From: a virus
IMG/VR virus record: IMGVR_UViG_3300020201_000066
Span: 1-34,060 of that record
Direction: 5' to 3' (one strand)
Length of the DNA stretch: 34,060 nucleotides
Shown here: positions 1 through 34,060 of the stretch, in pieces
Position numbering within the stretch: the stretch's first letter is position 1
Layout of the letters: every line of letters starts with the position of its first letter
Notes under the pieces: generated by a model
What the model saw: only the letters and a program-made list of their open reading frames with translations
Told to the model about the DNA's origin: nothing
Databases searched by the model: none
Translations under genes and position numbers: made by a program

Positions 1-125
1 CACCAGCGGGAACCGAAAAAAGCACGGAACCCTGGGAACGTGCCATGCGTCGCGCGGGCGATTGCGGGTCGTGGACTCGGCGCGCTACGGGGTCCCAAGT
101 TCCGGCCAACTTCCAAACGCCATGG

Positions 126-155
126 TTGACGCGAGGGGCTCCGGGGTGTCATATT
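126..155 (+). promoter_or_regulatory. candidate sigma70-type promoter before the late operon
   Basis: TTGACG at 126-131 (five of six to the -35 consensus) and CATATT at 150-155 (four of six to the -10 consensus) are separated by 18 bp. A start point about 7 nt downstream would fall at or next to the ATG at 164, which has no Shine-Dalgarno sequence, so the first message could be nearly leaderless. This comes from the sequence pattern only. Positions 1-163 otherwise show open frames in all three plus frames but no recognisable protein. Confidence 0.3.
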
Positions 156-163
156 CCTGCCAG

Positions 164-589
164 ATGGAGCCTGAAAAGCACCCTGAAGGCCCTGAGCAGG
201 GCCTGAGAACCTCACAGCAGGTTACACGGGTCAAACGCACGCAGCGTGAAACTCAGTTCAAACCCGGCGTGAGCGGTAACCCGGGGGGGATGTCCCGCAA
301 GCGGACGGTCACCCGCGAAGTCGAGCGCATCCTCCTCAGCGAACGGAACGCCGAGGCCAAGATCCTGGCGCGGGCGATCATCGAGAAGGCGAAGGCCGAC
401 CCCTCGGTGCTCAAGATCCTCCTCGACCGCGTTGAGGGTCCGATCGAGCAGCGCGTCCACCAGACGGGCGACGTCGGCCCGCAGTTCGTGGTCAGGATCG
501 TCGATGGTGCGTCACGCGAGGAACCCCTCGAGGTTGATGCCGTGGAGATCGACGCGGTGAGGCTCGAACTCGACGAGATTAACCCGTGA
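164..589 (+). CDS. DUF5681-type protein, putative terminase small subunit
   Basis: A protein of 141 residues. The N-terminal part carries the DUF5681 signature FKPGVSGNPGG followed by a basic SRKR stretch (about residues 48-62). A helical region with EVERILL, ILARAIIEKA and SVLKILLDRVEGP follows, then an acidic tail. DUF5681 proteins are commonly encoded just before the large terminase and are taken as small-terminase-like DNA recognition subunits, and the large terminase lies about 2 kb downstream here. The frame is open leftwards to the window edge with another start at 62. ATG 164 is preferred because residues before it do not look protein-like and a promoter-like sequence ends just upstream. 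Its stop overlaps the next start as GTGA. The small-terminase role is inferred from family and position. Confidence 0.6.
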   Translation: MEPEKHPEGPEQGLRTSQQVTRVKRTQRETQFKPGVSGNPGGMSRKRTVTREVERILLSERNAEAKILARAIIEKAKADPSVLKILLDRVEGPIEQRVHQTGDVGPQFVVRIVDGASREEPLEVDAVEIDAVRLELDEINP

Positions 590-1308
590 TCGAAGCGCCG
601 CGCACGCGCTCGCGTGATGCGTGGCACCACGTCTACGGATCCCTCGCAGGATCCCGCGTGGTCATCGTCGGCAACAGCCCTAGCGCGACCGCTGAGCGCC
701 TCGAGGTGCTGCGGCATTCCTATCACGTGGTCATCGGAGCCAACCGCATCTGCCGCATTGCCCCCGAAGGCACCATCGACGTCGTCGTCGTCGCGGACAT
801 CGGCATCCTCGAGAGCGCGACCGACAGCGCGGCAATCGTGAAGCAAAAGCCCGTCGCAGTCTTCGCGCATTCCAACGTTTTCGGCGATCCGGCTGCGCCT
901 CACCCGATCCAGACTCGCGGGGTCTACGTCGCAGAGTTCGAGCTTGCCGGCGAGCACGACCTCGAGCTTCCGAAATCCAAGACCGACCCGATCATGCGCA
1001 CGGGCTCGTGCCCTGCGATGGCGGTGCAGATGGCGGTGCTACTGGGAGCTGCTGAGGTCGCGCTCCTCGGGGTGGATCACACCGCGCCCGAGCTGCGTGC
1101 GATCGGGGCGCCGACGCACTGCTACGCGACAGGCGACGACGTTGGCCCGCGCCGTCCGACCGGGGGGAGCGACACCCTTCGCGCGATCCAGGTCTACCGC
1201 GCGATCCGCATCTGGGCCGAGTCGCGCGGAGTCCGATGCGTCAACCTCTCACCCGTGAGAGACGCCCCGATCCATAAAGCAGGTTGGGAGCGCTGCCCCG
1301 TAGACTGA
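586..1308 (+). CDS. MptE/DUF115-like or sialyltransferase-like Rossmann protein
   Basis: A protein of 240 residues starting at GTG 586, which overlaps the previous stop. A beta-strand/glycine loop VVIVGNSPS occupies residues 25-33. A second conserved part around residues 140-169 reads TGSCPAMAVQMAVLLGAAEVALLGVDHT. This pairing, a GNxPS loop near the start and an S..A...A..LGA..v.LLG.D block later, is typical of DUF115/MptE-like proteins and of GT42 sialyltransferase-like folds, which bind nucleotide-activated substrates. It sits inside the terminase cassette. The substrate cannot be told from the sequence; roles could include glycan or nucleotide modification of phage or host components. The fold assignment is moderately safe, the activity is not. 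Confidence 0.5.
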   Translation: MIEAPRTRSRDAWHHVYGSLAGSRVVIVGNSPSATAERLEVLRHSYHVVIGANRICRIAPEGTIDVVVVADIGILESATDSAAIVKQKPVAVFAHSNVFGDPAAPHPIQTRGVYVAEFELAGEHDLELPKSKTDPIMRTGSCPAMAVQMAVLLGAAEVALLGVDHTAPELRAIGAPTHCYATGDDVGPRRPTGGSDTLRAIQVYRAIRIWAESRGVRCVNLSPVRDAPIHKAGWERCPVD

Positions 1309-1505
1309 TGCCGCGTGCCCAGATCCGAGCCGACGGCACCGACCCGCAGAGCCGCATGATTGCGATGATGCGCGCGGCCGGCGGCACGGTCACGAAGCAG
1401 CAAGCGCACGCGGAATGCGGCTGGGGCTACTCCATGGTGATGCACGCGCTTGAGCGCCGCGGTATCGTCACGCGCGATGGGATGGTCTGGCGGCTGGTGA
1501 GATGA
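1308..1505 (+). CDS. small winged-helix-like protein
   Basis: A protein of 65 residues. ATG 1308 overlaps the upstream stop as TGATG; an alternative TTG at 1284 would add eight residues inside the previous gene. The sequence has a helix (SRMIAMMRAAGG), a turn and second helix (TVTKQQAHAECG), a recognition-helix candidate (YSMVMHALERRG) and a wing-like strand pair (IVTRDGMVWRLV), as in compact winged-helix DNA-binding domains. It could be a small regulator of the late operon or a packaging accessory. Its stop overlaps the next start as ATGA. The function is not recognised beyond the fold. Confidence 0.5.
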   Translation: MPRAQIRADGTDPQSRMIAMMRAAGGTVTKQQAHAECGWGYSMVMHALERRGIVTRDGMVWRLVR

Positions 1506-1678
1506 AACAGTCCTTCGCCTTCACTGCCGCGGGCATCGATCTGCTGGATGGTCCGGCGGAACACTCGACGATCGCGTCTCAGGTCGACTCGGTTGGCCGT
1601 TGGCACGCGACGTTCGTCGTCGCTCCTGGGCCCGCACGCTGGCTCATCGATCCGCTCCCCGTCGCGCCAACGCGGTGA
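1502..1678 (+). CDS. small hypothetical protein
   Basis: A 58-residue frame starting at ATG 1502, which overlaps the previous stop as ATGA, and ending at TGA 1676-1678, which overlaps a GTG (1675) of the methyltransferase frame. It fills the gap exactly with the same start-stop coupling seen throughout this operon, and its third codon positions are GC-rich like those of its neighbours. The product starts MKQSFAFTAAGIDLL and ends WLIDPLPVAPTR, with no recognised domain, signal peptide or membrane segment. It is supported by operon geometry, not by similarity. Confidence 0.45.
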   Translation: MKQSFAFTAAGIDLLDGPAEHSTIASQVDSVGRWHATFVVAPGPARWLIDPLPVAPTR

Positions 1679-1683
1679 ACGAC

Positions 1684-2685
1684 ATGGAGAAAGCGACCCT
1701 GGCTGCCCCGTTCCCGTACTTCGGCGGCAAGTCGAGAGCGTGCGGCGTCGTGTGGGCCGCGCTTGGAGATCCGCCGAACTACGTCGAGCCGTTCGCTGGA
1801 TCGCTCGCGATGCTGCTGGGCCGCGCCGGCATCGGCAAGACAGAGACGATCAACGACCTCGATGGGTTCGTGGCGAACTTCTGGAGGGACGTCTCCAAAG
1901 ACTGGGAAGCGGTAGCACACCACGTCGATTGGCCCGTCAACGAGAGCGACCTGTTCGCCAGGCACTCGTGGCTGGTGCGCAAGTCGGCGGACTTGCTTGA
2001 GCGCCTGCACGGCGACCCGGATTACTTCGACGCGAAGGTAGCAGGCTGGTGGTGCTGGGGCTTGTGTGCATGGATCGGAAGCGGTTGGTGCAGTGGCACG
2101 GGCCCGTGGCTACACGACGGCCAGACGCTGACAAAAATCAAGGGCCCGAGGGGCGAGGGCGTGAAACGGCAACTGCCGGACCTGCATGCGGGCCGTGGCG
2201 TGAACCGGCGGCTTCCAGTTGGTGTGGTGTCCCGCACCGAATTCATCCGCGAATGGTTCGAGGCTTTGTCCGAGCGCACGCGGGACGTGCGGGTTGCTGC
2301 GGGCGACTGGCAGCGCGTGCTGACGAAAAGTGTGACGACGCGGCAGGGGCTGACCGGTGTCTTTCTCGACCCGCCGTACACCGCAGGCAATGTGGACTAC
2401 GCCGTCGGCGGTGTGGGCGGCCCACTGGCTGACGCGGTGCGAGACTGGTGCGCATCCAACGGAGACAACGAGCAAATGCGCATCGTGATCTGCGGGCACG
2501 CGGGGGAGCACGACGCGCTGCTCGATCTTGGATGGTTCACCCGAGCTTGGAAAGCTCGTAGTGGCATGGCCTCGACCGATGAGGCGAATGCCCGCCGCAT
2601 CTCCGAAACCGTGTGGTGCAGCCCCCATTGCGTGCGAGTCCCTGCGCCCGCGTCCGTGGTGTCCTCTCTTTTCTCTGCCGGGTGA
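1684..2685 (+). CDS. D12-class DNA N6-adenine methyltransferase
   Basis: A protein of 333 residues from ATG 1684; GTG 1675 would add three residues and overlap the preceding stop. It has the D12-family layout: PYFGGKS at residues 11-17, the AdoMet-binding motif YVEPFAGS at 33-40, and the catalytic motif DPPY at 229-232 preceded by a hydrophobic strand. The region between holds the variable target-recognition part. Such enzymes transfer a methyl group from AdoMet to N6 of adenine, often in GATC-type sites; the target here cannot be read from sequence. It lies between the terminase genes, so it is likely expressed late and may mark phage DNA before packaging to evade host restriction. No restriction partner is visible. 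Confidence 0.88.
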   Translation: MEKATLAAPFPYFGGKSRACGVVWAALGDPPNYVEPFAGSLAMLLGRAGIGKTETINDLDGFVANFWRDVSKDWEAVAHHVDWPVNESDLFARHSWLVRKSADLLERLHGDPDYFDAKVAGWWCWGLCAWIGSGWCSGTGPWLHDGQTLTKIKGPRGEGVKRQLPDLHAGRGVNRRLPVGVVSRTEFIREWFEALSERTRDVRVAAGDWQRVLTKSVTTRQGLTGVFLDPPYTAGNVDYAVGGVGGPLADAVRDWCASNGDNEQMRIVICGHAGEHDALLDLGWFTRAWKARSGMASTDEANARRISETVWCSPHCVRVPAPASVVSSLFSAG

Positions 2686-3968
2686 CGCAACACTACACAT
2701 GGCGCGTCTTCGGGCCGCAGGGGCCGTTCCTTCGCTCGACCGCGGATGAGTGCCTTTACTCCGGCGCGGTGCGTGGCGGCAAGACCGTCGCGGCATGTTT
2801 GAAGGTCGTCACGCGCGCGAGCGTGCCAGGCGCACGCGAGGGCATCGGCCGCAAGCACGCGAACACGATCAGGCCGACGACCCTCAAGACGCTGCTCGAA
2901 GGCGATGGTGTCCTGCCTCCCGTGTTGCCTCGCGGCAGCTACGAGCACAACCAGCAGCGCGCCGAAATCAAAATCCACGGCTGCGGTGAGATCGTGTACT
3001 TCGGGCTCGATGACCCGCTCAAGATCGGTTCGCGTTCGCTTACCGGATTCACCGGCGATGAGGCGTTGGAGTTCGAGAAAGCCGACTATGACATGCTCCA
3101 CACGCGCGTCTCGCTCGACGTGCCGGGCTTGAAGAAGCAACTCAACTGGGTGACGAACCCGGGGCCTCCGACGCATTGGCTGGCCGAGCAGTTCGGCATT
3201 CTTGACGAGTCGCTCGCGCTGCCCGGGACCGAGGTCTTCCGCACCACCACGGCGGACAACCCGCACATCGGCGCGGACTACATCGCGCGGCTGCAACGCC
3301 AGATGAGCCCCACCAACTACCGGCGGCTGGTGCTCGGGCAGTGGGTCGGCGCGGAGGGGCTTGTGCTCGACAACTGGGACCGCGCGATCCACATGCAGGA
3401 CCGAGAGGGGCCCTGGGAAATGACCGTCGTGGGGATCGACGACGGCGTGGCGGATCCGTTTGTTGCGACACTGGTTCACGTCGACGGGCGCGGCCGGATC
3501 CACGTCGAGCGCTCCTGGTACGCGCACGAGCTGACGGTCGCTAGCAAGATCGCGCTGGTGCGTGAGCTGATCGCTCCGCACATGCGGACGTTCGCTGTGT
3601 GCGTCGTGGACCCCAGCGCCGCGCAACTCAAGGTGGACATGATCGGCGCCAACCTCCCGGTCATGGACGCCGACAACTCGGTGATCCCGGGCATCGAGCG
3701 CGTGCGGTCTGCGCTCGGCGTGCCGCTCGGCGAGATCTTCCCGCGGCTGACCTTGGCCTCCGCGTGCGCATCATCCCGCGAGAGCATGCGCACGCCGCCT
3801 CCGCCTGGCGGCCTAATGCGCTCGCTGATCGGGGAGATCGAGAGTTATGAGTGGCGGCGGGTGAAAGGCGAGGCGCGCGAGATGCCCGAGCACCGCGCAT
3901 CGCACGGGCCGGACAGCCTCCGGTACGCGCTGAGCCGCCTGGGGGCCATTGGCCCGGTCGTGTTCTGA
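2682..3968 (+). CDS. terL: phage terminase large subunit
   Basis: A protein of 428 residues starting at GTG 2682, which overlaps the methyltransferase stop as GTGA. The N-terminal ATPase has Walker A GAVRGGKT at residues 28-35 and a Walker B-type segment with GFTGDEA near 122-128. The C-terminal RNase H-like nuclease has acidic residues in GIDDG (about 252-255), VVDPS (about 309) and GPDSLRYAL (about 409), as expected for the metal-binding triad. It forms the packaging motor that docks on the portal, translocates DNA and cuts genome units. Its length is normal for the compact terminase families. The packaging type (cos or pac) cannot be decided from this window. Confidence 0.92.
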   Translation: MTQHYTWRVFGPQGPFLRSTADECLYSGAVRGGKTVAACLKVVTRASVPGAREGIGRKHANTIRPTTLKTLLEGDGVLPPVLPRGSYEHNQQRAEIKIHGCGEIVYFGLDDPLKIGSRSLTGFTGDEALEFEKADYDMLHTRVSLDVPGLKKQLNWVTNPGPPTHWLAEQFGILDESLALPGTEVFRTTTADNPHIGADYIARLQRQMSPTNYRRLVLGQWVGAEGLVLDNWDRAIHMQDREGPWEMTVVGIDDGVADPFVATLVHVDGRGRIHVERSWYAHELTVASKIALVRELIAPHMRTFAVCVVDPSAAQLKVDMIGANLPVMDADNSVIPGIERVRSALGVPLGEIFPRLTLASACASSRESMRTPPPPGGLMRSLIGEIESYEWRRVKGEAREMPEHRASHGPDSLRYALSRLGAIGPVVF

Positions 3969-3974
3969 GGTTCT

Positions 3975-4247
3975 ATGCTTCGGCTTTGCTTCGGCTATGC
4001 TTTTGGCATGGACGACCACTCGAAACTGCACCTTCTGGCCGATGCGTGTGCCCCCGACCTGGCGGGATCGCTGAAGAAGTACAACGCCGAAATAGCGTTC
4101 CACGCCGCCATGGAGGCCGCGGGATATGTGACCTACCGGAACACCGGGAGGCGATACCGAACCCCATCCGGGGGCTACCGGAGTTCACTCGTCCGGGCCG
4201 CCAAAGCTTGGGCGACGCCAGCCCGACCCCCTGGGTCCCCCGAATGA
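3975..4247 (+). CDS. small hypothetical protein between terminase and portal
   Basis: A protein of 90 residues from ATG 3975, seven bases after the terminase stop, with GAGG at 3967-3970. A second possible start is ATG 4008 (MDDHSKLHLL), directly after an 11-bp tandem repeat; the first eleven residues (MLRLCFGYAFG) would then not be made. The body is helical with DLAGSLKKYNAEIAF and a basic C-terminal half. No known domain is recognised. Position between terminase and portal is common for small packaging accessory or head-completion proteins, but nothing here proves such a role. Confidence 0.5.
   Translation: MLRLCFGYAFGMDDHSKLHLLADACAPDLAGSLKKYNAEIAFHAAMEAAGYVTYRNTGRRYRTPSGGYRSSLVRAAKAWATPARPPGSPE
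3976..4008 (+). repeat. three tandem 11-bp repeats
   Basis: TGCTTCGGCTT, TGCTTCGGCTA and TGCTTTTGGCA follow one another without spacers. The first two differ at one base and the third is more diverged. The array lies between the two possible starts of the gene at 3975 and is richer in T than its surroundings. It may be replication slippage or a protein- or RNA-binding element. Confidence 0.6.
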
Positions 4248-4303
4248 AACTGCGCCCGCGGTCGGCTTGATCGCTCTGCCGCGCTCCTATCGGGTCACCG
4301 GGA

Positions 4304-6487
4304 GTGAACGGTGCTCGATTCATCACTGAGGCCGCAGCCAGCGTGCGCGCGGCCGCAAAGACGGTCACCCGCGGCGGGATGGCGCTCGGAGCGTACGGCA
4401 CCGGGCCGCTGGCAGGGGCTGGCGGCGTGGCCATGCACAGCCTCGCTATCCCCGGGATGGCTGAGAGCTGGCACGGCGGCACGCTAGCGATTGCCCGCCT
4501 TCGCCTGCGCGGCAGCGACGCAATCGAGCAACCGTACACGCAGCACTGGCTCGTTCACCTTTGCATCCGCAAACGCGCCGAGCTGCTCTCGGACATGCCG
4601 CTCGCGCTGTGGACCGACCGCTCCGACTACGCGACGAAGCTCCAGTCGCACCCGATTCTCGATCTGCTCGCACGGCCCAACCCAGTGATGGGTTCGCGCT
4701 TGTTTTTGAAAGCAACCGAGATCTATCGGTTGCTCGACGGCGAATGCTTTTGGGCCCGGCTCGACGAGCGGTACCTGCCGACCGCAGATCCCATCCCGGC
4801 GCACCTGATGCCGATCCGCGGCTCGCAGGTCCAAGCCGAAATCAACTCCAGATCTGGCGTCGTGGAGCGGTACCGGTACACCGGCGACGCGACGATGGAG
4901 TTCTCCCCGCAGCAGATCGTGCGGATCTCCGAATTCAATCCCTACGACCCGGTGCGCGGTTTGGGGCTGGCCCACATCACGCTGCGCCAAGCCGATCAGG
5001 ATTACCAGCTCGACCGCATGACGGATGCGCTGGTGAACAACGGCGGGCAGCCGTCGATTGTGCTGTCTTCGGATCAGATGCTGACGCCGGACCAAGGCAG
5101 GCAAGCGAAGGAGGTATCCGACGAGAAGCTCAGGGAAGGCGGAACGCTGATCCTCACGCAAGGATTGAAACCGGTCAACGAGGCCTTCACACCCGTTGAA
5201 ATGGCGTTCATGGAAGGCCGCGTGTGGAACCGCGACGCGATTATTGCCGCGTTCGGATTGAACCGCGTCGTCCTCGGGTTCGTGGAAGACATCAACCGCG
5301 CAACGGCCCAAGAGGCTATCGCGGTCGCGCTGGAGCAGACGATCATCCCGGCGGCTCACGACGTCGAAGAACAGATCCAGTCGCAGCTAGTCGACGTTGC
5401 GGCACCGGGTCGCGGCATCGTCATCGGCTTCGACTCATCCGGCATGACGGCGCTGCGAGCTAGTCGCGATGCGCAGGTCGCGCGCGTCAAGACGTGGGTC
5501 GATATGGGCCTGACGGTCCAAGCGGCTGCACGGCTGGAAAACATCGAGGACGACATCGCGGATGCGGACATCAAGCCGTTGCCGCCCTCGTTGCCCGCTT
5601 TCCCGTTCGAACAGCAAGCGCCCGCGGTGCATCGGCGCATGCGGCTCGACATGCAGGACGACCGGCGCGCGGTTGCGTGGCACGAATACGCCGCCGCGAC
5701 GCGTGCGCAGGACAACGAGCTACAGACGCTCTTCGCCGGGGCTCAACGAGCGTACCTGCGTGCGGTGAGTAAGCGCGTCGAAGACATCGCAGCGGGCGAC
5801 GGCCTGAGCGGGACCCTCAAAGCGCAGAGCAAGGCCGACGTCGAAGCGATGATGGCCGCGCTTGCGGATCTGATGCCGTCCGACATCGGGTTTGCGGACG
5901 CGCTCAAGCAGCCGTTCGCCGCAACCATGGCGAAGATCCTCGACGTTCAAGCGCGGACGATCGCGCGCCGTTTGGGCAAGTCGGCCGCGCTGTTTACGGC
6001 TCAGTCGCCCGCGGCCGCCGCGTTCCTCGGAACGAAGGCGATCAAGGTCACCGAAGGCACGATGAGCACGCTTGCCCGCTTCACGCGCCGGCAGATCGCG
6101 GAGGCGCTGGTCGCGGAAAGCTACACCGTCTCATCGGTCGCGGTCGGGCTGCGCGCTCAGTTGGCGCGGATCAAGACGATGGTTCAGGCGACCTCGCAGC
6201 AGATCGACGCGCGCGCGATGACGATCGCACAGACCGAAGCTGGCGCGGTCGCGAACTTCTCGCGCGTGACCGAGATGCGGCTGATCGGGCTCAAACGGCA
6301 CGAGTGGGTCACCAGCCGCGACGAGAACGTCCGCGACACGCACGCGCCGCTCGATGGGCAGGTCGTCGAGATTGGCGCGCAGTTTTCGAACGGGCTGCGC
6401 TGGCCGAACGATCCGCAGGGCGACGCGGGCGAGGTCATCAACTGCCGGTGCACGGTTGTAGGGGTCTTTGACGAGGGAGAAGAATGA
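4304..6487 (+). CDS. portal protein fused to a MuF/SPP1 gp7-type head morphogenesis domain
   Basis: A protein of 727 residues. The N-terminal two-thirds is HK97-type portal: the clip/crown entry HWLVHLCIRKRAELLSDMPL, a receptor segment with PNPVMGSRLFLKATEIY, and YDPVRGLGLAHITLRQ. The last 75 residues carry the MuF signature: a W..RDENVRDTHAPLDG core, then LRWPNDPQ and the closing E.INCRC. Portals form the dodecameric DNA gate; MuF-domain proteins join the procapsid and are often ejected with DNA. They are usually separate genes, so this is a fusion within one continuous frame. GTG 4304 has GGGAG directly abutting it; ATG 4379 is an alternative start. Its stop overlaps the protease start. Confidence 0.87.
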   Translation: MNGARFITEAAASVRAAAKTVTRGGMALGAYGTGPLAGAGGVAMHSLAIPGMAESWHGGTLAIARLRLRGSDAIEQPYTQHWLVHLCIRKRAELLSDMPLALWTDRSDYATKLQSHPILDLLARPNPVMGSRLFLKATEIYRLLDGECFWARLDERYLPTADPIPAHLMPIRGSQVQAEINSRSGVVERYRYTGDATMEFSPQQIVRISEFNPYDPVRGLGLAHITLRQADQDYQLDRMTDALVNNGGQPSIVLSSDQMLTPDQGRQAKEVSDEKLREGGTLILTQGLKPVNEAFTPVEMAFMEGRVWNRDAIIAAFGLNRVVLGFVEDINRATAQEAIAVALEQTIIPAAHDVEEQIQSQLVDVAAPGRGIVIGFDSSGMTALRASRDAQVARVKTWVDMGLTVQAAARLENIEDDIADADIKPLPPSLPAFPFEQQAPAVHRRMRLDMQDDRRAVAWHEYAAATRAQDNELQTLFAGAQRAYLRAVSKRVEDIAAGDGLSGTLKAQSKADVEAMMAALADLMPSDIGFADALKQPFAATMAKILDVQARTIARRLGKSAALFTAQSPAAAAFLGTKAIKVTEGTMSTLARFTRRQIAEALVAESYTVSSVAVGLRAQLARIKTMVQATSQQIDARAMTIAQTEAGAVANFSRVTEMRLIGLKRHEWVTSRDENVRDTHAPLDGQVVEIGAQFSNGLRWPNDPQGDAGEVINCRCTVVGVFDEGEE

Positions 6488-7371
6488 AGCTCGAAGCAAG
6501 CGATCGACTGCGCCTGGTGCGCCTGTTCGCCGCGGATATCGCGACGCCGTCTCAGATCGAGACGATCGATGAGCAGATGGCGGCGTCCGCGCGCGTGCTG
6601 CCGATGCGTCGGTCCGTCGCGTATAGCGTCCAGCCCGAAGGCGGGTTGCTGCGGTTCGTGATCTCCGACGAGCGGGTCAACCGCTACGGGGACATCGTGC
6701 GGCAAGACGGATGGAAGCTAGAGAACTTCCGCCGCAACCCCATCGCGCTTTGGGGTCATGACTACGACCAGCCGATTGGCACGTGGACGGACATCCGCAC
6801 CGAGATGCTCGATGGTGGCAAGGTCACCACGGGCGCGGTTCGCTTGGCTTCCGAAGCGAGCGAGGACATTGCGCGCATTGACCGGCTGGCCCGTGCGGAC
6901 GTGCTGAGGGCGGTCTCGCCCGGCTTTTTGAATCTGAAAAGCCGCAAGCCCGCAAACGATGAAGAGCGCGGTCGCCTGGGCCTGGGCAAGTACGGGGTCG
7001 AACTGCTCGAAAACGAGCTTCACGAGATCAGCTTGGTCTCGGTCGGTGCGCAGCCCGGCGCGCTCAAGATGAGCGTCGAGGCCGGTCACATCACGGCAGC
7101 CGACGCCGAGTACATCGAGCGATCGAGCCCGCAGACCGAGCGCGAGATCCTGCGCACGCACGAGCGAGATATCGCGCTGTCCTCGACGCTGCGCATCAGC
7201 GCGCTTGAAGGCTCGATCGCCGCGCGCCTGGACGCGCAGGGCGCAGAGCTGAGCGAAATCAAGCGGCTGCTCATGCGTCGGGTCGAGTCCGACGCGGAGC
7301 TTGCTGCACCTGCGTACTTCGCTGCGCTGGACCGAGAAATGGAAGCCGCACTCCGGCAGATCGCCACATGA
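6484..7371 (+). CDS. HK97-family prohead protease (S78) with a C-terminal helical extension
   Basis: A protein of 295 residues; ATG 6484 overlaps the portal-MuF stop. It opens the protease fold with FVISDERVNRYGDIVRQDGW. The candidate catalytic histidine is H92 in LWGHDY and the serine S145 in RAVSPGF, followed by the typical ELHEISLVSVGAQPGAL block. These enzymes cleave scaffold or delta regions from capsid subunits during head maturation. After about residue 205 comes a charged helical region (TEREILRTHERDIAL, SEIKRLLMRRVESDAE) that is absent from minimal proteases and could act as scaffold. The first downstream capsid protein lacks an obvious delta domain, making this possibility worth noting. 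Confidence 0.88.
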   Translation: MKLEASDRLRLVRLFAADIATPSQIETIDEQMAASARVLPMRRSVAYSVQPEGGLLRFVISDERVNRYGDIVRQDGWKLENFRRNPIALWGHDYDQPIGTWTDIRTEMLDGGKVTTGAVRLASEASEDIARIDRLARADVLRAVSPGFLNLKSRKPANDEERGRLGLGKYGVELLENELHEISLVSVGAQPGALKMSVEAGHITAADAEYIERSSPQTEREILRTHERDIALSSTLRISALEGSIAARLDAQGAELSEIKRLLMRRVESDAELAAPAYFAALDREMEAALRQIAT

Positions 7372-8381
7372 CACAGTTACAGCTTACGCGAGCGTTCCGG
7401 CTTGCGGCTTCCTCTTATTATCGGTCGCAGATCACGCTGCGCGACTTCGACGAAGAGTCGGAAGCGTCTCGGCAGTACGCGATGACGAACGACGCGGACG
7501 CTGCGGCGCTCGTGCCGTTTACCGCGCTGACGGATAGCCTGATCCCGGAGATTGCATCCGAGAGCATTACCGAGCGCATGGGTGCGCGCACGTTCGCGGG
7601 AATGGTCGGCAACGTCGTCATCCCGACGGACGAAGGCGGTATCCGGTTCACCCCGCAGGACACCGAAGCTGCGGAATCGAGCACGCCAGCATCGACCGCA
7701 TTCGGCGCGATCATGCCGGAGATTTGCGTCCTCACCGCGGAAATCCCGGTGTCGTTCGCGTTCTTGAACACTTCGGGCCCCGCGCCTGAAGCGTGGCTGC
7801 GACGCATCATCGCGCGCCGGTTCGCTGCTGACCGCGACCATTACGCGCTGCAAGGTAGTGGCGTCGACGGCAACGTTATGGGTATCGCCAGCGCGCCTGG
7901 CGTCAACGCGGTTTCGTTCGCTGGAGCCACGTACACCGGCGCATCGCAGACCATCACGAGCCTGCTCGATGATTTCTACTGGTTGGCGGTCGACAACGGC
8001 GGCGAACTCGGGTCGAGCCGCTGGGGTTACGTTGCCGAGCCCGCGGTCGGGCGCAAACTGAGCCGGGTCAAGTCGACAACTGGCAAGGACGTCCTGTTTC
8101 CATTTGGCAAGCGCGAGCTGATGGAGCACTCCGTCGGCTGGTCGCGGCTCGCTCGCGCAAGCTTGAGCACCGCCGGCACGACCGACGCGGGCCTCTTCTT
8201 CGGCGACTTCTCTCGCATGATCCACATGCTCTGGGGAGCGCTTGAGATCCGCATCGTCGAGTCCGGCGACGACGCCAAACGCGGCCGTGCGAGGTTCATC
8301 GCGCGCGCTCCCTACTCCGTGGTGCTCGAGCGCCCGGAATCCTTTTCCCGCGCTACGTCCTTCACCGTCGCGCTGTCCTAG
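7368..8381 (+). CDS. HK97-fold major capsid protein, copy 1 (no obvious delta domain)
   Basis: A protein of 337 residues; ATG 7368 overlaps the protease stop. Typical HK97-fold elements are the GMVGNVVIP strand, the helix ARRFAADRDHYALQG followed by GNVMGIASAPGV, and a C-terminal A-domain with FFGDFSRMIHMLWGALEIRI, then DDAKRGRARFIAR and a final FSRATSF. It is clearly related to the next gene, which shares GMVG, the IAR.FA..RD helix, the G.PGV turn, FGD.S.M, DDAKR.R and CRATS/SRATS landmarks. The N-terminus (about 45 residues) is too short for a canonical cleaved scaffold. It may be the hexamer or pentamer subunit of a two-protein shell; which one is unknown. Confidence 0.82.
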   Translation: MTQLQLTRAFRLAASSYYRSQITLRDFDEESEASRQYAMTNDADAAALVPFTALTDSLIPEIASESITERMGARTFAGMVGNVVIPTDEGGIRFTPQDTEAAESSTPASTAFGAIMPEICVLTAEIPVSFAFLNTSGPAPEAWLRRIIARRFAADRDHYALQGSGVDGNVMGIASAPGVNAVSFAGATYTGASQTITSLLDDFYWLAVDNGGELGSSRWGYVAEPAVGRKLSRVKSTTGKDVLFPFGKRELMEHSVGWSRLARASLSTAGTTDAGLFFGDFSRMIHMLWGALEIRIVESGDDAKRGRARFIARAPYSVVLERPESFSRATSFTVALS

Positions 8382-8395
8382 TCCGAGGAATAACA

Positions 8396-9685
8396 ATGTC
8401 CCAAGTAGATATCCCCCAGGAGGTCAAGGCCACGCTGGGGAAACTGACCGAGAGCGTGCAAAGCCTGCGCGCAGAGCGCGAGTCGGCCGACAAGCTGACG
8501 CGCGACGAGCTGGCCGCCAAGATCGAGGCGCAAGACGCGACGATCGCGAAGCTGCAAGCGTTCGCCGACACCGCCGAGAAGCACCAACTCCCGGGCCTGG
8601 AGCTGGAAACCGCTGCAAAGCCTGGGTTCTCGCTGTTCCGCTGCATGCAAATCGCAGCCAGCGAACTCAAGAACGGCGGCCAGCGCATGGGCCGCGACCT
8701 GATGTCGGACAAGACGTACGGGCTCGAGATCGAAGCCATCAAGCAGTACGCGAGCCAGACGGGCCAGTCCTGGGCCGACGGCGGAATCCTGATCCCGCAC
8801 GTGGTCCAGGCCAACGCCATCATCCCGCTTCAAGCTCGGATGAGCGTCGGCGCGAGGCTCGGCGTGACTCAGATGTCGGGCATGGTCGGCACGATGGAGT
8901 GGCCGGTCGAGGGTATCGACCACATCGCTTACTACGTCGACTCCGAGGCGATGGGAGCGACCACCTCGAGCGCGACCACGATGGGTTCGAAGAAGGTTTC
9001 GCCGCATCTCATGGGAGCGGACACCAAACTCTCTTGGGGCATGCTCACGCAGACCGCGGGAGCGATGGAGCAAATCGCCAACCGCAAGATCGCGCGCGCG
9101 TTCGCGCTGATGCGTGACCGGATGCTGATCCACGGCTTGGGCACAGACAAGCAACCGCTTGGCCTGAAGCTGACCCCGGGCGTTCTCACTCACTCGTTCA
9201 GCGGCGTTCTCTACAACCACGTCCCGAGCGACGTCGGTGCAGGTACTGGCTCGCAGACGATCACCGACGCGTTGGGCGCGATGTACTGGAAGATCCAGGC
9301 CGCGGAATACAACGACGGTGCCGAGAGCCCCTTCAAATACGCCGGCCAGAAGAGCGTTGGCGCGCGCATGGGGCGAGCCAAGAACGCGATGGGCACGAAC
9401 CTGTTCACAGGTTTTGCCAGCGCTCAAGTCGGCGCATTCGACGGCTACCCGATGGTCTGGTCAAACCAGGTCGGTGCGCCGACTCTGGTCGACACCGGCG
9501 CGGAACTCTGGTTCGGTGACTGGTCGCAAATGGCTGACCTGTCCTGGATGGACTTCCGCCTTCGCGCAACCGAGGTCGACGACGACGCCAAGCGCGCTCG
9601 CGTGACCATCATTGCGCACCAGTCGCACGACCTGCTGTGCCTCCAACCCACCGCGTTCTGCCGTGCGACGTCGCTCGACGTCTGA
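8396..9685 (+). CDS. HK97-fold major capsid protein, copy 2 (with N-terminal delta/scaffold domain)
   Basis: A protein of 429 residues from ATG 8396, with GAGGAA eight bases upstream, a better ribosome binding site than copy 1. Residues 1 to about 65 are a charged helical segment (LGKLTESVQSLRAERESADK, then AKIEAQDATIAKLQ), the classical delta scaffold cut by the prohead protease. The body has GGILIPHVVQANAI, GMVGTMEWP, IARAFALMRDRMLIHGLG and the C-terminal FGDWSQMADLSW, DDDAKRARVTI and CRATS. It is a paralogue of copy 1, not a frameshift remnant: both frames are intact and differ greatly in sequence. The strong ribosome binding site and own scaffold suggest it is the main shell protein. Confidence 0.88.
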   Translation: MSQVDIPQEVKATLGKLTESVQSLRAERESADKLTRDELAAKIEAQDATIAKLQAFADTAEKHQLPGLELETAAKPGFSLFRCMQIAASELKNGGQRMGRDLMSDKTYGLEIEAIKQYASQTGQSWADGGILIPHVVQANAIIPLQARMSVGARLGVTQMSGMVGTMEWPVEGIDHIAYYVDSEAMGATTSSATTMGSKKVSPHLMGADTKLSWGMLTQTAGAMEQIANRKIARAFALMRDRMLIHGLGTDKQPLGLKLTPGVLTHSFSGVLYNHVPSDVGAGTGSQTITDALGAMYWKIQAAEYNDGAESPFKYAGQKSVGARMGRAKNAMGTNLFTGFASAQVGAFDGYPMVWSNQVGAPTLVDTGAELWFGDWSQMADLSWMDFRLRATEVDDDAKRARVTIIAHQSHDLLCLQPTAFCRATSLDV

Positions 9686-9706
9686 CAACAACAAGAGGAA
9701 TATCCA

Positions 9707-10132
9707 ATGAGCTTCACCAATGCCGGTTTCGGCACCAAGGCCGTGATGATCGGCCGCGCCAACGTGGCGACTGCGCTGACGTCGGTCCCTGCCGATCGCC
9801 TCGGCTTCGACGACGCACTGATCGTGCTTTCCCATGGAGCTGTCGCCGACACCCGGACCGTGACGGTCAATATCCAGAGTTCGGCGACGTCGGGCGGGTC
9901 CTATACGACCATCACCGGCGCGTCGCATGTTGTTGCCCCCGCGGAGGACGACCTGCTCGCATCCATCGTCTTTCATGTCGATCTTCGCGGCGCGCAGCGA
10001 TTCATCCAGGCGACCGCCACCGTCGGCGGGTCTGGCGATTTCACCACTCACGTGATCGCGGTACTCCAAAGCGCCAAGTACACGCCTGACTCCGCGCCGG
10101 TTCTCGTCACTGTGCCGACCCCGGCGGCGTGA
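9707..10132 (+). CDS. putative head decoration/cement protein
   Basis: A protein of 141 residues with a strong ribosome binding site (AGAGGAA about seven bases before ATG 9707). It is rich in beta strands and small residues, for example TVTVNIQSSATSGGSYTTI and AQRFIQATATVGGSGDF, with no signal peptide or membrane segment. Small beta-rich proteins with this pattern commonly follow the capsid gene and are thought to cement or decorate the shell. A perfect 17-bp inverted repeat follows its stop, closing the highly expressed capsid group. The role is inferred from position and composition; a tail or unknown structural role remains possible. Confidence 0.5.
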   Translation: MSFTNAGFGTKAVMIGRANVATALTSVPADRLGFDDALIVLSHGAVADTRTVTVNIQSSATSGGSYTTITGASHVVAPAEDDLLASIVFHVDLRGAQRFIQATATVGGSGDFTTHVIAVLQSAKYTPDSAPVLVTVPTPAA

Positions 10133-10137
10133 TCTAA

Positions 10138-10188
10138 GACGATCGAAAGCGAGCCATGGCCCCCGCCAATCGCTCGCTTTCGATCGTC
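10138..10188 (+). terminator. 17-bp perfect inverted repeat after the capsid gene group
   Basis: GACGATCGAAAGCGAGC at 10138-10154 pairs perfectly with GCTCGCTTTCGATCGTC at 10172-10188. The 17-base loop contains a further TGGC/GCCA stem around CCCC. There is no U-tract after it, so it may be a partial terminator, an mRNA-stabilising 3' hairpin or an operator instead of a strong intrinsic terminator. Bases 10189-10259 contain only a possible 20-codon mini-ORF (10213-10275) whose stop overlaps GTG 10272; no ribosome binding site supports it. Confidence 0.65.
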
Positions 10189-10259
10189 GCTCCGCTTCTC
10201 GCTTCGACCCACATGAGCATCCCCTACAACGTGAGCGACGACCCGATCAGCGTCGGGGG

Positions 10260-10856
10260 TTGGTGCGTGTCGTGATTGAGCTGGCAGAGATCACCTTGGG
10301 GCTCAACCTGACGCTTGACGCTGATCCGTTGATCCCCGATCTGCGGGCGGCTGCGATCTCGCAGTTTGAGCTCCTGACGGGTGCGTGGTGGAACGAGCGC
10401 ACCGCTGTCGAGATCGTGATGCGCTACCCGCTGCGGCGCATCTACCTGCCGCTCCAGAACACGACGGCGATCGTTGTCGAGCAGCGCGAAGACGCAGCCG
10501 ACGCGTGGGTCGCGCTCGTTGCCGAAGATGACTACGAGTTTCTCCAGGCGAGCGGGCAGAACTCTGCCAGCGTGCTCGAGCTGGACGTCGCGCCGCGCTT
10601 CCTGCGGCTGACCTTGACCGGTGGCTATTCCTCGTCGACCGTGCCCGCGGACATCAAGCGCGCGCTGCTCCTCGAAATCGGGTTCCAGCTACGCCGCTGG
10701 CAAGGCGGGCGCATCATCGCTGACAGTGATAGCAGGGACGGCGTGACGACCGACTACCTCCAGCAAGTCAGCCCCGGCGCGTTGGCGCTGACGGCATCCA
10801 CGTCGCACCCCGTATTCTCCGATACCGCGAAGCGTCGGAGGGTCTTTCTCGCGTGA
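10260..10856 (+). CDS. head-tail connector/adaptor protein (gp6/phiE125 gp8-like)
   Basis: Up to 198 residues. TTG 10260, GTG 10263 and GTG 10272 are possible starts; the last lies 11 bases after GGGGGT and gives a product beginning MIELAEITLGLN. The family pattern is visible: an N-terminal helix with LRAAAISQFELLTG, strands with MRYPLRRIYLPLQNTTAI, a central sheet, then IKRALLLEIGFQLRRW. Such proteins form the ring between portal and head-closure proteins, using the C-terminal helix to bind the portal. Its place after the capsid genes and before the gp10-like gene fits. It overlaps the next gene by four bases (GTGA). Confidence 0.68.
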   Translation: MVRVVIELAEITLGLNLTLDADPLIPDLRAAAISQFELLTGAWWNERTAVEIVMRYPLRRIYLPLQNTTAIVVEQREDAADAWVALVAEDDYEFLQASGQNSASVLELDVAPRFLRLTLTGGYSSSTVPADIKRALLLEIGFQLRRWQGGRIIADSDSRDGVTTDYLQQVSPGALALTASTSHPVFSDTAKRRRVFLA

Positions 10857-11545
10857 CGACCTTCAAGATCACACTCGACCACGAGTCGCGCAAGCTGCTG
10901 CGCACGGCTCGCCGCAAGCTCGACCCCGAGGTCATCGCGCAAGACATCGTCGCGCACTTCGAACGCGACGGTCAGCGTGTGCGCGCCGCTGTCGTCAAGG
11001 GCTTTCTCTCAGGCCCGACCGGCCCGACATCTCGCGCGCGCCGCACGGGCGAGCTTGCGCGCAGCGTCGTCGGTCGCGGCACGATGGTCGATGGCTTGCC
11101 GGCGATCCAAGTGGGATCGTTCCGGCTGCCCTACGCGCGCGTGCAGCTCGGCGACGAGACCACGACGATCAAGCCGACGAAGAGCAAAGCCCTAGCGATC
11201 CCGGTCGGTGTTGCGTTGACGGCAGCCGGCCGACCGCGCTATCCCGCGGGTCCGCGGTCCTTCCCGACCAAGCTGACGTTCGTTCCGTTTCGGCGATCGA
11301 CCGGCAACATTATCGGCGCGCTCTACGAGGCAAGCAAACTCAAGGCCGCCGCCAAGAAGGCTCGACGCAGCAAGTCTCCGATGAGCTTGCGCGACGTGCG
11401 CGCCGTGTTCTTGCTCGCGAAGCAAGTGCGCATCCAGGGCTCGGGCGCGCTTCGCCGCGGGTTCAATGACCAACTGCCGGGCATTGTCGGCCGTCTAAGC
11501 TCGGCCATCGAGCGCATTCTGAAGACGAGGCTGCGCACGTCATGA
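10853..11545 (+). CDS. HK97 gp10-like head-tail joining protein
   Basis: A protein of 230 residues, starting GTG 10853 over the preceding stop. It is basic, with a helical N-terminal part (LLRTARRKLDPEVIAQDIVAHF), then TSRARRTGELARSVVGRG, a strand region with LPAIQVGSFRLPYARVQ, and a basic linker AAAKKARRSKSP. HK97 gp10-type proteins carry the same rhythm of a helix, a tG.L..s segment and a .YA...E-type segment, and assemble at the head-tail interface. The C-terminal 90 residues extend beyond the usual size. It precedes the tail terminator, which matches usual order. The assignment rests on pattern and synteny. Confidence 0.55.
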   Translation: MTTFKITLDHESRKLLRTARRKLDPEVIAQDIVAHFERDGQRVRAAVVKGFLSGPTGPTSRARRTGELARSVVGRGTMVDGLPAIQVGSFRLPYARVQLGDETTTIKPTKSKALAIPVGVALTAAGRPRYPAGPRSFPTKLTFVPFRRSTGNIIGALYEASKLKAAAKKARRSKSPMSLRDVRAVFLLAKQVRIQGSGALRRGFNDQLPGIVGRLSSAIERILKTRLRTS

Positions 11546-12006
11546 GCAAGCGAGCCGAGATCCTCAGCGCGCTCAAGACCTCCTGGGCGATCCAGAGCGA
11601 GGGGCGCTATTACGTGCGGCGCGGCCCGATCGACTGGCTGCATTTCGACTTCATTTCTAACCCTTACGCGGTCGCGATCGTCGTCGAAGCGTCCGCGCTC
11701 CCGATCCCTGCGTCGTTCACCAATCAGCCTGCCGCGTTCCGCACGCTCACCGTCGCGTTCGAGGTCTTTCAACGGATGCCCCAGGGCGCGCAGCAACCCG
11801 AGCTGTCCGAGGTCGTTCAGGAGCAGCTCGTCGCAGACATCATCGCGGTCATCGCCGACATGCACACACGCAAGGCAACGGACGGCACGCCGCTGATCGA
11901 TGCCGTTGAAACCCCAGACGACGCGCTGTCCGACTGGAGCGACTCCACGATCGGCGTGCAAGGCGTCGTTGCTTCCATCCCCATGTCCTACCACGAGGTC
12001 TCCTGA
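11542..12006 (+). CDS. putative tail terminator protein
   Basis: A protein of 154 residues, ATG 11542 overlapping the previous stop. It contains ILSALKTSWAIQ at the N-terminus, a conserved-looking RGPIDWLHFDFISNP, a long strand TLTVAFEVFQRMP, and a helical part LSEVVQEQLVADIIAVIADM. Tail terminators are small alpha/beta proteins that cap the tail tube and bind the connector, encoded between the gp10-like gene and the major tail protein, exactly as here. Its stop overlaps the major tail protein start as TGATG. No individual diagnostic motif is seen, so the call is mainly synteny. Confidence 0.55.
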   Translation: MSKRAEILSALKTSWAIQSEGRYYVRRGPIDWLHFDFISNPYAVAIVVEASALPIPASFTNQPAAFRTLTVAFEVFQRMPQGAQQPELSEVVQEQLVADIIAVIADMHTRKATDGTPLIDAVETPDDALSDWSDSTIGVQGVVASIPMSYHEVS

Positions 12007-13082
12007 TGCCCAACGCAGATTATTGGAAAGTTGGTTCGCGCTTCTATTTCAAGCGCGACACCGCCAACGCGAAAAAGTACCCCATCCAGGATCTCGGCGT
12101 TCTGACCGAGGTCTCGCCGTCCTTCGACATCCAGACGATCCGCCTTCAGGACTCCTACGGCGGCGTGCTCAAGACCGTGGCCGAGGGCGTGTCCGAGTAC
12201 AACGAAGCGTATGACCTCACGCTCCGCAACATGTCTCCGTGGAGCTTGCAGTACCTGTTCTCGGCCAATCCGCCGAGCGAGGTCACGACGGCATTCCAGG
12301 AGTTCGACGTCGCGCATTCCACCGACCTGTTCGTGGGTCAGTTCCTCCGCATCCAAAGCTCGACCGGGACATGGCAGTACCCGCTGGCGTCCATCGCGGG
12401 CATCTACGTCGGCACGTTGGCTTCGGTGACAGGCGCGGCCGGAGTTACGGCAATCGTCGCCAGCACGCGCACCTTCACCGTGGGCACCAATTTGACCGCC
12501 ATCCTCGCAATCGGCGATCGGTTCATCCTTTCTCCGACGGGCTTGGCGAACGTCGCGAACGCTGGGACGTACCAAATCTCCTCGCTCACCGCGTCGACCA
12601 TCGTCACGGTCGAGACCCCGGTCGCGAACGAAACGGCGGTGCAGGTCAAGCTGAGCCATGGTGAGTCTTCGCCTGGCGCGACCCTGGGCGTGCCGATCAC
12701 GGATTGGTCCGTCGAGTCGCTCGATGAGGGCCTGCTGCGCACCGCTCCCGCCTGGGCCATCCCGGGCGGTTCGCTCGATACGCCCATCACAGTGCGCGTC
12801 GTCTACGCGGTGAAAGCTCTCACTGGCCGCCGCCTGCTGCTGCCGCAGACCGCTGCGAGCATCGTCGGCGAGGGCGCGCTGATCTTCGGGCGCGAGGGGA
12901 ACACGATGAAGACCGTTCGCCAAGCTCGGTACAGCATCGTGCCGCAAAGCATGGACACCCCGCTCCCCAACAGCGGTTATGCGAGTTACGTGATTCGCGC
13001 GACGGTGATCAGCGATCTCACGGCAGTCGAGCCCGCCGGCGTCCTGCGCTGGACGGTCGGCGACGTCCCGACCCCGACCTGA
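12006..13082 (+). CDS. major tail (tube) protein
   Basis: A protein of 358 residues starting ATG 12006. It opens MPNADYWKVGSRFYFKRDT and is rich in beta strands, with VSPSFDIQTIRLQDSYGG, a YDLTLRNMSP strand and a C-terminal TPITVRVVYAVKAL strand, as in tube-forming tail proteins. Residues about 130-220 have a TVGTNLTAILAIGDRFILSP-type segment that may be an added surface domain, explaining the larger than usual length. Position between the terminator and chaperone/tape measure genes, followed by a strong hairpin, supports a high-copy tube protein. The call is by composition and synteny. Confidence 0.68.
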   Translation: MPNADYWKVGSRFYFKRDTANAKKYPIQDLGVLTEVSPSFDIQTIRLQDSYGGVLKTVAEGVSEYNEAYDLTLRNMSPWSLQYLFSANPPSEVTTAFQEFDVAHSTDLFVGQFLRIQSSTGTWQYPLASIAGIYVGTLASVTGAAGVTAIVASTRTFTVGTNLTAILAIGDRFILSPTGLANVANAGTYQISSLTASTIVTVETPVANETAVQVKLSHGESSPGATLGVPITDWSVESLDEGLLRTAPAWAIPGGSLDTPITVRVVYAVKALTGRRLLLPQTAASIVGEGALIFGREGNTMKTVRQARYSIVPQSMDTPLPNSGYASYVIRATVISDLTAVEPAGVLRWTVGDVPTPT

Positions 13083-13096
13083 TAGTCGCGTTTGTG

Positions 13097-13136
13097 GGGG
13101 CCAGGCTTTGCGCGACGCGCGCGGGCCTGGCCTTTC
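13097..13136 (+). terminator. hairpin terminator after the major tail protein gene
   Basis: GGCCAGGC at 13099-13106 pairs with GCCTGGCC at 13125-13132, extended by G-U pairs on both sides, and the loop contains a nested GCGCG/CGCGC stem. A short CTTTC run follows. It lies in the 69-base gap before the next gene and is a good intrinsic or partial terminator candidate that would reduce transcription into the low-copy tail genes. Confidence 0.65.
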
Positions 13137-13151
13137 AGGATCTGGCCGACC

Positions 13152-13709
13152 ATGCAGCAAACCTCACCGCACCCCGAACTCGGCTGGATCGACTGCACGC
13201 TCGCCGGCGGCACGGTCCGGGTGTGGCCTATCGGTGTGGTCGCGATGATGCAGCGGTTGGCAACCCCGCAGGACATCGTAGAGGCCTACACGCGGTGTCT
13301 CGTGTTCCCGGCGCCCACGCGCATGGAAGAGGACGATCACACCGACCTGTTCTCCGCGTGGACCGCGCTGACGGCCAGCGAGCCGCAGGACGATGAGCAG
13401 TCGGACGACCCGACGATGGTCGAGCACCGGCAAGAGAAGCGTATCGCGAATCTCCGCGATGCCGCGGTCGAGCTGATGGCGTGCGGGCTGCCCTATCGCG
13501 CGATGTTCGTCGACCGCCAGCCAGGCGCGCCCTACGACGGCTGGACGGTGTATCAGTTCCGCGGCTGGTTGACCGCGTGCTCGAGGCACAAGAGCCGCGC
13601 GCACGCGGACAGGATCGAGGCCATGGGGCACGGCAGCAGCGCAGTCGCAGGCGGGCGTCAAGGCGCCCAGAAAGTCAACGAGCTGATTAGGCGGTTGCGT
13701 CATGGCTGA
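13152..13709 (+). CDS. putative tail assembly chaperone
   Basis: A protein of 185 residues from ATG 13152, with AGGA about 11 bases upstream; a longer frame back to 13092 would run through the hairpin stem and is unlikely. It begins MQQTSPHPELGWIDC and contains an acidic centre (PQDDEQSDDPTMVEH) and a helical C-terminus ending VNELIRRLRHG. Genes between the major tail protein and the tape measure usually encode the chaperone that coats tape measure protein. No slippery site or extended second frame is evident, because the stop lies eight bases inside the tape measure gene. The call is mainly position-based. Confidence 0.5.
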   Translation: MQQTSPHPELGWIDCTLAGGTVRVWPIGVVAMMQRLATPQDIVEAYTRCLVFPAPTRMEEDDHTDLFSAWTALTASEPQDDEQSDDPTMVEHRQEKRIANLRDAAVELMACGLPYRAMFVDRQPGAPYDGWTVYQFRGWLTACSRHKSRAHADRIEAMGHGSSAVAGGRQGAQKVNELIRRLRHG

Positions 13710-15954
13710 CCCGAAAATCGTAATCACAGGCCAGTTCGACGACAGCGATCTGCGCCGCGGTCTGGACTCCGCAGCCGAGGGGCTCGAGCGCCTGGCAGAC
13801 GCGACGGACGAACTCGACGGATCGGGCGCGGCCGATGAGCTAGATTCTGCCGGCGATGCGGCGGCCAACCTTGGCAAGGAGACCAAGGGGGCTAAGGTCG
13901 AGGTTGAAGGCGCGGCCAAGGCGCTCGACAGCACGGCGAAGACCGCCAAGACCGCGAGCGACGGGTTCGCGGGGCTGATCACCCGCCTCAAGGCGCTCGC
14001 TCTCGCGTACATCTCCATCCAGAGCATCCCGCGCGCCATTGCTGCGGCGCGCCAACAGGAGCAGTCCGAGCGCCGCGTCGCGGTTGCTCTCGGCGCGAAT
14101 GTTGACGCGCTCGAGACGGTTCTCGCGCTGACGAAGGAGATCCAAGGGCAGAGCCTGTTTTCAGACGAGGCGCTCAACGAAGCCGCGTCGCAGTTGCTCA
14201 ACGCGGGCACGTCCACGGACGACCTTGCCGCGAAGCTGCGGCTGGTCGCAGACGTCTCGTCTGCTACCGGCGCGACGCTCGAGGAGGTCTCGCGGGGCAT
14301 CGCATCATTCGGGTCCGGCACCGCGGGCCAGCTTGCCGAGCGCATCCCCGAGCTGCGAGCGATTGCCAAGGAAGGGCGGCTGGCGTCGGACGGCATCGCC
14401 TTGCTTCAGGCTCGGTTCTCGGGCGCCGCGAAGCAGATCGCAGATACGGACATCGGGCGAATCCAAAAGGCCACCAACAGCCTGGGCGATGCGTTCGAGC
14501 AACTGGGCGACGCGCTTGCAAGCGGAGGCGCTGCGCGCGGCATCGAGGTGTTCGCGGCACTTGCAAACGACTTCGCCGGTTCGGTCAACGGCCTCGTGCA
14601 GGCGCTCGGCGGCGGGCCCGATGGCAGCTTCGAGGGTCGAGTCAAATCGATCCAGTTCGCATTCGGCGACCTGAACCGCGGGCTGCGCGACGACCTGCCG
14701 CAAGTCCGCGAAGAGCTGCGAGCGCTACAGGACGAGCTGGCGAAGCTCACTGACCCCGGCGTCGTGCGCGACACTGGCGCGCTGGAGCGTTTCCAGGCGC
14801 TCGAGGTCCAGGTCACCCAGCTCGCGTCGGCGTTCGACGGCCTCGCGGCATCCAGTGCGCAGGCCCGCGAGGTAGATCTCGGCGAGCTGTCTATCACCGC
14901 GCCAAACGTCGGCCCGGAAATCGATCGGCTCACCGCGCTGCTCGCGTTGCTCCAGGCTCAAGTTGGGCAAAGCGCGCCGATCATTCGCAGCTTGGGCGAC
15001 GACTTCACGGCCTTAGCGGAGGACGTTTCCGCTGGGCGCATCTCGCTGGAGCAGGCCCAGGCGTCGTTCTCTGCGACCGTCGAAGCGCGCCGCGCGTCCA
15101 TCGCGCAGGCCATCGCGGACCTCGAGGCCGTCAAGCAGGCCGACGCAGCGTACACGGCAGAGATTGACCAGCAGATCGTTGCGCTGAGGCAGCTTGACGC
15201 AGCGCTGACGCAGGTAGCGAACAACGGTTTCGCGGGCCTTCAAGCACAGATCGTCCCGGCGCAAACCGCCTTGGAGTCGTTCGAGCAGCGCTTCAAGGCG
15301 ATCACCACGAACGCGGGTTCATTCACCAATCTCGGCGCGGATCTCGCGGACGGGCTCGCGAACGGCATTTCGGGGCTGGTGCAGGTGTTCGCGGCCGCGG
15401 ATGGAAGCTTCAGCGCGTTCGCGCGCAACTTCATCCGGCAGATGATCGCGATGATCGCGCAGGCGCTCATCTTCCGCGCGATCTCCGGGATCTTCTCTGG
15501 CGCAGCCGTCGCGTCTCAAGCTGGCTTGGCAGTTCAAAGCGGCATCAACGTGTCGGGCGGACTGACCGGCATGGGTCTGCACTCTGGCGGCTGGGTGCCA
15601 GGATCGGACCCGGGCTATGACAACGTCCCCGCGATGCTGGCAGGCCAAGAGTTCGTGCTCAACTCCGGCGTCTCGCGCAAGCTGCGCCAGCAAGCGTCGG
15701 GGTTCCTTGAAGCGTTGAACGCGGGCCGAATCAAGCCGTCGGACCTCGCGCAGTTCGGCGGGCCACGCGGGTCGATCAGCTTGCCCAACTCGCGCAACGA
15801 TGGCGGGACCATCCGCGCGTCGTCGATGTCCCGCGGCGGGGGATCTGCCTTCGCTGTCGTGGTGGAAGATAAGCAGGCCGCCGATAGGCTCGTCAGCGGT
15901 GACGGCCGCGACGTTTTGAACGCCGGGGTGCGCAAGATCATGAGGGACCAATGA
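13702..15954 (+). CDS. tail tape measure protein
   Basis: A protein of 750 residues. The N-terminal 90 residues are charged and helical (LDSAAEGLERLADATDELDG), followed by a hydrophobic segment around LKALALAYISIQSIPRAIAA and long alternating coiled-coil regions. The C-terminal part has a second hydrophobic stretch (FIRQMIAMIAQALIFRAISG), then the characteristic GGWVPGSDPGYDNVPAMLAG with EFVLN, near residues 628-655. Tape measure proteins fill the tail tube, set its length and help DNA delivery. At about 1.5 angstroms per residue this predicts a tail of roughly 110 nm. It is preceded by an eight-base overlap and followed by ATGA coupling. Confidence 0.9.
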   Translation: MADPKIVITGQFDDSDLRRGLDSAAEGLERLADATDELDGSGAADELDSAGDAAANLGKETKGAKVEVEGAAKALDSTAKTAKTASDGFAGLITRLKALALAYISIQSIPRAIAAARQQEQSERRVAVALGANVDALETVLALTKEIQGQSLFSDEALNEAASQLLNAGTSTDDLAAKLRLVADVSSATGATLEEVSRGIASFGSGTAGQLAERIPELRAIAKEGRLASDGIALLQARFSGAAKQIADTDIGRIQKATNSLGDAFEQLGDALASGGAARGIEVFAALANDFAGSVNGLVQALGGGPDGSFEGRVKSIQFAFGDLNRGLRDDLPQVREELRALQDELAKLTDPGVVRDTGALERFQALEVQVTQLASAFDGLAASSAQAREVDLGELSITAPNVGPEIDRLTALLALLQAQVGQSAPIIRSLGDDFTALAEDVSAGRISLEQAQASFSATVEARRASIAQAIADLEAVKQADAAYTAEIDQQIVALRQLDAALTQVANNGFAGLQAQIVPAQTALESFEQRFKAITTNAGSFTNLGADLADGLANGISGLVQVFAAADGSFSAFARNFIRQMIAMIAQALIFRAISGIFSGAAVASQAGLAVQSGINVSGGLTGMGLHSGGWVPGSDPGYDNVPAMLAGQEFVLNSGVSRKLRQQASGFLEALNAGRIKPSDLAQFGGPRGSISLPNSRNDGGTIRASSMSRGGGSAFAVVVEDKQAADRLVSGDGRDVLNAGVRKIMRDQ

Positions 15955-16553
15955 CGAACACACACCCGGCCGAATCGATCGGCGCACGCGGCACGGTCGT
16001 CGCGGTAATCACCAGCGCGGACGGCTCCAAGCGGTACTGGCACAGCTCGAACCGTATCGCTCACGCGGGGTCGCGGCACTACGCGCAACGCGCAGCAAGA
16101 GAGACGCCGAGCGAGTTCGTGGACGGTGGAGGCGTGCAGAATCTCGCGATGGTCCTGTGGGAGAACACGACTTTCGGGACGGCGGGAAACCCGTTCCAAA
16201 ACCTGAACCTCCAGGACGGCGGCGTCATCGCAGCCTGGAATGCCGCCGCACCGTACACGACGACGTCGAAGATCAACATTGACAGCGGGTATCCGAAGAC
16301 CGACGACAACGACGTTGACAACACCGGGTCGGGCCCGCTCGTGCTGACCTACCGCGGGACGTATGGCTCCAGCGCTGCGGTGTCGGCGAACATCCGCGGC
16401 GTCGCGCTCGTCAACCAGAGCTTCTCGCTGTCGTCGTGGTCGCTCGGCCAGCTTTTCTTTTCTGGCGCCTGGCTGTCCGGCGGCAGTGCGATCGAAAAGA
16501 TCAGCGGCGAGACGCTCAAGGTCTTTGTCAACCACTCCATCAACTTGGGCTGA
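15951..16553 (+). CDS. tail protein, paralogue 1 of a tandem pair
   Basis: A protein of 200 residues; ATG 15951 overlaps the tape measure stop and has GAGGGA upstream. It shares a clear layout with the next gene: a domain with SRHYAQRAARETPSEFV followed by a glycine turn, a GYPKTDDNDVDN loop, a LTYRGTYGSSAAVSANIRGV strand pair and a closing KVFVNHSIN strand. It is beta-rich, without signal peptide or membrane helix. Its place after the tape measure suggests a distal tail or tail-tip component. The family is not recognised by name; the function is inferred from context. Confidence 0.55.
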   Translation: MTNTHPAESIGARGTVVAVITSADGSKRYWHSSNRIAHAGSRHYAQRAARETPSEFVDGGGVQNLAMVLWENTTFGTAGNPFQNLNLQDGGVIAAWNAAAPYTTTSKINIDSGYPKTDDNDVDNTGSGPLVLTYRGTYGSSAAVSANIRGVALVNQSFSLSSWSLGQLFFSGAWLSGGSAIEKISGETLKVFVNHSINLG

Positions 16554-16557
16554 GCAC

Positions 16558-17103
16558 ATGATTGGCTGGCTAGAGATCGAGACCCACGACGAGGCGACGG
16601 GCGAGCGAGGCAGCGCGCGGTGGGAGAACATCGTCACGGCTGCCGGCGCGGAGTATTATCTCCAGCGGTTCGCGAGCCAAACGCCGACGAACTTTGTGAA
16701 CGGGGCAGGCGCGTTCGATGGCGTTCTTGAGCTTGGGACTGCGGGCAACGTGCCGAATAGCGCGAGCACGCGCGCGAATATGACCACGAAGGTCGCGGGG
16801 TCGCAACGCGCATGCGATGGTGGGTTCCCCAAGACGGACGACGATGACCCTTTGAACGTTCTCTTCGGCACTGCGATGCCCGACTCCGCATCGTCGCCAG
16901 CGATCGAGCAGACCGTGACTTATAAAGTGAGCTATCCGGCCGGCACGTTCACTGCCACGGCAGTCGACCGCGCGATCTTGACCAACCCGTCGCCTGGTGC
17001 GAGTGAGCCCGTTGTCGCGTACACCACGGGGACGGCTTTCACGGTCAACAGCAGCACGGCCGTCGTGGTGCGCTGGAATCACCGCATCCAGGCGGTGGTT
17101 TGA
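16558..17103 (+). CDS. tail protein, paralogue 2 of a tandem pair
   Basis: A protein of 181 residues from ATG 16558, five bases after the preceding gene, without a clear ribosome binding site. It parallels its neighbour: EYYLQRFASQTPTNFVNGAG, FPKTDDDDPLN, VTYKVSYPAGTFTATAVDRA and VVVRWNHRIQAVV. It adds an N-terminal strand set (MIGWLEIETHDEATGERG, then ENIVTAAGA) resembling the start of many phage tail-tip proteins. The frame also opens upstream at 16363, but that lies inside the other gene in another frame. It may form a hetero-oligomer with the neighbour at the tail end. Confidence 0.55.
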   Translation: MIGWLEIETHDEATGERGSARWENIVTAAGAEYYLQRFASQTPTNFVNGAGAFDGVLELGTAGNVPNSASTRANMTTKVAGSQRACDGGFPKTDDDDPLNVLFGTAMPDSASSPAIEQTVTYKVSYPAGTFTATAVDRAILTNPSPGASEPVVAYTTGTAFTVNSSTAVVVRWNHRIQAVV

Positions 17104-17106
17104 CAC

Positions 17107-20100
17107 ATGGCGGGTCTGCCCATCCGCGTCATCCGTGGGGTCGCAGACTTCACAGGCTCGCCGTCACCGCAGTCGGTGGTGGTCAGCCTCGGCACGACCA
17201 TAGACGTCACGCGCTCGTTCGTGCGCGTCACGGGCACGATGCACTCGTCGGCTGGCGCGATCGGCGGGCAAGCTTCCGCGACGACGCTGCGCGACTTCTC
17301 GGTGCGCGCGGTCATCGGGCCCAACGACGTGCGGATCCTGCGCCCGGCTGGCGGGCTGGCGTCACAGATCGTCGCCTACTTTGAGGTTTGGGAATACACG
17401 GGCCCGATCGGCGGCGAACACGAGTTCAAGGTCGTGGCTGGCCCGTATCAGACCGCGATCCCTAACGGCCAAACAGAGTCCATCGTCCCGGTATTTCTTG
17501 CCCCTGGCGTGAACCTATCGAAGTGCGTGCCGATCCTCATGGCGCAGATGTCGGCGCTCGACGAACAAAGCGCCCAGAACCTGCACTGCACTCTCTTCTT
17601 CACCACCACGACCGTCGGCTCGGATTCCGCAGGGACGGTCCTGATCCAGCGCGCGGGTAGTCAGGGGCTCGTCACAGTGGCGTGGGTCCTCGTCGAGTTC
17701 TCGGGCTCCGCGTGGCTCGTCAGCAATCGGGGTGAAGTCGTGCCGGGCGCTGCGAAGGTCTTCGAGCCGGCGGTGGATTGGGCGCACACCATCGCGTTCT
17801 CCACGTTCCGGCACGCCAGCCCGAACGTGAACGCGGGCAGCTACGTCCTCGATCATCCGCTCGGCACCAACAATCAACTTCAACTGTCGCAGAACGGCGC
17901 GGCAGATACGACCGGAGCGCGGGCTTTCGTCTACCTCCTCTCGAACCCCGATCTCGAAGTGTTCCACGCTTCATGGATCACCGAGGACCCGCTGGTTCTT
18001 CCTACGGGCACCGCGGGCACCGCGCAAACGGTCACGAGGATCGCCACAGACTTCGCCGTCCCGTTCCGCGCACTAAAGCTCGCGACGACCGGCATGATCG
18101 CGACGGCGACAGTGTCCGGCGCAACGCCCAGCGCACCGCGGCAGCACTTCGCCTATCGCATCTCCGACACGGACGAGATCCAGTTCTTTCGCGGGTACGC
18201 TGGTACGAATGCGTGGGCCACGATTCAGCTCGTGTACTTCGAGCCGGAAGCCTTCGCGCTGCTCGATCAGGCCACGATCGTCGATTCGTGGACGAGCGTC
18301 GAGAACATCAACGTCGCCTTCAACGACCTCGCGCGGTCGATCGAAGCGGGCTTGGCCGTCTCCGGCGCACCAAGTGCAGGCGGAGGGAGCACGGTAGAGA
18401 TCGTGCGCGTTCTCGACACCTGGGAAGCGACGCTCGATCAAGGCATCGTGACGCCGCCGCCGCCGGAAAGCTCCATCGACTTCCTGCGCGCCAACTGGTC
18501 CGTTGCGGTCGTGGTAGAGACGGCAGAAGTCACCGACGTCGCGCGCGCAGGATCGTCTGCGGTCGAGGAACGCGTAGGGCTTCTCGATCGCCCTCGCCGC
18601 AGGTTTGGCGTGCAGATGACCGGCATCGACGCGGCGCGTTCCGCGGAGTTCCGGGTCAACATGACCCGCGCAACCCAAGGCGATTTCGATCTCCCGGTCT
18701 ACTCAGACTTCGCGTCAACGACGGCATCGAGCAGCGGGACGACGATCTTTTGCTCGCCGAGTGACCGGCGATTTGTGGCGGGCGGCCGCTTCATCCTCCA
18801 CACCTACGCGGACGGCTGGCCGACCGCTGCGCAGACCGGAACCATTGTCACGGTCCAGAGCGACCGGCTAACCATCGCCGATGCGCTGGTCGGATCGTTC
18901 CCCGAGCGCTCGCGCGTGTACCCTCTCGCGCGCTGCCGGCCGGTAATCGGCATGCCGGTCGTCGCGATCACCGACGGGATTGTCCAGATCGACTTCGAGG
19001 CCAGAGAGCTTGAAGCGCCGAGCGCATTCCCTGCTCGCTCGCTTCCGGCTGACGCGCAGATCTATCGCGGCTGGCCCGTGCTCGCGGTCGCCCCCGACTG
19101 GGGCCAGGCTCCATCGATGTCGCTGGGCCGCGAGGTCGAAACCGAGAACATCGGGACATCGTCCTACGACCAGTTCTTGTCCGTCGAGACGGGCGCAGAC
19201 GCAGAGCTGGCGTACTCGTTCCTCAGCCGCTCGGACGCCTGGCACGCGCTATCGATCCTGGAGAGCCGACGCGGCAGGGCGTTGCCCTTCTGGGCTCTCG
19301 GCCCGCAGTCCATCGGCACGGTGCTGGCGATCACGGCCAGCAACATCACGGTCGCAGGCGACTACGACACGACCAACGTCGCGCAGACGTACCGGTATCT
19401 CGCGCTCCAGCTCAAAGGCGCTGCGCCCATCCTCGTCGACATCGAGTCGGTCCAGTCGCCGGTCTCGGGCCAGCTAGTCCTTTCCTTCAGCGAGGACCTC
19501 ACCCTTGCTCCGCCCCTCGACCAGTTGCTCCGCGTGACTCCCGCGCACCTGGTGCGGATGGCTGCGGACGTGCTGCGCGAGGAGTGGGTCACCGATAGCA
19601 TCTGCACGATTACCCTGGCGGTCGAAGACACCCGCGCCGAGCCGGCATCCATCGACATCCTCGGGTTCGTGGAGCCCGCGTCCTCTGCGACGGGAGCGGT
19701 CGACGGCACGCCGGACCTGTGGGCCTACATCGACTCGACCAAGAACGCCCTGCGAGCGGCGACGCCCACCACCACGAACCCGGCAGACCCCGCGAACGGC
19801 GCGCTGACCGAGGCCGAGCTTTGGCCGCGACTCGACAGCGCCGTCCACTACTGGGCCGACGTGCGCTTTGACCCCTCTGTTCCTAGCGCTCCCGGCCTGC
19901 GTGCCATGGTGCCGATCCTCAGCGTTCTGCCGGTTCCCGCGATGCGGCTGTTGCGGACGACCGGGTCCACCGGCGTCGCGACTGGCACCACGGACAAGGC
20001 GAGCCTCGGAACGCCTAGCATCGTGCGGCTCGGTTCCGCCACGCACCGCATGCTCTTTCTGGAAGCCGACAGCGGTACGCCATCAGCCGCACCGTGGGGC

Positions 20101-20622
20101 ACTACCGGCGTCACGTTCTTCCTGCACATGAACACGCCGCCCGCGGCACTCGACCCGCTATCGGGCGCGGGAGACATCATCTCTTACCTGGGCTCCTCTG
20201 GGCCAGATACCTTTGCGCTCCAGCTCGGGCGCATCCGCATGTTCGCTCAGGAGCTGCCGTCTGCGTCACTGCCCGCGGGCCAGAATGCGGTCTATGCAGA
20301 CCTGTTCGATGGCAACCGCAAGCTCATCGTCTACCGCGTCGAGCTGGGAGTCGCTCAAACCTTGTGGGTCGATGGCATCCAGCGCGCCATCACCAGCGCG
20401 CCGTCCGCCATCAACGGCGTGGATACGACCCTCACGCGGTGGTTCAGGTGGATGGGATACCCGCTTGGCTCGACCACGGACGGCCCGTCCCTTAGTGTTG
20501 GCACGCAGATGCAACTCAACGCCGTTGCGGTCTACTCGCGCGCGATCAGCATCGACGAACTGAATGCCGTCGGCTCAGCGCTCGCGGCCAGACACGGCAC
20601 GGACTGGAGCGCGATCGTCTAA
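17107..20622 (+). CDS. large multidomain tail protein with a LamG-like C-terminus
   Basis: A protein of 1171 residues from ATG 17107, four bases after the previous stop. Residues about 20-380 hold three beta domains that each end in a similar aromatic strand (FEVWEYTG, VLVEFSG, LVYFEP). Residues about 440-830 have the tail-hub type segment with EERVGLLDRPRRRFGVQM near residue 495, then QMTGIDAARSAEFRVNMTRA and a trailing YSFLSRSDAWHALSILESRR. The last 200 residues look like a laminin-G/concanavalin fold: RKLIVYRVELG, LWVDGIQ and VYSRAISIDELNAVGSALAA. Such domains bind sugars, so this is likely a tail-tip protein combining a structural hub with receptor contact. The precise domains are inferred. 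Confidence 0.6.
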   Translation: MAGLPIRVIRGVADFTGSPSPQSVVVSLGTTIDVTRSFVRVTGTMHSSAGAIGGQASATTLRDFSVRAVIGPNDVRILRPAGGLASQIVAYFEVWEYTGPIGGEHEFKVVAGPYQTAIPNGQTESIVPVFLAPGVNLSKCVPILMAQMSALDEQSAQNLHCTLFFTTTTVGSDSAGTVLIQRAGSQGLVTVAWVLVEFSGSAWLVSNRGEVVPGAAKVFEPAVDWAHTIAFSTFRHASPNVNAGSYVLDHPLGTNNQLQLSQNGAADTTGARAFVYLLSNPDLEVFHASWITEDPLVLPTGTAGTAQTVTRIATDFAVPFRALKLATTGMIATATVSGATPSAPRQHFAYRISDTDEIQFFRGYAGTNAWATIQLVYFEPEAFALLDQATIVDSWTSVENINVAFNDLARSIEAGLAVSGAPSAGGGSTVEIVRVLDTWEATLDQGIVTPPPPESSIDFLRANWSVAVVVETAEVTDVARAGSSAVEERVGLLDRPRRRFGVQMTGIDAARSAEFRVNMTRATQGDFDLPVYSDFASTTASSSGTTIFCSPSDRRFVAGGRFILHTYADGWPTAAQTGTIVTVQSDRLTIADALVGSFPERSRVYPLARCRPVIGMPVVAITDGIVQIDFEARELEAPSAFPARSLPADAQIYRGWPVLAVAPDWGQAPSMSLGREVETENIGTSSYDQFLSVETGADAELAYSFLSRSDAWHALSILESRRGRALPFWALGPQSIGTVLAITASNITVAGDYDTTNVAQTYRYLALQLKGAAPILVDIESVQSPVSGQLVLSFSEDLTLAPPLDQLLRVTPAHLVRMAADVLREEWVTDSICTITLAVEDTRAEPASIDILGFVEPASSATGAVDGTPDLWAYIDSTKNALRAATPTTTNPADPANGALTEAELWPRLDSAVHYWADVRFDPSVPSAPGLRAMVPILSVLPVPAMRLLRTTGSTGVATGTTDKASLGTPSIVRLGSATHRMLFLEADSGTPSAAPWGTTGVTFFLHMNTPPAALDPLSGAGDIISYLGSSGPDTFALQLGRIRMFAQELPSASLPAGQNAVYADLFDGNRKLIVYRVELGVAQTLWVDGIQRAITSAPSAINGVDTTLTRWFRWMGYPLGSTTDGPSLSVGTQMQLNAVAVYSRAISIDELNAVGSALAARHGTDWSAIV

Positions 20623-22631
20623 TGGTCCAACCGCAGCTAGTCATCCGCTACCAGCCGGGGCACGTCTACCAGACGACCGACGCGGCGTTGCTCGCGAACG
20701 AGATCGATGCGCGCCTGTGTGCGACCGTCTTCTACCGCACCGACATTCCTGCTCCGGTCGGCGGTCGCAAGGGCACCATCGAAGTCCAGGGCGGTGGCGC
20801 GTTCGCCACGTCGGGCAGGCCAATCGAGGACCTCGACGTCGCGCTCCCGACTAGCAGCGCGTTCCACTACTTGTCCCGCCTGTACCAGGAAGGGCACGCG
20901 GTCATCTCCATCGGCTACATGGTGCAGGTGCTCGTTGGCGATACGGGCGACGCGGCCGCGCCTGGGACAATCTACTTCGCAACTTCGGCGGCAGCAGATG
21001 CGGCGATCCCTGGGCGGGGCGCGTTTGACCCCAGCCAATGGAAGTACGCGCCGCTTGGGCACAAGCTCAGGCTCGACGCGAGCAAGCTCACCCGCTACAG
21101 CGCCGAGCATTGCATGGTTCACCTCGTCCAGTGGATCGCGACCTTTGGGTCGCTCGCTGGGCTCTCGCAAGATGTCGCGAACGACTGGGTGACGACGGGA
21201 CGCAGCTTCGGCGCGCACCTCGGGCAGTTCCTTGCGCTCGGATGCGACCGCGCAGATCCCGATGCGCTCGCGGCGAGCCGGTACTCGAAGTCGACGCGAC
21301 TGCGCGGCGTTTTGAACCAACAGAACGTCTCGACTTGGAACGTCTACATCGGCAGCGGATTCATCCCGCATTGGACCGACTACGCAGGCGCGCTCGTCAA
21401 GACGATCGGCGGTGCGAAGGCGCAGACCGGCCCAAGCTCAGAAGACCAGATCGACCTAGCGTCCGCGCTCTACCACGCCTTCATTGATCCCGCAGTCGCC
21501 GAGGCGAACGCAGTCGTGCCGGTGTGCCTCCTCGCAGGCAACATTCCGACCGCCGGAAATCCCGGTTACACATACGCGGAGTTCGAGACATACGGGTTGA
21601 CTACCGCGTTGAACGCGCACCCCATGTGCGGCGTGATCGCGATGGAGCTTGCGCTCAAGGCGCTGACGCCGCCGGCAGGCCAAGCAAATATCCACCTCAC
21701 TGTGTCGAGGTTCTTCGCTGGGTCGCCTGGTGCGGAAGAGTGGACAGCCGAGGCGCTCGCGTTCCTGCTGCCGCTGCTGGAGCAACCCGAGGAACCGCGG
21801 CAACCGCCGACGGGCGGCCAATCGCTGACCTCGAAGTTCTCGACGGTTGCGGTCCGGTTCTCTTGGGTCGGCGGGGCGTTGAACCTCGCGCGGCAAGTCT
21901 CCGGCGCGCTCGGCTACACCGTAGTCCCGGACCTCGACGTCCGCATCCCCGTCGACGCTCCAGGGATCGTGCAGGACCCTCTGCGCATCGACGTCCCGGC
22001 GTCCATCGCACTGTTCGCACAGCTCGCCGATGGCAAGCGCCATCCATTGATTGACGTCCAGGTGGTCGAGATCCGATCGGGCGCGGACGGCGTCGCATAC
22101 GACGAGCGAGTTCTATGGGCCGGGCATGTCGACGTCGTGACGGGAAACCCGAAAGGCCGCACGGGTCGCGTGCTGGTCGAGTGCTTGGACGAGCTGGGGC
22201 TGACCGAAGGCGCGGTTCTCGGCATCGCTGCGAATCAGTTTTGCCAGCGCCAGTTCGGCCGAGGCTTCTGTCGCTCTGCCGCGGTCGTGATCGAGGACCT
22301 TGTGCAGCAGGGTCAGATTCAGTCGATCAGCGGCTCGACGGTCACTATCGCGGGACTGACGCCCGGCTCTTACGCGACCTACTACCAGCACGGGTGGGTC
22401 GAGTACCAGGGCGCGCGCATCGGCGTCCGCAAGTGGAGCACAGACGCGCCGTCGACGTTTGTGCTGCGCGATGACGTGCCGATCGAGTGGCTCAACGCGA
22501 CCGTCGACGTGGCGCCAGGGTGCGACAAGACGAGCGCCAACTGCAAAGCATACCTCAACGCGGATCGGTTCCTCGCGCCGGGGCTGCTCATGCCCGAGTA
22601 CGCACCCCACTACCAGCAGTCGCCAAAATGA
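20622..22631 (+). CDS. DUF2163/BR0599-type tail hub protein with a large unknown N-terminal half
   Basis: A protein of 669 residues, ATG 20622 overlapping the previous stop as TAATG. The C-terminal about 260 residues fit DUF2163/BR0599: RVLVECLDELGL, then FCQRQFGRGFC near residues 540-550 and the late GCDKTSANCKAYLNADRF near 633-650. In tail gene clusters this family lies next to the tip and forms part of the hub. The first about 400 residues are not part of that family: a globular alpha/beta sequence with FHYLSRLYQEGHAVISIGY, IYFATSAAADAA and HAHPMCGV-like blocks. No catalytic motif could be pinned down. It is either a fused enzymatic or binding module or an unusual extension. Confidence 0.68.
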   Translation: MVQPQLVIRYQPGHVYQTTDAALLANEIDARLCATVFYRTDIPAPVGGRKGTIEVQGGGAFATSGRPIEDLDVALPTSSAFHYLSRLYQEGHAVISIGYMVQVLVGDTGDAAAPGTIYFATSAAADAAIPGRGAFDPSQWKYAPLGHKLRLDASKLTRYSAEHCMVHLVQWIATFGSLAGLSQDVANDWVTTGRSFGAHLGQFLALGCDRADPDALAASRYSKSTRLRGVLNQQNVSTWNVYIGSGFIPHWTDYAGALVKTIGGAKAQTGPSSEDQIDLASALYHAFIDPAVAEANAVVPVCLLAGNIPTAGNPGYTYAEFETYGLTTALNAHPMCGVIAMELALKALTPPAGQANIHLTVSRFFAGSPGAEEWTAEALAFLLPLLEQPEEPRQPPTGGQSLTSKFSTVAVRFSWVGGALNLARQVSGALGYTVVPDLDVRIPVDAPGIVQDPLRIDVPASIALFAQLADGKRHPLIDVQVVEIRSGADGVAYDERVLWAGHVDVVTGNPKGRTGRVLVECLDELGLTEGAVLGIAANQFCQRQFGRGFCRSAAVVIEDLVQQGQIQSISGSTVTIAGLTPGSYATYYQHGWVEYQGARIGVRKWSTDAPSTFVLRDDVPIEWLNATVDVAPGCDKTSANCKAYLNADRFLAPGLLMPEYAPHYQQSPK

Positions 22632-25465
22632 AGATCCGCCGCGCGCCGCAGTTCACGAGCGAAACTGGCGTGATCAACTTCGTTGCGTTGCTCGTGGGGC
22701 TCGCTCTCTCGTTCATCTCCGCACGGCTCGCTGCGCGCAGACCTCAGCCGCCGTTCCAGGATGCGCCGACACCGATCACGAGCCGGGGCGCGCGGGTCCC
22801 GGTCATCATCGGACGCCGATCAGTTCCCGCGATACACGCGGCAGTCGGGCTGCGCACGCAGGTCGGTTCGTCGGGCCCCGACTATCGCGAGGAGGCTTGG
22901 CACATCCTCGCAGTCGGGCCCATGCGCGCGATCCACGGGATCTTTCAGGAAGGCTCGCCGATCAACCCGGGGCTCAGCGCGAAAATCTTCCCTATCACTC
23001 CAGCGACGCACCCCAGCGGCACGCTGATCTTCATTTCAGGCTACGGGCGGTTTTTCACGCAGTGGGGCGAAGAGACGCAGCCCGTCGACGCGTTGCTGTC
23101 CAAGCTGACCGGCATCGCGAGCAACTGGGCCGAGATCGGCGGCCTGATCTATCGCACAGAGATCAGCGGCGAGGGCTCGGGAAAGATCCTGGGGCCGAGT
23201 CCGTTTTGGCCGACGATCTCACACGACGTCGAGGTAGGGATCCAGCGCGTAGGGCTTTTCAAGAGCGCGCCGTACTGGGAGCGCATCGACCAGCCGAACA
23301 CCGCGGCAGCGGCCGCCGCGAAGGGGTTCGCGACCACTCCGAGCGGCGGCTCTCCCTATAACGGCAACTGGATTTATGTTCCGCCCGACAAGGGGCTGGC
23401 GTTCATCGTCGGCAAGAATGTGCTGGTGACCGGAGCGCAAAACCTCCAACTCGTCAGCACGCCGGGGCTCAACGGCGAATACAAGCTGCTCGTCAAGTTC
23501 CCGATCACGGCCGACGACAATCAGGACCCGAGCTATCTTGGTTGGTGGCGTCTTCAGATGATCCCATCACAAGACTGGGACTCTAGGACCGCGACGCTTA
23601 CGCCGTTCGAGACCTTGCAGCACAGCGGGGCAAACCCCGCGCACGCGATCTACCAGATCCTGTTCGGCGGCTGGCCTCATGGCATGGCGCTGCGCAAATC
23701 CAAGTTCGACCTGGAGTCGCTTGAGCAGATCGGCGTTTACTTCGAGGCACATCCCGCGCCGGTCAACGTAGTCGGGCACGACGGCCTCACCGTCGAGGGG
23801 CTCATGACGCGCATCATGATGGACCACGGCATTGTGCGCACATTGTCCCGGGACGGTCGCATCCGGTTCGTCCTCATGCGCGCGCCTGCGCCTGCCGACA
23901 TCGCGGTCATCCCCGCCGATGCCATTCTCGCGCCGCTGCCCGAAATGCAGAACCAGCAAGGGCGCGTTCCAACGACGCGCGCGATGTTCGAGTTCGCCGA
24001 CGTCGAACGCAGCTTCACAACGAACGTCATCCCGATAGTCAACGATGGCGATGCGCACCTCGTCGACTTCCCCAAAGACGTCAGGGTAACGATTCACACC
24101 GCGACCGACTTCAAAACGGCCAGCGAGATCGCGCAGCGCAAGGCGCAGGAGCATCTTTCGCGCGCGCGTGGAGGGGAGGTCTTCCTCGGCCGCGCGGCTC
24201 GAGATCTCGCCAACGGCCAGGTCGTTGCGCTGACAGGCTACGCCGGGACATGGCGTGTGCTCGGCATCGGGCGCGACGCGCTGTCGTCCCGCACGCGCGT
24301 GCAACTCGTCAAAGACATCTACGACGTCTCGCCCGCATTCGTGGTCACTGACCCGGGTGCAGGCGGCGGCGGTGGTGGAGGCGGTGGCGGTGGGGCCGAA
24401 CCGCTCCAGGCGGACTTCGCTCAGGCTGCGATCGAGGTGCCCCCGTGGTGGGGGTCCGCGCCAGGAACCCAACGCGCGATGCTTGCGCGAGTCCGCGCGA
24501 CCACGATCGCTATATCCTCCCAGGTCTACACAAGCGCCACGTCGCAGGGGATCGCTACGCCGATCGGCTCGCCGCAGTCGTCGTTTGCCGGCGTGCGCTT
24601 GTCCGCAGCTCTGCCCGCTGCAACGACGCCCATCCTGGGGTATCCCGGGCACGCTGCGGGTCCCGCGGCTTATCTCGTGGGGGTGGGCACGCAAGCAGCG
24701 GTCGATCTGTCCGCCGACACCACCGCATGGCTGACCGGGACGCAGGTCGCCATCATCGGCGGCGGCCCGCAGGCTGAGGTGTGCTTCCTGCGCTCGCTCA
24801 CATCTACCGGCGGAGGAGGCTACACGCTTGACGGTCTGGTTCGTGCTCGATACGACACGGTCCAGCAAGCGTGGCCCGCCGACACAATGGTGTACATCGG
24901 ACCGCGCGTCGAGCTTGAGCTGCTGACGTCCGCCACGTTCGCGCCGGGGTTGACGCGATATTTCAAGGCGCCCGCACAAAGCGCGACCGAGTCTTTGACT
25001 CTCGCCGACGCGGACGAGGTAGCACACACCTTCCGCGGCGCGAACGTCGTACCCATCGCCGTCGGCGCGCTGCGCGGATACCCCGGCGGGCTCGGCCTGA
25101 ACGTGCCAGCGTTCCGCGTCGGCGACACCCTTGAGTTCGCCTGGCACCAGCGGCGCGCAGACCTCACGGCGGGATACGGGCAGGAACCCTACGGCAGCGT
25201 GCATACGTCGCCGCCGGTCGTCGGCGTGATGATCCATCGGATCTACGCAGACGACCTCGGAGCGCCAGCAGCAAGCCCGGTGCTCGTCGTGGATCAGGGC
25301 GCGACCATCGGCGCAATCTTCACCTACGCGCAGCTTTTCACCAATGCCGGCGCGCCGCTAGAGTCGCTCACCACGCACCAGGATCGCGCGTTCTGGTTTT
25401 CGGTCGTCCACCAGATCTCGGGAGTCAACTCGCCCGAGGTCTTCACCCAAATGACGCCAGTCTGA
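22628..25465 (+). CDS. J-like tail tip/central fibre protein
   Basis: A protein of 945 residues. ATG 22628 overlaps the stop of the hub gene; the frame is open further left to 22487 but inside that gene. An N-terminal membrane-type segment (VINFVALLVGLALSFISARL) is followed by ITSRGARVPVIIGRRSV, the strand pattern typical of J-like tail attachment proteins. A run of 11 glycines lies at residues 579-589 (24362-24394), linking the tube-facing part to a C-terminal receptor-facing part with repeated beta segments. Such proteins form the trimeric tip that meets the host. A hydrophobic N-terminus is unusual and could help membrane or tube insertion. Confidence 0.68.
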   Translation: MKIRRAPQFTSETGVINFVALLVGLALSFISARLAARRPQPPFQDAPTPITSRGARVPVIIGRRSVPAIHAAVGLRTQVGSSGPDYREEAWHILAVGPMRAIHGIFQEGSPINPGLSAKIFPITPATHPSGTLIFISGYGRFFTQWGEETQPVDALLSKLTGIASNWAEIGGLIYRTEISGEGSGKILGPSPFWPTISHDVEVGIQRVGLFKSAPYWERIDQPNTAAAAAAKGFATTPSGGSPYNGNWIYVPPDKGLAFIVGKNVLVTGAQNLQLVSTPGLNGEYKLLVKFPITADDNQDPSYLGWWRLQMIPSQDWDSRTATLTPFETLQHSGANPAHAIYQILFGGWPHGMALRKSKFDLESLEQIGVYFEAHPAPVNVVGHDGLTVEGLMTRIMMDHGIVRTLSRDGRIRFVLMRAPAPADIAVIPADAILAPLPEMQNQQGRVPTTRAMFEFADVERSFTTNVIPIVNDGDAHLVDFPKDVRVTIHTATDFKTASEIAQRKAQEHLSRARGGEVFLGRAARDLANGQVVALTGYAGTWRVLGIGRDALSSRTRVQLVKDIYDVSPAFVVTDPGAGGGGGGGGGGGAEPLQADFAQAAIEVPPWWGSAPGTQRAMLARVRATTIAISSQVYTSATSQGIATPIGSPQSSFAGVRLSAALPAATTPILGYPGHAAGPAAYLVGVGTQAAVDLSADTTAWLTGTQVAIIGGGPQAEVCFLRSLTSTGGGGYTLDGLVRARYDTVQQAWPADTMVYIGPRVELELLTSATFAPGLTRYFKAPAQSATESLTLADADEVAHTFRGANVVPIAVGALRGYPGGLGLNVPAFRVGDTLEFAWHQRRADLTAGYGQEPYGSVHTSPPVVGVMIHRIYADDLGAPAASPVLVVDQGATIGAIFTYAQLFTNAGAPLESLTTHQDRAFWFSVVHQISGVNSPEVFTQMTPV

Positions 25466-25472
25466 GGATCAG

Positions 25473-26378
25473 ATGCCCCGCCCGGTTCTGCCCACAATCA
25501 ACGTCGGTTCCAGCGGATGGGGCCCTCTTGTGACCCAAGCGCTTGCGCAGGTCTACACCACACCGTACCCGTTGCCAGAGCACGTCGGCGACGAGAGCGA
25601 CCTGCCCGACGCGACGATCTACGACCGCTGCGTAGTTTGGGTAGAGCACACCGAACTCGGCTGGGTTCTCTACCACGCGAACGGCGGCGTTTGGCTGCCG
25701 CTCATGCAGCCACCGACCATCGCGCTGCGGCGGTGGGTCTTCGAAGACTTCTACAACTATTCGGCTGGCTCTGGCGGCGCGCACCCTTTCACTTTAACGC
25801 TGCTCGCAAGCGGCTCGGCTGTCGCTACGGCGCTCGCGGGCATGACGGGCGCGGTTCGCATCGCGAGCGCAGCCAGCGCGAACAGCGGCGTCATCGCGCG
25901 CACGCTAGACGTCGCGACCATCCTCGGGGAACCTGGGGCGGCATGCGTTGCCATCGCGGCATACACCGGCGCGTTTGCCACCGCATCGCTTGTCCGGCTG
26001 GGGTTCATCGACACGACGAACCACGCCGACTGCGTCGACGGGGCATACTTCGAGCTTGCTAGCGGCGCGCTTGCGGCAAAGACCGCCAGCAACAGCGTGC
26101 GGACGACGAGCGGCACAACGTTCACGCCGCTTTCAGGCGTGATCTATCGGCACGTCATCCGCTACGTGAGCACCGCCTCTGTCCGGTTCCGGATCTACGA
26201 TCACCTCACCGGAGTGAAGGTCTACGATCAGACCATCGCGACAAACGTTGCAACAGGCACGTCCCGCGCGTTCGGCGTCGGCGCGGTTGCGACAACGACA
26301 ACGTCGGCGGCAGCCAACCACCTATGGGTCGACGGCATGGGGTTCGGGCCCGCCTTGCCGGCGGAGTTCCTGTCATGA
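25473..26378 (+). CDS. putative tail fibre or receptor-binding protein
   Basis: A protein of 301 residues with GAGGA just before ATG 25473. The N-terminus (NVGSSGWGPLVTQALAQ) and next 60 residues, including YDRCVVWVEHTELGWVLYHANGG, resemble short phage fibre or tip proteins that carry a small adapter domain. The remainder is serine/threonine/alanine-rich and strand-like (VSTASVRFRIYDHLTGVKVY, ending NHLWVDGMGFG), consistent with a beta-sandwich that could bind a carbohydrate. It follows the J-like gene and overlaps the first lysis-region gene as ATGA. The role is inferred from position and composition. Confidence 0.52.
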   Translation: MPRPVLPTINVGSSGWGPLVTQALAQVYTTPYPLPEHVGDESDLPDATIYDRCVVWVEHTELGWVLYHANGGVWLPLMQPPTIALRRWVFEDFYNYSAGSGGAHPFTLTLLASGSAVATALAGMTGAVRIASAASANSGVIARTLDVATILGEPGAACVAIAAYTGAFATASLVRLGFIDTTNHADCVDGAYFELASGALAAKTASNSVRTTSGTTFTPLSGVIYRHVIRYVSTASVRFRIYDHLTGVKVYDQTIATNVATGTSRAFGVGAVATTTTSAAANHLWVDGMGFGPALPAEFLS

Positions 26379-26713
26379 GCATGAGAAACGAAATCGGCGA
26401 AGAGACTCGCGTCAGCATGAAACTTATTATGTGGGGCGCGGGGGTCATGCTCGCGATCATGTCTCCCGCGCTCGCTCTCGCGTTGCGCGCGTCGATCCAG
26501 ATCGGAGGCGTCGCGTCCGACATGCGCAGCCTCTACGAGTCGGCGCAGCGCACGGAGATACACACCGGCGAGACGGCGCGCGCACTACACGCGCTCGACA
26601 AACGGTACGAGGGCGACGCTGCGCGGGTCGACGGCCGCTTGCTGAACCTGGAGCGCCGGCAAACCGACATCGTGGAAAGGGTTCGCATAATCGAGGTGAA
26701 GTCTCCAAAATGA
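26375..26713 (+). CDS. small membrane protein with coiled coil, lysis-region position
   Basis: A protein of 112 residues from ATG 26375, which overlaps the fibre stop. One membrane helix (about residues 16-38, LIMWGAGVMLAIMSPALALAL) is followed by a charged helical tail with SDMRSLYESAQRTE and DGRLLNLERRQTDIVERVRI, suggesting a coiled coil. This matches small membrane-anchored phage proteins seen beside holins, such as antiholins or inner-membrane spanins, but no exact family is recognised. It starts a run of four small membrane or lipoprotein genes. An inner-membrane spanin role would be redundant with the unimolecular spanin candidate downstream. Confidence 0.5.
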   Translation: MSMRNEIGEETRVSMKLIMWGAGVMLAIMSPALALALRASIQIGGVASDMRSLYESAQRTEIHTGETARALHALDKRYEGDAARVDGRLLNLERRQTDIVERVRIIEVKSPK

Positions 26714-26988
26714 TGCAGAGGTCGCTACCATCCTGGATACTTGTCGCGCTACTTTCGGCCGGGTTCGTCGCGAATCTCGGGCTCTACGCGGCGATGGGCC
26801 GAATCGACGCAAACCTCACCGCGGCCAGAACGGCAAGCATGCAGACGATAACGATCGAATGGCTGAGCGAAGGCGCGAGCGTCACGGTGACGACCCCGAG
26901 GCTATCGTTTGGCGATCCGGTAGAAGAGTGGGCCGCGCGACATCGCGCAGCCGTTGACGCCATGGAAGCGGAGTTCCCGCAGGACTGA
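26710..26988 (+). CDS. small membrane-anchored or secreted protein
   Basis: A protein of 92 residues; ATG 26710 overlaps the previous stop. It opens with a basic start and a hydrophobic stretch (PSWILVALLSAGFVANLGLY) that could be a signal peptide or membrane anchor, then a region with TITIEWLSEGASVTVTTPRL and an acidic helical end. The body would be periplasmic. The lysis-region neighbours suggest a role in host lysis or in membrane anchoring of another component, but no named family can be assigned. Confidence 0.45.
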   Translation: MMQRSLPSWILVALLSAGFVANLGLYAAMGRIDANLTAARTASMQTITIEWLSEGASVTVTTPRLSFGDPVEEWAARHRAAVDAMEAEFPQD

Positions 26989-26989
26989 C

Positions 26990-27175
26990 ATGTTCCAAGC
27001 AATCGGGCAGAAGGGCATTACATCCACCGAGTTCTGGGCCTTCATGGCCGGGGTCGGGGCAATCACAGAGCTACAGGCTCCCGCGTGGCCCATCGCGGCA
27101 ATGTTCGCGGCCTACGCTTTGGGCCGATCCGTCATCAAGACCTGGGGGCCGGCAAGCACCGAGGTTGAATCATGA
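26990..27175 (+). CDS. small two-helix membrane protein, holin candidate
   Basis: A protein of 61 residues from ATG 26990, one base after the previous stop. Two hydrophobic helices (FWAFMAGVGAITEL and WPIAAMFAAYALG) are separated by a short turn, with charged ends, as in small class II type holins. It is followed by the spanin candidate with ATGA coupling. Holins form the timed membrane lesion that lets a lysin reach the wall. The absence of a recognised endolysin next to it reduces certainty. Confidence 0.45.
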   Translation: MFQAIGQKGITSTEFWAFMAGVGAITELQAPAWPIAAMFAAYALGRSVIKTWGPASTEVES

Positions 27176-27546
27176 GACGGCGAGAACTTGAGCTTCGCAC
27201 CGGGCAAAAGATTGCCGGCGCAATCGCAACGATCGTCATCGTCCTCGTCGCGGCTGCAGCGCTCGGCGGATGCGCTGGCGCGCGGCAATGGTGGGACGCG
27301 CCCATCGATCCGAATGCGCAAGCGCCAGACCCCGGCGCCCCGGTCGTCATCGAGATCCCCGGCGGCGGTGGAGTGATCTACACGCCTCCGCCCGTCGAAG
27401 AGCCTGCAACCCGCGGCGAGCTGGTCGAGCAAGGCGCGGTCGCCACGGTCGCGGTGCTCGTCGGCGCGCCGGCTGCGGCTGCTTTGGCCGCGCTGCTGGC
27501 TCTGTGGCGGCGCAAGACTCCGGGCCCGAAGCCGGTGCAGCCGTGA
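27172..27546 (+). CDS. unimolecular spanin candidate (lipoprotein with C-terminal membrane helix)
   Basis: A protein of 124 residues. It has a basic N-terminus (MRRRELELRTGQK), a hydrophobic stretch and a lipobox LGGC with the lipidated cysteine at residue 34. A proline-rich periplasmic stretch of about 50 residues follows, with IEIPGGGGVIYTPPPVEEP, then a membrane helix at residues 89-112 and a basic tail WRRK. One chain thus has an outer-membrane lipid anchor and an inner-membrane helix, the design of phage T1 gp11, whose length is close to this one. Such proteins fuse the two membranes in the last step of lysis. It argues for a Gram-negative host. Confidence 0.6.
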   Translation: MRRRELELRTGQKIAGAIATIVIVLVAAAALGGCAGARQWWDAPIDPNAQAPDPGAPVVIEIPGGGGVIYTPPPVEEPATRGELVEQGAVATVAVLVGAPAAAALAALLALWRRKTPGPKPVQP

Positions 27547-27623
27547 TGCTCCTCGCTGCGGCGGTGGGCTACCTGCTCCTCACCGCGTGGTGCGGGTCCC
27601 GGATCGGGCGCTTCCTGCGCTGA
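27546..27623 (+). CDS. 25-residue hydrophobic peptide
   Basis: ATG 27546 overlaps the spanin stop as TGATG and the frame ends at TGA 27621-27623. The peptide (MLLAAAVGYLLLTAWCG and then SRIGRFLR) has one hydrophobic stretch and a basic C-terminus, like very small phage membrane peptides. The start-stop coupling shared with its neighbours is the main support. Such a short frame could also be chance in GC-rich DNA. Confidence 0.35.
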   Translation: MLLAAAVGYLLLTAWCGSRIGRFLR

Positions 27624-27685
27624 TCCGTTGGCCGCGCTGGCTCAGAATGGCAGGATGAGCCTCTCCCCCCTAGAAGGAGACCCCG

Positions 27686-27754
27686 TTGGCTGCTCCGCGG
27701 GTGTGGGGCCGAGCATTCGTCCATGGTGCTCGGCCCCACTCTATTCCCGCCTAG
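27686..27754 (+). CDS. possible 22-codon peptide overlapping the convergent hairpin
   Basis: A strong AAGGAG lies at 27674-27679, six bases before TTG 27686, and the frame runs 22 codons to TAG 27752-27754. The peptide would start MAAPRVWGRAFVHG and both arms of the hairpin at 27703-27739 lie inside it. It may be a leader peptide or chance. The rest of 27624-27750 shows only this and the hairpin. Confidence 0.22.
   Translation: MAAPRVWGRAFVHGARPHSIPA
27703..27739. terminator. bidirectional terminator between the convergent gene blocks
   Basis: GTGGGGCCGAGCA at 27703-27715 pairs perfectly with TGCTCGGCCCCAC at 27727-27739 across an 11-base loop. It lies between the last plus-strand gene (ending 27623) and the last minus-strand gene (ending 27751). 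A weak T-containing stretch (TCTATT) follows on the plus side and none on the minus side. Its symmetry and position fit a terminator for both convergent blocks. Confidence 0.7.
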
Positions 27755-28110
27755 CGCGCGGCGGACTCGCGCGTCGCCATCCAGGTGAGATACCGCGCCT
27801 TGTCGCGTTTCGCCTTGGCGCTCTTGTTCTGAGCCAGTTTGTCCGCGCGCCCAGGGCTCAGCTCTTCCTCGCGCGCAATGGCCTGGTATCGCGCGTCGAA
27901 CAGCGCGGCAAGATCCAGCGACCGCATGGGCGACGGCCAGACGTAGCGCATTTGCGGCGCAATGCTGTCCATCTTCGTGCGCAGCGCGGCTGCGGCATCG
28001 ACGTGCCCGCGGACGAGCGCGATCTCCCTCGCGTGCATGAGGGTGCTGTAGACCTCTCGCAGCGCATTGTTGACGCGTGCCGCGTCGACTTGCCATTCGG
28101 CGGACTTCAT
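27751..28110 (-). CDS. hypothetical helical protein
   Basis: A protein of 119 residues; ATG at 28110-28108 overlaps the previous stop in the ATGA manner. It is helical, with LREVYSTLMHAREIALVRG, an alanine-rich centre, AALFDARYQAIAREEELSPG and a basic end (KLAQNKSAKAKRDKARYL). No DNA-binding fold, signal peptide or membrane segment is evident. It is the last gene of the minus-strand block before the convergent hairpin. The function is not recognised. Confidence 0.55.
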   Translation of the reverse strand: MKSAEWQVDAARVNNALREVYSTLMHAREIALVRGHVDAAAALRTKMDSIAPQMRYVWPSPMRSLDLAALFDARYQAIAREEELSPGRADKLAQNKSAKAKRDKARYLTWMATRESAAR

Positions 28111-28490
28111 CGCAGCATCTCCTCGATGGGGTCCAGCGCATCGGCGCCATATCCTCGGTCAGGGTCGCCGCACTCGCGCGCGCGCGCAGCCACCGCATAC
28201 GCCCAGCGCATGAAGTCCTCGATCTCAGACGTTGGAACCGTGCGGCATTCGGGATCCGCCATGCGCTTGAAGAGCTGCACGAGCGCAGCTTCGTCCCTCA
28301 TCGAGTGGTAGATGACGAGGACCTCGCGAGCCCTGCGATAGAGCACCTCGGCGGTGGTGCCGGGCATCCAGCCCGCGTAGCATGCGCGCTGCACGCTCGC
28401 AGGCAAGCGCGCGACTGCGTCGTCCATCGCAGCGACGTCGAGCCCGAGCTTGCGCGAAGCGAATCGCATCATGGCCATCGTCTGGCTCAC
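28107..28490 (-). CDS. hypothetical protein
   Basis: A protein of 127 residues starting at GTG 28490, which overlaps the stop of the spike-like gene. It is mostly helical, with ASRKLGLDVAAMDDAVARL, EVLYRRAREVLVIYHSM, a LVQLFKRMADPE segment and an acidic C-terminal GADALDPIEEML. Much longer open frames continue upstream to 28844 but lie antiparallel within another gene, and the coupled GTG is preferred. No family is recognised. It is translationally coupled on both sides in a three-gene set that starts with the spike-like gene. Confidence 0.5.
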   Translation of the reverse strand: MSQTMAMMRFASRKLGLDVAAMDDAVARLPASVQRACYAGWMPGTTAEVLYRRAREVLVIYHSMRDEAALVQLFKRMADPECRTVPTSEIEDFMRWAYAVAARARECGDPDRGYGADALDPIEEMLR

Positions 28491-30034
28491 GGGACCACCT
28501 GCGCGGGCGGGCCGAGCACCACTTCGAGGGTCGCCCAGCTCTCGGCCTGGCCCGACACCGTGAGCGTGCCCACGTCCTGGTTGAGCGGGACGCTCCCGAC
28601 GCGGACCTTCTTGGCGCGCTCGAGACCCCCGAAGGCTCCGTGGATGTTGGCCTCGTCGGACGATGGGCCAGGCATGTCGATGTGCGCGACATCGATCGAC
28701 GAAAGCATGATCGGCTCCCGGTCGGGCCGAAAGAAAGTCTCCGTCGTCGTGCTCAGCGCCGGGGTGCGCACGTCGAAGCGCCCGATGTGGCGCCCGCTGG
28801 GGAGCTTGTGAACCCCGCCATTTGCCGAGTCGGGCTCGCCCCACGCCACGATTAGAGCGTTGTGGGACCAGTCGATCTTGTGCGTGTCCAGCTCAGACAC
28901 GAATGTAGGGTTTTCGATCAGGACGGTCCCGCCGTGGCCGGACACGGTGATGCACCCGCCGCCGCCTCCAGACAAAAACTTGTCCGCGATATCGAATGTG
29001 CAATCTCGCAGGTGGATCGTGCCGTACGACGGCGGGCCTTCAAGGACACGGTTCGTGTGCTGGATGCCGCACCGACGGCTGACCGGGAAATGCACGCGAC
29101 GCGCGTAGATCCCGCCCTGGGTGTTCTTGACGTAGAGCATGTGCTCTTGGACTGTGGCCGTGCCTCCCACATCCACAAACCCAAGGCGCCCCTCGCGGTA
29201 CATGTTGGCGTGCCACTTCTGGGGGCTGCCGCCGTAATCGCCTCCAGAACTCGCCGATTCAAGCTCGACCGACGAGAAGATCCTGGGGGTGCCGATCGCC
29301 ACAGACATGTGTATGGCTATCGCGTTCGCCCCCTCCGCGTAAACGGTGTGGTTGTGCACCCAGGTGGCCATGCCACCTGTGCCCACGGAGACGAATCCGA
29401 GGCTGGCGCCGCCGCGGATGAGCACCGGTCCCGCGTGGCTTTTGGCGACCGATGATGCGCTGGTTTGCCCACACTTCCACCCGACCGGGTAGGGGCCTCC
29501 CTCGCCCACTTCGACTTCGACGATGCCCCAGGGCCCCGCCAGATTGGCGGCGTGCCCAAGATGGCTCGCCTTGTTGAGCGCGATGCCCGGGGATCCGTGG
29601 ACCGAACCGTACCAGGCGCCGGAAGCGTGGAACACTACCACGGTCTTGCCGGTGAAGAACTGCACAGGGTCGGTGCCCTCGCGGACGGCTGCCAGGAACC
29701 CTTCACGGTCCACTTGGTCCCCGCCCGGCAGCGCGAGGAAGTCATCCGCGAGCAGTTGGGCGACGTCCTCGTGATGTCCCCATTCGTTGATCGGGCCACT
29801 GCCCGGCGGTTCGGTGACCTCCGGCGGATCAACGACGACAGGCGGAGCGATGACGGGGGGAGCGCCATAGAGCCGAAGGTCCTGCTCGCCGAGGATGCTG
29901 AACAGCATGTGCATTTCGGCTTTTAGCCCCGCGTGCTGGATCGGATTCAGCTCGTGGACGAGCTTGCCGACCGACATCCCGTAGTGCATCGCGAGCGCGC
30001 GCAGATGCGTGTTGTTGACTTCTTTGATGTTCAT
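28487..30034 (-). CDS. beta-helix spike-like protein
   Basis: A protein of 515 residues from ATG 30034; an alternative ATG at 30097 would add 21 residues and leave a 17-base gap to the upstream gene. Neither start has a clear ribosome binding site. A helical N-terminal domain (HLRALAMHYGMSVGKLVHEL) of about 60 residues precedes a proline-rich linker (PPVIAPPVVVDPPEV). The rest is glycine-rich, with short strands repeating at about 20-30 residue spacing (LIRGGASLGFVSVGTGG, VYAEGANAIAIHMS, TIHLRDCTFDIADKFLSGGG), as in right-handed beta-helix proteins such as phage tailspikes that bind or degrade surface polysaccharide. Unlike the other tail genes it lies in the minus-strand block. Beta-helix is inferred from pattern, not from catalytic residues. 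Confidence 0.55.
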   Translation of the reverse strand: MNIKEVNNTHLRALAMHYGMSVGKLVHELNPIQHAGLKAEMHMLFSILGEQDLRLYGAPPVIAPPVVVDPPEVTEPPGSGPINEWGHHEDVAQLLADDFLALPGGDQVDREGFLAAVREGTDPVQFFTGKTVVVFHASGAWYGSVHGSPGIALNKASHLGHAANLAGPWGIVEVEVGEGGPYPVGWKCGQTSASSVAKSHAGPVLIRGGASLGFVSVGTGGMATWVHNHTVYAEGANAIAIHMSVAIGTPRIFSSVELESASSGGDYGGSPQKWHANMYREGRLGFVDVGGTATVQEHMLYVKNTQGGIYARRVHFPVSRRCGIQHTNRVLEGPPSYGTIHLRDCTFDIADKFLSGGGGGCITVSGHGGTVLIENPTFVSELDTHKIDWSHNALIVAWGEPDSANGGVHKLPSGRHIGRFDVRTPALSTTTETFFRPDREPIMLSSIDVAHIDMPGPSSDEANIHGAFGGLERAKKVRVGSVPLNQDVGTLTVSGQAESWATLEVVLGPPAQVVP

Positions 30035-30114
30035 GTGGGAGCTGATGGGTGTTCGATGCCTAGACGCGACCGTCGCGCCGATGCGCTGCACGGCCATGCT
30101 ACAGGTTGCGCGAT

Positions 30115-30549
30115 CTAGGGTGCTGTTTCATCTGCGGAGCTGGCCCGGATATGCACCCCTTCGCCGGTCGATGCGAACCGCTTGCGCGCGCGCAAGTCCG
30201 TGATCTGCGCATCGTAGATCAGCCCGATGCACGCGTCTTCGACCAGTTTGACGAGATTCGTGAGGTCTGGCTTGCCCACGTGGTGCCGCCCGTTGTCGAC
30301 CTTGTTGCCCGCGAACACAAACGTCAGGTCGATCCGCACGGGGCTGCCCGCAGCGAACAGCGGAGCGGTCAAGCCCCTCGCGATGAGCGCGCGACGCACT
30401 GCGGTCGCTACCGCTCCGAGCGCGTCCCGCGAGCGCTCAGGCGTCACCCCTCGAGCGCGTCCGCCGCGACCTGCGACGACCATCGCTCGAGCCAGCGGGA
30501 CCGGGCGCCCAGGGACAAAGCATTCGAAGGCCAGCGAGTGGCTGATCAT
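30115..30549 (-). CDS. RusA-like Holliday junction resolvase
   Basis: A protein of 144 residues; ATG 30549 overlaps the RecT stop in ATGA manner. The family core reads GKPDLTNLVKLVEDA at residues 92-106 then YDAQITDLRARKRF at 112-125. This matches the RusA sequence around its active site: D95 aligns with D70, N98 and K101 with the conserved DN..K pattern, and D113 with D91. Residue 97 is threonine where E. coli RusA has the catalytic D72. RusA enzymes resolve four-way DNA junctions and commonly sit with RecT genes in phages. A longer frame upstream to 30849 is inside recT and is rejected. Confidence 0.75.
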   Translation of the reverse strand: MISHSLAFECFVPGRPVPLARAMVVAGRGGRARGVTPERSRDALGAVATAVRRALIARGLTAPLFAAGSPVRIDLTFVFAGNKVDNGRHHVGKPDLTNLVKLVEDACIGLIYDAQITDLRARKRFASTGEGVHIRASSADETAP

Positions 30550-31397
30550 CGCGCGCCCTCCTGATCCGCCGCAGTCGTCCCGTCGTCGTACACCACGCGG
30601 TCGCGAAGGTCGTCGTCGTCTTCCTGCCCCGCTGCGTCTGGCGCCGCATCCGGTGCCGCGAGCAACTGGTGCCGCAGGTCGGCGATGCCCGGCTCGGCAC
30701 GCCGCGCGGGCGAAGCGACGTCGCGCATGTCGTACTCCGTCGAGTCGGCCGCAGCCAAAGCTGAAGCGTCGTCGACGCTCATCGGGAGCCACTTCATCAG
30801 ACGACGCACCGCCGTCTTCTTTGCCATCTCGTCCCAATCGGTCACCCACGGACCGGAGCGGGCGGCGCGCGACCGACCACGCACGCGCTCGACGTCGGCG
30901 ACCGTCAGGACGACGAACTGTGAGCAGCCGTCCGTCAGTTTGGCGACGGCGTAGATGTACTGCACTCGCCGGTCACCCGCGGCGAGTGATGGCTTGTGCC
31001 TCAGCTGGGGCTCCAGCCCCATTTCATATTCGAACACGTCACCCTCGCGCACGACCTCCGCGTAGATCATCGAGACCTTCCCGGACCGTCGCGCCAGCGT
31101 CAAGAGCCCCCGATAACCGACAATCAGCGTGCAGTCCGCGCCGTACGGCACCAGGTACACGGAACCAAACGGATCCGGAGCGAGACCCAGCTCGCTGCAC
31201 GTCATCACGCATTGCATGACCGAGACCGGCGTGCATTGCAGGATCTTCGGGTTGCGACTCACCGCTACCCCGACGATCTTCAGGAGCTTGTCAGCGCTCA
31301 AGTGCGCGGTCGCGATCTGCTCGATCGACTCGCGGCGCGTCTCCAGAAGTTGAACCAGCGCCGCGTTGGGGCTGAGCCCCGTGTTGTTGTTCACCAT
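30546..31397 (-). CDS. recT: RecT-family single-strand annealing protein
   Basis: A protein of 283 residues with GAGGAAG upstream of ATG 31397. RecT family features are clear: MQCVMTCSELGLAPDPFGSV, the YLVPYG and LIVGYRGLLTLARRSG segment, and YAEVVREGDVFEYEMG, then YIYAVAKLTDG. The C-terminal 80 residues are acidic and low complexity (GQEDDDDLRDRVVYDDG), typical of variable tails. RecT coats and anneals single strands made by the exonuclease encoded next to it. The gene overlaps the exonuclease stop by seven bases, showing translational coupling of a two-component recombination system. Confidence 0.9.
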   Translation of the reverse strand: MVNNNTGLSPNAALVQLLETRRESIEQIATAHLSADKLLKIVGVAVSRNPKILQCTPVSVMQCVMTCSELGLAPDPFGSVYLVPYGADCTLIVGYRGLLTLARRSGKVSMIYAEVVREGDVFEYEMGLEPQLRHKPSLAAGDRRVQYIYAVAKLTDGCSQFVVLTVADVERVRGRSRAARSGPWVTDWDEMAKKTAVRRLMKWLPMSVDDASALAAADSTEYDMRDVASPARRAEPGIADLRHQLLAAPDAAPDAAGQEDDDDLRDRVVYDDGTTAADQEGAR

Positions 31398-32362
31398 GTG
31401 ATCTTCCTCTGCTTGCCGACCTTGTCATCCCACCGGAACACCCGGCAGGTCTCCTCACCGACCTTTGTGCGCTCGAACACTGAGCGCGTTTGCGTCTTCC
31501 AACTCGCGACCTTAATGCCCCCGATAAGCGCAGATTCGGCGCAGCCCATGCGCTGCATGATCGACGCTTTGATCTCGTCCAAAGCCGAGTCGGCGGTCTT
31601 TTTGGCTCGGATCGCAGCTTCAAGATCCTCCAGCAGGATCGACTCGACATCGACGGACGTGCTCGCCACCGTGTCGCGGTGCCATTCGCGCAAATGCGGC
31701 ACGTCGTCGCCAGTCGCGGAAGGCTCGCGCCCATCGCGCACCGCGGCCCAGAAGTCTACCAGCCGCTCAAGGATCGCGCTCGCAATCGCCTCGTCCTTGT
31801 CGATGTCGTGCCACAGCAAACGCACGCCGCCGATCACCGCCGCGCACGTGTACCAGGTTGTGCCTGCGCACTCAGCTTGCCAGAGACCCTGGATCGTGAC
31901 CGCGATCGGCGGCTCGTACTCCCACCGCCCCATCCCATAGGCCCAGTGCTTGAGCTCAAGCGTGGACGGCCCGCGATGAGCGTCGACCTGGATCGCATCA
32001 GGAGACGCGTGCAGTCCGCGGACGTGGGGATGCCGGAATATGATCGAAGAGCCTCCGAGGACCTGGATCTCCCTCCCAGTCCGGCGCACGTATCTGTGCG
32101 CGTTCGCTTCCTCGTAGGCCAAACCGGCTTCCTGCGCCTCGGTCTGCGCATCGTCGATCCCGCTGGTCCCTTCGTCGTCCTCCGGTGGGGGGATCGACGA
32201 CGCGCGAGCCTTTCCAAGCTCCACGCGCAGCCGGTGGTACACCGACAGCGGGCTACCGTAGGAGGAATGCCCGAGGATGGCTGCGACATCGGACGCGCCG
32301 ATGCTGCACCGCCGCGCCGCAAACCATTCGTCGCGCGTGGCGTAGGCCTCGAAGGCTCTCAT
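31391..32362 (-). CDS. YqaJ-family viral recombinase exonuclease
   Basis: A protein of 323 residues from ATG 32362. The N-terminus has the YqaJ signature W13, R17 and IGASDVAAILG at 21-31, followed by GSPLSVYHRL. Nuclease motifs follow: GLAYEEANAHRYVRRTGR, the PDAIQVD segment and LELKHW with the E-K pair of the PD-(D/E)XK core. It degrades one strand of double-stranded DNA to feed the RecT partner downstream, as lambda exonuclease does for Beta. The C-terminal 100 residues form helices not found in minimal members. It overlaps neighbours on both sides. Confidence 0.87.
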   Translation of the reverse strand: MRAFEAYATRDEWFAARRCSIGASDVAAILGHSSYGSPLSVYHRLRVELGKARASSIPPPEDDEGTSGIDDAQTEAQEAGLAYEEANAHRYVRRTGREIQVLGGSSIIFRHPHVRGLHASPDAIQVDAHRGPSTLELKHWAYGMGRWEYEPPIAVTIQGLWQAECAGTTWYTCAAVIGGVRLLWHDIDKDEAIASAILERLVDFWAAVRDGREPSATGDDVPHLREWHRDTVASTSVDVESILLEDLEAAIRAKKTADSALDEIKASIMQRMGCAESALIGGIKVASWKTQTRSVFERTKVGEETCRVFRWDDKVGKQRKITW

Positions 32363-32547
32363 TTGCGGATGCCTCCGCCGTCTCGGGTCTTTGCGCTCTG
32401 AGCGGCTTCGCGGATCAGACGCCGCACGACCCAAGCCTTGGTCCTGTCCAAAGAGTGCGCGATGGTCTCCAGATATTCCGATGTTTCCAGGTCCAGCTCC
32501 ACGGTCATCCGCTTGCAGAAGTGCGCGGATTTCTTGGTCTTCTTCAT
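32359..32547 (-). CDS. ribbon-helix-helix protein
   Basis: A protein of 62 residues. ATG 32547 has AAGGAG nine bases upstream. A basic start (MKKTKKSAHFCKR) is followed by the RHH pattern: a strand MTVELDLETSEYL, a helix LETIAHSL, a turn DRTKA, and a second helix WVVRRLIREAAQ. RHH dimers bind DNA as regulators or antitoxins. It lies before the exonuclease gene and overlaps it in ATGA manner, so it is more likely a regulator of this recombination operon than an antitoxin, as no toxin neighbour is seen. Confidence 0.7.
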   Translation of the reverse strand: MKKTKKSAHFCKRMTVELDLETSEYLETIAHSLDRTKAWVVRRLIREAAQSAKTRDGGGIRK

Positions 32548-32572
32548 TTGATTTCTCCTTTGCCCTTCTGAT
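32543..32572 (-). repeat. 30-bp translation-start repeat, copy 1
   Basis: This segment and 33883-33912 differ at 3 of 30 positions. Each holds the AAGGAG ribosome binding site and ATG of the downstream gene (32547 and 33887). Confidence 0.65.
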
Positions 32573-32735
32573 GGCCGCGGACCATTTCCAGCGCCATGCC
32601 GAACCCGATGGCTGCACAGCCGCCGATCGCGAGCATCGCGGCCGGATGAGCGAAGCCATAGACGCCGATGCAGACCAGGCCAGCGACCCATGCCGCCGCG
32701 CCTGCCCAGAGGATGAGGTCGACGGTGTGATTCAT
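32544..32735 (-). CDS. small two-helix membrane protein
   Basis: A protein of 63 residues from ATG 32735, overlapping its neighbours on both sides. Two hydrophobic stretches (LILWAGAAAWVAGLVCIGVY and AAMLAIGGCAAIGFGMALE) are separated by a short turn, and the C-terminus is basic (RGHQKGKGEIK). It would lie in the inner membrane. The family is not recognised; the early operon position suggests an accessory or superinfection-exclusion type function rather than lysis, but that is inference. Confidence 0.5.
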   Translation of the reverse strand: MNHTVDLILWAGAAAWVAGLVCIGVYGFAHPAAMLAIGGCAAIGFGMALEMVRGHQKGKGEIK

Positions 32736-33136
32736 TGCAGCCTCTCAAGGCTGTCGATCACTTTGCTCAGCTCCTCGTGGAGCGGGCAGGGGAACTCACC
32801 GAGAAACGCCGCAGCTTCGTCCCTCGCTTCTACGCGCAAGCTGTAGGTTGCGCTGCGGATCTCGCGGAGGAACGTCTCGCGCCAAATGGTCAGGTTGCCC
32901 CTCAGGCTCAGCTTGATCCCCAACGGCTCCAATAGCTGCTGGAGGTCATGCCAGCTCCTCTCGATCCGGTAGCCTTTGCCCTCCGGGTCGCGCGGGTCGT
33001 GCAGATGGAGATCGTGGTGATTTGCACGGTCGTAGGTCACGACCAGCGCGGTCGCGCAGGATGGAGCAACGCTCAGGATCTGCACCAGTTTGCGTGCGCA
33101 CTCCGAAGCCTTGCGGTAGTTGTCCAGTTTGCTCAT
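32732..33136 (-). CDS. hypothetical protein, paralogue 1 of a tandem pair
   Basis: A protein of 134 residues from ATG 33136, overlapping the preceding paralogue's stop. Its first 100 residues follow the same plan as that gene: MSKLDNYRK, a helix, an LSV turn, a strand with TYDRANHHDLHLHD, EGKGYRIERSWHDLQQLLEP, and WRETFLREIRSATYSLR. The C-terminal 30 residues are an extra acidic helix. There are no membrane segments. The function is unknown; a compact alpha/beta fold is inferred. Confidence 0.55.
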   Translation of the reverse strand: MSKLDNYRKASECARKLVQILSVAPSCATALVVTYDRANHHDLHLHDPRDPEGKGYRIERSWHDLQQLLEPLGIKLSLRGNLTIWRETFLREIRSATYSLRVEARDEAAAFLGEFPCPLHEELSKVIDSLERLQ

Positions 33137-33447
33137 ACTCTCTCGTTCCTTGATTGGATGCGCGCCATCTCGATGGCGTCGCGGACTTCGTGTGCGAAAG
33201 ACTCGCTCCACTTTGTTTTGTCGCCTTCCATGATCATTTCGAGCCCCGAAGGCGTGAGGAGCTTCTGGAGTTCCTTCCAGTCCTTTCCGACCCTGTAGCG
33301 GTTTCCCTCCTGATCGCGCAGATAGTAGTTGGACCGGTACGCGTAGTGCATGCCCACGAAGATCTCGCGGCCTGATTCAACGCTCAAAACGGTCCCCAGG
33401 ACGTGCGCAACGCGGGCAAATTCTTGGATGTCGTCCAGTTCGCTCAC
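33133..33447 (-). CDS. hypothetical protein, paralogue 2 of a tandem pair
   Basis: A protein of 104 residues starting at GTG 33447, which overlaps the preceding stop and has GGAGG upstream. It shares with the downstream gene MSELDD, a helix ending in LSV, a strand with YAYRSNYYLRD, the EGNRYRVGKDWKELQKLLTP block and KWSESFAHEVRDAIEMAR. The pairing of conserved glycine, YR, W, LQ.LL.P and W.E.F residues shows a recent-to-moderate gene duplication. The protein has no recognised family; an interaction or inhibitor role in early infection is possible. Confidence 0.55.
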   Translation of the reverse strand: MSELDDIQEFARVAHVLGTVLSVESGREIFVGMHYAYRSNYYLRDQEGNRYRVGKDWKELQKLLTPSGLEMIMEGDKTKWSESFAHEVRDAIEMARIQSRNERV

Positions 33448-33887
33448 TTAGATCCTCCCTCATCTGCCGCGCGCTTGGCACGGTCCGCCATAGATGCTTT
33501 GCGCGCAGCGGTCAGCTCGTCCAGGACCACAAAAAAGTACAGGTCGCGAGCAGCGTAGATCGTGGCAAAGGACGGACCCTCCGGGATGTCGAGTTCGTCG
33601 AAGTCGCGCAGGTATTGGCTCAGCCGCCTTTCGTATGTTGGCACCGGGCGCGGATGCTGCACCGGGCGCGTGGGGGTCAGCGTCGGGCGCTTGATCGAGC
33701 CGCCTCGCCCGGCCCCGCGCTTGATCTCGCCTTCGACGATGAGGAGGTCCCGCGCTCTGTTGTAGTCGTCTTTGGGCACTTCGACGCTGAGCCCTTGGGA
33801 GACTAGCCCCCGGCACCGCACGTTGCCGATGGCGCTTCCGTCGGCAGGTAGCAGCCCCAGGATCGCCCGCTTGATTTGGTCGTTCAT
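33444..33887 (-). CDS. winged-helix domain protein
   Basis: A protein of 147 residues from ATG 33887 with AAGGAG upstream. The N-terminal 67 residues look like a winged helix: IKRAILGLLPADGSAI, VPKDDYNRARDLLIVEG, then a wing ending in GRGGSIKR, a pattern also seen in wing tips of DNA-modification enzymes. A proline-rich linker leads to a C-terminal domain with ERRLSQYLRDF, FATIYAARDLYFFVVLDEL and a basic helix. It is the first full gene of the minus block in the window. DNA binding is inferred; the exact role is unknown. Confidence 0.55.
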   Translation of the reverse strand: MNDQIKRAILGLLPADGSAIGNVRCRGLVSQGLSVEVPKDDYNRARDLLIVEGEIKRGAGRGGSIKRPTLTPTRPVQHPRPVPTYERRLSQYLRDFDELDIPEGPSFATIYAARDLYFFVVLDELTAARKASMADRAKRAADEGGSK

Positions 33888-33912
33888 TTGCTTTCTCCTT
33901 TGCCTTTTTGAT
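33883..33912 (-). repeat. 30-bp translation-start repeat, copy 2
   Basis: This is the copy before the gene starting at 33887; it matches 32543-32572 at 27 of 30 bases, including the ribosome binding site and start. Confidence 0.65.
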
Positions 33913-33929
33913 CCTCGTGGCCGAAGCCA

Positions 33930-33948
33930 GGGGTTTGTGGTTTGTGGT
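33930..33948 (-). repeat. short tandem heptamer repeat between minus-strand genes
   Basis: Reading the minus strand, ACCACAA is repeated twice in tandem and followed by ACC. It occupies the only sizable gap (33888-33947) between minus-strand genes at this end. It could be a regulatory element for the downstream genes or a simple repeat. Confidence 0.35.
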
Positions 33949-34060
33949 CAGTTGTCGAAGTCGTCGTCGTCCGGCTCGCGGACTTCCGTCAGCTCGCCGC
34001 AGTCTGGGCATTCTTCGGGTTCTTCGGGGTCATCCCCTTCGCCGGGATCATCTTCCCACC
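33948..34060 (-). CDS. partial acidic protein with a zinc-ribbon-like CPDCG motif
   Basis: Only the last 37 residues lie in the window, as the gene runs off the right edge. They are strongly acidic (EDDPGEGDDPEEPEE), contain a CPDCG knuckle and end with EPDDDDFDN and a TGA stop at 33950-33948. CxxC with an acidic tail suggests a small zinc-binding protein, and acidic tails in phage early genes often mediate protein contact. The start and any N-terminal domain are outside the window, so the function is unknown. Confidence 0.5.
   Translation of the reverse strand, partial: WEDDPGEGDDPEEPEECPDCGELTEVREPDDDDFDN

Follow-up and report, generated by a model that had tools for sequence, protein, structure and literature searches.

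Two tandem HK97-family major capsid proteins, most likely duplicates, in the head module of a freshwater tailed phage

The head module of a freshwater tailed phage was found to encode two different HK97-family major capsid proteins, here called MCP1 and MCP2, in consecutive genes that most likely arose by duplication, and two different subunits probably make up the shell of this virus. Small tailed phages normally form both pentamers and hexamers from one capsid sequence by conformational switching. The record analysed comprises 34,060 bases, and the whole of this stretch is referred to below as the window. The features of the head module, in window coordinates, are as follows.

2613–3968: TerL, in the head module
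4304–6487, plus strand: portal protein with a C-terminal Mu-F-like domain (PF04860, 1e-43; PF04233, 8e-12)
6484–7371, plus strand: HK97-type (S78-like) prohead protease of 295 aa (phrog_617 positions 20–223, E=6e-20)
7368–7371, plus strand: ATGA in which the protease stop and the MCP1 start overlap, in the −1 frame, read from the sequence
7368–8381, plus strand: MCP1, HK97-family major capsid protein without a delta domain of its own (ATG start, 337 aa, intact ORF)
8384–8395, plus strand: GAGGA Shine-Dalgarno region of MCP2, inside the 14-nt intergenic gap (anti-SD duplex −5.9 kcal/mol)
8396–9685, plus strand: MCP2, HK97-family major capsid protein with an N-terminal helical delta-like domain (ATG start, 429 aa, intact ORF)
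8396–8620, plus strand: N-terminal delta-like (scaffold) domain covering approximately residues 1–75 of MCP2, assigned from TIGR01554 and phrog_617 coverage and preceding the FSLFRCMQ motif
9707–10132, plus strand: small protein after MCP2, a possible head decoration protein by position (phrog_5707, E=7.5e-12; no Pfam match)

The identification of MCP1 and MCP2 as HK97-family major capsid proteins is well supported by sequence profiles. The Pfam family PF05065 matched MCP1 with E=8e-17 and MCP2 with E=1e-20, and the NCBIfam model TIGR01554 gave 52 bits for MCP1 (positions 95–319) and 82 bits for MCP2 (positions 3–380), both above the cut-off of 27.5 bits. In PHROGs the pair was matched by phrog_617 and phrog_10, with MCP2 lying on positions 218–621 of phrog_617. 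A family profile from which both window proteins had been left out recovered MCP1 at 1e-21 and MCP2 at 2e-29 with hmmsearch, hhalign against the family alignment excluding both gave 99.0% and 99.5% respectively, and none of 1000 shuffled versions of MCP1 scored against the family profile. Comparison of MCP1 with MCP2 gave 31% identity over 357 columns (E=1e-39). The nearest solved capsid is that of R4C, a phage with a 36-kb genome; MCP2 matched its capsid chain (8gta) with E=7e-6 and profiles that include MCP1 matched the same structure at 1e-23 and 1e-7, while MCP1 alone reached no PDB capsid chain with phmmer. The fold assignment rests on these profiles, as the single-sequence AlphaFold models of the two proteins had pLDDT values of 30.8 and 34.8, too low for use. 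The first-pass annotation had described two different, strongly diverged HK97-type capsid proteins in tandem that share the landmark blocks GMVG, IARxFAxxRD, FGDxSxM, DDAKR and RATS. This description is borne out by the intact reading frames, the matches in three family collections, the presence of every named block in the pair and the low identity between the two proteins. Both proteins also contain A-domain insertions that are absent from relatives and lie close to the expected capsomer-axis position, the longest being in MCP2 (YNHVPSDVGAGTGSQTIT, window 9200–9265).

The core of the prohead protease contains a GH motif (H91), a VSPGF motif (S145) and the sequence HEISLVSV at residue 180, and ends at about residue 180–193. 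The protease scored 28 bits against TIGR01543 and 20 bits against the protease/MCP fusion model NF045541, both under the cut-off. Following the core is a C-terminal tail of 100 aa (residues 196–295), situated where fused relatives have their delta/scaffold segment. In most relatives protease, delta and MCP form a single polyprotein of about 600–840 aa, the arrangement of the phrog_617 polyprotein family, whereas here they are divided among three separate ORFs. When the protease was joined to MCP1 the distance from HEISLVSV to the capsid start motif was 119 residues, compared with 118–182 in 14 fused relatives and 118–120 in the CRP phages. As this spacing is within the range of the fused relatives, MCP1 lies in the ancestral position, with the cut immediately downstream of the delta region. 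The N-terminal delta domain is an optional rather than a required feature of the HK97 fold family, and it is carried by the MCP2 chain but not by that of MCP1 (TIGR01554 alignments beginning at position 3 and position 95). The earlier view that only the second protein has a scaffold-like N-terminal domain is therefore correct for the two capsid ORFs, but needs the addition of the 100-aa protease tail at the place of the delta segment. No sequence similarity could be detected between this tail and delta domains, so that any homology between them is by position only. A programmed frameshift from the protease into MCP1 was considered and rejected: the −1 geometry is present, no slippery heptamer was apparent by eye, and coupling through the ATGA overlap is simpler.

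MCP1 and MCP2 were sisters in trees of 19 and 25 sequences, with support of 100/100 and 100/99. Trees constrained to place MCP2 in the S-LBS1 group were rejected by the AU test (p=0.003), as were those joining MCP1 to the CRP-823 group (p=0.002). Long-branch attraction is a concern because both MCP branches are long, but the derived features shared by the pair count against it. Just before the mature N-terminus both proteins have about 30 residues fewer than their relatives, and both have an extra residue giving DDAKR and a C-terminal RATS. Duplication within this lineage is the most likely origin that the sequences indicate, and the chimeric shell raised in the first-pass annotation, if taken as one drawn from two unrelated sources, is contradicted by the sister relationship and the shared derived features. 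If instead a capsid gene from another lineage had been taken up beside the first, this would fit the observation that MCP2 has more unique matches to the S-LBS1 group than MCP1 has. This xenologous origin was given hardly any credence, being largely refuted by the trees (support of 100 and 99–100) and the AU test (p about 0.003), with the shared deletion and insertions also against it. The branch leading to MCP1 is the longer of the two (2.14 compared with 1.02). This rate asymmetry is used weakly here, as Tajima-type counts showed it only against the S-LBS1 group and not against every outgroup. Of 92 family-conserved positions, 37 were kept in MCP1 and 37 in MCP2.

The same arrangement was present in L001, a contig assembled independently from a different metagenome, in which protease, MCP1 and MCP2 were all intact and the DNA identity to the window was about 98.9% over 6.1 kb. 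This rules out an assembly artefact. A third contig terminates within MCP1, and the 98 MCP1 residues visible in it are intact. Between the window and L001 there were 18 nucleotide and 2 amino-acid differences in MCP1, the latter close together, and 11 nucleotide and 1 amino-acid differences in MCP2. The resulting dN/dS values, about 0.17 for MCP1 and about 0.03 for MCP2 from few changes, point to retention of both copies under purifying selection, the counts being small. Peptide-pattern searches of IMG/VR using MCP1, MCP2, portal and TerL returned only two kin contigs, and kin were absent from two bacterial-genome scans and one plasmid scan.

The window record is incomplete, since the kin contig L012 bridges its ends through sequence that is absent here. 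Positions 1268–1400 and 7277–8964 of L012 join window 33928–34060 to window 1–1664 across about 5.9 kb, so that on a circular map the genome measures about 40 kb; genes for a DUF3987 protein and a DEAD/ResIII helicase lie in the absent 5.9 kb. Several other regions of the genome were noted. The 266-bp stretch between TerL and portal (window 3969–4234) is about 14 bp long in both kin contigs, and the small ORF found between these genes (3975–4247) had no Pfam match. Window positions 1665–2680, approximately, did not align to one kin contig despite flanks of 96–99% identity and are possibly an exchangeable cassette; a D12-class adenine methyltransferase-like ORF (1600–2685) lies in this region. 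The ORF at 586–1308 gave weak matches to the phage sialyltransferase family phrog_4603 and, under the cut-off, to the MptE-like family PF01973. On the minus strand, a RecE-like exonuclease, a RecT-like annealing protein and a RusA-like resolvase are encoded consecutively at 30115–32659, and a 536-aa ORF at 28487–30097 had no PHROG or Pfam match.

Relatives of MCP1 or MCP2, at approximately 22–29% identity, turned up at 157 additional IMG/VR loci in two pattern scans; at 89 of these the flanking sequence extended for at least 1.3 kb on one side and at least 1.1 kb on the other. A family-HMM scan of these loci found a single MCP in all 157 and no second copy. The loci should not be counted as independent: at 90% identity the first 79 collapse into 8 clusters. 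In these scans the pair was seen only in the window's own kin contig. When the S-LBS1 capsid was used as a query against a phage reference set, 90 records were matched at 90 places, again with no second copy; this search may miss a very diverged second copy, and the HMM approach applied to the IMG/VR loci has the greater sensitivity. Overall about 250 single-copy relatives were sampled, and the literature searched yielded no siphovirus for which a shell of two MCPs has been characterised. The earlier suggestion that tandem capsid proteins are unusual for a compact siphovirus agrees with the lack of a pair in the 157 viral loci and the 90 phage records.

As only 14 nt separate the two plus-strand genes, MCP1 and MCP2 are probably carried on one transcript. 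The GAGGA Shine-Dalgarno of MCP2 is at good spacing, while MCP1 has no recognisable Shine-Dalgarno (anti-SD duplex −2.8 kcal/mol); these strengths were scored against a generic anti-SD, which may differ from that of the host. MCP1 probably relies for its translation on coupling to the protease gene. A single transcript with unequal ribosome sites predicts less MCP1 than MCP2.

The R4C shell is a T=7 assembly of 415 copies of one MCP arranged as 11 pentons and 60 hexons, and the penton subunit shows its strongest bending in the E-loop and N-arm (PMC10276861). In relatives a single MCP supplies both kinds of capsomer, and hence a second protein is not required for this purpose. In the model preferred here, the ancestor would have had one protease-delta-MCP polyprotein gene, as in the relatives, of which the delta-MCP part was duplicated in tandem. 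The first copy would then have been severed from the delta segment by the ATGA stop/start overlap, leaving the protease with its tail, MCP1 and delta-MCP2 as consecutive coupled genes, and the two copies would both have continued to serve in the shell. The abundant lattice (hexamer) subunit would be MCP2, which carries a delta domain and has a strong ribosome site. MCP1, coupled behind the protease, would be the minority subunit and would most likely make up the pentamers at the vertices, the part played by gp24 alongside gp23. A T=7 head would be in keeping with the genome size of about 40 kb, and for it approximately 55 copies of MCP1 and 360 of MCP2 would be expected. MCP1 would enter the prohead without a scaffold of its own, relying on the delta domains of MCP2 and possibly on the helical protease tail, and the protease would trim both proteins before expansion, with cleavage predicted near residue 126 of MCP2 and residue 43 of MCP1. 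We infer that both proteins would be found in virions, with this division between capsomers, these copy numbers and a scaffold acting in trans. A hexamer/pentamer division is plausible by the precedent of T4, together with the unequal ribosome sites and unequal branch lengths, and the 55 vertex positions would be the simplest use for a minority paralogue. The complete T4-like scheme, with MCP2 in hexamers and MCP1 in pentamers after duplication and loss of the delta domain from MCP1, is offered tentatively, as a reading with a good but not prevailing chance of being right.

The main rival to this hexamer/pentamer model is that both proteins are in the shell but mixed within capsomers, as hetero-hexamers or through random co-assembly, and tune the stability or size of the head. 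The common fold family along the whole length, at 31% identity, and the coupling of the two genes in one module would allow such mixing. However, the putative interfaces are as diverged as elsewhere (24–27% in the N-arm, E-loop and A-domain, with the domain borders for these values, like the predicted cleavage sites, taken from the alignment rather than from a structure), which makes interchangeability less likely, and the unequal start sites suggest an unequal dose, so that mixed capsomers were judged unlikely. The lack of a delta domain, the position directly behind the protease and translation by coupling would also suit an MCP1 that is not a shell subunit of the virion, acting instead in assembly, as an internal or scaffold-like protein or a head-size switch, or else marking a special vertex near the portal. 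MCP1 retains all of the major capsid-family blocks including the C-terminal end, which would be unneeded for pure scaffolding, and a role of this kind is quite doubtful. Very little probability was assigned to MCP1 being a redundant duplicate that is decaying and does nothing essential. Its longer branch and the closeness to each other of the two amino-acid changes that separate it from the kin contig could be read in this way, but the gene is intact in two independent assemblies and over 98 residues of a third, its dN/dS is about 0.17, and paralogues at 31% identity are old, so that an unneeded 1-kb gene should by now be gone from a compact phage.

The T4 shell, with gp23 in hexamers and gp24 at the vertices, likewise uses two HK97-fold paralogues; gp24 probably derives from gp23 by duplication (PMC9958956), and by their sequences MCP1 and MCP2 also appear to be a paralogous capsid pair formed in this way. 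The present virus differs from T4 in being a siphovirus with about 40 kb of DNA, whose head module is of the protease/delta-MCP type rather than T4-like and whose capsid paralogues, 31% identical, belong to the R4C/phrog_617 family. No T4 family was among the PHROG, Pfam and NCBIfam matches, the nearest being phrog_617 and R4C. The fused siphophages S-CBS1, S-LBS1, RcCronus, R4C (8GTA) and CRP-823 share the capsid family and the protease-delta-MCP order, but have one polyprotein gene and one MCP where there are three genes and two MCPs here. In HK97 the protease (gp4) is also separate and MCP2 resembles gp5 with its delta domain, but HK97 has a single MCP. A protease gene with a helical tail, placed before an MCP without a delta domain, may recall the order of lambda C/Nu3 followed by E; unlike here, the lambda head module has a single MCP. 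The phages of Porphyromonas gingivalis encode a prohead protease of 354 aa with a long C-terminal part, followed by a short MCP of 301 aa. Their protease is akin to that of the window (34% over the core), but they have only one MCP, which is not detectably in the capsid family of MCP1 and MCP2. The Arthrobacter cluster AP siphovirus RazzB is annotated with a "major capsid hexamer protein", and no pentamer protein is named (PMC13014141). This implies that a two-protein shell has been considered for a siphovirus; the likeness is by annotation only, and the cluster AP genome is 69.5 kb compared with about 40 kb here.

Taken as a whole, the picture of a compact T=7-class siphovirus with an independently evolved two-subunit shell, in which the vertex subunit has no covalent scaffold and is supplied with one in trans by its paralogue and the protease tail, is rather unlikely to hold in every part. 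Such a virus would be a second, independent case beside T4 in which to ask why and how a virus gives its vertices their own protein, and the pair may bear on whether every subunit must carry a covalent scaffold.
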